Program-made: the position numbers and the translations under genes
Shown: positions 1-51,293 of the stretch, one piece after another
Numbering within the stretch: position 1 is the stretch's first letter
Layout of the letters: each line of letters opens with the position of its first letter
DNA from: Deltaproteobacteria bacterium
Lineage (GTDB): Bacteria > Desulfobacterota > Desulfarculia > Adiutricales > Adiutricaceae
Length of the DNA: 51,293 nt
Direction of reading: 5' to 3'
Assembly (NCBI GenBank): GCA_031264185.1
Contig: JAISEL010000061.1
Coordinates: 1-51,293, forward strand
The notes under the pieces: generated by a model
What the model saw: the letters and a program-made list of their open reading frames with translations, nothing else
Told to the model about the DNA's origin: nothing
Database searches by the model: none

Positions 1-17
1 TGTAAAGCTTTGAGGCA

Positions 18-818
18 TTAGGGTATGCGTTTTTCCCCAATGTCAGCCACACATCTGGATATGCTTTCCACCGCAAACTCGGCCGTGTCCTTTGATATCC
101 CCAGATTAACGAAGCCCTCATTCCTGCTGATGTCGTATACGCCAAACGGAGTCACCTTGCCGAGTTCCTTTATCGGAAAATCGTGATCCAAGACTTTTAT
201 CGGGTCTTTGCTTTTCCTGTAAGTTCTGCCATTGTTTATGAAACTGCCCAAGTTCTCCTTTTTCTTCGCGTCAACAGAGATGACCGGAATGCCGGCCAAC
301 AGAAAACGCTTTGCCTTGTCGTTAATAAACTCAAACTGCGTGTTCCTGTCCGGATGCTCATCCCCGATTTGCAGCATCTTCTGATTAAGCTGCAAACTGT
401 ACCCTTGCTCTTCCAGAATGTCGCCGACCACATTGTGGCCGATCTCGTAACCTTTCCCGTTCAGTATTTGCTTTATCTTTCTGGTACTCTTTGTCGTATA
501 GGTCAGCGGGTTCTCCGGGTTTCCACAGGTCGAGTCACTTACGACGCATTCAATCATCTTCGGGATTTCCGGATGCTTCTCTCGAATAGACTTTCTCCCC
601 CCGCCTGCTTTGCGTGTTCTGTCCCCGATGTTTTCCCCGCTCCGATTGTCCCTTATTCCGGCTGCTATGGTGTTTCTTGCTTTGCCGCTTATTCCGGACA
701 CTATCGCTATCCCGCCGTGGCCCAGCGCTTCGGCCTCGCTGCCAAGATATCGCCTTAATTGCTTTTCGTCCAACAGAGGCATAATTTGTTGGATTTTCTT
801 CTCTAGCATCTCATACAT
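18..818 (-). pseudogene. ISAzo13-type DDE transposase, frameshifted and cut by window edge
   Basis: The 266-aa reading frame resembles ISAzo13 (Rhodopirellula-type) transposases: an N-terminal helical DNA-binding part, then the core with VISVDAKKKENLG (about residue 180), which carries the first catalytic Asp. The frame stops after GEKRIP at positions 18-26. Reading on in the next frame gives AYPNASKLY, the expected continuation of this family, so a single-base change in the G/A run around 31-40 has broken the frame. The remaining two catalytic residues would lie left of base 1 and cannot be seen. The family is usually about 400 aa. Family assignment is from recognition, not a search. Confidence 0.75.
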
Positions 819-1002
819 CAGAAAAACCTCATTCGTTTTTCTTCAGTATATCACTTATCACGATATAGTCAAGTTATTTATCAACAGTTCTTTAGTGTCG
901 CCCCGAGCAGACGCATCAGCAGTACAACCCCGATTTTCCAGCTGCTTCAACCTGGTCTGCGGCCTAAGTTTGACAACGGTTCCGAATTTTTCGCCGCATT
1001 AG

Positions 1003-2032
1003 GCTAACACAGCGCTGATAAAGCTGTCCGCCGCAAGTCAGGCGGTTATTTCATCTTTACAGATCTTCTCAGCAGTAGGATCCGCCAGCGGCGGTATCAC
1101 GTCTGTTTTTGATTCCGCACCGATTCATCAGAGAAATTCTCAGCCGCCATTCCGACCTTCCCTCCTAATTTAGAAGACCAATAATTTAATTATAGCATGA
1201 TGCCCGATGTGTTTAACTATTTTTTGCTACTGCTGTATACATAAAATAATTGCCGCCGTCAGTAATACTGGCGCAGACTTAAGAATGTGCGTCAGTCAAA
1301 TTAAATAATTGCAGAAATTACCTTTTGCTAAATCTGTTTGTCCGTCATCATTATTTATCTTGCGTCCAAAATTAGATTTCATAAAAAACTGGGCACTAAA
1401 TTTGTGTCTCTGATCTTAAGGTATGACTGTGCCACAATTTTAAATGCTATTGCAGCAGCATAAAAGTAAATTAAGATTTTAAATTTAATTTATTTAGTTT
1501 ATCAAGTATATTTTTAAATAAAAATTTATTAAATAAATCAATTATATATTTTTAGTAATTTTTTAGAAATAAATATTTATATATTATTTTAAATTACTAA
1601 ATATTATAAATAAATACTATAATAATATCATTTTATCATCTATAAGGCTTATCATCTATAAGGCGTCCTATGTCCGACGCTCAAACTCGCTTCTTTGCCT
1701 TATTAAGCCAGTTATTCTTTCTCCATACCGGCTTATGAGCCAGGAAAAATATCACAAGCGATGAAATCTATTCCTAAAGGAAATATGTCAGTCAGCCGGT
1801 ATTACGCTGGTAGTTTTCTGATTATTTTCGGACGGATGGAATTTATGGAGGTAGCCTCATATTCTAATATCTGCGGCGTGTAAAATACCGAAAACACGTA
1901 TAGATTTATAATTATAATATTAATTTCTTATTTAAAAATAGTAAATACGGTAAATTTTATATTTTGCTTTAAAAATTGAAAATCATAAGGGGACATGCGG
2001 AAAACCGGGTAAGATATTATCAAGCCATAAAA
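1003..2032. other. Gene-free, AT-rich gap
   Basis: I see no convincing gene. Bases 1480-1640 and 1900-1980 are almost pure A/T. Just before the gap, bases 951-1013 on the plus strand can be read as PKFDNGSEFFAALG, reminiscent of the DNGSEF motif of rve-type transposases, but the reading stops at once and no flanking similarity is visible. Confidence 0.5.
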
Positions 2033-3280
2033 TTACTGACGGTTATCTACCGGCGGTCCGGCGGTTGAGGTGTCGGGTGAGGCAGCCTGATGGAGAGTTT
2101 GATCTAAAAGCAGCTTCTCCAGGCTTTCCTGGGTCGGAGACTGGGGAGCGGTTGAACCGGCCTCCTGGCCCGGACTTGGAGCCACGGAAGGAGCGGGAGT
2201 CTGGGGTGCAGTAGGTTGAACCTGGCCTGGAGCGGTCGGAGCGGTTGTTTCCCTGTTTGAGGGGGAAGGTCGGTCGTCGTCCCAGATCATTATGGCAATC
2301 CGGCGGTTAACCGGATCAGTCGGGTTGGTCATGGGCAGAGGCTGGGTCGAGGAATACCCGGCTACCATAGTTAAGCGATCGTCAGTAATACCTTGACGTC
2401 CCAGAAATCGGCGGGCGGCTGAGGCTCTGGCTGTGGACAGTTCCCAGTTCGTCAGTTCCTGACTAATGGTGGCCACGGCGTCGGTATGGCCTTCTAAAGC
2501 AATCTTATTGGGGATGGTCATGAGGCGGTCGGCGATGGTCTTTAATATTAACTGAGCTTCGGGAGTAAGGCGTGGCTGACCGGAGACAAACATGGGCCGG
2601 CCTTCTTTGTCCATGAGCTGGATTTTGAGGCCTCCGGGCACGACTTCCACCGAGAACTGGCCGCCGGTCTGGTCGCTCAAGGCGCTTTCCACCGCCGACT
2701 TCAGATCATTGGCAAAAGCCGCTTTGGCTCTCTGAGCTTCGGCGGAGGTGCCCACGTTTTGGCCGGGAGTCACCGCCGGCTGAGGTCCAGACCCTGGAGC
2801 CACTCCGGTCTGATCAGAGCCCTCCCCGCCTTTCTGACCGGGCGGCAGGTCGGTTAAATCGGCATTTTGCTCTCTGTTGGTGGGGACGGCGGCGGCGGCT
2901 TTAGCCGGTTCTCCGTACTGTTCCTGGAGAGCTTTTTCCCTTTCGTCTAACTGTTTCTCTTTTTCTTCTAATTCCCGGCCCATATTTTTAAGGTCAAAGC
3001 AGCCGCCTTGCAAAATGCCCGGACTTGGGCTAGAGGGATCAAAGGCACTGGGCAGACCGCCATTAAAGACAGCGTCGGTTAAAGTCAGCTCTTTAAAGTA
3101 ATCGGCCAGAGCCTGTTTGCCCTGCTCAGAGGAAATGGCCAAAAGCCACATGACCAGAAAGAAAGCCATCATAGCGGTCACAAAATCGGCGTAAGCCACC
3201 TTCCAGCTGCCGCCGTGGTGACCGCCGTGCCCTTTTTTGATGATTTTCTTGATCACAGGTGGTTTTTTATCAGCTGCCAC
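2033..3280 (-). CDS. motB: Flagellar motor protein MotB
   Basis: Stator subunit that anchors the flagellar motor to peptidoglycan and forms the ion channel with MotA in the inner membrane. The 415-aa product starts with a basic cytoplasmic tail (KKIIKKGHGGHHGG), then one membrane segment containing YADFVTAMMAFFLVMWL. Asp32 of this segment matches the proton-binding Asp32 of E. coli MotB in number and context. A Pro/Gly/Gln-rich linker follows, then an OmpA-like peptidoglycan-binding domain (about residues 225-335, IALEGHTDAV), and a Pro/Thr/Ser-rich tail of about 75 residues that is longer than usual. The start is GTG at 3278-3280 with GGAG about 8 bases upstream. It lies 53 bp downstream of motA and is probably co-transcribed with it. 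No other flagellar genes are in the window. Confidence 0.95.
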   Translation of the reverse strand: MAADKKPPVIKKIIKKGHGGHHGGSWKVAYADFVTAMMAFFLVMWLLAISSEQGKQALADYFKELTLTDAVFNGGLPSAFDPSSPSPGILQGGCFDLKNMGRELEEKEKQLDEREKALQEQYGEPAKAAAAVPTNREQNADLTDLPPGQKGGEGSDQTGVAPGSGPQPAVTPGQNVGTSAEAQRAKAAFANDLKSAVESALSDQTGGQFSVEVVPGGLKIQLMDKEGRPMFVSGQPRLTPEAQLILKTIADRLMTIPNKIALEGHTDAVATISQELTNWELSTARASAARRFLGRQGITDDRLTMVAGYSSTQPLPMTNPTDPVNRRIAIMIWDDDRPSPSNRETTAPTAPGQVQPTAPQTPAPSVAPSPGQEAGSTAPQSPTQESLEKLLLDQTLHQAASPDTSTAGPPVDNRQ

Positions 3281-3333
3281 TGTCTGTTCTCCGAGCCTCC
3301 GGTGGGAGCTTAAAAAGCTCTTTTGCTTAAGTC

Positions 3334-4188
3334 TTACTTCTTAACTGATTTTAAAAGCTCCTCCATTTCCTCATAGGCGGGCCGGAAATTGGAGGGTACG
3401 GCCCGGCGGGCAAACTCAATGGCCATAACCGGCGGCAGTCCCTTGGCAAAGGCCACCAGAACAGCCTTGGCGACTTTTAATATATTATCTAGATCGTGGG
3501 CCTGGTTTTCCAGACTCTTGGCCATTGGCGCCATATAGCCGTAGGATAATAGCAGGCCTAAAAAAGTTCCGCACAAAGCCGCGCCTACGCTGGCTCCCAG
3601 AACCTCCGGCGGTTCAGTCATCAGACCCATGGTAGTGATAATGCCTAAAACTGCGGCCACAATACCCAGACCAGGCAGAGAATCCGAGACCGTAGTCAGG
3701 GCGGTAGGAACTAAAGTGCCGTGATGTTCGTGGGCGTCGGTATCTATGTCCATAAGGTTTTCAAACTCAGTCGGTTCTATATTGCCGCTGACAAAGACCT
3801 TGAGATTGTCGGCTAAAAAATCTTTTAAATGGTGATTATGGACTATGGAGGGGTATTTGGCGAATATGGGCGAAGAGTCGGGTTTGTTGGCGTGTTCTTC
3901 CAAAGCCAGCATGCCTTCACGCCGGGCAATGGACAAAAACTCAAATAAAAGCAGCAGCACATCAACATAGGCGTCCTGTTTGAGTTCCTTGCCCAAAAAG
4001 ATCTTCATAATTGAGCCGAAAGTCTCCTTAATAAGTGACATGGGGTTGGCGATCAGAAACGAACCAAAGGCGGCCCCGCAGATAATGATGACCTCATTGG
4101 GCTGCCAGAGGACACCCAAAATTCCGTGGTGCATCATGTAACCGCCGATCACGCAGCCGATAACGACGATAAATCCTAGTGGAACCAT
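3334..4188 (-). CDS. motA: Flagellar motor stator protein MotA
   Basis: Inner-membrane stator subunit; with MotB it couples ion flow to torque on the rotor. The 284-aa product has the four-TM layout: two helices at the N-terminus, a large cytoplasmic loop, and two helices near residues 165-220 (PGLGIVAAVLGIITTMG, then GTFLGLLLSYGYMAP). The loop has Arg90 and Glu98 in ARREGMLALEEH, the same numbers as the charged residues of E. coli MotA that contact FliG. Length is typical for the proton-type family. It is the first gene of a motA-motB unit, and a FliA-like -10 element lies about 90 bp upstream of its ATG. Confidence 0.96.
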   Translation of the reverse strand: MVPLGFIVVIGCVIGGYMMHHGILGVLWQPNEVIIICGAAFGSFLIANPMSLIKETFGSIMKIFLGKELKQDAYVDVLLLLFEFLSIARREGMLALEEHANKPDSSPIFAKYPSIVHNHHLKDFLADNLKVFVSGNIEPTEFENLMDIDTDAHEHHGTLVPTALTTVSDSLPGLGIVAAVLGIITTMGLMTEPPEVLGASVGAALCGTFLGLLLSYGYMAPMAKSLENQAHDLDNILKVAKAVLVAFAKGLPPVMAIEFARRAVPSNFRPAYEEMEELLKSVKK

Positions 4189-4232
4189 ATATAAATTCTC
4201 CCGCCGCCTGATGAAGGGTCAGACTTTTTTAT

Positions 4233-4307
4233 CCCGACCATGGGCCAAAAAAGGGTCGGGCTAAAATTTCCCACTAATCTTATCGGCATTTGGAGGTAAA
4301 AAGGTAA
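4233..4307 (-). promoter_or_regulatory. Likely sigma-28 (FliA) promoter and leader hairpin of motA
   Basis: On the minus strand, bases 4287-4280 read GCCGATAA, a perfect match to the sigma-28 -10 element. With a 15-base spacer, the -35 position reads TTTACC, only a weak match to TAAAG. Between this and motA, CCCGACC (4233-4239) and GGTCGGG (4254-4260) form an inverted repeat that could fold in the leader. Flagellar class-3 genes such as motAB are normally FliA-controlled, which supports the reading. Confidence 0.5.
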
Positions 4308-4382
4308 ATTTATATCACCTATGTAAAGAATTTGTGGTGCCTAGAGCCTTACTCTACCATATTTAGAGACTGTCCATAAAAA

Positions 4383-4793
4383 TTACTTCAGATTATCCCG
4401 GATAGTGGCGGCCACAAAAGGCAGTTTGGTCAGATCGGCCGGCGCTCCGGGTTTTAAAGGGAGTTCCCCTGGCTCCTTCCTGGGCACAATGTGCAGATGC
4501 CAGTGGTGAACAGCCTGACCCGACTCGGGACCGTTGTTGATGAATATATTAAAGGCCGGAGCGCCGACCCCCAAAATCGCGGCCTCGGCGAGCTGCTTGG
4601 CCAGGGGCAGGGCTTTGGCCAGAATATTATTCGGAACTTCCAAGGTAGTTACGTAATGCTGGCGGGTGATTAAGAGGATATGGCCTACGGTTAAAGGATT
4701 GATATCCATCAGGACGATAAAGTCTTCGTCTTCGTAGACCCTGATGGAAGGAATGCGGCCTTCAGCGATTTCGCAGAAAATACAATTACCCAT
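4383..4793 (-). CDS. HIT-family (histidine triad) nucleotide hydrolase/transferase
   Basis: HIT proteins hydrolyse or transfer nucleotidyl groups from substrates such as AMP-lysine, AMP-phosphoramidate or Ap4A. The 136-aa product starts CIFCEIAEG, with the Cys pair typical of the family, has IVLMDINPLTVGHIL in the middle, and carries the histidine triad HHWHLHIVPR near the C-terminus. The frame is open further upstream to 4877, but ATG at 4791-4793 is preferred because GAGGAAACC precedes it with ideal spacing and homologues begin there. It stands alone between motA and an IS-rich gap, on the same strand as motAB but separated by 194 bp. The exact substrate cannot be told from sequence. Confidence 0.92.
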   Translation of the reverse strand: MGNCIFCEIAEGRIPSIRVYEDEDFIVLMDINPLTVGHILLITRQHYVTTLEVPNNILAKALPLAKQLAEAAILGVGAPAFNIFINNGPESGQAVHHWHLHIVPRKEPGELPLKPGAPADLTKLPFVAATIRDNLK

Positions 4794-4877
4794 GGTTTCC
4801 TCGTGAAAAATCAAAAAATCGCCTGAGAGCCTCAAAGACCCGCCCGGAAATTTTAAGCGATTTGAAAACAAAAGCAA

Positions 4878-5512
4878 GAAAAAATAAAATTTAGGATTTT
4901 GTTTTTAACTAAAAAAGCCAAAATAGGGTAAATAGAATCTTTTTAATCAAGACAATTGTAGGCCGGTCATCAAAGCCATGCCTTAAGACCAGCCTTATAG
5001 AAGTTATATATTTTTTTGGGCTGAGAATCAACCGGAGACGAAAAGTCTGACAGATACTGAAGTTTTTTTTAAGGCGAAAATAATATCCGGCCGGACTTGG
5101 CAGCCAAATGCGGAAAGTCAATACTTTATCTGAATTGTAGCTGATTTATAAGAAAAGGAAAAGGCCAATAAGGTTTACTTGGCCCAGAGACTGAGTGAGT
5201 CGGTCAAATACAATCAATTTAAATTTCTACATAATTATACATTAAGCTTTAGGAGCTTAACCCGACTTTAACAGTCCGCAATTCTATGTTGAAAACAGCA
5301 CATACATCAAATTACTTATTAATATTATAATGAAATATGAAATAGATTTCAAAACCATATAAATATGAAATTTCAATTCTATGGTGCCGAAAGAAATTTT
5401 CAAATTATGGAATAAAAAATACAGCTGACAAAAGACCGAATTTAATTAATGGAAAAGGAATTCAAATGTTCGTATAACCTACCTGGTGATTTTAATATTA
5501 TTAAGAAGATGA
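4878..5512. other. Gene-free gap upstream of the HIT gene
   Basis: AT-rich; no convincing gene. A 70-codon open frame on the minus strand at 4909-5121 has no recognisable motif and no clear ribosome-binding site. Confidence 0.5.
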
Positions 5513-5516
5513 GGTC

Positions 5517-5786
5517 AGTAATCGTTTCTTCCATTACACTGAACGCAGGATTGACGGTCATCTCTATATTTCTGTTTTGGCGTGCCAATGTGTCAATTGG
5601 ATAAGAAACAAGCTTAAAGCTAACAGCATTAACGACTGTGCTGCAATTGGCCGAAAAATGTCGACATTTAGATTTTGCAGTCTTAAGTTTAATGACAAAA
5701 TTGGTAATGGCGGTCTGCGTTTACTTTTTACAGTAAGCCTATAACAGAAAAAGATATTTGACGCTCTTGGCTTAAACTGTTATTAA
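5517..5786 (+). pseudogene. C-terminal remnant of an IS1634/IS4-type transposase
   Basis: Reading from 5520 gives NRFFHYTERRIDGHLYIS, then VLACQCVNWIRNKLKA, a good match to the conserved C-terminal block of IS1634-family (DDE_Tnp_1) transposases, where the Glu of the YxxRxxIDGHL motif is the last catalytic acid. The frame goes on through MSTFRF, hits one internal TAA near 5740, and resumes with QKKIFDALGLN before a final stop. About four fifths of the gene is missing upstream. Identification is from motif memory, not a database search. Confidence 0.6.
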
Positions 5787-6162
5787 GGTGAGTGGTTTGA
5801 CGTTGCTATACGTGAGGAACGTGGTTCATAATAGTTTAATGTCATGAATTCAAATTTCAAAAAAATTTGTCCCACTTTCATTTACCATAAAAATAAATTA
5901 TCATTGCATATTATTTATAGTGCCGAATGTTAAAGTTGGGTTAAATAAAACTTATGCCGGAAAAAGTACCTGCCCAGAGGCAAAGAGTGTACCAGTCAGC
6001 CCAAAGACCTGCTTTCTGCTGGATCAATCACAGTTTGAGCTATTACCACGGCACGAAGCTCTGAGAAAATTTTTGCAGTTTCAAGATGGCCACTATTTAT
6101 GATTTTGGTTATGCTGAAGAGTACTATTCTAAGTTGCTTTTAAAATTGAAATTAACCCAAGG

Positions 6163-6371
6163 CTAATATGTCAAGCTCCGGAGAGCTGCTCTGTTTGCTT
6201 TTATTTGCGCCAGAACAACGTTGGCTTGCTTCATCGCAACATCTGAATTCGGGAAGAATCCATTAGCAAAATAATCTCTTCTCAATATATTCCATACTCT
6301 TTCAACTGGGTTAAGTTCCGGAGAATAAGGAGGAAGAACGATTAATGATACATTCGAAGGAATGACCGGAC
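6163..6371 (-). pseudogene. 3' fragment of IS630-type transposase (family copy 1)
   Basis: The minus strand reads VSLIVLPPYSPELNPVERVW then NILRRDYFANGFFPNSD and ends SLTY-stop at 6163-6165. PPYSPELNPVE is the third-catalytic-Glu block of IS630 transposases. Almost the same DNA, down to the terminal TTCTAAGTTGCTTTTAAAATTG, recurs at 40876-41100, so these are two copies of one IS. The rest of the gene is missing: a different IS630-type element begins at 6374, right at the break. Confidence 0.75.
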
Positions 6372-6373
6372 TA

Positions 6374-7583
6374 TTACTCCGGCGGATAATTTTGATAAAT
6401 TATAAACACCGTACCATTTAAGGATATTGTGGAATTAAAATTTTTTATCCTTACCACAAACAGAGAATAGATATTGCATTATCTTTATTGCATAATATAT
6501 GTATGAAAACAATTGAACCTGCCAACATAACAAAAACGTATCCGCAGATGATCAGAGACCGGGTGATTAGCCTCCACCGTCGGAATTTCCCGGCGCTCAT
6601 CATCGCTTTCATGCTACTTGTAAGAGTTCATGCTGTCTGCCGCTGGGTTGAGCGTATGAACTCGCCGGAGAGGAAGGGCTGGCGGCCAAAAAACGCGGCA
6701 GACCTGTCGGGACAGGAAGAAAGCTCTCTCCTGGACAGGAAGAAGACATTAAAAAAGGTCTTTTGAACAGCGAACCAACTAAATTTGGACTAAACGATTC
6801 CGGTTGGTCAGGAAAGGCAGTTTCAGAGCTCATTAAGCAGCGTTTTAATATAGATGTTGCTGCAAGGACTGTCGGGGATTATTTGAAACGATGGGATTTT
6901 ACACCGCAGCGCTCTGAAAAAAAGGTATATGAACAAGACCCTGAAAAGGTGAAGCAATGGTTTGAGTATTTTGAGGATATTAAAAGGCGCGTAATGTAAA
7001 ACGGTTATCAGATATATTTTGCTGACGAATCTGGCATACGCACAGAAGACCATAAGACCAGGCCATACGCGCCGAAAGGGCAAACGCCTGCAATTAAAAG
7101 CAGCGGAAAGAGATTAAAATTAAATATTATTTCTGCAATTTCTCCTAGTGGTTTGATGAAATATATGACATATTTAGAGTCTATGACAACGAAATTGTTC
7201 ATCAAATTCATGAACAATATTATTAGGAATTCAACAAAAAAAGTTTTTCTTGTCGTTGACAACCTGAAAGTTCATCACGGAAAGCTTGTTCAAGCATGGT
7301 TAAAAGAGCGCTCTAATAAAATCGAGCTTTTTTTTATTCCGCCGTATTCTCCGGAATTAAATCCTGATAAGTATTTAAACAATATTATAAAAAATAAAAT
7401 GCAGAATCTGCCGTAAGCTCATTCTCAGGATGAGCTGAATTCAAATGTACATGGAATTCTTAAACAATTGCAAAACGATCATTCACAAGTTAAAAAAATT
7501 TTTGACCATGATAAAATTAAATACGCGAAAGTCGAGGCGAAACCAAAGAATAAATAGATTCTTATAATTATCCACCGGGGTAA
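6374..7583 (+). mobile_element. IS630/Tc1-mariner-type element with TIRs and TA duplication
   Basis: The left end reads TTACTCCGGCGGATAATT at 6374 and the right end, reverse-complemented from 7583, reads TTACCCCGGTGGATAATTAT. Both ends are flanked by TA (6372-6373 and 7584-7585), the target duplication expected of IS630/Tc1/mariner. Length is 1210 bp. It carries a single plus-strand transposase that is dead. It inserted into, or right next to, the older IS630-type fragment at 6163-6371. Its ends match those of the MITE at 41101-41278. Confidence 0.85.
6503..7557 (+). pseudogene. Decayed IS630-type transposase inside the 6374-7583 element
   Basis: The gene reads from ATG 6503 (MKTIEPANITKTYPQMIRDR, helix-turn-helix part), shifts frame near 6650, and continues in frame 1 with LAGEEGLAAKKRGRPVGTGR and the linker. 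It then meets a TAA at 6997-6999, followed by FADESGIRTED (first Asp) and FLVVDNLKVHHGK (second Asp). The third motif reads PPYSPELNPDKYLNN, where the usual catalytic Glu is Lys. A second TAA follows at 7414-7416, and the natural stop is TAG 7555-7557. One frameshift, two nonsense codons and a lost catalytic residue mean no active enzyme. Confidence 0.85.
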
Positions 7584-7686
7584 TAATTACTGTGCCTTTA
7601 AAAATGACTTAGAATTAGATGATCTGACCGCAGGGTCGTCTCTGTTATCAGACGCTCTTAAGGTCAAATTATGAGGCCGTAATTTT

Positions 7687-10632
7687 TTAAAATTTTTTAC
7701 TGACTGCATCCCCAGGTATTACCTTAAAATGTGGGCAGTCTTCATGCTCCGGACATACCCAGATCTCACTTTTTCCTTTGGGCTCCCTAACATAAACAGT
7801 CGCTCTGTTTTTTTCGCAGATCGGCGGATTCAAAAACGGCCAGCGTTCATCTAAGCGGCGCGGCCTGTGATGATTGGGACAGCCGGGATTTAAGCAGCCT
7901 AATCTCAAAGGCTGACGGTGATCGAAATCCCGCAGCTGGGCTTTATTTAAAAGTAAATAAGGCCAGCCGCACTGAGGACAGTTTCGGAAGCCTTTGGGCC
8001 CCAGTTTTTCGGCAATTAAAGGAGCCTGTATTATCTGAGATAAGCATGAGCCGGCCTTTGGTGTATCCACAGTCCAAAGTCCGGTCCAATCCGGGCGTCC
8101 GGCCTTGGAAGGACCGGGTTCTCCCCAGGTAAAATATTTCTGGTCAATTAAGCCCGTCAGATCCGAAAACCCCTGAGCTAAGATCACCTGTGCCCCGTAA
8201 AGTTTAAGATCCCTTAAGACCGTACCGCAGTATTCCTTATGGGCCTCCGAGGGCACGGCGGCCAGGACGGTTATTTTGACCTGCCGGTTTAAAGCGGACT
8301 GGAAGTGGACGGATAAAGGAGTCCACCAACCGGGCTCAAAGACCGGCAGACAGAAGAAAGCCTCTCGTTGGGCTTTGTCTAAAGCTTCCCACATGGTCAA
8401 AGGTCCCTGAGGCGGCCACTTAAAATTTGGCCGGACGGAGGTTCCGGCCGACCACAGTCTGGTTAAAGGAGTCAGAGGCGGCAGAGCTTTTATCTGCTTA
8501 TCGTGGCCTATAAAAACCAAGGCCCCCTCCGTCAGGCGGACGGCTTCCAGTAAAGCCTGTCGGCCGCTGCCCGGCCAGGACCAGGGATGTTTTAAGCCTT
8601 GAGCCGTGTCGGCTATAACCAGAGCGGCCGGAGGAAAGTCGGCCAGTTCCGAAATATCCCCGGCCGAAAGGCCGGTGACTTGCGGGGCCAGATCCCCTAT
8701 AAAAGCCCTGAGCAGGGCCCCTTGAGCCGGAGAGGGAGCTAAGATATAGACGGGAGCGTTAGGAGACAACTTTTTGGCGGTTAAAGCCAGATTGACCGAG
8801 GCCAGAGCCGAAACCGGATTGACCGGACCGTTTTCACCCGCCGCCTGCCAGACCGGACCCCATGGACCCGGCCAGGACCAGATGTTTAAGGCTGATTTAA
8901 TTCCCAGTTCCGCAAGCCATGGAAACTTGTCCGGTTTGGGTGGCCGGGTCAAAGCCGTCTCAGGTAAAGGTGAAAGGAGTCTTAAGGGACTTTGGGTCCG
9001 GGTTTCCGGGGTCGGGGTCAGATAGGATGACCAGGCTTTTGGTTTTTTCAGAGCCTCTTCCGGTTTTTGAGGCTTTTTGTCCTGGATCTCATTTTCTCTA
9101 ACTTCGGGTCTTTTAATGTCAATTGGACTTTCCTTTAAGCTTGGGTTTTCTTCAGTCTCATTTCCCCAAAACCAGGTTGAAAAGTCACCGGCTATTATTA
9201 AGCGCTTATAGGGCCAGGCTGCCAAAAGAGCTAAGGCTTTTCGGGAATTTACGTTGTATCCGGACGGAGAGAGAACAAGAAGATTGTCGACCTGACCGAA
9301 ATCGGCTAAATTTTCAGAAGTGGCCCAACCGGGAAAAGCTATGACTGCGGGCCTGCCTCTTAAAAGCTTCCGGCTTTCGGTGACTGGGGAAAAAGACAGA
9401 ACCTTATCGCCTATTTCGGTGTTTATTTTCTGACATTCAGCGGCAATGGCTCTTAATTCTTCTTTGAGTTTCAAAGCCGAGGGCAGAGTTTTAACCATCT
9501 CTTTTAAGGCGGTCAATTTCTCGGTCAGCTTTTTGGCTTCCGCCAGGAGGGATGTCTTTTCCCGCCTGACTCGGGTCATCTCTGTTTCTGCGGCTTCTAA
9601 ATGAACGGCGGCCAATTTTTTTTCAGAGTCAGTTTTTTTTCTTTTGAAAAAGGACCAGAAGGATTTTTCTTGTCTGGATTTTGTCCAATCCTCCCGGGCA
9701 GCGGACAGTTCGCCGGAATGAAACGCCCAGACGGTCTCCCGGTAGGCCACCTCCCGGTTGAGCCGTTCCAGATCTTCTTCAATGGTCCTTAAGTATTCCC
9801 ATTTTTGCAACTTAATATTAATGTTTTTCTCAATGGATCTCTGAAAGTCAAGTTTGGAGCGGAGGGAGGCCAGCTCTTCGGCTTTTTGGGAGCTTTTGAG
9901 AGCCAATAAGTGACTTAATTCCGCCTCGGCCAAGGTTTCGTTTAAAGCCGGACCTAAAACCAGGATATCTCGGGGCTGGTTTTTTAACGCTCCGGCCGCC
10001 ATGGCTAAGATATCTTCCCTGTCCGACAGAACCCAAAGTGATTCTTCCGGCGGCAAAGAGGCGGTTAAGCCTAAAATAGTCTGGGCCAGACGATCCAGAT
10101 TATCCCAGACAAAACTGACTCCCAGACGGGGCGGGGAATCGGGCAGTGCCTCCCAGGCCGGAAACAGACGGTTGAAGTCAGAATAAAAGTCAGCAGGTTT
10201 GAAACATAGATCATTGACCGAACTTAGCCAGCCGGAAGCCGGGTCAGAAAATTCCGAAAGTCCAGGCACTCCAGGACTCTCTGAAAGAGGAAGCCAGGGG
10301 TCCTCATTGGGTTCCCATTTGGCTCGTCCGTCGGTTTCAGCTAAAGGCCAGCTCTCTGGGGTTAAAAATATGAGTTCCGGTCCGGGTGGGGAGATGAGGT
10401 GGGCTTCCAGAGTTTTAGATCCCCAGGAAAGACAGCCCAGGTAACCGGGAGTCAAAGGTCCGCCAGTAAAGGAAAAAGCGTAGATATGCCGACCAGGATA
10501 GTGAAGTTTTCGGCCGTGGGTTAAAATAAGCTCTTTTGTAAAAGGAGGCGAGGGAAGATAGTCACCCAAAACCTTCCGGACGGGTGGGCTGTAGAGGGTC
10601 TGCTCGGCTTTCAGGCTGGTTGGCCAGGTCAT
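7687..10632 (-). CDS. Helicase/PLD-like protein lacking catalytic motifs (pseudoenzyme)
   Basis: The uninterrupted 981-aa product has the layout of SF1 helicase-PLD nuclease proteins (AAA_11/AAA_12 plus PLDc_2 plus zinc ribbon). Residues 1-165 form an N-terminal domain. At 172-186, SFVWDNLDRLAQTI stands where the family has a W-GPPGTGKT Walker A. A long coiled coil covers about 240-410. At 447-488, VDNLLVLSPSGYN replaces the DEAS Walker B, yet RLIIAGDFSTWF keeps the motif III shape. A second RecA-like part spans about 590-760. A PLD-like region at about 790-870 has FSDLTGLID where HxKxxxxD is expected. The tail carries CPQCG and CLNPGC zinc-ribbon pairs plus CPEHEDC. Start ATG follows AGGAAG. 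It is the last gene of the unit with two envelope paralogues upstream (33-bp gap). No ATPase or nuclease activity is expected; DNA, RNA or protein binding is a guess. Confidence 0.7.
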   Translation of the reverse strand: MTWPTSLKAEQTLYSPPVRKVLGDYLPSPPFTKELILTHGRKLHYPGRHIYAFSFTGGPLTPGYLGCLSWGSKTLEAHLISPPGPELIFLTPESWPLAETDGRAKWEPNEDPWLPLSESPGVPGLSEFSDPASGWLSSVNDLCFKPADFYSDFNRLFPAWEALPDSPPRLGVSFVWDNLDRLAQTILGLTASLPPEESLWVLSDREDILAMAAGALKNQPRDILVLGPALNETLAEAELSHLLALKSSQKAEELASLRSKLDFQRSIEKNINIKLQKWEYLRTIEEDLERLNREVAYRETVWAFHSGELSAAREDWTKSRQEKSFWSFFKRKKTDSEKKLAAVHLEAAETEMTRVRREKTSLLAEAKKLTEKLTALKEMVKTLPSALKLKEELRAIAAECQKINTEIGDKVLSFSPVTESRKLLRGRPAVIAFPGWATSENLADFGQVDNLLVLSPSGYNVNSRKALALLAAWPYKRLIIAGDFSTWFWGNETEENPSLKESPIDIKRPEVRENEIQDKKPQKPEEALKKPKAWSSYLTPTPETRTQSPLRLLSPLPETALTRPPKPDKFPWLAELGIKSALNIWSWPGPWGPVWQAAGENGPVNPVSALASVNLALTAKKLSPNAPVYILAPSPAQGALLRAFIGDLAPQVTGLSAGDISELADFPPAALVIADTAQGLKHPWSWPGSGRQALLEAVRLTEGALVFIGHDKQIKALPPLTPLTRLWSAGTSVRPNFKWPPQGPLTMWEALDKAQREAFFCLPVFEPGWWTPLSVHFQSALNRQVKITVLAAVPSEAHKEYCGTVLRDLKLYGAQVILAQGFSDLTGLIDQKYFTWGEPGPSKAGRPDWTGLWTVDTPKAGSCLSQIIQAPLIAEKLGPKGFRNCPQCGWPYLLLNKAQLRDFDHRQPLRLGCLNPGCPNHHRPRRLDERWPFLNPPICEKNRATVYVREPKGKSEIWVCPEHEDCPHFKVIPGDAVSKKF

Positions 10633-10665
10633 AGACTTCCTGGGTTTAAAGGGTCCGGTGCGGTT

Positions 10666-12264
10666 TTAGGGATCAGCCACCTGAAAAAGTACGGGCAGGC
10701 GGCCGTTGACAGTGAGGGCAAGATTCAGATCTTTAAGTATAACATAGCTGTAATATTTAGCAATCTCTTCTGTGTTATCGCCGCTCAGCTGAGGCAGGCC
10801 CTTCTGGCCTTTGGTCAAGCTGGAAAAAGGAAAATTGGCGGGCGGGTTCCAGGTTAGGGAGATGGCTATCGGTGACTGTAAAAAAAGCTCGGTTTCGGCT
10901 TTCAGGGAATTTAAGTTAAGAAAGGCTCCCGTATTGGCCAGATGATTCCAGTATGGTTCTGTGTATCTGCTTAGTGCCTCCTGAGGAGATACATTAGTCT
11001 CCTGAGCCAGAGCGAAGGACCAGTTAGTTAAAAACCCCTGGTCGGTGTACTTAATGGCCCCATGGCCAATACCGGCAGTAGCTAAAGTGAGAAGACTAGG
11101 ATTGTGGGTAATCAGAGTCCGGAAGAAACTTTTGTCGGCCGATAAAGATACGGTCAAAAGTCCTTGATCCCTGACAGTTAGGTTTAATAAAGATGAACTT
11201 TTGGACTTTGAGGCGGCTGGCTCCTGATAATCTGGAGCTAAAGTAAAAGACAGTTCGCCTTTGATCTGGGGGCCTAAAACCTGGGCTAAAGCTTTTAAGG
11301 CCGGATCGGCTTCCCGAGCCGGAACCAGATTTAAAGCCTGGGGATAGACGGTCAGGTCTTTGAGGTTTAAAACCAGATTATCGGGTTGATCGCCTGATTG
11401 GTCAGGCTCTTTATTTTCATATGTCCTGTTTTCCCAGAACCCTTGCGACAAAAATAGGGCTTCTTTTTGGTTGACCTGGTAAGCCAGACCGGCCAATTCT
11501 ATACTTTGGACTGTGTTAACCAGATTCGGAGTGGAGTGGGGCTCAAGTATCCCCGAGATGAACTGTAAAACATCCATGTTGGACATGGTCAGTCCGCCAA
11601 GTTCCAAATGACGGTCGTCTGAGAAAATCTCCAAACCGCTTATGACCAGCCCGCCCAGAACAGTGTCTTCATAATTAAAAATAGACAGGCTGTCGGCGGA
11701 CAGATATCTCTGAGTATGCCGGCTGTCCAGGATGAGATCGGTAATTTTTAAGTATTCCGCCCCCAGACCCGCCCCTATAGTCGGTTCTGTCTCCGGCTGG
11801 CTTTGTTTTAAAGACAGGCTCAGGGTTTTTAAGCCAATTGTTTTAAAAGGGTCAAAACCGCCAGGGCTTTTAATTTCCCGGACTTCAATTTTACTGTCCA
11901 CCGCCGCTTCCAGCCAGGAATCAAGGCCGACCATAGCTTTAAGAAACTTCCGGCCTGAAAGCTCGGTTATGTTAATTTCGGCCACCTCAATCCACTGTTC
12001 AGGGGTTTGGCCCACTAAGCATAAATCTTTAACCGAAAGATTCTGGTAAAAAAGACCCAGCCTTATTTCTCCGGCCCGGACAGAACCGAAATAGCTCTCC
12101 TGGCCTAAATCCCGGTTAAGCCAGAAGTGTAAAAAAAGTCTCGGTCCGGCTAATAAAAAGGCCAGGAGCAAAAATAAGCCGACAGCCAGATAAAAAGATT
12201 TGGTCCTCAAAATACCGGTATACGGTGGGGTGCTTAAGTTATCCTGATTAGTAGTCGTCATCAT
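10666..12264 (-). CDS. Single-TM periplasmic protein, envelope paralogue B
   Basis: Product of about 532 aa of unknown function. A short cytoplasmic tail is followed by one membrane helix (FYLAVGLFLLLAFLLAGPRL) and a long region of beta-rich, hydrophobic/polar alternation, like AsmA- or YdgA/DUF945-type envelope proteins. After the TM segment comes the same pattern as in its two relatives in this window: a short conserved block, then LSVKDLCL, then EINITEL. The frame is open to 12303, but the ATG pair at 12259-12264 is preferred because it overlaps the end of the upstream gene (stop at 12248) in an ATGATGACG arrangement, typical of translational coupling. Role in the envelope is inferred from architecture only. 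Confidence 0.7.
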   Translation of the reverse strand: MMTTTNQDNLSTPPYTGILRTKSFYLAVGLFLLLAFLLAGPRLFLHFWLNRDLGQESYFGSVRAGEIRLGLFYQNLSVKDLCLVGQTPEQWIEVAEINITELSGRKFLKAMVGLDSWLEAAVDSKIEVREIKSPGGFDPFKTIGLKTLSLSLKQSQPETEPTIGAGLGAEYLKITDLILDSRHTQRYLSADSLSIFNYEDTVLGGLVISGLEIFSDDRHLELGGLTMSNMDVLQFISGILEPHSTPNLVNTVQSIELAGLAYQVNQKEALFLSQGFWENRTYENKEPDQSGDQPDNLVLNLKDLTVYPQALNLVPAREADPALKALAQVLGPQIKGELSFTLAPDYQEPAASKSKSSSLLNLTVRDQGLLTVSLSADKSFFRTLITHNPSLLTLATAGIGHGAIKYTDQGFLTNWSFALAQETNVSPQEALSRYTEPYWNHLANTGAFLNLNSLKAETELFLQSPIAISLTWNPPANFPFSSLTKGQKGLPQLSGDNTEEIAKYYSYVILKDLNLALTVNGRLPVLFQVADP

Positions 12265-14176
12265 CTTCAGCCGGCTGGGAATTCTGCAGGTCTTCCGATT
12301 CAAAGCTGAACGGGAACTCAGTGGTGTCCCAGCTGAGTTTGATCGGTTCCTGACTGTTTGTGCCTAAGTAGATGTTTAAAAGATTTAAAAGGACCGCATT
12401 GTTACCGGGCTGATAGACGGTCAGGGCAAATTCTCCGGTGAAGTTGCCCAGAGGTTCTAAACCCAGATTTATCCGACCGGGATTTTCGAGAAATTTTTGG
12501 CCCGCCTCAATGACCTCGTCGCGGTTTTCCAAGTTGGAGAAGCGATCAATAATATAGCTCCAGAAACCCATTGCGGCCAACTGGCGGATGTCTTCAGCCG
12601 ATCGATCAGCTTTTTGGGCCACCAGATTAATAGACTTATTGGTAAACGAGTTGTCAACAAATGACAGAGACATTTTTCTTAAAATAATGTCCATCGCCTC
12701 AGGAATCTGCGTAATGGCCTCAAAGTCTGATAAAGGCACCTCAGCTAATTGATCGACTGTACTCTGGCTCAGTTTTTCCAGTTCCAAAGAGAAGTCCAGA
12801 CTGAAAAGATCCTTGACTTCCGTTTTAGCGGTCTGGATTTTGTAGACCTCCGTCTTTCGGTCGTAGCTGGACTTAGAGTTATAGGTGATTTGGAAATCAG
12901 ACTGACCTAACTGTTGGCCAAAGGTATAGGTCTTCAATAAGATATCATAGGGACTTTCCAGAACTTCGGTCGGCAGGTTGACAAAAGCCTGGATTTCTGA
13001 AGACTTAGTTAAAGGAATTTGGTAGGCTTTAAACGGTCCGGTCATAGAGACCTTATTAAGGCCTAAAGACAGAACGTCATTATAGGCGACTTTAAAATTA
13101 GCCACTGACAGTGAATCTAGATCATAAGGAGCGGAGAAAAGACTGGCCGCCGATTTGTAGGCATTGTAGAACTGCCCGAAATTTTCGGCCGTAAAAGGCG
13201 ATTCTCCTTGTAAAATGCTCCGGTAAAAAAGATAAAATTGGGGGGTCAGTTTATCCATCAGCCTGGCAGTATCAAGATTATCAAAGGCAAAAAGCTCACA
13301 GGTTAAATCTACCTTATTATTTTTATCATCGGCGGGGAAGGTCACAGTAAAGGTAATGTTTTCCAAAGAGTAGTGGCCGATCTTCCCACGGCCGTCGGAA
13401 GCAGTTTCCAGGGATTGGCCGATTCTAAGCAAAACGTCGGTTTGTCCGGAATTACTGGTCAGGCCATAATTATTGATCTTCATTTCCTTAAAAGCCAGAG
13501 ACCTGTACAACTGAACCAGCTGAAAAGGACCGGCCAGGGACTGTAATTCAGGAGACAGGCGAGGTTCGGTTAAGGAAAACGACTCGGCCGAAAGGACAAT
13601 AGTCTGAACTTCCTCTTTGGTGGCCTTGATGATTAAGGAAGAATCGGTCAGGCGGCCGACGGAAAAAGTTAAGCTTTTTAGAAAGCCCAACGGTCCGGTC
13701 GAGTTTTGCTCATCAGCGGCTAGAAGCTTGACATCAGATAAATCGGCTTGACCTACGGCTAAGTCCACAGCCAGGGCTGAACCTTCCAGACGGGATTTAA
13801 TGTCCGACAAAGTCAGCTGCCCGGCTATGTCCGTCTCCGGTTGGGCTTTCCAGTCAGTCAGTCCCATTAACTTATCCAAGCCGGCCTTCATCAGGCCGTT
13901 TTTAATATTTATTTCCCTGACCGTCAGAAGCAGAGGTTTTTCCAGCCCGGTGACTTCAGGAATAAACGTAACCTGGATATCGGAAACAGTCAGAGTCTTT
14001 TTTAATAGGCTGAAATCATGGGACTGGGCCTGCCATTTCGTGTCCGGGCCGACGATTTTATTCATGGCAGTTTCAAAAGTCAGGTAGGCCTCACCAGCGA
14101 GCTTGCTTTTAATCAGCTGAAAAGCGATCACCGCAGCTACCAAAATAACCAGGCCTATTAAAATGTACTTCTTCAT
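12248..14176 (-). CDS. Single-TM periplasmic protein, envelope paralogue A
   Basis: 642-aa product of unknown function and first gene of the three-gene minus-strand unit. It has an N-terminal signal-anchor (YILIGLVILVAAVIAFQLI), then TFETAMNKIVGPDTKW and LTVSDIQVTF, which align by eye with GFETFMDLTFGPDQW and MTVNGLWVS of the paralogue at 21136-23151. The remainder is a long periplasmic region of repeated beta-type segments, ending in the acidic tail AEDDDDY. This layout recalls AsmA-like or DUF945 proteins, but I do not recognise a defined domain. It is translationally coupled to the next gene. The shared design of three paralogues suggests a lineage-specific envelope family. Confidence 0.72.
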   Translation of the reverse strand: MKKYILIGLVILVAAVIAFQLIKSKLAGEAYLTFETAMNKIVGPDTKWQAQSHDFSLLKKTLTVSDIQVTFIPEVTGLEKPLLLTVREINIKNGLMKAGLDKLMGLTDWKAQPETDIAGQLTLSDIKSRLEGSALAVDLAVGQADLSDVKLLAADEQNSTGPLGFLKSLTFSVGRLTDSSLIIKATKEEVQTIVLSAESFSLTEPRLSPELQSLAGPFQLVQLYRSLAFKEMKINNYGLTSNSGQTDVLLRIGQSLETASDGRGKIGHYSLENITFTVTFPADDKNNKVDLTCELFAFDNLDTARLMDKLTPQFYLFYRSILQGESPFTAENFGQFYNAYKSAASLFSAPYDLDSLSVANFKVAYNDVLSLGLNKVSMTGPFKAYQIPLTKSSEIQAFVNLPTEVLESPYDILLKTYTFGQQLGQSDFQITYNSKSSYDRKTEVYKIQTAKTEVKDLFSLDFSLELEKLSQSTVDQLAEVPLSDFEAITQIPEAMDIILRKMSLSFVDNSFTNKSINLVAQKADRSAEDIRQLAAMGFWSYIIDRFSNLENRDEVIEAGQKFLENPGRINLGLEPLGNFTGEFALTVYQPGNNAVLLNLLNIYLGTNSQEPIKLSWDTTEFPFSFESEDLQNSQPAEDDDDY

Positions 14177-14366
14177 CCGACATCTTGGGCGTTGAAACTC
14201 CGGCCGAAAGACCGGAGAGGAAACGCCGCCTCCTTAGGTTAAGTTAAAATTTGAAATTAAGTATCCGCATCCGTCCGCTTCCTGAATTAGGCGGCAATAT
14301 TGATGGGAACGGCAACCGGCCTGAACTCCTTTGGCGTGTTAAAAGAATCGGAAGTCCGGACGACCG

Positions 14367-15506
14367 TCAGGCCTGGGTGAATTCCGGTCCGCACACCATT
14401 CTGTACATAAGCCAGGACCATATTTTCGGTTTGGAGTCCGAATCAGTTTTGGACCTCGGCCGATGGCCATTGGGAAAGCCATAACGCATGAGCCGGGTTC
14501 TCTGATCCGGCCCGGGCCCCCGGCAGGCGAACATCAAAGGTGACTTTTTTCGAACGGATGCGTCGGTCGCTTTGCCTGGGTAGACAGTCTCCGGAGCCGG
14601 GGTCTTCGGGGTGCCGATTTTTGACCTTGTGAACTTTGCCGACCCGCCGTGAACCATAAGAACAGGCCGTCCGGTCCCAGTCAGAAGAATGAACACAGCT
14701 CTACGGGTGGAGCTGATCGCCGCCCCAGTCTTAAGATGGACCTGGATTTGAATTTCTTCCGCCGGTTCCGGCTTCCGTTTTAAGAATATCTTGAGGTAAT
14801 GATCAGTCTTCTGCCTGTTGCAGTCATGGTAGGCCATGTCGAGTTTGGCTTGGCGGTCACAACCGGCGGAGAATTTGTGTACAAGGGACTTGATTTTGAT
14901 CAGTACTGTCTGACCACCGTAAACATATTTTCCGGCCCGTTTTCCCAGCCAGTACTCCCTGCTCCCATAGTCATAGACAGTCCTCTCGCTTAACCAGGCC
15001 TCAGAAATCGCCGACTTTCCTGTCTCTTTGGCCTCGAACCTGACTGTCTCGGAGGTCAGGGCCACATTTCGTATTTTGGCCGTCAAGTGGCCGCTCATCA
15101 GGGCCTTAGGCCTAAGTGACAACGGAAGCCAGTTTTCCGACCTTCGGCGGTTCCTGGACCTGTGATTGACTGACTTCCGGCGGCATTGGTGATTGGAACA
15201 TTGCTCAAGGTTTTTGGATGTAGTCTGACCTGGTATCTGGATCCCGAAAAGATAGACACTCTTGGCTTTAGGTTCAGGATTATCGTCCGGCCGAGTGATC
15301 AGGATCGTCTCTGTGGTCTTATTGGCCGGAACTAATTTCCAGGTCTGAGCCCGGATGACCGAACTCTCGGCCAGGCGGTCAATTAACCTGATCGCATTCG
15401 GAATTATCTTGGGTGCGCCTGCCCGGCTCATTGAAAGTAATATATGGCCTCGTTTGTTAGAATATGAGGCCAGAGGCTTTTGGCGTTGTTCAAGCAAGAA
15501 AACCAA
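14367..15506 (-). CDS. Doubtful 379-aa hypothetical ORF
   Basis: A long open frame with no recognised domain, rich in Arg, Lys and Ser. Parts read like genuine protein (WKLVPANKTTETILITRPDD; HYLKIFLKRKPEPAEEIQIQ) and the region is GC-richer than its AT-rich surroundings, like the real genes here. Other stretches (NHRSRNRRRSENW) look like out-of-frame translation. No clear ribosome-binding site precedes ATG 15504-15506. It could be a decaying gene, a rapidly evolving one, or a chance frame in formerly coding DNA. It does not seem to belong to the unit at 7687-14176. Confidence 0.3.
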   Translation of the reverse strand: MVFLLEQRQKPLASYSNKRGHILLSMSRAGAPKIIPNAIRLIDRLAESSVIRAQTWKLVPANKTTETILITRPDDNPEPKAKSVYLFGIQIPGQTTSKNLEQCSNHQCRRKSVNHRSRNRRRSENWLPLSLRPKALMSGHLTAKIRNVALTSETVRFEAKETGKSAISEAWLSERTVYDYGSREYWLGKRAGKYVYGGQTVLIKIKSLVHKFSAGCDRQAKLDMAYHDCNRQKTDHYLKIFLKRKPEPAEEIQIQVHLKTGAAISSTRRAVFILLTGTGRPVLMVHGGSAKFTRSKIGTPKTPAPETVYPGKATDASVRKKSPLMFACRGPGPDQRTRLMRYGFPNGHRPRSKTDSDSKPKIWSWLMYRMVCGPEFTQA

Positions 15507-16979
15507 AATACGAATCCTTTATTTAATTCTTTTACGGGTGGAACAACCGGTCCTTTAGGACAGTTCCGTTCGGGAAAGCTATAGACCGAACGCCAGGTCC
15601 CGATCCGCCTCAAACCTACCTTGGCTGGCCGACCCGCATACTACCATAGGGGGTAGCTTTTGAAGCACCCTCCGCAGGATTGGAGTTACGGAAAAAGCAG
15701 CAGGCGGGTTACCGTTTCGTCTGGTCAAGCCAGGACCATTTAAGCCATTCTTAGCTGGGGTAACTAACACCTAAAGCTCTTAAGAGCGGCAATCGGATAT
15801 ATTTGTGAGCCTTTCCGGCCTATGTCTAATATAAAAACAAACATAGAGTTAAGAATAATTTCTGACCCCCAAAAATAATCGCCTTAGTAAACAAGGCGAA
15901 AGAGGCTGTTTGGAGGGCACCTCTGAATTTTTGGGACAGTTAAGAATTTAACTGAAAATTATTAGCACACAATTGCTCTGATGGCAACCGATAAATAGAG
16001 TATCATAGAGTATGACAGAGTATAAAGATAAAAGTGTTGATTTTAAAAAACAGGGTATTTAAAATTCTTGACATGAATTAGATATCAAATACTAAGCTGC
16101 GCAGAAGACTTTTGGAGAGGCAAGAGTTTAATTTATTCTTTAACATTCCGCATTTTGGAGACTTATTTCTCTGAACTTGAGTTGGTAACATTATACCTGT
16201 TACCTTGAAAATTAGGTTATTGTATGGTGTCTCTTGCAAGATTTGAGGATAGAAAATGACACTTAATAGGTATAAAAATGATATTATTTAATTGATTAAA
16301 TAGGCTTAAATAGGTATTAAAAATATAAAAGCACATATTTTTAGTCAAATAATTCTATTGTCGATACTAAACACAAAATTACTGGAAGATAATTTTTTAA
16401 TACCTCTATTGAATGATTTATTATTATTGATTATATTGTTTTTATTAAAAATATTATTAAATTAATTAACATTTTTAAATTTCAGTAAAAAATAATTTAT
16501 TTATCAAAAATTAATTCTTATTTAAACTAAAAAATTACTTAATTTTAAGTAAATATTACTTAAGACAATGTTTTAACGAATTTTATCGAGAATATTAGAT
16601 CGTAATTTAAATAATTACAATTTTATTATTAATAAATTATATTATTTAGCTATAATATTAATTTTTTTGTTCTATTTTAATTAATAACTAATTTGATAAA
16701 TAATTTTTTAAAAGATTGATAAATAACTTTTAAAATTTTTATTGTATCATATAATATATATTATTATATTTTTTATGGATATAGCGATTAGGTGAGTAAA
16801 AATTTTTTCCAGCACATCTTAGCGATTACATGAGGAGCCTAATATTTACGGGTTTCTGAATTAAAGTCAAAAAATATAAATTTTGTTTTGCGTGAAAGCT
16901 CTCATATATTTGGTAACATCAGGTCGGAGCATTGACAATTTGGTCTTCATTTGGCCCCCCGTTGACCACCATTTATTTT
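15507..16979. other. Long AT-rich gap
   Basis: Bases 15507-15800 are GC-richer and may be the worn continuation of the neighbouring ORF. From about 16260 to 16790 the sequence is almost only A and T with many short inverted repeats of low complexity. I see no gene, tRNA or clear promoter. Confidence 0.5.
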
Positions 16980-17333
16980 GCGGAGATAGCCTATAAAGTA
17001 TCTAAAATCGACCTAAAATTTGACGAAACCTTAAAGACGGAGGAGTTAGTCTCCGGTCAACTGGCCCACAATGGGCTGCGCTGTCCAAAGTGTCAGCGTC
17101 AGCATGCCAATCTCTGCTGCAGTTACGATAATTGGTAGGGCCTTAGAATATTCCCCATGCGGCCTTAGGATGAGGTCATTTGCAGGGACGATTTTTCGGG
17201 ACTCGCCTTTCAATGAAAAAATCTGGTTTAAAGCTATGTGGCTCATTATGACTAAGAAATACGGAGCTAACACCACTGGGGGGCTGCCAGAGGCCTTGAC
17301 TAGGCTCAATCTACCCCCATTCGCCGGTCCCTA
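16980..17333 (+). pseudogene. N-terminal remnant of an IS1595-type transposase
   Basis: The frame starting at 16932 gives HNGLRCPKCQRQHANL, a zinc-ribbon half typical of IS1595 transposases. After a frameshift between about 17100 and 17150, frame 1 continues FAGTIFRDSPFNEKIWFKAM then WLIMTKKYGANTTG, matching the family pattern of a ribbon followed by TIF-S-L--W--A-WL---KKG. The DDE core is absent. The open frame on the opposite strand at 17046-17309 is a shadow. Confidence 0.55.
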
Positions 17334-19059
17334 GCGGCCAATATACCGTCGCAGCAAATTTTGCGCCAAGTCGTCTGATTTAAATATGTCTTAAGTCAAA
17401 TTTTTATCAGTTGCATTTTTAATAAAATATAAAAACTATTTTGTTCAAAAATAATTGGGATTGTGAAATATATGCACTATTAAATTCAAAGTACCGGAAG
17501 GCCTGAGATGGCTAATCGCTTAACACAATCTGAAGTGGGAGCTGAATCCATGGGCAAAAAATATGCCAACTGGCCATCTGCTTTAATTAAAGCAAAAGTA
17601 GTGCAAACTATGGCAGAGCCAATTGCTCTATAAATTACTTTTCCCTTAATATATATGTCCCTTAATATATATGGATCCTCACGTAATCACTAGATTTATA
17701 ATTTTTTAATAAAAAATAAATTAAATACAAATAAATAATTATATTAAATTTAAAATATATATGTATTATGTTGATCTTAAATCTGCTATATATAAAATAA
17801 TTAGTGTAATTTAGTCTGCAATTAATGGTGTATCGAGTGCAATTGGAAAATTTTTGGCCTTGATTTTTCCTGATACCTGTTGCAAAAAATTTCTTCCTAA
17901 TATTTAAAAAAAGGCTCAAAATGAACATGATTTAATCCAAATTTTGTTTGGCAGTATGGTATGTGTTCACGGGGGGATTATATCATCTTCTACAGTGGCT
18001 AAAATCAAGACTTCATGATTTCCTCCCCAGCCATGCTGAGTCAATTTGGTCCAAAACGTACATTTGATTTGGAGTTTCAGTCGGCTCACAGCTAATTTTG
18101 GCAGGTCATGGCGGTATCCACAGCCATCAGTGGCAGCTTTTTGGAATTTCTTCATATGCGTGGTGCATCCACCTTGAGGATGGTGATGGGTATATTTCAA
18201 GCAATTTGAATGGGTTTTTTTATGAGTTCTTGGTTTTCATAGCCTTAACCTAGATTGGAGCAGTCTTAGTTCTCTTTTAAACTCTATTATATTTTTAAAA
18301 TTTAATTTATATATTAAAAATTACTTAAATATATACTAATAAGCTATAAACAATAGGCCGACATTGTGTAGTGCAGATTAATCTCTAATTTTATGTGTCT
18401 CCAGGTGATAAAGCCCAACCATGCAAGAGATCAAGGAATAAAAAAAATTCGCCACCCTTGAACCACCCCACCACCACCTAAGGGAGAGTTGTCCTTGGAG
18501 ATTTGATACTGATGGTCACTTGGAGTCACCTTGGGAGGAAAGTGATCTGTAGTGATTTGTTTTAACTTGGGCTAACTTTACCCTCCATAGGCGCCTGTCG
18601 GATATGCAGTATGCAATTTTAAATCCTCCAATTGTTGATTTTACTAAATTTTTCTCAATAGATTGTTTGGCGGAATACTCAATAAATTCAAATGGTTAAG
18701 GGTTTAGTGCTATAACCCGAAGGCTTACACTGGGCTATATATATCAAAAATTAGCGCAAATTATTTTAAAGGTGGCTAATTTTAGAAGCTAAGAATAAGC
18801 TGAGTAAGGTGGGATTTTGTTTGTTTGATTCCAATCAGCTTTTTTCTGGCTTCAGAGCATCCATTTTTTGAATCAAGGGTCTAAGCTCACGAGACTTATC
18901 GTGACTCAATCTTGAGTCACTCAAATGCTGGGATAGAATGCTGGGATAGGTTTTTTAAAGCCCATGAACGCTTCTAAAATGAACTATGTTGCCGTATCAG
19001 TTGCTTAATATCAATGATTTTATTATAAAATATGTATAAATTAGTTGAATATTCAGTCG
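17334..19059. other. AT-rich gap with one copy of a dispersed repeat
   Basis: A 41-codon frame at 17508-17633 (MANRLTQSEVGAESMGKKYA...) has a fair AAGG site six bases upstream but no known relatives come to mind. A 77-codon minus-strand frame at 17967-18200 looks accidental. The repeat at 18410-18578 is listed separately. Nothing else is recognised. Confidence 0.4.
18410..18578 (+). repeat. Dispersed direct repeat, copy A
   Basis: The segment from AAGCCCAACCATGCAAGAGA to TTGGGCTAA has an obvious second copy in the same orientation at 20861-21015 (AAGCCCAATCATGTAAGAGA ... CTGGGCTAA). Shared blocks include CCCTTGA-CCACC, AAGGGAGA, GGTCAC and TCACCTTGG. The two copies lie on either side of the coiled-coil gene at 19060-19800. 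Its nature (IS end, small RNA or old duplication) is unknown. Confidence 0.7.
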
Positions 19060-19800
19060 TTAAAATGGCGTTTTAATCCAAAAAGTGACTAGAATGCCAA
19101 TAAGAGCGACTAAAATACTGATTGTAATAGGGTTTTTCCATGTATTTGATGCTTTTATTTCAGCTTTTATTTCAGCTTTAAATGTTTCAAAATTTAAACT
19201 AAAACTATTTTCTAGCTTGTCCAAATTTAAACTGAAATTATTTTCTAGTTTGTCCAATTTAGAATTGAATTCACTTTTGAGCCCCATTTCAAGACGAGAT
19301 ATTTCTCCCTTCAGAGCAGAGACATCTTCCTTCAGAGCAGAGACATCTTCCTTCAGAGCAGAGACATCCCCCTTCAGAGCAGAGACATCCCCCTTCAGAG
19401 CAGAGACATCCCCCTTCAGAGCAGAGACATCCCCCTTCAGAGCAGAGACATCCCCCTTCAGAGCAGAGACATCTCCCTTCAGAGCAGAGACATCCCCCTT
19501 CAGAGCAGAGACATCCCCCTTCAGAGCAGAGACATCCCCCTTCAGAGCAGAGACATCTGCCTTCAGAGCAGAGACATCTTTGCTAAACCCAGATATTTCA
19601 CCCTTCACGTTAGAAATTTCGGTTGTAATTACAGACAATTTTTTATTAATTTCGACAATTTCCAATTCGCGGGTTATATCGCGGCGGGTAAAATCCTTCC
19701 ATGTTTCCAGATCGGAACTAAAAACAGAATTAGGTATTGGGCCAGAAGATGAGCCGACCCTCAATTGGTCTGATTGTTGGGAATTAGTTTCGGCGGACAT
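19060..19800 (-). CDS. Tail-anchored coiled-coil protein with tandem heptad repeat
   Basis: The 246-aa product opens with a polar, Ser-rich head (1-40), has a helical lead-in with ISNVKGEISGFSK, then 13 consecutive copies of the heptad DVSALK(G/A/E), a textbook coiled-coil heptad with Val and Leu core positions. The helix goes on through LKSEFNSKLDKLENNFSLN and ends in a single C-terminal membrane helix (ITISILVALIGILVTFWI) and a four-residue tail. This predicts a long rigid rod fixed to the membrane by its C-terminus. The ATG at 19798-19800 follows AGAAGGA with good spacing. Resemblance to the DUF1640 or LPXTG-less coiled-coil classes is only structural. The opposite strand is open too because the unit is 21 bases long; the minus strand is preferred for its start site, coiled coil and TM segment. 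Confidence 0.75.
   Translation of the reverse strand: MSAETNSQQSDQLRVGSSSGPIPNSVFSSDLETWKDFTRRDITRELEIVEINKKLSVITTEISNVKGEISGFSKDVSALKADVSALKGDVSALKGDVSALKGDVSALKGDVSALKGDVSALKGDVSALKGDVSALKGDVSALKGDVSALKEDVSALKEDVSALKGEISRLEMGLKSEFNSKLDKLENNFSLNLDKLENSFSLNFETFKAEIKAEIKASNTWKNPITISILVALIGILVTFWIKTPF
19310..19582. repeat. Tandem repeat, 13 units of 21 bp
   Basis: Thirteen consecutive units of the form TTCAGAGCAGAGACATCCCCC (plus strand) with no length change. Middle units are identical or nearly so; the outer units have C-to-T or C-to-G changes (CATCTTCC, CATCTCCC, CATCTGCC). Each unit encodes one heptad of the coiled coil on the minus strand. Homogeneous centre and diverged edges are typical of repeats that expand and contract by slippage or unequal recombination. 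Confidence 0.95.
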
Positions 19801-20860
19801 GTTTTTTCCTTCTCATACAAAAGTTACTTATATTTTAGCCAAATGTTGAGAAATATTCAAGGGGATTAATGGATTAATGGACAATTTTTGTTGACGGAAG
19901 GTCGCAAGACGATAAAATGGGTCAGAAAATTGAGTTGTTAAAGCGAGCAAAAAACAATTTTTTTTGCCTATCATTGCTTCATCCGATATTTTTTTAGAAG
20001 AGGGTAAAATTTTCATTGTGGGTTTTATCTCCCCTGTTTCACCTAGGCGTACCTCCTACAGTTTAACAGATCTCGTGAGGGGAAACCCATTTTAATTTTT
20101 AAAAGGTAGGGAGAAGGGGGGGAATTTTAATTTGAGCTGCGGCAAGCTCATTGTAACTTGGATAGTTTATCGTCTCAATTTTGGACAAAATGAACCGTCT
20201 ATTTTAAGTCAATTTTGTCCGTTCAAAACAGGACTGATTTCTCCAACAGCGAGACAGAGGCCAACGACCAAATTCCAGAAAGGCGACGAAAGAATGTTCA
20301 AACTGGGAGTCTTCCTCTCCATGAAGCCGGACAGCTGATTGTGGATTTAGAGACAAATTGGCCGGAGGGCAGGCTTTGACCAGTGCATGGAAAATGTCTT
20401 ACTACTGGTCCCTTGCATCCAAAAATATAACATAACATGATGTAATCTGGTAAAATTCGGGGAAAACGACGGAAAATAGCGGAGACTTTTTTCAAAAATA
20501 AAAGTCAAAGCAGCGAAAAACGTTATTCTTTATGGATTTTCGAAGGAATGGCTATGCCACTTTTTGATTATTCAGGTCAGGTTTGAGAAATTGGACACGA
20601 TTACATACTTTACAGTTGAGTGCGAGTCATCTCAAGGAGTTATACAAAAGCGTGAACTCTTCTGTGCTAACTCTGTTCAGAAAGAAATAACGAAGCCGTT
20701 GGCATCTGATGTTCGTTCTGATAATGGAAGCTCAAATATGGAACAGTTCATAGACTCCTTCAAACTTAGCTCCATTCCTCGCGGAGTAAAAAACAGCCTG
20801 AAGAAAAAAATCGCCAGGACTAACTGCATGGTTACTGTAATGTTGTTAAACAGTATGATT
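19801..20860. other. Gap upstream of the coiled-coil gene
   Basis: Low-complexity sequence with no convincing gene. The stretch 20564-21127 is open on the plus strand but lacks a clear ribosome-binding site and any known motif. Confidence 0.45.
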
Positions 20861-21015
20861 AAGCCCAATCATGTAAGAGAGCAAGGAAGACAGACAAAAT
20901 TGGCCTCCCTTGAGCCACCTCCGATGTTTGCCAAGGGAGACTTCCGCACTGGTGGTCACAGGGAATCACCTTGGAAGGGATGTGATAGTGGCGATTTGTA
21001 TCAATCTGGGCTAAG
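20861..21015 (+). repeat. Dispersed direct repeat, copy B
   Basis: Second copy of the repeat at 18410-18578, in the same orientation, shorter by a few bases and ending just before the envelope gene that starts at 21136. An open frame of 187 codons at 20564-21127 runs across it, but that frame has no recognisable domain and probably is not a gene. Confidence 0.7.
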
Positions 21016-21135
21016 GTCGGTTTTCTTTTGCGGTTTCGAGGCGGTCTGGGATAAATCCACAGGGTTCAAAGGGTCGGGGAGGTTGAATTTTCGGCCCTTT
21101 TGGTCAATAATAGTTACTACTTTTTAAGGTCTCAA

Positions 21136-23151
21136 ATGTCTTCAATCCCAAAAACTCTGGTGAGCGTCATAAAAAAAATTCAGGCTATGGGTCCCGAAGC
21201 GGCCTTTATTTTTAAAAAATTCCGCTATCCGCTTTACGGCTTATTGGGTGTATTCCTGATAATGGCAATTTTTTATGTCCTGACCATCCTTGATCCCAAT
21301 ACTCTGGTCAACTCCAAACAGGGTTTTGAGACCTTCATGGACTTGACCTTCGGGCCGGACCAATGGCGGGCCGACAGTTATAGCTACAACTACCGGGATC
21401 GGACCATGACCGTTAACGGTCTTTGGGTCTCCAATATAGCGGAAGATACCCCCGCCTCAGGGCAGTTGCTAGTCTTTGTCAATAAGCTGACCGTAAGTCA
21501 CCTGACATGGGCTAAAGATTTTAAAGCTCTCCTGACAGGTCAGACCCTGTCTGATTCCTTAAATCCTTTGGCCGCCAAAGTGGTGGCTACGGAAGTCAGC
21601 TTTCTCAGAATCTTGGCTAATCTGCGGATTCATGGCCGTCTGGCCAGAATAGATCTCCAAAATTTACGTTTCATCCCCGGAAATATGAAACCCTTTGATT
21701 CACCGGCGGCCGGTGGGCGGTTTGATTTTCTCCGGCGTTTGCAACCTGATCGGCTGGAGCTGGAAAAAGTTCGCCTGTCAGGTACGGAGGTCGGTTGGCC
21801 GTTTCATTTTACCCTAAGCCTTCCTTCCTGGAATCTGACTGAACCGAGACTAACATCCGGAGGTTTGGTGACTTCAGAAGGCAGCGTAATGGGCGGCCTG
21901 GGGTTTGCGGTCAACCTGCATGGCTATAATTTAAGCGGCCGTATTGATGAATTGGCCCACGACGGCCTGGTCGGTCCAGGTTACTTTGACCGACTGGCAG
22001 TCCGGAATCTGAACTTCTGGCTGGAGCCCAAAGCTGGCCCAACCAATCTTGACCGAATAGAAAAGAAAAACTTAGATCCGGCAGTTTGGGAATTGGCTCT
22101 GGCCGACGGGGTAGCCCAGTATTTAGATTTAAGGTCTGTATTCAGCCGTTTTTTTTCCGGCTTCTCACGGAGAGGCGGGTTTAGTCAAGCGGCTGACCTT
22201 TTGAATCTATTGACTGTCCGCACCTTGTCGCTGGGCGGGGCTACTGTCTTTGATTCCAGCTTCAGCGATTTGTCGGTGACCTACGGCGGCTTGACCGGCC
22301 GGATTGGCCGGGGGGAGTTGGCCGTGACCGCCGGACGCGACCCCTACGCTCTTTCGGTTCATTTAGTCGACGGCTGGTATCGGCTGCATGATCCCCAGGA
22401 TCCGGCCAAGCCTTTCTGGTCAGACATTTTTGGGCAGGCCGACGATCTAAATTTTTTGACAGGCCGGTTCAATTTTTCCGGCCAAGCCGGCTATGATCCC
22501 CAAAAGCAGTTATACCTTGCCGACGGCTCTTTGGAGATGACTAACCTTTTCGGGTTGTCAGTCGGTTTAGAACTGGGGGGGGTGACCGGACCGTTGATCG
22601 AAACACTGGAACGGGTAACACTTAAAGATCTTTTAATTGATAAGACTGTGACTGGAGGCTTAAACGATATTTCTCTTCAATTGTTTGAGGCTCAGTTAAG
22701 AGATCAGGGATTGGTTGAAGGGTTTATAAATTATTACGGTCGAAAGACCGAGGTCAAAAGCCCGGACCATGGTCTGGTGCATAGACCGGAAAGCGGTTTG
22801 GACCAAACGAGGGACCGGATAATTTTCGGTTTAGCCTTAGCTTTGACTTTGAAACTGGAAAAATATCTCGTAAACTCTCAGACCATAACCAATCAGGTCG
22901 CCGTCTTTATCCGCCAGCCCGGCATTCTGACTTTGAAGGCTGTGCCTTCTCCGGCTATCAGCTATCGTGGTTATCAGTCGGCTGCAAGTTTGGGAGATTT
23001 ACTGGAGTCGGCTAATCTGAGCTTAAGTTTGGACTCAGAGGGTCTGACGAATTTTCAGTGGAAAAACCCCTGGCCAATAAGCGACGGACCGTATGAGGAG
23101 CTGGTCGACTGGCACGAGGGTCCGGATAAATTGACTGAAAAAGAAGATTAA
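21136..23151 (+). CDS. Single-TM periplasmic protein, envelope paralogue C
   Basis: 671-aa product of unknown function related to the genes at 10666-12264 and 12248-14176. A cytoplasmic head of about 45 residues precedes one membrane helix (LYGLLGVFLIMAIFYVLTI). Then come GFETFMDLTFGPDQW and MTVNGLWVS, which match the same position in paralogue A, and a long periplasmic part of repeated beta segments with many LxLxxL patterns. ATG 21136 is preferred over the upstream TTG because AAGG lies 7-8 bases before it. It is followed after 85 bp by a spermidine-synthase-like gene on the same strand. An AsmA/YdgA-like envelope role is inferred from shape only. Confidence 0.75.
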   Translation: MSSIPKTLVSVIKKIQAMGPEAAFIFKKFRYPLYGLLGVFLIMAIFYVLTILDPNTLVNSKQGFETFMDLTFGPDQWRADSYSYNYRDRTMTVNGLWVSNIAEDTPASGQLLVFVNKLTVSHLTWAKDFKALLTGQTLSDSLNPLAAKVVATEVSFLRILANLRIHGRLARIDLQNLRFIPGNMKPFDSPAAGGRFDFLRRLQPDRLELEKVRLSGTEVGWPFHFTLSLPSWNLTEPRLTSGGLVTSEGSVMGGLGFAVNLHGYNLSGRIDELAHDGLVGPGYFDRLAVRNLNFWLEPKAGPTNLDRIEKKNLDPAVWELALADGVAQYLDLRSVFSRFFSGFSRRGGFSQAADLLNLLTVRTLSLGGATVFDSSFSDLSVTYGGLTGRIGRGELAVTAGRDPYALSVHLVDGWYRLHDPQDPAKPFWSDIFGQADDLNFLTGRFNFSGQAGYDPQKQLYLADGSLEMTNLFGLSVGLELGGVTGPLIETLERVTLKDLLIDKTVTGGLNDISLQLFEAQLRDQGLVEGFINYYGRKTEVKSPDHGLVHRPESGLDQTRDRIIFGLALALTLKLEKYLVNSQTITNQVAVFIRQPGILTLKAVPSPAISYRGYQSAASLGDLLESANLSLSLDSEGLTNFQWKNPWPISDGPYEELVDWHEGPDKLTEKED

Positions 23152-23236
23152 CAAAGTGCTTTGCCCTCATCTTGTCAGCTGCCTAAAAGACCTGTTTGGA
23201 TGTCTGGTAAATCCGTTATATAAGGGACTGTCTTTT

Positions 23237-24052
23237 ATGCTTGAGGAAAAGAAACCGGAAATTATTTTTGAAGCAGATACGCCATTCAACCACATTACCA
23301 TTTCCGAGCTGGATGGGATAAGGACGATGTTTTTGGGCACGGACGCTCAGGAAGCGGAAACCGCCATCTCGGTGATAAATCCCGAGGCGCCTGTTTTCGA
23401 GTATCCGGGCCTGGTGTTTCTGTCTCTGGCCCTGCGACCCAAAGCCCGGAAAATACTCATGCTGGGTTTGGGGGGAGGTTTTGTGCCGCGTCTTTGCCAG
23501 AAGTATCTGCCGGAGCATAAGCTGACAGTGGTGGAAATAGATCCTTTGATTGCCGATTTGGCTGATATTTATTTTGGCTTTACTCCGGGCGGCAATGTCA
23601 GACTGGAGATTGCCGACGGTCTGGAGTTTTTGTCTCAGCAGTCGGCCAGGTCTTATGATTTAATCTGGTTGGACGCTTTTGACGGGAAATACATCCCGGC
23701 CCATCTGGCCACCGGCCAATTTTTGGAAATCACCAGGCAGGTTTTAAAAGAAGAAGGGCTACTGGTTCAGAACCTCCATCAGACCAGATTATTTTTCTAT
23801 CACCGGCAACTGGTTTTAACCGGCCAGATCTTTGATGAGCCTGGTTTGATTTTCACCGGCAGCCGCTGCGCCAATGCCATTGTCATCACCCCCAACGGAC
23901 CGAAACCCATCCCCCGCTTGCCTAGGGAACTGGCTAAGGCAGTCCGGTCTTTTGGCCGAAAAATCGGACCTTACGATCTTTTAGATGAGATCCATAAATT
24001 GGCCCCTTTTCCCAATATATCCCAGCCGACCATAGAATGGACTTTGGGCTGA
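23237..24052 (+). CDS. Spermidine synthase-like SAM-fold protein
   Basis: Class I Rossmann protein of the spermidine synthase/SpeE superfamily, about 271 aa. The AdoMet/decarboxy-AdoMet binding site is clear: ILMLGLGGGFVPRL (glycine loop), VVEIDP (acidic residue at the end of strand 2), ADGLEFL, and DLIWLDAFDGKYIP. The last block corresponds to the position of the catalytic Asp of aminopropyltransferases. The N-terminal beta domain is short, as in the many SpeE-like proteins whose true substrate is unknown, so polyamine synthesis should not be assumed. ATG 23237 has AAGGGA upstream; the frame is open back to a TTG at 23156. It probably shares a transcript with envelope paralogue C. Confidence 0.75.
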   Translation: MLEEKKPEIIFEADTPFNHITISELDGIRTMFLGTDAQEAETAISVINPEAPVFEYPGLVFLSLALRPKARKILMLGLGGGFVPRLCQKYLPEHKLTVVEIDPLIADLADIYFGFTPGGNVRLEIADGLEFLSQQSARSYDLIWLDAFDGKYIPAHLATGQFLEITRQVLKEEGLLVQNLHQTRLFFYHRQLVLTGQIFDEPGLIFTGSRCANAIVITPNGPKPIPRLPRELAKAVRSFGRKIGPYDLLDEIHKLAPFPNISQPTIEWTLG

Positions 24053-24358
24053 CTGTTCTGAAGTGAACTTTAGCCGGAAGCAATTGGAGTCCGTTTTTTA
24101 GCCTATATTATTAGTTACCGCCCCGACTCCTTAGACAAGAGTTCAAAATGCCCCCCAGAGTTTTGAAACGTTCACCTTTGGTCAAAAAACGGAGATGTTA
24201 TTGGCCAAACCAATCGCCCGGAGGCTGACGGAATTTTGTAGTTACAGTAAATATAGCTATTTTTAGCTACTAATTATGTATTAATTAATACTTCGCAAAT
24301 CCCACAGCCTGAAAAGCGCGGACCTATATAAATTTCCTTTGACAGCTAAAAAATGATC
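24053..24358. other. Gap between convergent genes
   Basis: No gene seen. The sequence is of mixed composition and ends at the IS605-like relic. Confidence 0.4.
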
Positions 24359-24581
24359 TTGACATACTCCAGCACCTGAAGACCATGGGACTCCGGGAAC
24401 AGCGAAGAGACCGACCGGGGTCGGCCATACGACTCCTCACCAGAGAACCGCGATGCCTTGACTCTGAAGATTTTCACAGTTTTAATACGCTCATATCCCT
24501 AATTCAAGAAGACAGGCAAAATGGATTTCCGCCTCTCATCCCGCGACTTAAACCTTAGAGTTTTCCCAGCGGTTTTTTCAT
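24359..24581 (-). repeat. IS200/IS605 right-end (omega-RNA-like) relic, copy 1
   Basis: Read on the minus strand, the segment ends with a decayed hairpin, CCCATGGTCTTCAGGTGCTGG, and then AGTATGTCAA. This is the usual 3' boundary of IS605-type right ends, which in TnpB systems doubles as the end of the omega RNA scaffold. A better preserved copy lies at 25862-26082. The bases after CAA, GATCATTTTTTAGC, would be the guide position. No tnpB remains. Resemblance is from memory of IS605 ends. Confidence 0.5.
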
Positions 24582-24613
24582 AAAAAAAAGGGACCGACCG
24601 ACGATCCCTTTTA
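24582..24613 (-). terminator. Rho-independent terminator of the H1-like gene
   Basis: On the minus strand AAAAGGGA and TCCCTTTT pair around an 11-base loop and are followed by a run of T. It lies about 35 bp after the stop of the H1-like gene at 24646, the expected place for its terminator. Confidence 0.75.
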
Positions 24614-24645
24614 TTAAAACCCTGAAAGGCTTGCCTGCTTGTAAA

Positions 24646-25437
24646 TCAGCCGGCGATCTTGACAGGTTTTTTATTGATGACGTTGGCCACCAGTTTCTTG
24701 AGTTTTTGCTGGGAACTAGTTTGGATCCGGCCCGTCCGCTCTGTTTCCCAACGGAAAACAGTGGCTGGGTTAACGCCCAGTAATTCGGCAAACGCTCTCA
24801 TGTTCACTTCGATGCCAGTGCGGAAGTTCTTAATGGCCTGGCCCGAAGGAGTCTGTTCCTGGATAGCGGCCATGACAAACTTATCAGGCAACGGCAGGAT
24901 TCTGGCCACTTTTTTAGTCGGACGACGGCGTCCGTCAACCCGTTTAGGCTCTTTGACCGCTTTGGACATAACCACCTTGGCAACTTTAGGCGCTGCGGCC
25001 TTGGGTTGGCTGGAGGCGGCTCTGACAGTCTTAGCTGCCGCTTTGACCGTCTTAACGGCTTTGGCCGGTTTTGCCTTAACAGCCTTGGCCGGTTTGGCTG
25101 CCCGATTTGTTTTGGCTTTGGCAGAAGCGGCTTTAGTTGTTCGAGTACTCTTGACAGCCTTGGCGGCCGGTTTGACCGCTCGGGCCGTTTTAGCTCTGGT
25201 TGCAGTTTTGGCTGTGGCCATGGCTTTGGCCGGTTTGGCTTTAGCTGTCTTGACCGATTTGGCCTTGACGGCTTTAGCCGGTTTGGCGGACCGGGTGGTT
25301 TTGGCTTTCACCGTCCGGGTTGATTTGGCCTTGGTTGGCCGGGCAGTTTTTGGTGATCTGGCCCTGGCCGGTGGTTCCCAGTTTTTATCTTCACTGGACA
25401 TGTCACCACTGAAGTCCGATGTAAAAACAGAAATCAT
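24646..25437 (-). CDS. Histone H1-like Lys/Ala-rich protein with C-terminal HTH
   Basis: 263-aa fusion. Residues about 20-165 are a low-complexity array of Lys, Ala, Thr, Val and Arg (KAVKAKPAKAVKTVKAAAK type), like the tails of eukaryotic H1 and bacterial H1-like nucleoid proteins. The last 80 residues contain FRTGIEVNMRAFAELLGVNP then ATVFRWETERTGRI, a Cro/XRE-type helix-turn-helix. The product is predicted to bind DNA both non-specifically (tail) and at specific sites (HTH). ATG 25437 is supported by GAGGT five to six bases upstream; an inner ATG at 25401 is possible. It has its own terminator and stands alone, bracketed by two direct repeats of IS605-like right ends. The opposite strand is open because of the low-complexity composition. 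Confidence 0.8.
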   Translation of the reverse strand: MISVFTSDFSGDMSSEDKNWEPPARARSPKTARPTKAKSTRTVKAKTTRSAKPAKAVKAKSVKTAKAKPAKAMATAKTATRAKTARAVKPAAKAVKSTRTTKAASAKAKTNRAAKPAKAVKAKPAKAVKTVKAAAKTVRAASSQPKAAAPKVAKVVMSKAVKEPKRVDGRRRPTKKVARILPLPDKFVMAAIQEQTPSGQAIKNFRTGIEVNMRAFAELLGVNPATVFRWETERTGRIQTSSQQKLKKLVANVINKKPVKIAG

Positions 25438-25861
25438 GCTTTACCTCGCATGGGCCCCGATGGTCAACCACGGCAAGCCCAATAGTACAAACGTCGGCCG
25501 GCCTAATTGCCGGTAATCTTTAAAAAAGAAATTCTGACATCCACTTTTGCCTAAAGTTCGGGAAGTCTCACAGAGCCAGAAACATTGCCGCTACTGGTCT
25601 ACATGGCTGGTTCCTGTCCATCGGCCGGCTGACGTTTAATCCTCAGCAGGCGATAACTGCGGCCTGTCTGTCAGCCACAATGTTTAACGTCCCGAACTGA
25701 AGGCTCAACTCCAATCTGAATGCGCTATATATCCACGGCCCTACAGCCGGAGTTTTGCGGTCTAGTTGGATGAATATTTAAGTGTCCATGACACTGAGAT
25801 TTTAGCCACCGGTCCCTGATTTGGAGTGTCTTAAGCCGTCTTTCTTATCTATCGGCTTGAA

Positions 25862-26082
25862 TTGACATACTCCCACAACTGAAGACCGTGGGATTCCTGG
25901 ACCAGCGAAGAACTCTGACAGAGACCGGTCTTACGGAGTCTCCCCCGAGAGCCGGTGCCAGACTCTGAAGATTTTTACAGTTTTAATACGCTCATGCTTC
26001 TGCGCTGAAAAAGATGGGCAAAATGGCTTCCCGTCTCTCTTTCTGCGGTTTAAGCCTTGGGTTTTCTTGGCAGTTTCTTCAT
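25862..26082 (-). repeat. IS200/IS605 right-end (omega-RNA-like) relic, copy 2
   Basis: Minus strand: a conserved stretch including GAGCGTATTAAAACTGTAAA and ATCTTCAGAGTC, then AGGAATCCCACGGTCTTCAG, TTGTGGGAGTATGTCAA. CCCAC and GTGGG pair around an 11-base loop, the usual terminal hairpin of IS605-type right ends. The next bases, TTCAAGCCGATAGATAAG, would be the flank or guide. Clearly homologous to copy 1 at 24359-24581 over the full length and in the same orientation; no tnpA or tnpB is present. Confidence 0.55.
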
Positions 26083-26614
26083 TAGGACAAATTGAATATT
26101 TCCCAGTAAAAGGTGACCAAAAAGCTCAGGCTAGGAAAAATTAAAGTCATGAAGTTTGCGATCGGTTAAAACCAAAGTCACAAAATTCTATTTTCAAAAA
26201 TTATGTCATAATTTATTGTTCCTTGCAAGAAAAATCTTTCATATGGGCTTTTAAAAGCGTCTTTTTTTTATATGCACCCTCATATTCACCCCTTTTCTGG
26301 TCATTTTTAACCCGAAATTGGCTTTAAGGGGTATCTTAAAACCGTCTGGATTGGGAAAGCACATTTCTAAAGTCCTTACAGAGTACAGACTTTTTGGTGC
26401 CATAGCTAATTTTGTGAACATAGAGCAAAAAAAGATCGATTTTTTTGCGGAAGACGAAAAAAATTTTTGGAAATCGGCAAATTTTACCTCGAACGGCCCT
26501 CCCAAAGAGGTCAATTTTTGACCGAGTTTTAAAAATCGCGGTTTTAGGTTAACAGAATCGTGAAAAAAATAAGGATCAGTCCGGCCAGGCCTCTGTATGA
26601 CTTTAGATCTTAAT
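26083..26614. other. Gap without a convincing gene
   Basis: A 127-codon minus frame (26251-26634) and a 67-codon plus frame (26318-26521) overlap each other. Neither has a recognisable motif or a good start, so neither is called. Confidence 0.4.
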
Positions 26615-27378
26615 AAACGCAATAAGTACAACAAAATGTTATTTTCAATAAGCTTTTTACAATTTTTACAGGCTATAAAGAGGCCGACCGTTTGACGGCC
26701 GGAATATTATTCGTAAAGCGCATTTTAGGTCCATGGCCTATTATAAATAGAATTTATTGAAAAAAATATAATAAAATCAGCTATTTACCTTTTCAATTGG
26801 CTTTTTTGGCTATCCCAAGAAATTTTTCTCCCCGAAACTTGAGTGTCTTACATAAAAAAATATGTGGCATCCGTGACGGCGAGATTAAATATATATTTTA
26901 CTTTTCAATGACCTGTTTTCGGAGCGAAAGATCAAATTTACTTAACTTTCATAAGTTCCGAATTTGAGCTTGAGCAAAAAATCAAATTAAATATAATAAA
27001 ATCAAATACTTATCTTTTCAATTGGCTTTTTTGGCTGAGCTTTTAAAGTTCTTGTGTTTTTAGCTGGACCTGTGGTTGCGTATTATTGGGTAGATTTTAC
27101 ACATGGCCTATTTTGGCCGGTGGAATGATTTTTACAACAATGTAATGGCTGATCTAATAAAAATATAATAAATTCAATAACTTAACTATTCAATAAGCTT
27201 TTTGCCCTGACTATGGCAAAAATCAGCCAATAAGGAGGATGGTCTTTAAGGGTGTTTTTATAAGCCTATGATAAATTTAGAAAAAATACAGGTCAAAAGC
27301 TGAATTATAATGGCTGGTATCAGAAAAACGTAATAAATTTGAATACTTATCTATGAAATGAGCTTTTTGTTCTGTGGC
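26615..27378 (+). repeat. Array of degenerate AT-rich direct repeats downstream of mnmG
   Basis: A block of about 48 bp, consensus near AAATATAATAAAATCAAATACTTATC followed by TTTTCAATTGGCTTTTTTGGCT, recurs at about 26764, 26990, 27161 and 27328, with a weaker copy at about 26620. Distances are about 226, 171 and 167 bp. Partial copies may also sit at about 26888 and 26931. Intervening sequence is mostly unrelated, though CATGGCCTATT precedes two of the copies. The array is non-coding and lies beyond the end of mnmG. Confidence 0.6.
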
Positions 27379-27580
27379 CGATTTCTGGCCCACCAAAGTC
27401 AGGCCTGTTTCTGCAAAAATTGGCTCATAGATTAGGCAGGCCAAGATTAATTAGGCCGCAGGCTTTCAAAGTTAAATATGACTCACAAGGCTCCGGGCAG
27501 AAACTGTTCGCCAGCAGACCAAGCTATTAGAAAGTGACTTTTTAAATTTTAACTATTAATTTCGATATGTTATATGTGGA

Positions 27581-29440
27581 TCAGGCTACTTGCTGTTTAT
27601 GCATGTAAATAGCCAAAGCCGAAAGAGAGGCTGGAGTGACCCCTCTTAAGCGGGAGGCTTGACCTAAAGTCAGAGGCCTGGTTTGCTCCAGGATTTCTAC
27701 AGCCTCCCGGGACAGGCCAGGAATCAGACTAAAATTTAAATCAGCCGCCAGTTTCATATTTTCCTGGCCGGACAGTCTTTTTATTTCCTGAGCCTGACGG
27801 GCCAGATAACCTTCAAACTTTATTTCTGTCTCCAAAGTCAGCCAAGCGCTTTGCGGCAGGCGGGAAAGATCTTCTATTGACCTGGTCAGGTATTCCAATT
27901 TAACCGAGGGTCTTTTTAAAAAGTCGGCTGCCAAAAGTGAGCCTTCCACCAGCCGGTCTTTGGAATCAATCTGGCAGCAGGCGGTCAAAGACAGGACTTG
28001 GGTCTGGCTGAGACGGGTGGTACTTAATATTTGTTCACCCAAAGAAATAGCCGCCTGTTTTTCTTTCAAAAGTCTGATTCGTTCGGTGTCAAGTAAGCCC
28101 AGTTTTTCTGCCAAAGGTGACAGGCGCAAATCGGCGTTGTCTTCTCGGAGCATAAGGCGCCACTCGGCCCTGCTCGTAAACATGCGGTAAGGTTCGGCCA
28201 CACCTAAAACAGTCAGGTCATCCAGCATGACTCCAAGGAGGGCTTGATTGCGGCCTAAGAACATGGGGTCGGAACCGGAGGCCCTAAGAGCGGCTCCGGT
28301 TCCGGCCCAGATACCCTGAGAGGCGGCTTCTTCGTAGCCGCTCGTGCCGTTGATCTGACCGGCCATAAACAGGCCGCGAATAAGCAGCGACTCCAGGCTT
28401 GGGGCTAACTGGGTCGGATCGCTGAAGTCGTATTCGATGGCGTAACCAGGGCGGGCAATAACGGTTTTTTCCAGGCCGACAATACTGTTGATCAGAGCCT
28501 GTTGCACTTCCGGAGCCAAACCGGTAGGCAGGCCGCCCGGATAGATCAAATCCGGACCGTCGGGCTCCAAAAAGACCATATGCCGCGCCCGGTGCGGAAA
28601 ATTATGAATCTTATCTTCCAGGGAAGGACAGTACCGGGGGCCTGAACTGACGGGATTATCAGCATAGATGATGGAGGATTTCAGGTTGTCGGCCACGATT
28701 CGGTGGGTTTGCGGATTGGTCCAGGTCAGGTGGCAGCAGACTTTATTTTGCACCTCAGGGCTTAAAACTGAAAAAGGCCGGGCCTGAGGGTCGCCGGGCT
28801 GCTCTTCCAGGTCCCGAGTGTTAACCGTTTCGGCTAGAAGTCGGGGGGCAGTGCTGGTAGAAAGCCGGCCGACCCGGTGCCCCAGACTGAGCAGGGACTT
28901 TTTTAGATAGGTGGCCGGTTCTTCACCGATACGGCCGCCGGGCCGGGAATTCAGTCCGTGGTAGATGCGCCCGTTCCAGAACGTTCCCCCGGTTAACACC
29001 AAAGCCCCGGTTTTAAAGATTTGACCGTCAGACAGCTCCAAACCAATGACCCGGTCACGTTCGGTTAGGACATTTTTGGCCTCTCCGGCCAGAAGAAAAA
29101 GTCCAGGGACATGGGCTGCGTACTGCCTGGCCAGTTTATTATAGGTAGTCCTGTCCACCAGATTGCGGGTTGCTCTGGCCGCAGGTCCTTTCTTTTCGCC
29201 TAAGATGCGGCACTGGACAGCGGCTCGGTCGGCTCCCAGACCGGCGTAACCGCCGAGAGCGTCAACTTCCCGCAGGAGTCCGCCTTTAGCAGGCCCGCCA
29301 AAAGCCGGGTTGCAGGACAGGGCACCGACAGTTTCCAGCTTTTGGGTAACCAGAAGGGTTTTCTGGCCTAAACGGGCTGCAGCCAGAGCACTTTCCAGGC
29401 CAGCGTGACCTCCGCCGACCACTATGACATCATAAAGCAC
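27581..29440 (-). CDS. mnmG: tRNA uridine-5-carboxymethylaminomethyl enzyme MnmG (GidA)
   Basis: FAD-dependent partner of MnmE; together they build the (carboxymethyl)aminomethyl group on C5 of the wobble uridine of several tRNAs. The 619-aa product has the usual length. The N-terminal dinucleotide-binding motif is VVGGGHAGLESALAAARLG; the family signature follows (GGPAKGGLLREVDALGG, then GPAARATRNLVDR), as do the FAD-contact block FMAGQINGTSGYEEAASQG and the C-terminal helical domain ending LSALAIYMHKQ. The GTG start at 29438-29440 places the glycine loop at residue 9, as in homologues. It is the last gene of the pyk-to-mnmG unit, 21 bp after the secreted-protein gene. No mnmE, rsmG or parAB is next to it. 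Confidence 0.97.
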   Translation of the reverse strand: MLYDVIVVGGGHAGLESALAAARLGQKTLLVTQKLETVGALSCNPAFGGPAKGGLLREVDALGGYAGLGADRAAVQCRILGEKKGPAARATRNLVDRTTYNKLARQYAAHVPGLFLLAGEAKNVLTERDRVIGLELSDGQIFKTGALVLTGGTFWNGRIYHGLNSRPGGRIGEEPATYLKKSLLSLGHRVGRLSTSTAPRLLAETVNTRDLEEQPGDPQARPFSVLSPEVQNKVCCHLTWTNPQTHRIVADNLKSSIIYADNPVSSGPRYCPSLEDKIHNFPHRARHMVFLEPDGPDLIYPGGLPTGLAPEVQQALINSIVGLEKTVIARPGYAIEYDFSDPTQLAPSLESLLIRGLFMAGQINGTSGYEEAASQGIWAGTGAALRASGSDPMFLGRNQALLGVMLDDLTVLGVAEPYRMFTSRAEWRLMLREDNADLRLSPLAEKLGLLDTERIRLLKEKQAAISLGEQILSTTRLSQTQVLSLTACCQIDSKDRLVEGSLLAADFLKRPSVKLEYLTRSIEDLSRLPQSAWLTLETEIKFEGYLARQAQEIKRLSGQENMKLAADLNFSLIPGLSREAVEILEQTRPLTLGQASRLRGVTPASLSALAIYMHKQQVA

Positions 29441-29461
29441 TTTTATGTCCGAAAGATTTAA

Positions 29462-29998
29462 TTAAGGCGGATAAACCCCCGGATAATATGGGCCCGGATA
29501 GCGGTTATCCTTTTGTCCTTTGTAAGGCTGTCTTTTTCTGGGTGGCACCGGATTGGGCCGTAATGGCACAGGACCGCCTTTCGGACGGCGCATCTTCAAA
29601 GTCGTCAGGTAGCCGTCGCCATAGTATATCTGCCCTCGCCAGTTGTTGTCTACCCCCACCGGCACATTGGTGATCCCGTAGTCATGGACTTTCTGCCAGT
29701 AGATGGCCGCCTGACGGACAGCTCGGCTAGCCTCGGGGGTCAGACCCCTGACCGCCATAAAGCCTAAATATATAACCCTGGCTGTATCCTGATTTCTTAA
29801 ATGCAGGCGGTAAAGATCATAACCGGTGTTCCAGATTGTAGCGTAGGAAGGATCGCGTAACAGGCGGGATTCCAGTTCATTTTTGACCTGGTCGACCGTT
29901 AAAGGCCGACCTGAGGGATCGGGCTGGGCCGACGCTAAAGTAGTCCCCAAAAAGAGCGAACCCAAGGCGGCCAGAACCAATAAGGTCTTTTTGAGCAT
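29462..29998 (-). CDS. Secreted hypothetical protein
   Basis: 178 aa. A clear signal peptide (KKTLLVLAALGSLFLGTTLASA, cleavage after ASA) is followed by a mostly helical region with LTVDQVKNELESRLLRDPSY and YDLYRLHLRNQDTARVIYLG, and a C-terminal tail rich in Pro, Arg, Lys, Gly and Tyr (RPNPVPPRKRQPY, YPGPYYPGVYPP). Probably periplasmic or surface-exposed; the tail may bind polymers. I recognise no family. The ATG starts one base after the stop of the acidic protein gene, so the two are translationally coupled. Confidence 0.8.
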   Translation of the reverse strand: MLKKTLLVLAALGSLFLGTTLASAQPDPSGRPLTVDQVKNELESRLLRDPSYATIWNTGYDLYRLHLRNQDTARVIYLGFMAVRGLTPEASRAVRQAAIYWQKVHDYGITNVPVGVDNNWRGQIYYGDGYLTTLKMRRPKGGPVPLRPNPVPPRKRQPYKGQKDNRYPGPYYPGVYPP

Positions 29999-29999
29999 T

Positions 30000-31121
30000 T
30001 CAGTACGCAGCTTTTCTGGGCACCGGAGTCATAGGTTTGGCCGGCAAAACTCCGGGTTTACTGTCCATATCCAGAAGATCTATGTCCATATCCTCTTCCT
30101 CGGGTAATACCGTGGACTGGCCCTGATCTTCAAAAAAACTATCTTCGGTGTCTTCTAAGTAATTGACTATCACCGCAGTTGAGGCGTCGGGGGGCATATT
30201 TTCCGGTTTGGGGGCCGGTTTCAAAAATACTCTCTGGCTGTTGGGCTGATCGAAATTAGTATCCTCTACCGGCATAGGTTCGGGGCCATCCAAAGAAATA
30301 TCAGCGTCTTTGGGGATTTCATAGTCCGAAGACAGTTCGCTTTCCAGGGTTTGGGGTGGTTCGTCGTCTAATGAGTAATTGAGATCTCCGGACGGAGCCA
30401 AATCGGCCGACAACTCATCATCTAATTCTCCGTAGTTTTCGTTATTATTGTCGGCATCCTTGGAAGAACTCTCCTGGTTCGGCGCTGAGTCTTCGGAGTT
30501 TAAGTCTGGCAAGAGCTGAAATAAATTGGGCTGAAGACCGGCCGTGTCGGCATTCGGGTCGTCGGTCGGGGTCGGGGGCTCAGGATCGGCCAGTTGAGCT
30601 AGGGATTTTTTTACTTCCAAAGGAGCCGGACAGCCGTCCCGATCCCGGTAAATCTCGTCATTTGGCTCTGACGGAGGCATTTCCGGATCCGGTTGGGGGG
30701 CAGGTTCTGAGAAAAGTTCGCCTTCGGCCATTGTTTCAACTTTAGTAGCCTCGGATAAAGAATCTAAAGCCCGGTCGTCAATTTCCAAGTCACCGGTGTC
30801 AACCATCAGAGCCGATTCACCGACAGAACTTTCAGAGGTTGGAGGCAGGGATTCGGTTTTTTTATCCGGCTCACAGGACGGTCCACCGGGACCATTGGGA
30901 TCGGTCGGTTCCGGAGATGATACGCCAGAAGTTTCGGCAGCCGGCCCGACCCGAACCTGGACCCGGCGGCCCCGTGGCGTAACCCGGACTTCCAGCGCCT
31001 CACCCTCGTTGGTGATATTGATATCCAGAAAACTGTCCGGCGGCATGACTCTGACATAAACGGTACTGTCGGAAGTCGGGACGTTTACGGACACCTGAGC
31101 GGGATTATTCTTATCAATCAT
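30000..31121 (-). CDS. Acidic hypothetical protein with a beta-rich head
   Basis: 373 aa. Residues 1-65 form a compact, beta-like head (STVYVRVMPPDSFLDINITN, then LEVRVTPRGRRVQVRVG). The rest is a long, very acidic, Pro/Ser-rich, probably disordered region (many ED, DSE and DLDMD clusters), ending in KPMTPVPRKAAY. No family is recognised. The ATG follows AGGAAGGG and overlaps the stop of the preceding small ORF by ATGATTGA. Tight coupling on both sides argues for a genuine gene working with its neighbours. Cytoplasmic, as no signal peptide is seen. Confidence 0.75.
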   Translation of the reverse strand: MIDKNNPAQVSVNVPTSDSTVYVRVMPPDSFLDINITNEGEALEVRVTPRGRRVQVRVGPAAETSGVSSPEPTDPNGPGGPSCEPDKKTESLPPTSESSVGESALMVDTGDLEIDDRALDSLSEATKVETMAEGELFSEPAPQPDPEMPPSEPNDEIYRDRDGCPAPLEVKKSLAQLADPEPPTPTDDPNADTAGLQPNLFQLLPDLNSEDSAPNQESSSKDADNNNENYGELDDELSADLAPSGDLNYSLDDEPPQTLESELSSDYEIPKDADISLDGPEPMPVEDTNFDQPNSQRVFLKPAPKPENMPPDASTAVIVNYLEDTEDSFFEDQGQSTVLPEEEDMDIDLLDMDSKPGVLPAKPMTPVPRKAAY

Positions 31122-31350
31122 GGGCCGACCCTTCCTCTGTCATCATTAAAGTCTGGCCAGACCTAATGACATTCTTCTTAAATCCCTTATCGACCCTTAG
31201 CTCTTGGGCCTTAAGTCGGCTTTTGGCCGGAGTATTAACAATCAGACCATATCTGGCGGTATAGATTTTAATATCCCTCAAAATACACAAGATTCGGTGG
31301 GTTGAAATTATTTTAAAAAATTTAGATCCCTCGTCAGCAAACTTCACCAA
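31114..31350 (-). CDS. Small ORF bridging pyk and the acidic protein gene
   Basis: Up to 78 aa, start uncertain (TTG 31350 overlaps the end of pyk; later TTG codons near 31290 are possible). The second half reads like a genuine protein: IYTARYGLIVNTPAKSRLKA then QELRVDKGFKKNVIRSGQTL. No domain is recognised. Its stop overlaps the ATG of the next gene, and it fills exactly the 212-bp space left between two coupled genes, which is the main reason for calling it. Confidence 0.45.
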   Translation of the reverse strand: MVKFADEGSKFFKIISTHRILCILRDIKIYTARYGLIVNTPAKSRLKAQELRVDKGFKKNVIRSGQTLMMTEEGSAHD

Positions 31351-32767
31351 TATCCAATAGCTTAATTAAATTGGTAGTGCCGCTGACCTGGAGAGGCAGG
31401 CCGCAGGTTAAAAAGACCACATCGCCTTTTTTGGCCAGTTCATTGCGGACCAGAAACTCGCTGGCCAGTTGCTCCAAGAGCATAATTGAATCGCAGGCCG
31501 GAACCAAAGCCGGAATTACTCCCCAGGACAGGGTTAACTGGCGGTAAGTGGTCTGACTGGAGGTCATGCCGATCACCGGGACGGGTTGGCGGAAATGGGA
31601 GACTAAGCGGGCCGTGGAACCGCCCTGAGTGATAGCTACCACGGCTTTAGCTTTTTGGTCAATGGCTAAGATAGAGACAGCTTTAGTGATGCTGGCTCCC
31701 ATCTTCTCCAGATTCAAGTCGGTTTTTTCTTCCATAAAACGGTCGGAATCTATATGGGGTTCGGCTTTTAAAGCCACCCGGTGAAGCATGTTGACCGATT
31801 CCACCGGATACTGACCGGCTGCTGTCTCGTCTGACAGCATGACTGCGTCGGTGCCGTCTAAAATAGCGTTGGCCACGTCGGTCACTTCTGCTCTCGTCGG
31901 GCGGGGACTGTTGACCATTGAGGCCAGCATCTGGGTGGCCGTGATGACCAGTTTGCCCCTTTTTCTGGCTGTTTCAATTAATTCTTTTTGGATTAAAGGC
32001 ACTTCTTCCAGAGCCATTTCCACCCCCAGATCGCCTCGGGCCACCATTAGTCCGTCCGCCACGTCCAGGATATGCTGGAGCCTGTCCAAAGCCTGGGGTT
32101 TTTCAATCTTGGCGATTAATAGCGGCGGGGAACTGGAACGATTAATCATCTCTCGCAAAGGTTTCAGATCGTTTTCGTGCCGGACAAAGCTCATGGCCAC
32201 AAAATCCACTCCGGCTTCCAGACCGCAGACAAGATCAGCTTTGTCTTTATCGGTAAAAGCTTTTATCTGGAGATTGCTTTCCGGCAGGTTGACCCCTTTA
32301 TGGGCGCTGATCTGGCCGCCGGTCAAAACCTCGGCAATTAAACTGTCTGACGTGCGGTCGACAATTTTCAGTTCCAGCCGGCCGTCGGCCAGTAAGATGC
32401 GGCTGCCTGTTTCCACATCATCTAACAGATAATCATAGTTAACGGTCAAAGAGTCAGGCTCGCAGTCGCCGGAGCCCTGAATCAATCTGACCGTCTGACC
32501 GGTTTCCAGTCGGCGTTCGGAAATAGCCCCCAGACGGATTTTCGGGCCGCTTAAATCCTGAAGAATGCCTACTTCCCGGCCCTGTTCCTTGGCCAGTCTT
32601 CTTAAGGCGGCAATATTGGCTTTATGGGAGGCATGGTCACCGTGGGAAAAATTCAATCTGGCCACATTGAGACCGGCTTCGATCATCCTGGCCAAAATTT
32701 CCGGACTTGAGGAGGCTGGGCCGATAGTGGCCACGATTTTTGTCTTACGTTGTAAGTGATCCAGCAT
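31334..32767 (-). CDS. pyk: Pyruvate kinase
   Basis: Last step of glycolysis: phosphoenolpyruvate plus ADP to pyruvate plus ATP. The 477-aa length is typical of bacterial type. Visible signatures: TKIVATIGPASSSPEILARM at the N-terminus, LNFSHGDHASH, the B-domain (about 70-165), LLIAKIEKPQAL with the catalytic Lys and metal-binding Glu, MVARGDLGVEM, and ITATQMLASMVNSPRPTRAE. The C-terminal allosteric domain ends ISGTTNLIKLL-type (VSGTTNLIKLLDIGEVC). GGAGG lies six bases before ATG 32767. It is the first gene of a packed unit of five, an unusual partner set for pyk. Confidence 0.97.
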   Translation of the reverse strand: MLDHLQRKTKIVATIGPASSSPEILARMIEAGLNVARLNFSHGDHASHKANIAALRRLAKEQGREVGILQDLSGPKIRLGAISERRLETGQTVRLIQGSGDCEPDSLTVNYDYLLDDVETGSRILLADGRLELKIVDRTSDSLIAEVLTGGQISAHKGVNLPESNLQIKAFTDKDKADLVCGLEAGVDFVAMSFVRHENDLKPLREMINRSSSPPLLIAKIEKPQALDRLQHILDVADGLMVARGDLGVEMALEEVPLIQKELIETARKRGKLVITATQMLASMVNSPRPTRAEVTDVANAILDGTDAVMLSDETAAGQYPVESVNMLHRVALKAEPHIDSDRFMEEKTDLNLEKMGASITKAVSILAIDQKAKAVVAITQGGSTARLVSHFRQPVPVIGMTSSQTTYRQLTLSWGVIPALVPACDSIMLLEQLASEFLVRNELAKKGDVVFLTCGLPLQVSGTTNLIKLLDIGEVC

Positions 32768-33380
32768 AAAATCCTCCGGCTGATTGTTGCCTTAAAAAGA
32801 GATTTAAATATTAAACAAAAAACGGACTTAAGGTCCTCAAGACAGGCGAATAGGAGCAAAAAAAAGGCCAAGAAATCAGGAGTTTAGCTTTGGCCCTCAG
32901 AATGGGCACAGGGCACTACCTCTATTTAAAGTACAACATTTCAAAGTTTGAAGTCAAACACAGTTAGCTAAACCAATAGAAGGCCGAATGAGCAGGGTCA
33001 TTTTTTTCTAAGCTGAGCACAGGGAGCCTTAAAAAATCAACAAAATCCCCGGAAACTTTTACCCACCCTTGGACCGATATATTTCTGACAGAGAAACCGG
33101 CAATTCAATTTTTGCTGATGGGAGGAGACTCAAGGTATTTATCGCCTACACATATGAGGTCATTGTGATTGGTTACTGAAGATTTAGGGTCGGGAGGAAA
33201 CAGACGGAAAATTTTAGGCTGGCTAAACGAAAGGCAAAGGGACAGCAATATTGCAATTAAATGCTATAAAAATAGTATTAAATAATATTTAATGGTTATG
33301 TATTATATATTTCTACTAACATCGCCTCAAGTAGTTTGATTCGAGCGGCTGTAAAACTGAAGCATTGAAATTTAGCCGCT
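32768..33380. other. Gene-free gap upstream of pyk
   Basis: No gene is seen. The promoter of the pyk unit must lie here, but no clear -35/-10 pair stands out to me. Confidence 0.4.
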
Positions 33381-33965
33381 TCACCCAATTTTTAATCCTA
33401 CAAAATCGGTGGTGAGAGATAGATAAGTATGAAGTCTGTTTTTGTGAGGCCGCTTTAGCCTGAACACGACTTTATTAACAGAATCAATTGTTTTATCAAC
33501 AATCTTCAGTAACGATTTTGATTCAGAGCTTGTGACTATTTCCAAGCATAAATCTTCTAGCGAGCCGGAACAATCATCTGTAAAAGAAGGAAATAGGGTG
33601 AATCCTATGTGGACATTATGATTCTTATCTGATGGCTTCATGATTTGACAGCACAAATCAGGAACTGCAAAGTTGCAATTTTTTAAAGTGTTTTGCACTG
33701 ATTGGATGGCCTTCTTTGAATTTGGCTCAGAATCTCTCACAATAGTAAGAGTTTTTAAATGATTGAAGTCGGGTAATAAAGGGAGAATTTTAATAAACTT
33801 TGACAGTTCAGTATTGCCGCCAAAATCTTCCACCTGGAAATTATTGTACATACAATCTATTTTTTTGAGATGTTCAAGATAATAGATTAAAAAATATTTA
33901 GCATCAACACCTTCACAAGCAATTAAATTAGGCGCAGTCAATTTTAGTAATTTATCATCAATCAT
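33381..33965 (-). CDS. TOPRIM-like DUF3226 protein, partner of an ATPase
   Basis: 194 aa, with the family pattern of DUF3226: LIACEGVDAKYFL (first acidic residue), FQVEDFGGNTELSKFIKILP, LTIVRDSEPNSKKA (the DxE pair of a TOPRIM-like fold), GSLEDLCLEIV, and a C-terminal helical part with HKNRLHTYLS. TOPRIM-type domains bind Mg and act on nucleic acid phosphodiesters in OLD-like nucleases. Such genes are often found behind an AAA ATPase and the pairs resemble OLD/PARIS-type anti-phage modules. Here the ATPase gene upstream is wrecked, so the product is probably an orphan. The frame appears intact; AT-rich codon use differs from the GC-richer core genes, which suggests transfer. Confidence 0.65.
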   Translation of the reverse strand: MIDDKLLKLTAPNLIACEGVDAKYFLIYYLEHLKKIDCMYNNFQVEDFGGNTELSKFIKILPLLPDFNHLKTLTIVRDSEPNSKKAIQSVQNTLKNCNFAVPDLCCQIMKPSDKNHNVHIGFTLFPSFTDDCSGSLEDLCLEIVTSSESKSLLKIVDKTIDSVNKVVFRLKRPHKNRLHTYLSLTTDFVGLKIG

Positions 33966-34017
33966 TTTATCTAATTTACCGATTATTAATAATATATTCT
34001 AAAGAGTCATTTTAGAA

Positions 34018-35048
34018 AATTTTTGAGTATATAATTCATTTAAAATTGTTAAGTGTAATAAAATAGAAGTTTTTAGAATTATTAACATTTGAATATAATG
34101 TTTTTGTTCCTTTAATGCATTCATAACTGTGAGTTGTGGCAAACACTTGACAATCAGTTTCAAGCGATAGTTTGCCGATAATTTCCCATAATTTAGGGAA
34201 AAAAGAATAATGAAAACCAGTCTCAATCTCCTCATCGATTAGAATTATTGAGCCTGGATTAGCTAATATAATTAACACAATTTGTATTAATCTATTGATA
34301 CCATCCACAAGCATATATTGACTGGCAGCTTTTGCGACAACCCTATGTCAGCATAAATCCCGCTAAGGCCTCCAATAAGAATTACAGACAAATTTTTAAG
34401 GCGAGGTTCCAGAAGACGAATGATATCTGTACACTTGTCTACGCTATCCGCCATATCAACTATACTAAATAATTCAGATAGATATTGGGTGGCTATAGAA
34501 TTTTTTGAGTATAAAAAAATATATTTGGAATTTTTAGATTAAAATTACCAGTATGAATAATTATAACACCATTTAGATCGATCAAAAGAAAATGTGAAAT
34601 ATAATTTTTGTTTGATTCGAGTATTTAATTTTGAAAGGGTAATTATTAGCTATATATTTTGTTATTTCAGACTGATTAGGATGAGTCGGTAATTTTGTTA
34701 ATGTAGAAAGAGAAAATGTTAAGTCATTAGAGAGAGTAAGATTTTGCATTTTTTGTACCTTTATTATTGATATTTCATATAAATATATTTATATTCATAT
34801 TAATATTTAAAACAGCAAATAATAGCTTCCAAATCATAGTTTAATTGACATTTAAAAAAGATATTCAACTAAAATTATTAATTTTTATTAATATATCACT
34901 GTAATTGATTCCTATAAAATAAATATACTTTTAAAGATAGTAGATTTTCCAATATTATTCTTTCTTGTTATTAGTATAATTGATTTTTTCTCTTAATAGT
35001 GAAATCATTAAAGCAACGAAAATTTTTTAAACTTAATTCATTAATCAT
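34018..35048 (-). pseudogene. Broken AAA-family ATPase upstream of the DUF3226 gene
   Basis: Pieces of one ATPase are found in different frames. MINELSLKNFRCFNDF starts at 35048; a shifted frame gives KNNIGKSTIFKSI (Walker A, about 34937-34960). A middle region at 34547-34748 reads MQNLTLSNDLTFSLS onwards. Then LGGLSGIYAD-type sequence near 34350-34420, and after another shift LVDGINRLIQIVLIILAN, IILIDEEIETGFHYS (Walker B) and VFATTHSYECI (H-loop). The end of the gene is also shifted. At least three frameshifts and several stops make it non-functional. AAA_15/AAA_21-type ATPases of this design pair with DUF3226. Confidence 0.7.
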
Positions 35049-35287
35049 AATATTAAACCATTAAAATTTTTTGATTTTAGTCTATTAATGATAAAATTTT
35101 TCTAAATTTGCATAATTTTAATTTATTATAATTTTAGCATAATACGGGAGGAGAGTTAAGAAAGACATCTTCTTCATCCTCAGTCGCCTTCCCTCCTTCA
35201 GGATAACTTGAAAAGTCAGGCGAAATAATGGTAAAATACTGCGCATAAGCGGAAAGACTGTTTTTTTTATGTACTTTCACTTTTTAA

Positions 35288-36619
35288 ATGTCAGGTGGCG
35301 GAACATTATTATTGTTTATAGGCCTTTATACTCAGGTATTTCCGATGTCTTCTCAAAATTCATTCTCATTTAAGTCCAAAGTAGCTTATTTGTTTAGTTT
35401 ATGGAAACGCACACCATTAAATAATAGTAATAGGCCTAAATTGTTTGTCGACGCCGAAAAAGAAGCTTTAACAGATGACTTATTGAATGTTTCCAAAAAA
35501 ATAGGACAAAATGAAGCAGTCTTAGGGCGATACTCCTTGGGATTTATGTTTCAGGGCGGAATTGCTTCCAACATGGGTATGTTCGCCTATATTATGCTGG
35601 CTTTCATGCCATGCTTTGTTTTTGTCTTAATCTCTAAAGGTTGGATTCTTTATGTTTTGCCGACTTTTTATTATTCCTCAAAGCTTAATAATTTTTTAGC
35701 CATCTTATCTATGGCCTCATTATTTCTTATGGCTTTTAATATACTGGTTGACACCCATCTGACTGTTACTAATAAGTCAATCATTCTGACCAGACGATTT
35801 TTTAAACTGATAAAGATCTGGTCTAAAAAGTACCCTCTGACCAATGTTTCGATATGTGGCAATATTTACAACTATCAATGTTTATTAACTGTTAATCGTG
35901 ATAATTACGACAAAAAATTAATATTAAAAATCAAACTGCATTTTTTCAATATGTGTCATTCTTCTTTAGACATAGTCATCAGGATGCAATACGCTCTTTT
36001 GCTGAGCCACTGGTTTCAGGCTTTGGAACTATCCAATAATATAAAGTGGTATATAGAGCCCATTGACTATATTGTTTTTGGAAAAACTGAACGGTCACCT
36101 GAGCTGTGGGCCAGGCATTCATTTACTCCCAACGGGTTTTACGATTTTTACGAGGTCTTAAAAGATGTCCCTGAGGATATGCTCCTTAAGGCTGAAGGGG
36201 AGCCTAAAAAAAGTAAGCCCCAGGTTTCTAATATATATTTAATTATTGATTATCTAAAATATACATTAAATAAAGGTGATTATAAATCAAATGACTTCTA
36301 CGGACAGCTTCTTGACAGGGGGGAAAGATTGATATGCGCTTTGGACTTAACTGAAGTAGGATCAAGACCGGTTGGAAAACTTATGGTGACAGATAAAAGG
36401 CTGAATATTTTAACTAAAGAATTTAAGCTAAATAGAGCTTTTGACTTAAAAAATACAAATCTGGAAATTGCTATCAGTAGGAACTGGTCGTCTTCTGGCT
36501 GGAGTCACTGTGCGTTGTTATACCCTGGTCTTAGGCCCTATTTTATTCAGCTTGAATCGTCTAACGCACCTGTCATAGAGCTTTTTAAGTTTCTGGGTGT
36601 TAAAACTACTCAACAATAG
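35288..36619 (+). CDS. Membrane protein with C-terminal PH-like domain
   Basis: 443 aa of unknown function. Two or three membrane segments lie between about residues 95 and 160 (MFAYIMLAFMPCFVFVLISK; FLAILSMASLFLMAFNIL). A cytoplasmic region follows. Near residue 350, DRGERLICALDLTEVGSRPV then GKLMVTDKRLNIL matches the start of bacterial PH-like domains, which read as GExx..GxLxLTxxRLxF. The start is uncertain: ATG 35288 lacks a good ribosome site, and ATG 35345 (with AGG nine bases upstream) removes the first 19 residues. The codon use is more AT-rich than in the core genes. Upstream, divergently oriented, is the wrecked ATPase; downstream is the convergent pabC. Confidence 0.65.
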   Translation: MSGGGTLLLFIGLYTQVFPMSSQNSFSFKSKVAYLFSLWKRTPLNNSNRPKLFVDAEKEALTDDLLNVSKKIGQNEAVLGRYSLGFMFQGGIASNMGMFAYIMLAFMPCFVFVLISKGWILYVLPTFYYSSKLNNFLAILSMASLFLMAFNILVDTHLTVTNKSIILTRRFFKLIKIWSKKYPLTNVSICGNIYNYQCLLTVNRDNYDKKLILKIKLHFFNMCHSSLDIVIRMQYALLLSHWFQALELSNNIKWYIEPIDYIVFGKTERSPELWARHSFTPNGFYDFYEVLKDVPEDMLLKAEGEPKKSKPQVSNIYLIIDYLKYTLNKGDYKSNDFYGQLLDRGERLICALDLTEVGSRPVGKLMVTDKRLNILTKEFKLNRAFDLKNTNLEIAISRNWSSSGWSHCALLYPGLRPYFIQLESSNAPVIELFKFLGVKTTQQ

Positions 36620-36624
36620 TTAAT

Positions 36625-37242
36625 TTATAAAATAATATTATTGATTAATACTGATATATTATCTTTTAAATCTATCATAGCATTAATATAGTAAAGTTTA
36701 TCAAAATTAGTCAAATCCCCCGGCTTAATAGCCCGGGGTTCTATTCGGCCGGATTTTAGGTAATGGGATCTTTTTACTCCCGCCAGAAGGCAGTTTCGGG
36801 GAGTGAATAGACGGCCTTCCCTGTCCCTGAAGACTACGTTGGCTATGGAAGTATCGGTAATTTCCCCTTTTTGGACAATTAAAATGTCATCGGCCAGACT
36901 ATGGACCTTTAGTTCTTTAAGAACGGAACGGTCTAAAAATTTCTCACCGTAATAAAGATCGCTTGCAACGAGCTTAAGATTATTAATGAGCGGAAAAGTA
37001 TAGGGGACAGCAGTAATTTGCCAGGTCTCAAAAGAGTAGACGAGCCGGACCCTGATCAAAGCCGGGCCCAGATCCCGGGGCAGAATTTCCGGCAGGGCGA
37101 AAGAGGTATCCCGGCCGAAATACTTAAGGAAAGTCCTGCTTATTCTTTCTTCATGGAGCGGAACGTTAAAGTACTGACCGTTTGAATATTTGATGGTCTC
37201 CAGAAATTTTACATCGGTCGGTATATTATGCTTAGGTGACAT
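36625..37242 (-). CDS. pabC: Aminotransferase class IV, probable aminodeoxychorismate lyase
   Basis: PLP enzyme that would release pyruvate from 4-amino-4-deoxychorismate to give p-aminobenzoate for folate. About 205 aa, at the short end of the family. Conserved parts: VKFLETIKYSNGQYFNVPLH (N-terminal domain), YYGEKFLDRSVLKEL with the probable PLP Lys in EKFLDRS, DDILIVQKGEITDTSIANVV, the glycine-rich PLP-phosphate region GRLFTPRNCLLAGVKR. ATG 37242 is preferred to the longer frame reaching 37302, because AAAAGGA precedes it and it lies 13 bp after the pabB stop. Third gene of pabA-pabB-pabC. Branched-chain aminotransferase is the alternative, made less likely by the context. Confidence 0.8.
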   Translation of the reverse strand: MSPKHNIPTDVKFLETIKYSNGQYFNVPLHEERISRTFLKYFGRDTSFALPEILPRDLGPALIRVRLVYSFETWQITAVPYTFPLINNLKLVASDLYYGEKFLDRSVLKELKVHSLADDILIVQKGEITDTSIANVVFRDREGRLFTPRNCLLAGVKRSHYLKSGRIEPRAIKPGDLTNFDKLYYINAMIDLKDNISVLINNIIL

Positions 37243-37255
37243 CGGCAGTTCCTTT

Positions 37256-38236
37256 TCAGACAAAGGGCAGGTATATTTTCTCAATAGCTTCGATATATTC
37301 ACTTTCCATGGAGCTGTAGGCCGTTATACCGCCGCCGCTACGGAAAACCATCTGTCCGCCATTATTTTCAATAAAACGGATCAAAACCCCGGAATCAAAG
37401 TTATGCCCGTCAAAATATCCGTAAACCCCGGTATAGTAGCCCCTGGGTTTAGCTTCGGCTCTTCTGATAATATCCAGGGTTGATTCTTTCGGGGCTCCGG
37501 AACACGAGCCGCAGGGCAGCATCCGAAAGATAATATCCCCGATATTAGCAGGATAATCATCAGGCAGTCTGCCGGTAATTTCCGAACTGACCTGGAGAAT
37601 CTCCCGCTGCCTGGTCTTAATGCGGTCAATGTAGCGGTAACGGCTGACTCTAACTTCCATGGCGCTTAAGCTCAGATCGTTTCTAAGCAGATCGACAATT
37701 GTGGCGTGTTCGGCCGATTCTTTGAAGTCGGCCAAAATGACTTTTTCGGCCTCGTCAATTTCGGCGTTAATGGTGCCTTTCATGGGGCAGGTGGAGATGC
37801 GGCCGGAATCTATCTGGACAAATCTCTCCGGGGAAAAACAGACAAACCGGTCGGGCACATACAACTGGTAAGGTGAGTTACTCAGTTGAAAAATTTCTTC
37901 TAGGCTCAAGGGACATTCTATATCCGTGGCAATGGTCAAATTGGTCAGGTAACTGTCACCCCTGGCCAGACCATCTTTGACGACTTGGAACAGATCGGCG
38001 TACTCCCTTTGACTCATGGGCTTTGAAGTTAAGTAAAAATTATCCGCTAAAGGCTTATTCAGAGGCTTTTTATTGCCGCGCCCCCAGATTTCATAGAGAA
38101 TTTCTGTCTGATTTTCCGGATTTTCGATGATAAACCCTTCGGTTAACTCAAAATTAACGGCAAATAAAAACTTTTGCCCGTCCAGGCCCAGACGGTTCAT
38201 TTCACGTTGAATCAGGTCAGGAGATAAAGACTCCAT
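37256..38236 (-). CDS. pabB: Aminodeoxychorismate synthase component I
   Basis: Chorismate-binding enzyme that aminates chorismate using ammonia from PabA. 326 aa, so the N-terminal, Trp-binding-like half of TrpE/PabB is largely absent, as in other short PabB proteins. Conserved blocks: SQREYADLFQVVKDGLARGD, PYQLYVPDRFVCFSPERFV, STCPMKGTI with Lys153 (the Lys of the PIKGT motif that marks PabB rather than TrpE), DLLRNDLS, MLPCGSCSGAPKESTLDII, and GYYTGVYGYF with SGVLIRFIE. The ATG touches the TGA of pabA (TGAATG), and AAGGAGG inside the end of pabA serves as its ribosome site. Confidence 0.93.
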   Translation of the reverse strand: MESLSPDLIQREMNRLGLDGQKFLFAVNFELTEGFIIENPENQTEILYEIWGRGNKKPLNKPLADNFYLTSKPMSQREYADLFQVVKDGLARGDSYLTNLTIATDIECPLSLEEIFQLSNSPYQLYVPDRFVCFSPERFVQIDSGRISTCPMKGTINAEIDEAEKVILADFKESAEHATIVDLLRNDLSLSAMEVRVSRYRYIDRIKTRQREILQVSSEITGRLPDDYPANIGDIIFRMLPCGSCSGAPKESTLDIIRRAEAKPRGYYTGVYGYFDGHNFDSGVLIRFIENNGGQMVFRSGGGITAYSSMESEYIEAIEKIYLPFV

Positions 38237-38818
38237 TCAGACTGCCTCCTTATAAAGAAAATTTCGGAGGATCAAAGGCCCTGACGGTGTCAGAATTGAT
38301 TCCGGATGGAACTGGACACCGTGGATGTCAAAACTTTTGTGCCCCAGGCCCATGATCAGGCCGTCTGAATCCCGGGCTGTGACCGTCAGTTCTGGAGGCA
38401 GATATTTTTCATCGACCAGCCAGGAATGGTAGCGTCCGGCTTCTATTTCTCCGGGTAGTCCTGAAAAGAGACGGGTAGGGCGCAGAAGTTTGACCCGGGA
38501 TTTAAGGCCGTGGAAGACTGTTTTTAAATTGATAAGTCTGGCGCCAAAGACCTGAGCCAGGGCCTGATGGCCCAGGCAGACTCCCAATATCGGTTTAACC
38601 GGGGCGAACTTCCGGATTAAAGGCAGAAGATTGGTCGTTTCTGAAGGTACTCCAGGACCTGGGGAGAGGATAATTCGGTCAAATTCCGGGATTTTTTCCA
38701 GATCAAGCCGGTCATGGCGAACTACTTCCAGGCTGTCTTCGGGTCTTAAAATTTCACGACTCAGGTGAACTAAATTAAAGGTAAAGGAATCCCGGCAGTC
38801 AAAAATTAAAACTTTCAT
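38237..38818 (-). CDS. pabA: Glutamine amidotransferase component II (PabA/TrpG type)
   Basis: Class I glutaminase subunit that supplies ammonia to the chorismate-binding partner. 193 aa, the standard length. Catalytic triad visible: Cys81 in ILGVCLGHQ, His171 and Glu173 in VQFHPES; the oxyanion motif is LSPGPGVPSE. PabA and TrpG cannot be told apart by sequence alone; the immediately following pabB with a PMKGT motif and pabC favours p-aminobenzoate synthesis, although it may serve both pathways. First gene of the three-gene unit. Confidence 0.92.
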   Translation of the reverse strand: MKVLIFDCRDSFTFNLVHLSREILRPEDSLEVVRHDRLDLEKIPEFDRIILSPGPGVPSETTNLLPLIRKFAPVKPILGVCLGHQALAQVFGARLINLKTVFHGLKSRVKLLRPTRLFSGLPGEIEAGRYHSWLVDEKYLPPELTVTARDSDGLIMGLGHKSFDIHGVQFHPESILTPSGPLILRNFLYKEAV

Positions 38819-40073
38819 TGGGCACCATAATATTTGCCCGGGATAACCAGGAATCAGTCTTGGACAGAGAGCTTATAATAGACTGGGTGACCGGCTTCTG
38901 GGCAATAAATCTTTGCCCCCGAGCCAGACATCTTACATTCTGACGCCGCATTATGCGGGTTTAGCGAGGGCCGGAAAAACCGAGTTAACGGGTTTCTGGC
39001 TATGTGGGATTATTCCAAACAGGTAATGTCGGAAAACGTGGATAATTATATCCGGTTGAGTAAAAATGTCAAGACCGGCCGGGGCTTGGGGGAGAGCCTG
39101 AAATATAGCGGCTGTCTGACTGATTTAAGGTCCAGAAAGCGACCGGTCTGGGACGCATTTTAACCGGCTGACTTAATTTGGCCTCAAGTCTCCGTCTGAT
39201 CCTATATTTTAGGTTTCAATTATGGAAAAATCAATGTCAAAAGATTGTATTTAGAAACTTTTAGCTCCAAAAACGGCGTCAATTGTCCAGCCTACGACAA
39301 CTGAAAAACTTCGTCAGGATTCACATTGTTGTTTTTCATGTAGGTTGGGGAGCGGCAACGAATCAGGCAGAAAATCCCGGCTTTTTCCGGCACCTAGCTT
39401 CCTGAGAAACGGAAACCTTTGGCTGCACTTTGACCTGTCTCAGATCTTTATCCGTTACTAGATTGTTGCTTAAGGGAACATCCTTTCTTAAGGGAAGATC
39501 TTTTGTAGACATGAAGCGCAGAACTCCAGACTTGAAGTTCCTTAAAAATGAAAGGAGATTTGAGGGAGATTAAAGAAAGAGATGAGGTGACTAAAATTCG
39601 CAGGATTACACGGCCTTCGGATTTTAATTGAGCTGGCTCTAAAGAACCGGGTTGCCCTAGCCCGCTGTTTGCGGCAGGTAGCCTAGCCGGACTGGCCCAT
39701 ATGGTCCACTGACTGATTAGTTGCGTCGCCTGGCAATTGAGTTGTCAGGGTATTAGCATCGCTCTTCAAGAATTATATACCAAAATTTTGTCCAATGCTG
39801 GCCAAATTTAAATTACAGCCAAGTATGTATGTTAAACTAAATAAAAAGAGAATTTTGCCTGTGTTTATAGAATCAATTAATCATAAAACAGAAAATAAGT
39901 CTTGATGAATAATTAAATAATATGCATATATATGATAAACATTCAGTTAATAACTGCACTGAGAATTTTTTGAGGTGCAATTAAAATTGCCACTGACTTT
40001 AAAAGTACTTTAACTTAAATCCATTGGAAAAAGAGGACTTTATTCTTTCTAAATTGCCATAGGAGTTGATGAA
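38819..40073. other. Gap between pabA and the broken ATPase
   Basis: A 53-codon frame at 39002-39163 begins MWDYSKQVM, like the first residues of NifU/IscU Fe-S scaffold proteins, but the similarity ends there and the Cys ligands are absent. From about 39780 the sequence is AT-rich and holds the promoter region for the ATPase gene. Nothing else is recognised. Confidence 0.4.
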
Positions 40074-40879
40074 ATGTTAATCAATTTCTCTATTGAAAAC
40101 TGGATATCCTGCCGCTACAAAGCGACTTTATCAATGGTCACCACAGAAGACACCCTATACGGAAAAGGAATTCCCAAACCAGCCGAACACAAAATTATAA
40201 TCCTTCCGACGGCGGCAATTTTCGGTGGTAATGCCTCAGGTAAGACTAATTTATTCAGAGCATTGAATTTCGCCAAATTTATGGTCAATGGTTTTATGCC
40301 TATTGATAATATAATGACCATTGATCAGTTCAAACTGGACACTGGTAAGAAAACTAAATTGTCAAAGTTCGTCTTCGAATTATTGATCAACGAAAAAATT
40401 TTCGAGTTCAGTTTCGTTTTGACATCGACTGAAGTGTGAGAAGAAAAGCTGATGATCTTTAATCCTACCAGAAATCAGATAATCTGCCGCCGCTATAACG
40501 GTAAACTTCAATTAGCAAAGAATCTTAAAGATCAAGAATACCTCCAGTTCGTCTTCAGAGGCACACGTGATAACCAACTTTTCCTGAACAACATTATCTA
40601 ATAAAAAGTGAATTATTTCCGACCAGTCTACGATTGGCTTAATGATGTCCTCAAATTTATCGCGCCTGACGCACGTTTGGGCCTCTTTAATTCAATTTTT
40701 GATAATTGAGATCATTTATATCAGACTATGAACAGTATTCTGCCTCAACTTGACCTCGGCATTACTTGTTTTGCTAGACAAGAGATATCTTCTGACAATG
40801 TTTCATTCCCCCGACATCTGAAGGCAAAATTCATGCAAGAACTCAATGACGGACAGATAATCCGTATGCTATAATTATT

Positions 40880-42120
40880 CTAAGTTGCTTTTAAAATTGA
40901 AATAATCCAAGGCCAACATGTCAAGCTCCGGAGAGCTGCTCTGTTTGCTTTCATTTGCGCCAGACCAGCGTTGGCTTGCTTCATCGCAACATCTAAATTC
41001 GGGAAGAATCCATTAGCAAAATAATCTCTTCTCAATATATTCCATACTCCTTCAGTTGGATTAAATTCCGGAGAATAAGGAGGAATAACGATTAAAGATA
41101 TTACCCCGGCGGATAATTATGCTAAAATAGTTTATCCTTTGTTTCTTCAGTCTTTAGCATACTCAAAAATTATGCAATTTATTTAGTCTATTTGTAGTAT
41201 GGCTAAAAAATTATTATACAGTGATCATCTGTAAATAATAAGGAGTATTTGATCTATCATAATTATCCGCCGGGTTAATACATTAGAAGGAATGACCAGA
41301 CCATTTGATTTATGTGGAGATACTTCATCTACAACCATTACAACAAGTTTATTTGGATGAGCTTTGCTGACTTGACGCAAAAACCTGGACATACTGTTAG
41401 TATTCATGTCAAATGACTCCATATAGTCAGTATGTCCAATTTTTGGGCAAACTGCACCGAAAATATATCTGTACTCCCGAACAAGGTCTTTCATTATTTT
41501 AGGCCTATGCGGAACAGTAACCCAACATTTTCCAGGATCAGACATTCGCCCAAATCTTGCTTCACCCTGGAACATAAGGCTAACTGAAAATTTGTTTGTG
41601 TTTTTTAAGACAATTTTTCCCAGCTCCTCCGGCAAAGTTTTTTTTGAACTCTTCTTGAAGCAGAGGGTCTCTTTTAGGGTGTCTTGTGTCAGGAAGCACT
41701 TTCCTCCAGTTATGCCGATTTAAAAATTTATAGAAAGCAGATCGCGGTGTAACTCTGCCCACAGCTTAATTGTACGCATCACGGAGCTCCGGCATTGTGA
41801 CAATTAGGCCTTCGATCGTTTTTCCAGCCCATTTATCAAGAAATTCAGTTTCCTCCTTAAAAGGTCATCAAACGATTTCGCCCGCCGCTCCACTCACCTT
41901 TACTTGCCGCCAATTCGGGGGTCCGCACTATCTTTATATCTCCGTAAACAGTACCTGCTCCAATACCGTAAAGGTCCGCAAGCTCTTCAGCTGTGTATCT
42001 GCCATGTGACATCATAAAGAATAACAGCCCCGCCATATGTTCTCTGCCATTGCTGGGGGAGTCTCTGAATATTTTGGCCTTGGTGAGCTCTTCTGCAGTA
42101 AAAATGAACGGTTTAGCCAT
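40880..42120 (-). pseudogene. Decayed IS630-type transposase, family copy 2
   Basis: Starts at ATG 42120 with MAKPFIFTAEELTKAKIF and a helix-turn-helix (YTAEELADLYGIGAGTVYGD). Frames then shift several times: the linker part at 41580-41762 (FYKFLNRHNWRKVLPDTRHP), and the core at 41280-41635 with FQGEARFGRM (first Asp position replaced by Glu or shifted) and VVMVVDEVSPHKS (second Asp). The third motif PPYSPEFNPTEGVWNI-type sequence and the 3' end lie beyond the MITE at 40909-41100. The stop codon of copy 1 is lost here (TAT-TAG became TGT-TGG), and the frame runs to TAG at 40880-40882. Confidence 0.75.
41101..41278. mobile_element. 178-bp MITE with IS630-type terminal inverted repeats
   Basis: Left end TTACCCCGGCGGATAATTAT; right end, reverse-complemented, TTAACCCGGCGGATAATTAT. 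Target TA is duplicated at 41099-41100 and 41279-41280. Comparison with the uninterrupted copy (GATACATTCGAAGGAATGACC at 6349-6369) shows exactly where it inserted. It has no coding capacity. The terminal 20 bases match those of the IS630-type element at 6374-7583, which is the likely source of the transposase that moved it. Confidence 0.9.
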
Positions 42121-42969
42121 AATTTATCCTCCCGGCTAAAATTATTACCTCGGCATTTAATTCTGAGAATGCTGTAATACCGTTTCTATTACAGGTTTTG
42201 AGCTAATTCTCTTAGAGTTTTCGTGCCGTGGTAATATATAATTTTAGTCTATTATTTACGTCAAGATGAGATATCAGTATCTATATGATTTTATTACTTC
42301 ATGATAGTCACGACTAAATTTCTTGTAACAAAAATATTAACTGATAGAAAATAATATTTTTTTATAAAATATTTTACCTAGAAACGAAATTTTTTAAGCT
42401 ACAAAAAAGATTGTGCATTGCTTTTTAAGCATAAAATTGAATAAATTTTGCTATTTTTAAAGCTTGCTGGAATTATTTTTGAAAAAATGACTGGCCGTTC
42501 TCCGGAAGTTTGACTGAACTGAAGTTGAATTAGATATTAATCAGGAATCAGAAGGCATAAAGATGATACTCAATTTGTTTCCTGCTTTTATTGCTCTGTC
42601 TTTCAAACTATCTAAAAAAGTTTACGTAGTAGACGAAATAGATCGTTGCCTTTATACTCTTTTGACCAGACTATTGATCGAAAATTTTTTGGACTGTTGC
42701 TCAGACGGTTCAAGAATTCAATTGCTATTTACTACTCATGATATTCTGCTTATGGATACAAATCTATTGCGCCTTAACGAGATGTGGCTAACTGATCGAG
42801 ACTCTAGTGTGGCTTCAAGTCTCTTCTCTGTTTCCGAGTTCCCAGCCAGAGTCTAAAGATGAGATAAGAGCATCCCCTCAATAGTGATCTTAGCGGTCGT
42901 ATGGACGGAATTCCTAATGTTTCTCTCAGAACTCTTAATTCGATATCAGCTGTACCGCCTAAAATTTAA

Positions 42970-43311
42970 ATCAAAACTAATGTCGACTAAAAGACATAAA
43001 TCACAGAAAACATCAGCTTGGTAAAAAGTCACCGAGATTCCCAGTCAAAATGGTCTTGTCGGAAAACTTTTCCCTGTTCACTGCGAATCCAAAGAAGAGG
43101 TCAATTTTTTACCACTTTTCAAGTGTAAATTATTAGGGGTCAAGAATTAATTTAAAAATTAAGCATTGTAGGGTTGAGTTCAGAGAAATATATATTGACT
43201 TGAGGGGCTGGATTCTGTAAGGTCTTAAAGACCAATTCCCGGCCTGAAAGTATAAGATCCCGGCCTCTCAGGCCTAAAGTTAACGGCCCAATCACTTAGC
43301 AGAAAGAAATT
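42970..43311. other. Gap upstream of the FabH-like gene
   Basis: Probably holds the promoter for the FabH-like gene and the worn remains of whatever followed the ATPase. A frame beginning MSTKRHKSQKTSAW at about 42981 is basic, like the start of RloB partner proteins, but stops after 14 codons. Confidence 0.35.
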
Positions 43312-44346
43312 ATGCGCTCTGATCTCCGCTTTACCCAATCGGCCCTGGTCGGCTGGTCCCGGGATTTAGGGCCCGACCGCCTGGCCTCTTCATCTTTGGA
43401 AGAAGCTTTGGCTCCTTTAATGACTCGTTTAAAGTTGCCCAAAGGGATTTTAGCTCAGTTGACCGGCATCAATTACCGCCATCTCTATCCGGCCGAAAGT
43501 CCTATAAGTTCTGGTGGCCTCAAGGCCGCAGAAAAACTTTTAGATAAATTTCCCGATTTATTCAATAAAATAGATCTCCATTTTTCCACTTCCGTGGGCC
43601 GGGATTTCCTGGAACCCTCAACCGCTTCCATTGTGGCCGGCGCCTTGGGATTGGGACCAGGGGTAAAAAACCTGGATTTAGGCAGCGCCTGTCTCGGGTT
43701 TGTGGACGGAATGGAACTGGCGGCTAATTTATTGGAGTCCAGAGCCGCCGAGTACGCCTTAATTACGGCCGGAGAAAACAGTCGTCCTTTACTGGAAAAT
43801 ACTTTGGGCCGCTTATTGGAGCCGGACATCACGGTCCGGGATTTTTTCCGGAATTTTGCCTCCTTAACTTTGGGCTCAGGCGGGGCGGCCATGCTGGTCG
43901 GACCGGCCGGGCTCCACCCCAACGCTCCACTTATTAAAGGCGCTGTCAGTTTAGCTGACCCGAAATCCAACGATCTATGTCGGGGTGATTTTGCGGGCAT
44001 GGAAACTGATTCCGTCCGACTTATGACGGCCGGGGTGGCTTTAGCCGAATCAACCTTTGAGATGGGGAAGAAGACATACGGCTGGACACCCGAAACGTTC
44101 GAGGTCATCATCTGCCACCAGGTCAGCCAGGCCAACACGGATAAACTCTGTCAGACTTTAAAACTGCCCCCTGACCGGGTTTTTAAAACTTACCCCGACT
44201 ACGGCAACATGGGCCCGGTGGCCGTGCCATTCAGTTTTGCTTTGGCAGTGGAGCAAAAAATCATCCGTCCTGGCCAGAAAGTGGCCTTAATGGGTATCGG
44301 CTCAGGTCTGGCCTGTTCTATGATGGAACTGGAAATTCCCCTTTAA
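43312..44346 (+). CDS. 3-oxoacyl-ACP synthase III (FabH/OleA-like)
   Basis: Thiolase-fold enzyme expected to join an acyl-CoA or acyl starter to a malonyl-ACP or second acyl chain by decarboxylative or Claisen condensation. The 344-aa product has the catalytic triad: Cys127 in LGSACLGFVDG, His270 in IICHQVSQANTD, Asn300 in DYGNMGPVAVP. The first half is the priming domain (FSTSVGRDFLEPSTASIVAG). The His and Asn motifs fit the FabH/OleA group, but it is more divergent than housekeeping FabH, so a role in special lipids or hydrocarbons is possible. It starts an apparent run of envelope lipid genes on the plus strand; lnt follows after 45 bp. Confidence 0.8.
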   Translation: MRSDLRFTQSALVGWSRDLGPDRLASSSLEEALAPLMTRLKLPKGILAQLTGINYRHLYPAESPISSGGLKAAEKLLDKFPDLFNKIDLHFSTSVGRDFLEPSTASIVAGALGLGPGVKNLDLGSACLGFVDGMELAANLLESRAAEYALITAGENSRPLLENTLGRLLEPDITVRDFFRNFASLTLGSGGAAMLVGPAGLHPNAPLIKGAVSLADPKSNDLCRGDFAGMETDSVRLMTAGVALAESTFEMGKKTYGWTPETFEVIICHQVSQANTDKLCQTLKLPPDRVFKTYPDYGNMGPVAVPFSFALAVEQKIIRPGQKVALMGIGSGLACSMMELEIPL

Positions 44347-44391
44347 TTCCCTTTTAATTGGCTATGGGCACTGAAAATATTTGAGGCAAAC

Positions 44392-45978
44392 ATGCGGTTG
44401 AGGATCTATCCGGTCAGCTTAAAACAGGGGCTTATTCTGAGCGCTTCAGGCGGTCTGGCTCAGGCTCTGACTTTGCCCAGAAGTTCATGGTGGCCACTGG
44501 CTTTTTTCTGCCTGATCCCTTTATACGCAGCAGCGAAAGAACAAGTCCCCAAGAGAGCCTTTTTATTCGGCTGGATTTACGGTTTAACCCTGGGACTTCT
44601 CAGTTTTTCCTGGCTGGCTGAAGTCATGGCCGGTTACGGCGGTCTGGGTTCGGGAGGCTGGGTCATACTGTTTTTGCTGGCCGCTTTTCTGGCTCTTTTC
44701 CAGGCTGTCTGGGCCAGGCTCATCTGTTCCTTTCAACCCGGAAAATTCGGGCCTTATTCGATACCAATAATAGGGGCCGGACTCTGGGTGGGTCTGGACT
44801 TTGGGAAAAACTGGGTCTTCACCGGCTTTAACTGGTCACCTTTGGCTGTGGGCTTATCAAGCGTCCCTTCTTTAATGGGCGCAGCCGATCTTATAGGCTT
44901 ATACGGCTTGGGATTGCCGGTTGCGGCGGTTTCCGGCTGGCTTTTTTATCTGGACCTGAAAAATATTAAAACCTACCCTCTTTTATTGATTTCTATTTTG
45001 ACGGTCGGGGCTTTATATGCTTACGGCCATAAGACTTATACCCAGTGGGAAGAAAGAATTTCACAGGGTCCGGAAAAGAAAATAGCCGTCCTCCAGGCCT
45101 CTATTGACCAGATGATCAAGTGGGACCGGGATCACCGAGACCTAATTTTGGCCCGTTTAGAAACATTAATGAATCGGGCACAAAGAGAAAATCCATGGCT
45201 TACCGTCTGGTCGGAGACGGCGGCTCCCTTTTCTTACGGCTATGACGCTTATGAAACCGAGTGGCTGGACACTGTCATAAAAAAAAGCCGGACAGGGGCT
45301 TTGGTCGGGGTGACAGCAGTGGAAGATGTCAACGGTCAGCATCATCTTTTTAACCGGGCCTGGCTCATGACATCAGGGGGGAGCGGCCCGTTTTACGATA
45401 AAAGGCATCTGGTGCCCTTTGGGGAATATGTGCCAATGGCCGAAGAACTGCCTTTTTTAAAGTGGCCGTTTTTTCAGGGGGTCCTGGGTGCGGCCGGCAC
45501 CTATAGTCAGGGTCCGTCAAGACCGCCGATTATTTACGATAATGTCCGATTGGGCATAATGATCTGTTTTGAATCTATTTTTCCCTATTTAGCCAGGGAC
45601 CGGACTCTGGAAGGAGCCCAGCTTTTGGTGGTCACCACCAATGACGCTTGGTTCGGTTTAAGCTGGGCCCCGGAGCAGCATTTGCACCAGTCTCTGTGGC
45701 GGGCCGCAGAGAACCGGCGGCCTTTAGTCAGGGCAGCCAATAACGGGGTCTCGGGTTATATAAACCCATCGGGACGTTTGATGGCCCATTCGGCTCAAAA
45801 CGAGATAGAGACCTACATCTACCCAATAAGCTTATTACCGCCACAATATCTGGAACTGACTGTCTTTACCAGGTTTGGCCACTATTTACCTGCCGGGCTG
45901 GCCATAGTTACGGCTCTTTTGGCCTTGGTTCGCCTTTTGAAGTGGTATATTAAAATAGTGCCCAAAAATTGTGAGTAA
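44392..45978 (+). CDS. lnt: Apolipoprotein N-acyltransferase Lnt
   Basis: Inner-membrane enzyme that adds the third acyl chain to the N-terminal Cys of lipoproteins, the last step of their maturation. 528 aa, family length. About six N-terminal TM helices (20-215) precede the periplasmic nitrilase-like domain with the triad Glu275 (TVWSETAAPF), Lys337 (FYDKRHLVPFGEYVP) and Cys392 (IMICFESIFP), and a last TM helix near 500. ATG follows GAGG with good spacing. Together with Lgt at 47846 this covers two of the three steps of lipoprotein processing; lspA is not in the window. Confidence 0.96.
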   Translation: MRLRIYPVSLKQGLILSASGGLAQALTLPRSSWWPLAFFCLIPLYAAAKEQVPKRAFLFGWIYGLTLGLLSFSWLAEVMAGYGGLGSGGWVILFLLAAFLALFQAVWARLICSFQPGKFGPYSIPIIGAGLWVGLDFGKNWVFTGFNWSPLAVGLSSVPSLMGAADLIGLYGLGLPVAAVSGWLFYLDLKNIKTYPLLLISILTVGALYAYGHKTYTQWEERISQGPEKKIAVLQASIDQMIKWDRDHRDLILARLETLMNRAQRENPWLTVWSETAAPFSYGYDAYETEWLDTVIKKSRTGALVGVTAVEDVNGQHHLFNRAWLMTSGGSGPFYDKRHLVPFGEYVPMAEELPFLKWPFFQGVLGAAGTYSQGPSRPPIIYDNVRLGIMICFESIFPYLARDRTLEGAQLLVVTTNDAWFGLSWAPEQHLHQSLWRAAENRRPLVRAANNGVSGYINPSGRLMAHSAQNEIETYIYPISLLPPQYLELTVFTRFGHYLPAGLAIVTALLALVRLLKWYIKIVPKNCE

Positions 45979-46676
45979 GAAAACTTTTGGGGCTGAGTAA
46001 CAAGTAGAGTATATTATCGTTAGATCTATCTGTTCGAGTAAATATTGCTTTGTATTTTTTTGTTTTAGGCAAATTATATGTAATATTATCTATTTTTATC
46101 ATTTGAAAAGCCAAGTTTGAGACAAAAAAATGGCCCAGGGAGAAGAAAAAATAAAAATAGGCTTTAATATAACGGCCACTTTAGATCTGGGGCAGCATAA
46201 TATTTGGATCTGGGCCGGAAATTACCGGGGCTTATAGCCTTTGAATAAGCGGTTTATCTTGACACCTGGCTTGTTTTTTACTATTTATAATAAATATCAG
46301 ACCTGGGATTATAGGTCTTTGAGCTTGGTTATGACCTGTACTCAGGCCGACTGAGACCTTGAAATTTGGTTTTAGAGAACATACACATTAGGGGTCACGA
46401 CTCCTATTGGAATAATTTTATTGAAATACTGGATTAAGTGGGTTATACTTATTGTAATGAATTGTTTTGTCTTTTGGCCCCAAACATTTGTTAGTTTTCA
46501 GGAAAATTAATCCGGAGGCTTTTAGGGGCTTCAATTTTCTTTTCTGTTGTTTCTACTGCCCTATTAAGATAGTTTTATATGTTTTCTGTGTCAGTCAGCC
46601 CGGCCGTTTATGGTCAGGGTTTTCAAATAATTTTAGCTTTTCGCTTTTTTGTAGGTAATTACAAGGAGAAACTCGC
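45979..46676. other. Gap with the promoter and leader of the porin gene
   Basis: No gene is convincing here; a 63-codon frame at 46467-46658 lies in the leader and is probably not translated. A TTGACA with TATTTA 17 bases later (46259-46287) is a second possible promoter. Confidence 0.5.
46421..46449 (+). promoter_or_regulatory. Sigma-70-type promoter of the OmpA-like porin
   Basis: TTGAAA (46421-46426), a 17-base spacer, and TATACT (46444-46449), close to the consensus in both hexamers. Transcription would start near 46457, leaving a leader of about 220 bases before the ATG, as for other highly expressed porins whose leaders carry post-transcriptional control. Confidence 0.6.
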
Positions 46677-47738
46677 ATGAAAGCAAAGATTGCCTTTTTG
46701 GCACTATTTATTTTCATCTTGGCTGGGCCTGGGCTGGCTCAAGCTCAGATGAGAGAAGGTTCTTTTCACTTGAGTCCTATGGGCGGTATTGTCATGCCCA
46801 ACGGCACAATGCATCTGGATAACGCTCCGGCGGCTCTGCTGGGTCTGGGCTACAACTTCACCCGCAACTGGGGCATAGAGTTAATGGGTACCTATGGCCA
46901 CCATCTGGACAACGACGGTCCTGCTCATTGGTACAAGAACAGGCTGTTCAGGGGAGACGAGGGCAGCGCCGACCTGTCCATGGCCCGGCTGAGCGCTGTT
47001 TATCATTTTGATATTGACTCAAACTTTGTGCCCTATATCTCTTTAGGCATCGGCGGACAGTGGGCGAAACGCGATGCTTACGCAGATTACAATTCCGCCG
47101 CCGGGACTGCCGCCGTCGGTTTCAAGTACTTCTTTAACGAAGTTGTGGCTCTCCGGGTTGAACTCAGCGACACCATGGGCTTCCAGCGGAAAGATTTGGG
47201 CAGACAAGATCGACGGGAAAAAGAGCGTCTTAACGCTCCGGTCATTGCCGCCGGTCTGACTTTCCAGTTTGGCGGAGCCGGTCCTTGCGCCGATTCCGAT
47301 AATGACGGGGTCTGCGACATTTATGACAAATGCCCCGGTACTCCGGCCGGTTACAAAGTGGACGCCGATGGCTGCCCCATCACCGTGTCCATAAACCTCC
47401 ACATCAACTTTGACTTCGACAAGTCGGTCATCAAACCTCAGTATTATTCCGAAGTCCAGAAAGTGGCTGACTTCCTGAACAGCCATCCGCTGTCCACCGC
47501 TGTGGTAGAAGGCCACACTGACAGCCGGGGGACTGACGAGTACAACCAAAGGTTATCCCAGCGCCGGGCCGACGCAGTAAGGGCTGCTCTTCTGGAGCAG
47601 TTCAACATCGATCCCGGACGGATCCAGGCTATCGGCTACGGTGAATCCAGACCCATTGCCGATAACGCTACCGCCGATGGCCGGGCCGAAAACCGCCGGG
47701 TCGTGGGTGTCATCTCAGGTCAGGATGTGGACAAATAA
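46677..47738 (+). CDS. OmpA-like outer-membrane porin
   Basis: Outer-membrane protein that ties the membrane to peptidoglycan. 353 aa: signal peptide (KIAFLALFIFILAGPGLAQA), an N-terminal eight-stranded barrel of about 180 residues with alternating aromatic strands, a calcium-binding type-3-thrombospondin-like linker (DSDNDGVCDIYDKCPGTPAG), and a C-terminal OmpA/MotB peptidoglycan-binding domain (INFDFDKSVIKP, VVEGHTDSRGTDEYNQRLSQ, GYGESRPIADN, NRRV). AAGGAGAAACTCGC upstream gives a strong ribosome site. Codon use is the most biased toward C-ending codons in the window, in keeping with high expression. It has its own promoter and a strong terminator. Likely a major surface protein. Confidence 0.93.
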   Translation: MKAKIAFLALFIFILAGPGLAQAQMREGSFHLSPMGGIVMPNGTMHLDNAPAALLGLGYNFTRNWGIELMGTYGHHLDNDGPAHWYKNRLFRGDEGSADLSMARLSAVYHFDIDSNFVPYISLGIGGQWAKRDAYADYNSAAGTAAVGFKYFFNEVVALRVELSDTMGFQRKDLGRQDRREKERLNAPVIAAGLTFQFGGAGPCADSDNDGVCDIYDKCPGTPAGYKVDADGCPITVSINLHINFDFDKSVIKPQYYSEVQKVADFLNSHPLSTAVVEGHTDSRGTDEYNQRLSQRRADAVRAALLEQFNIDPGRIQAIGYGESRPIADNATADGRAENRRVVGVISGQDVDK

Positions 47739-47784
47739 TCCGGGCTAAGGATTAAAGTCTCATCTTAGGTCTTGACTTACATTT

Positions 47785-47822
47785 GAGAAAAACCAGGGCA
47801 AAAACCCTGGTTTTTCTCTTTT
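47785..47822 (+). terminator. Rho-independent terminator after the porin gene
   Basis: Perfect 14-bp stem, GAGAAAAACCAGGG paired with CCCTGGTTTTTCTC, six-base loop, then TTTTAA. It lies about 50 bp after the porin stop and just before the lgt ribosome site, so lgt probably needs its own promoter or read-through. Confidence 0.93.
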
Positions 47823-47845
47823 AAGCTGTAATTTAGGAGAAACAG

Positions 47846-48652
47846 GTGGTCTGGGACCTTGACCCGGTTTTGTTCTGGGTGCCTTTAATAAATCTGCCGG
47901 TACGTTATTACGGTATTATCTTTTCCCTGAATTTTATTCTGGGTTTGCTGCTTTTCCGTTGGCAGGTTAAAAGGAGCGGGGCCCCGGCCGACGAGGCTCT
48001 TGATATGGTCTGGCCGGGCTTTTTGGGTCTGGTGATTGGAGCCCGTTTAGGGCACGTCTTATTTTATAATTTTGATTATTTTTTATCCGACCCAGTCTGG
48101 CTCTTCCGGGTCTGGGAAGGCGGCCTGGCCAGTCATGGGGCGGCTGCAGGCTTACTGGCCGCTATCTTCTGGTACGCCAAAAGGCATAAGAAGTCCTTTT
48201 TAGATACCTGCGACCGGTTAAGCTTCTCAGGCGCTCTGGGCTCGTCTTTGATTAGGCTGGGCAATTTTTTTAATTCGGAAATTGTAGGCAAAAGAACCTC
48301 GTCGGCCTGGGGAGTTAAATTTCCTCTCTATGACTATCAGCTGCCTTTAGATTTAGTGCCGCCCCGTTATCCCAGCCAACTGGTGGAGTTTGGGGCCGGG
48401 CTTTTAATTCTGGGCCTGCTTTTAATTATCGACCGACTGACCGGGGGGGAAAAACGGCCCCGAGGCCTTTTAATTGCCTCATTTTTTAGTCTCTACTTCC
48501 TGGCCCGCTTTTTAATGGAATTTTTAAAAGAAAGGCATGGTCCCCTGGATAATCTTTTCCTTTCTCGGGGGCAATTATTGTCAATAATTCCTTTTATGCT
48601 TGGTCTTTGTCTTTTAATTTATTTAATTAAAAACAAAAGGTCAGTCTCTTGA
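47846..48652 (+). CDS. lgt: Prolipoprotein diacylglyceryl transferase Lgt
   Basis: Inner-membrane enzyme that moves diacylglycerol from phosphatidylglycerol to the lipobox Cys, the first step of lipoprotein processing. 268 aa, seven predicted TM helices. Conserved blocks: LPVRYYGIIF, GARLGHVLFYN (with the essential Tyr/Arg region), GGLASHGAAAG containing the conserved His, the signature LIRLGNFFNSEIVG, and FLMEFLKERHG near the end. The start is GTG at 47846, with AGGAGAAACAG directly upstream. The last codon overlaps the TTG start of the ABC exporter (TTGA), so the two are translationally coupled. Confidence 0.96.
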   Translation: MVWDLDPVLFWVPLINLPVRYYGIIFSLNFILGLLLFRWQVKRSGAPADEALDMVWPGFLGLVIGARLGHVLFYNFDYFLSDPVWLFRVWEGGLASHGAAAGLLAAIFWYAKRHKKSFLDTCDRLSFSGALGSSLIRLGNFFNSEIVGKRTSSAWGVKFPLYDYQLPLDLVPPRYPSQLVEFGAGLLILGLLLIIDRLTGGEKRPRGLLIASFFSLYFLARFLMEFLKERHGPLDNLFLSRGQLLSIIPFMLGLCLLIYLIKNKRSVS

Positions 48653-50550
48653 AAGTAATCTGGCCTCATCGTCTGCCGACTTTATTTTATCGGGCCTTTG
48701 TTCGGGACAGTATCAGGCTCTATCAGGTTTTGCCAAGTAGCCTGAAACTTAGGTCCTGGATTGTTTTAGGCGGCCAGATTTTAGCGGCTGTAACAGAAAC
48801 CTTAACCCTTCTGGTCATCTCTGTTTTTGCCCTGACCATTGCCGCTCCGGAAGAAGTGGCGGAGCATTTTTTAATTAAACCGGTTTTGAAATTATGGCCG
48901 TCTTTGGCACAATTGACCGTCGATCCCCGGAACATGCTCATTTTTGTGACTGTCCTGATGGTCTTATTTGTGATCATTAAGGGGGCAACGAATATTTTTT
49001 CCTCCCATCAGGTAACGGTTCTGGCCCAGAAAGTCAGTGTCGAACTGGCCCGGCAGACTTTGGCCGATTATTTAAACCGGGATTATTTTTGGCATTTAGA
49101 GCCCAAAAGCCAGGATACGATCCACCTGGTCTTAAACCGCAATCGTCTGAGCACTTATGTTTTTTTAGATCTCCTTTTATTCTCCAATAACTTCTGCTGT
49201 ATAGCCCTTTTTACCTGTCTGGCCGTCATTGAACCCAAACTTACTTTGATCTCCGTGGTCGTGTTTTCGGTTGCTTCCGTCGTCATCTACGGCCTTATCC
49301 GCCATCGGGTGGACCGGGTCGGTCAGAAGATTTACGAATCGGTCATGGCTGAAAACCGGGAACTTATGGCCGTAAGCCAGGGCATTCGGGAGATCATCAT
49401 CTACGGCCGCCAGAATACTGCTTTGGGCAGGATTATCAAAATTGGCCGGGATAGTCTGGAGGCTAAAGCCTTTCATGATTTTTCCGGCTTTCTGCCAACT
49501 CAGTGTCTTGAGGTCGTCGGCTTTGGGACTGTTGGCCTGGTCATTATTTCCATGATATCTTCAGGTTTGCCGTTGGCCGAAATTGTCACTTCAGCGTCCC
49601 TTCTGATGCTGACGGCCTGGCGGATTCTGCCGGCTATCAACCGTTGCCTGTCTTTTGCAGTCCAGCTTCGGGGCCTCAGGTCTCAGGCCATGGCCTATTT
49701 GAATTTGGCCGAAAATAACAGTTCCGGCCGGGATTTGGCAGGCAGCAAGAATAACCGGGAGGAAGAAGAGGCAGAGCTTAATTTTACTCACGGTTTAAGC
49801 TTAAAAAACGTCTCATTCACTTATCCAGGCGGGGCGGGGCCGGTAATTAAAGATCTGTCCGTTTCAATTTTAAAAGGTCAGTCTATAGGTTTAATCGGAC
49901 CTTCCGGCTCAGGCAAAACTACTTTGGCTCTCCTTTTGAGCGGTCTTTTTAGCCCTCAGGAGGGAGAATTTCTGGTTGACGGGCAGCCTTTAGTCACCCA
50001 GCGCCAAAAGAATGCCTATTTTAATAAACTTGGCTTTGTGCCTCAGAATCCTCTTTTAATTGACGGCACCCTGGCTGAAAATGTGGCATTTCGGCAATGG
50101 GGCCAGGAAATAGATCTGAACAGAGTCCGTCAGGCGTCCAGGGAGGCGGCCATGGATTTCATTGAAACAGACCCCCAGGGGCTTTTAAGGCCCATTGTAT
50201 CGGGACAAAAATCTCTGTCCGGCGGTCAGGCCCAAAGAGTGGCCATTGCCCGGGCCTTATACTCAAAACCGGACATAATTATTTTTGATGAAGCCACTTC
50301 GGCCTTGGATTTGGCCAGTGAAAATATCATCAAAAGGACTCTGGAGAATACCCAGAGCCAAATGACCTGCATCATAATCGCTCACCGCTTAACCACAGTC
50401 GAAGGTTGCGATGAGCTTTTATGGTTGGAAGATGGACGGATTAAAATGGCCGGGCCGCCGGAGACGGTAATTGAAATCTATAAAAAATTTATGACCGAAC
50501 TGTCCCAGGCCACTGATCGGACAACTGAGGGGCCTTTAGACAAGGCTTGA
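48649..50550 (+). CDS. ABC exporter, fused membrane and ATPase domains
   Basis: Half-transporter of the type I exporter class (MsbA/HlyB-like), 633 aa, working as a dimer in the inner membrane. Six TM helices span about 35-330. The nucleotide-binding domain starts near 380: Walker A IGPSGSGKTTLAL (about 416), Q-loop FVPQNPLL, signature LSGGQAQRVAIARAL (about 522), Walker B IIIFDEATSALD (about 543), H-loop IIAHRLTTV. No peptidase or SPASM partner is near. Overlap with lgt suggests a lipid, lipoprotein or polysaccharide substrate, but none can be read from the sequence. The TTG start is supported by the overlap; it has no strong ribosome site of its own. Confidence 0.92.
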   Translation: MKVIWPHRLPTLFYRAFVRDSIRLYQVLPSSLKLRSWIVLGGQILAAVTETLTLLVISVFALTIAAPEEVAEHFLIKPVLKLWPSLAQLTVDPRNMLIFVTVLMVLFVIIKGATNIFSSHQVTVLAQKVSVELARQTLADYLNRDYFWHLEPKSQDTIHLVLNRNRLSTYVFLDLLLFSNNFCCIALFTCLAVIEPKLTLISVVVFSVASVVIYGLIRHRVDRVGQKIYESVMAENRELMAVSQGIREIIIYGRQNTALGRIIKIGRDSLEAKAFHDFSGFLPTQCLEVVGFGTVGLVIISMISSGLPLAEIVTSASLLMLTAWRILPAINRCLSFAVQLRGLRSQAMAYLNLAENNSSGRDLAGSKNNREEEEAELNFTHGLSLKNVSFTYPGGAGPVIKDLSVSILKGQSIGLIGPSGSGKTTLALLLSGLFSPQEGEFLVDGQPLVTQRQKNAYFNKLGFVPQNPLLIDGTLAENVAFRQWGQEIDLNRVRQASREAAMDFIETDPQGLLRPIVSGQKSLSGGQAQRVAIARALYSKPDIIIFDEATSALDLASENIIKRTLENTQSQMTCIIIAHRLTTVEGCDELLWLEDGRIKMAGPPETVIEIYKKFMTELSQATDRTTEGPLDKA

Positions 50551-51293
50551 AGAAAAAACGGCCCAATATTGCCAGGAAGGCTGACGGCGGTCACCATATT
50601 GACATCTGACAGGAGAACCTGATACCGCTTGATATACCCTGAGAGTGTATGCTCTCATTATTCATTACTGCTCTTTTTTTGATAATTTCTTTCAGTCGTT
50701 TCATAGGGCAGAACTATTATGCTTGTGAGAGGAGTAAGAACATGGATCTGCGCGGAGGGCAAACAAAAGGGTGTTACCTGCTGCGACTCAGCGGATCTTG
50801 GGTAATGGAACTCATAGCATTCTCAACTATTTATTTAAGCTAATGCCCTAGCTTCAGCGGAATAAGTACACTTAAGTTAAGGCGCGGATTTTCAGAGGTT
50901 GGTTTTTTGGTCAGGATGAACATAAGCAGGAGAAGTCCAGGCCTTAAAACAATACCGCTTCTTCCTTACAGGATGGTCCGCAAGAACAGCTTTTTTTCTT
51001 TTTATTCAGGCAGGATAAGTGTTTTAGGTAACCATAAGACCAGGTCCTAAAGTCAGCCGGTTGAGTTGGGCCTCAGTTATTCTGTCCAGGAAATCGGGCA
51101 AGTCACGATTTTGGTCATGACGACAGCTCGTCCAGGCGGAGTCAGGCTAAAACAGTCCGGCCTCTCTGCCTTCGCCGCCGGCCTTTGACGGCCCTGCCTC
51201 TGCCATGACAGCTTCAGGGAATATCCTGCCGATCTCGCCTTTACCGCCAAATTGAAGGGTAGTCTTAAAAAGGCATCTGGCGCTGCACTAAAG
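50551..51293. other. End of window, no intact gene
   Basis: On the minus strand at about 50947-51130, two frames give HDQNRDLPDFLDRITEAQL and LNKKKKSCSCGPSCKEEAVL, which look like the worn 3' end of one gene with a Lys/Cys-rich tail, joined by a frameshift near 51040. The rest of the gene cannot be followed. A 64-codon plus frame at 50649-50843 has no support. Confidence 0.3.

Follow-up and report, generated by a model that had tools for sequence, protein, structure and literature searches.

Genes at the locus

The analysed window, i.e. the whole stretch of 51,293 nucleotides, contains the gene for a catalytically dead SF1 helicase-PLD-zinc-ribbon protein as an intact minus-strand frame (7687-10632; 981 aa), exactly at the position and with the unbroken frame claimed in a preceding reading of the DNA made without database searches (the sequence-only reading). 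This focal gene starts with an ATG preceded by an AGGA-type ribosome-binding site, 33 nt past the end of the previous gene, and is present as a single copy in the genome. The previous gene (10666-12264, minus strand; likely ATG at 12264, in an ORF reaching to 12303) codes for the envelope protein c5 with one N-terminal TM segment and overlaps the end of the gene before it (12248-14176, minus strand), which codes for the envelope protein c0, composed of an N-terminal TM segment and a periplasmic beta-rich domain with a JlpA/Lpt-like groove, as judged from AF2 and Foldseek. The short gaps and overlaps between the operon genes fit co-transcription. Both c0 and c5 carry one N-terminal hydrophobic segment or lipobox, and the C-terminal part of the c5 genes of relatives matches the c0 profile. 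The c0 protein is predicted to be beta-rich and periplasmic (AF2 pLDDT 88.8), with Foldseek matches to JlpA (probability 1.00) and to LptC/LptA (probability 0.99-1.00, but weak E values), while a Pfam search with 26 c0 members gave no family match and did not place them with AsmA or DUF945.

A paralogue of c0 (21100-23151, plus strand) is directly followed by c4 (23156-24052, plus strand), a spermidine-synthase-like methyltransferase-fold protein with 45% identity to c4 of Deltaproteobacteria bacterium Smac51 (tblastn, E 4e-70); a member of the c4 family matches Spermine_synth. These two genes (21100-24052) represent the 3' half of the ancestral operon, which is detached in the source genus. 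A second c0-like envelope gene of the genome (L149:4830-6791, G000:C9) follows a branched-chain amino-acid ABC transporter operon.

Some further features of the window are recorded here. The 2.8 kb from a HIT-domain gene to the focal gene (4878-7686) contain no ORFs of at least 100 aa, and the genes of the relatives have no match there. A 21-bp tandem repeat of 13 copies with 97% identity (19307-19578) encodes, on the minus strand, a coiled-coil heptad with the sequence GDVSALK; it lies in an ORF at 19060-19800 (minus), and the opposite strand is also open (19085-19849, plus; 254 aa). The 266-aa ORF at 18-818 resembles a 400-aa ORF of the same genome (L149:8891-10093) and looks like a truncated transposase.

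Ancestry and predicted fold of the protein

Used alone, the focal protein had no match in Pfam, PHROGs and NCBIfam besides weak coiled-coil noise, and none in the PDB sequences or in a single-sequence scan of the genome contigs. PDB profile matches were due to coiled coils or chance, and a PADLOC match to LmuB (E 0.0025) was discarded because it covers the coiled coil only. Intact relatives were reached only with a profile of the family (31 members), which retrieved two helicase-PLD proteins from other families elsewhere in the phylum (L064:40-3246 and L065:6829-9984). These retain GPPGTGKT, DEIS, TVHTFQG, VTRAK, and HGKxxxxD, match the AAA_11, AAA_12, and PLDc_2 profiles, and show similarity to the Mokosh proteins MkoA (E about 1e-59) and MkoC (E 2e-39). 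One of them directly adjoins a gene for a GmrSD_N-type protein (L065:10077-11573), possibly forming a defence pair. Searches of plasmids and phages with an intact relative yielded partial helicase matches only (at best about 28-30% identity, with 58-64% of the query covered), and viral contigs scanned with the family profile gave no match.

The HHalign comparison of the focal family with the intact homologues is collinear over 767 columns (probability 100%, E 3.8e-56), with a best E value of 0.014 in column-shuffled controls, and each domain aligns at the matching place and in order. The RecA1-like domain (9163-10155, aa 160-490; probability 98.6, E 7e-16) shows a UPF1/IGHMBP2 fold and harbors an inserted coiled coil (9358-9918, aa 239-425, from AF2 secondary structure), which aligns to that of the intact homologues (probability 82). 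It is followed by the RecA2-like domain with degenerate motifs V and VI (8413-8937, aa 566-740; probability 96.4, E 1.4e-9), the PLD-like domain (8029-8412, aa 741-868; probability 98.8, E 5e-17), and a C-terminal double zinc ribbon in common with L064 and L065 (7702-8028, aa 869-977; probability 99.4, E 6e-22), all on the minus strand. The focal protein is thus a descendant of a helicase-PLD fusion, homologous over all domains; for aa 1-160, homology to the active relatives was not established by HHalign (E 0.033).

The AF2 model, calculated with 31 sequences (mean pLDDT 81, pTM 0.76), predicts a helicase part of the UPF1-like SF1 type that is interrupted by a coiled-coil insertion and followed by a PLD domain of the Nuc type and a zinc ribbon. 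Foldseek and VIA-align assign residues of about 40-744 to the UPF1-like SF1B helicases (Foldseek 8ftm, E 1.4e-13; VIA 4b3g, Z 15.6, rmsd 7.6 over 450 residues), with two RecA domains, an inserted stalk, and UPF1-like topology in the model, and residues 739-895 to Nuc-type PLD proteins (1byr, Z 11.6, rmsd 3.9, 130 residues; Foldseek 4ggk and 6ehi). The order of helicase, coiled coil, PLD domain, and zinc ribbon proposed in the sequence-only reading are therefore borne out by HHalign collinearity, AF2, and Foldseek/VIA; the absence of RecA and PLD folds, named there as a refuting outcome, was not seen, both being predicted with good confidence.

Loss of the catalytic residues

Residues were counted in an alignment of 33 family orthologues with the intact homologues, in which the HKD site was scored in 32 members. 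At the degenerate Walker A site (10072-10122, aa 171-187, GVSFVWDNLDRLAQTIL), SFVWDNLDRLAQTI of the focal protein pairs with TFIWGPPGTGKT of the intact homologues, and the Lys is present in 0/33. The degenerate Walker B site (9250-9291, aa 448-461, VDNLLVLSPSGYN) takes the place of FNAVIVDEIS, with Asp-Glu in none of the 33 sequences (alignment gap at the site), and the degenerate HKD motif (8143-8172, aa 821-830) pairs GFSDLTGLID with GVHGKDVIID, both His and Lys being lost from all 32 sequences scored and Asp830 being kept in all of them. The motif VI Arg is absent from 32 sequences and present in one (1/33). The motif III remnant (9160-9204, RLIIAGDFSTWFWG) retains its Asp (Asp483) in 33/33. 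All aligned members have kept the zinc Cys ligands, and the zinc His position is occupied by His in 26/30. The replacements had been named correctly from the single sequence and hold across the 33 orthologues, and the retention of the motif-III-like segment and zinc Cys was likewise recognized, but the wording that every catalytic motif is replaced goes too far in view of the two conserved Asp residues. A hidden alternative P-loop was rejected, since no P-loop pattern was found anywhere in the 33 orthologue proteins. Of the residues expected of an active SF1 helicase (Walker A Lys/Thr, Walker B Asp-Glu, motif VI Arg), the family thus lacks the Walker A Lys, the Walker B Asp-Glu, and, in all but one member, the motif VI Arg, and it also lacks the complete HxKxxxxD motif of an active PLD nuclease.

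In a tree with the intact homologues, the dead proteins are monophyletic (support 100/100) and sit on a long branch. The lost helicase motifs are general to SF1 helicases, and the dead state is therefore derived; the catalytic loss is thus probably older than the last common ancestor of the family. A new active site might in principle have been built on the old fold from invariant residues such as Asp483, Trp769, Arg783, Arg807, and Asp830, and the invariance of Asp483, Asp830, and several Trp and Arg residues is compatible with such a neofunctionalised enzyme. However, many of the invariant residues are of structural types (Gly, Pro, Ala, Leu), and no known catalytic constellation is recognisable among them, which makes this explanation improbable.

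Distribution, synteny, and selection

Among 60 relatives searched, the focal gene was found in 36 genomes, all from one family and among them every other genome of the genus. The family comprises 37 genomes, and in the one remaining a profile search of higher sensitivity revealed a broken copy, so the locus is present in 37/37, and it was not found by profile search in four genomes from two sister families of the order. The named relatives comprise Deltaproteobacteria MAGs, several of them labelled Candidatus Adiutrix, and Deltaproteobacteria bacterium Smac51, whose genome is complete; the MAGs are presumably of termite-gut origin. Papers treat Adiutrix as a termite-gut lineage. An assembly artefact was rejected, as the complete 4.48 Mb Smac51 genome carries the same gene and operon. 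Some members of the family have, sporadically, separate genes that combine helicase and PLD-like regions and whose motor motifs are intact (L118:1859-5419 from Smac51, L115:236-3322, and L116:918-4040), the L118 helicase belonging to SF1 and those of L115 and L116 being SF2-like, with an apparently altered PLD motif in L115; being separate proteins with intact motor motifs, they were rejected as orthologues of the focal gene.

The block order c5 - c0 - (c0) - focal - (c0) - c4 is found family-wide, in several genomes after pyrK and pyrD. By our count, the upstream neighbour is c0 or c5 in all 29 loci whose contig reaches upstream, and an envelope or c4 gene lies downstream outside the genus g1; the operon neighbours comprise envelope genes, c4, pyrD/pyrK, or a BtuF-like gene. 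The association with two envelope paralogues, which the sequence-only reading had suggested searching for in related genomes, is therefore a conserved trait of the family. In some family members (L022, L033, L034), the focal protein reaches 1469-1678 aa, with large insertions rich in Ala, Pro, and Ser separating the RecA1-like from the RecA2-like domain.

At about 30-50% amino-acid identity among family members, 35 of the 37 copies are free of in-frame stops, some of them being truncated at contig ends and the one in G018 terminating early. The exceptions come from two small genomes: the copy of G026 (1.5 Mb) is broken in place by two in-frame stops, and in G023 (2.1 Mb) the focal gene is reduced to pieces in three frames, flanked by a frameshifted c0 and a decayed c4, i.e. 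the three genes are broken together. The dN/dS value (NG86) of the closest pair is 0.15 overall and 0.011 for the dead PLD-like domain, the lowest within the protein; other close pairs show 0.14-0.53, these values being approximate because synonymous divergence is high and near saturation. A slowly dying relic of a defence gene that has stayed intact by chance would agree with the broken copies in G026 and G023 and with the many dead genes of the window described in the sequence-only reading, but is contradicted by intact frames at such low identity, by dN/dS far below 1, and by the shared and ancient motif loss; for most members, the intact frames and dN/dS values already refute this scarcely credible explanation. 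Fold, coiled coil, PLD platform, and zinc ribbons are kept under purifying selection, and with intact frames, low dN/dS, and lost active sites the protein represents a pseudoenzyme under selection. The RecA and PLD folds, the dN/dS values well below the value near 1 that, with frameshifted orthologues, the sequence-only reading had named as refuting, the restriction of broken copies to two genomes, and the conserved operon together give good support to the earlier proposal of selection for a non-catalytic role; the scaffold mentioned there as an example would go further than this.

Possible role in the envelope operon

On balance, we lean towards the reading that the focal protein is an exapted pseudoenzyme which would serve as a cytoplasmic non-catalytic scaffold or adaptor working with the operon products. 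Neither a signal peptide nor a clear TM segment was found in the protein, and the lack of a convincing TM segment and the reduced-type zinc sites suggest a cytoplasmic location. Its ancestor was probably an SF1 helicase of the COG1112/UPF1 type that carried a PLD nuclease and a double zinc ribbon in the same chain, an architecture now seen in Mokosh-like defence proteins. The gene would have become fixed beside envelope genes before the last common ancestor of the family and been inherited vertically since, and the ATP-binding and nuclease residues would have been lost afterwards, with retention of fold, coiled coil, PLD platform, and zinc ribbons. Putative physical partners are the inner-membrane-anchored periplasmic beta-groove proteins c0 and c5 and the spermidine-synthase-like c4, and the conservation pattern suggests the coiled coil and the PLD/zinc-ribbon end as binding surfaces.

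Several points speak against a scaffold role: c0 and c5 are mostly periplasmic, unlike the focal protein with its predicted cytoplasmic location; sharing an operon with envelope genes is no proof of a shared process; and nucleic acid would be an equally plausible ligand of the zinc ribbon, which is positively charged as in the active relatives. The known dead SF1 helicases, RecC and AddB, still serve DNA repair complexes. The main rival is a nucleic-acid-binding sensor or regulator, in which the dead helicase fold scans or holds RNA or DNA in a RecC/AddB-like manner and perhaps regulates its own envelope operon or senses foreign nucleic acid. Besides the precedent of inactivated SF1 domains in RecC and AddB (PMC4824097), the strongly basic zinc ribbon (+6.7 per 100 aa, as in the intact relatives) and the position of the zinc ligands and the PLD platform as the most conserved parts agree with this proposal. 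It is nevertheless rather unlikely, since the first RecA segment has turned acidic (-4.8 per 100 aa vs 0 to +2.8 in the intact relatives), motifs V and VI are gone, and the operon contains no helicase partner gene, unlike AddA/RecB.

The scaffold reading may be extended to an antiphage-type helicase-nuclease that was domesticated, with both active sites erased, as a core part of an envelope (possibly lipid-handling) machine across the family and physically links the cytoplasm to the membrane-anchored beta-groove proteins, which we regard as a tentative proposal, conceivable rather than probable. To our knowledge, pseudoenzymes derived from motor-nuclease fusions are rare. If true, a family-wide helicase-PLD protein with both engines erased, kept under selection and locked into an envelope operon would indicate that domestication can turn proteins of the defence type into structural parts, and the focal locus provides a defined case for testing this in symbionts of the termite gut and related bacteria.

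Comparison with known systems

The intact L064 and L065 proteins share the domain order and the C-terminal double zinc ribbon with the focal protein, but have kept the active motifs and are encoded by isolated genes outside of envelope operons, one of them beside the GmrSD_N-type gene. The Mokosh system (MkoA/MkoC) likewise combines helicase and PLD in one system, and the intact relatives of the focal protein match both components, whereas the focal protein itself matches neither, has lost both active sites, and is encoded family-wide and in synteny rather than as a sporadic defence gene. The fold of residues of about 40-744 is that of the UPF1-like SF1B helicases (IGHMBP2, UPF1, Sen1, Aquarius), but the bacterial focal protein has about 10-12% identity to them, lacks the ATP motifs, and carries an appended PLD domain and zinc ribbon. 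RecC and AddB are SF1 folds stripped of their motifs which were co-opted as non-motor parts and became Chi scanners (PMC4824097). However, they exhibit a UvrD-like fold and act in a complex with an active helicase-nuclease, for which no gene is present in the operon at the focal loci, whereas the focal protein is UPF1-like, carries a fused nuclease that is dead as well, and has envelope proteins as neighbours. An inactivated SF1 helicase fold is already known, and the unusual features here are the additional inactivation of the fused nuclease and the location in an envelope operon.
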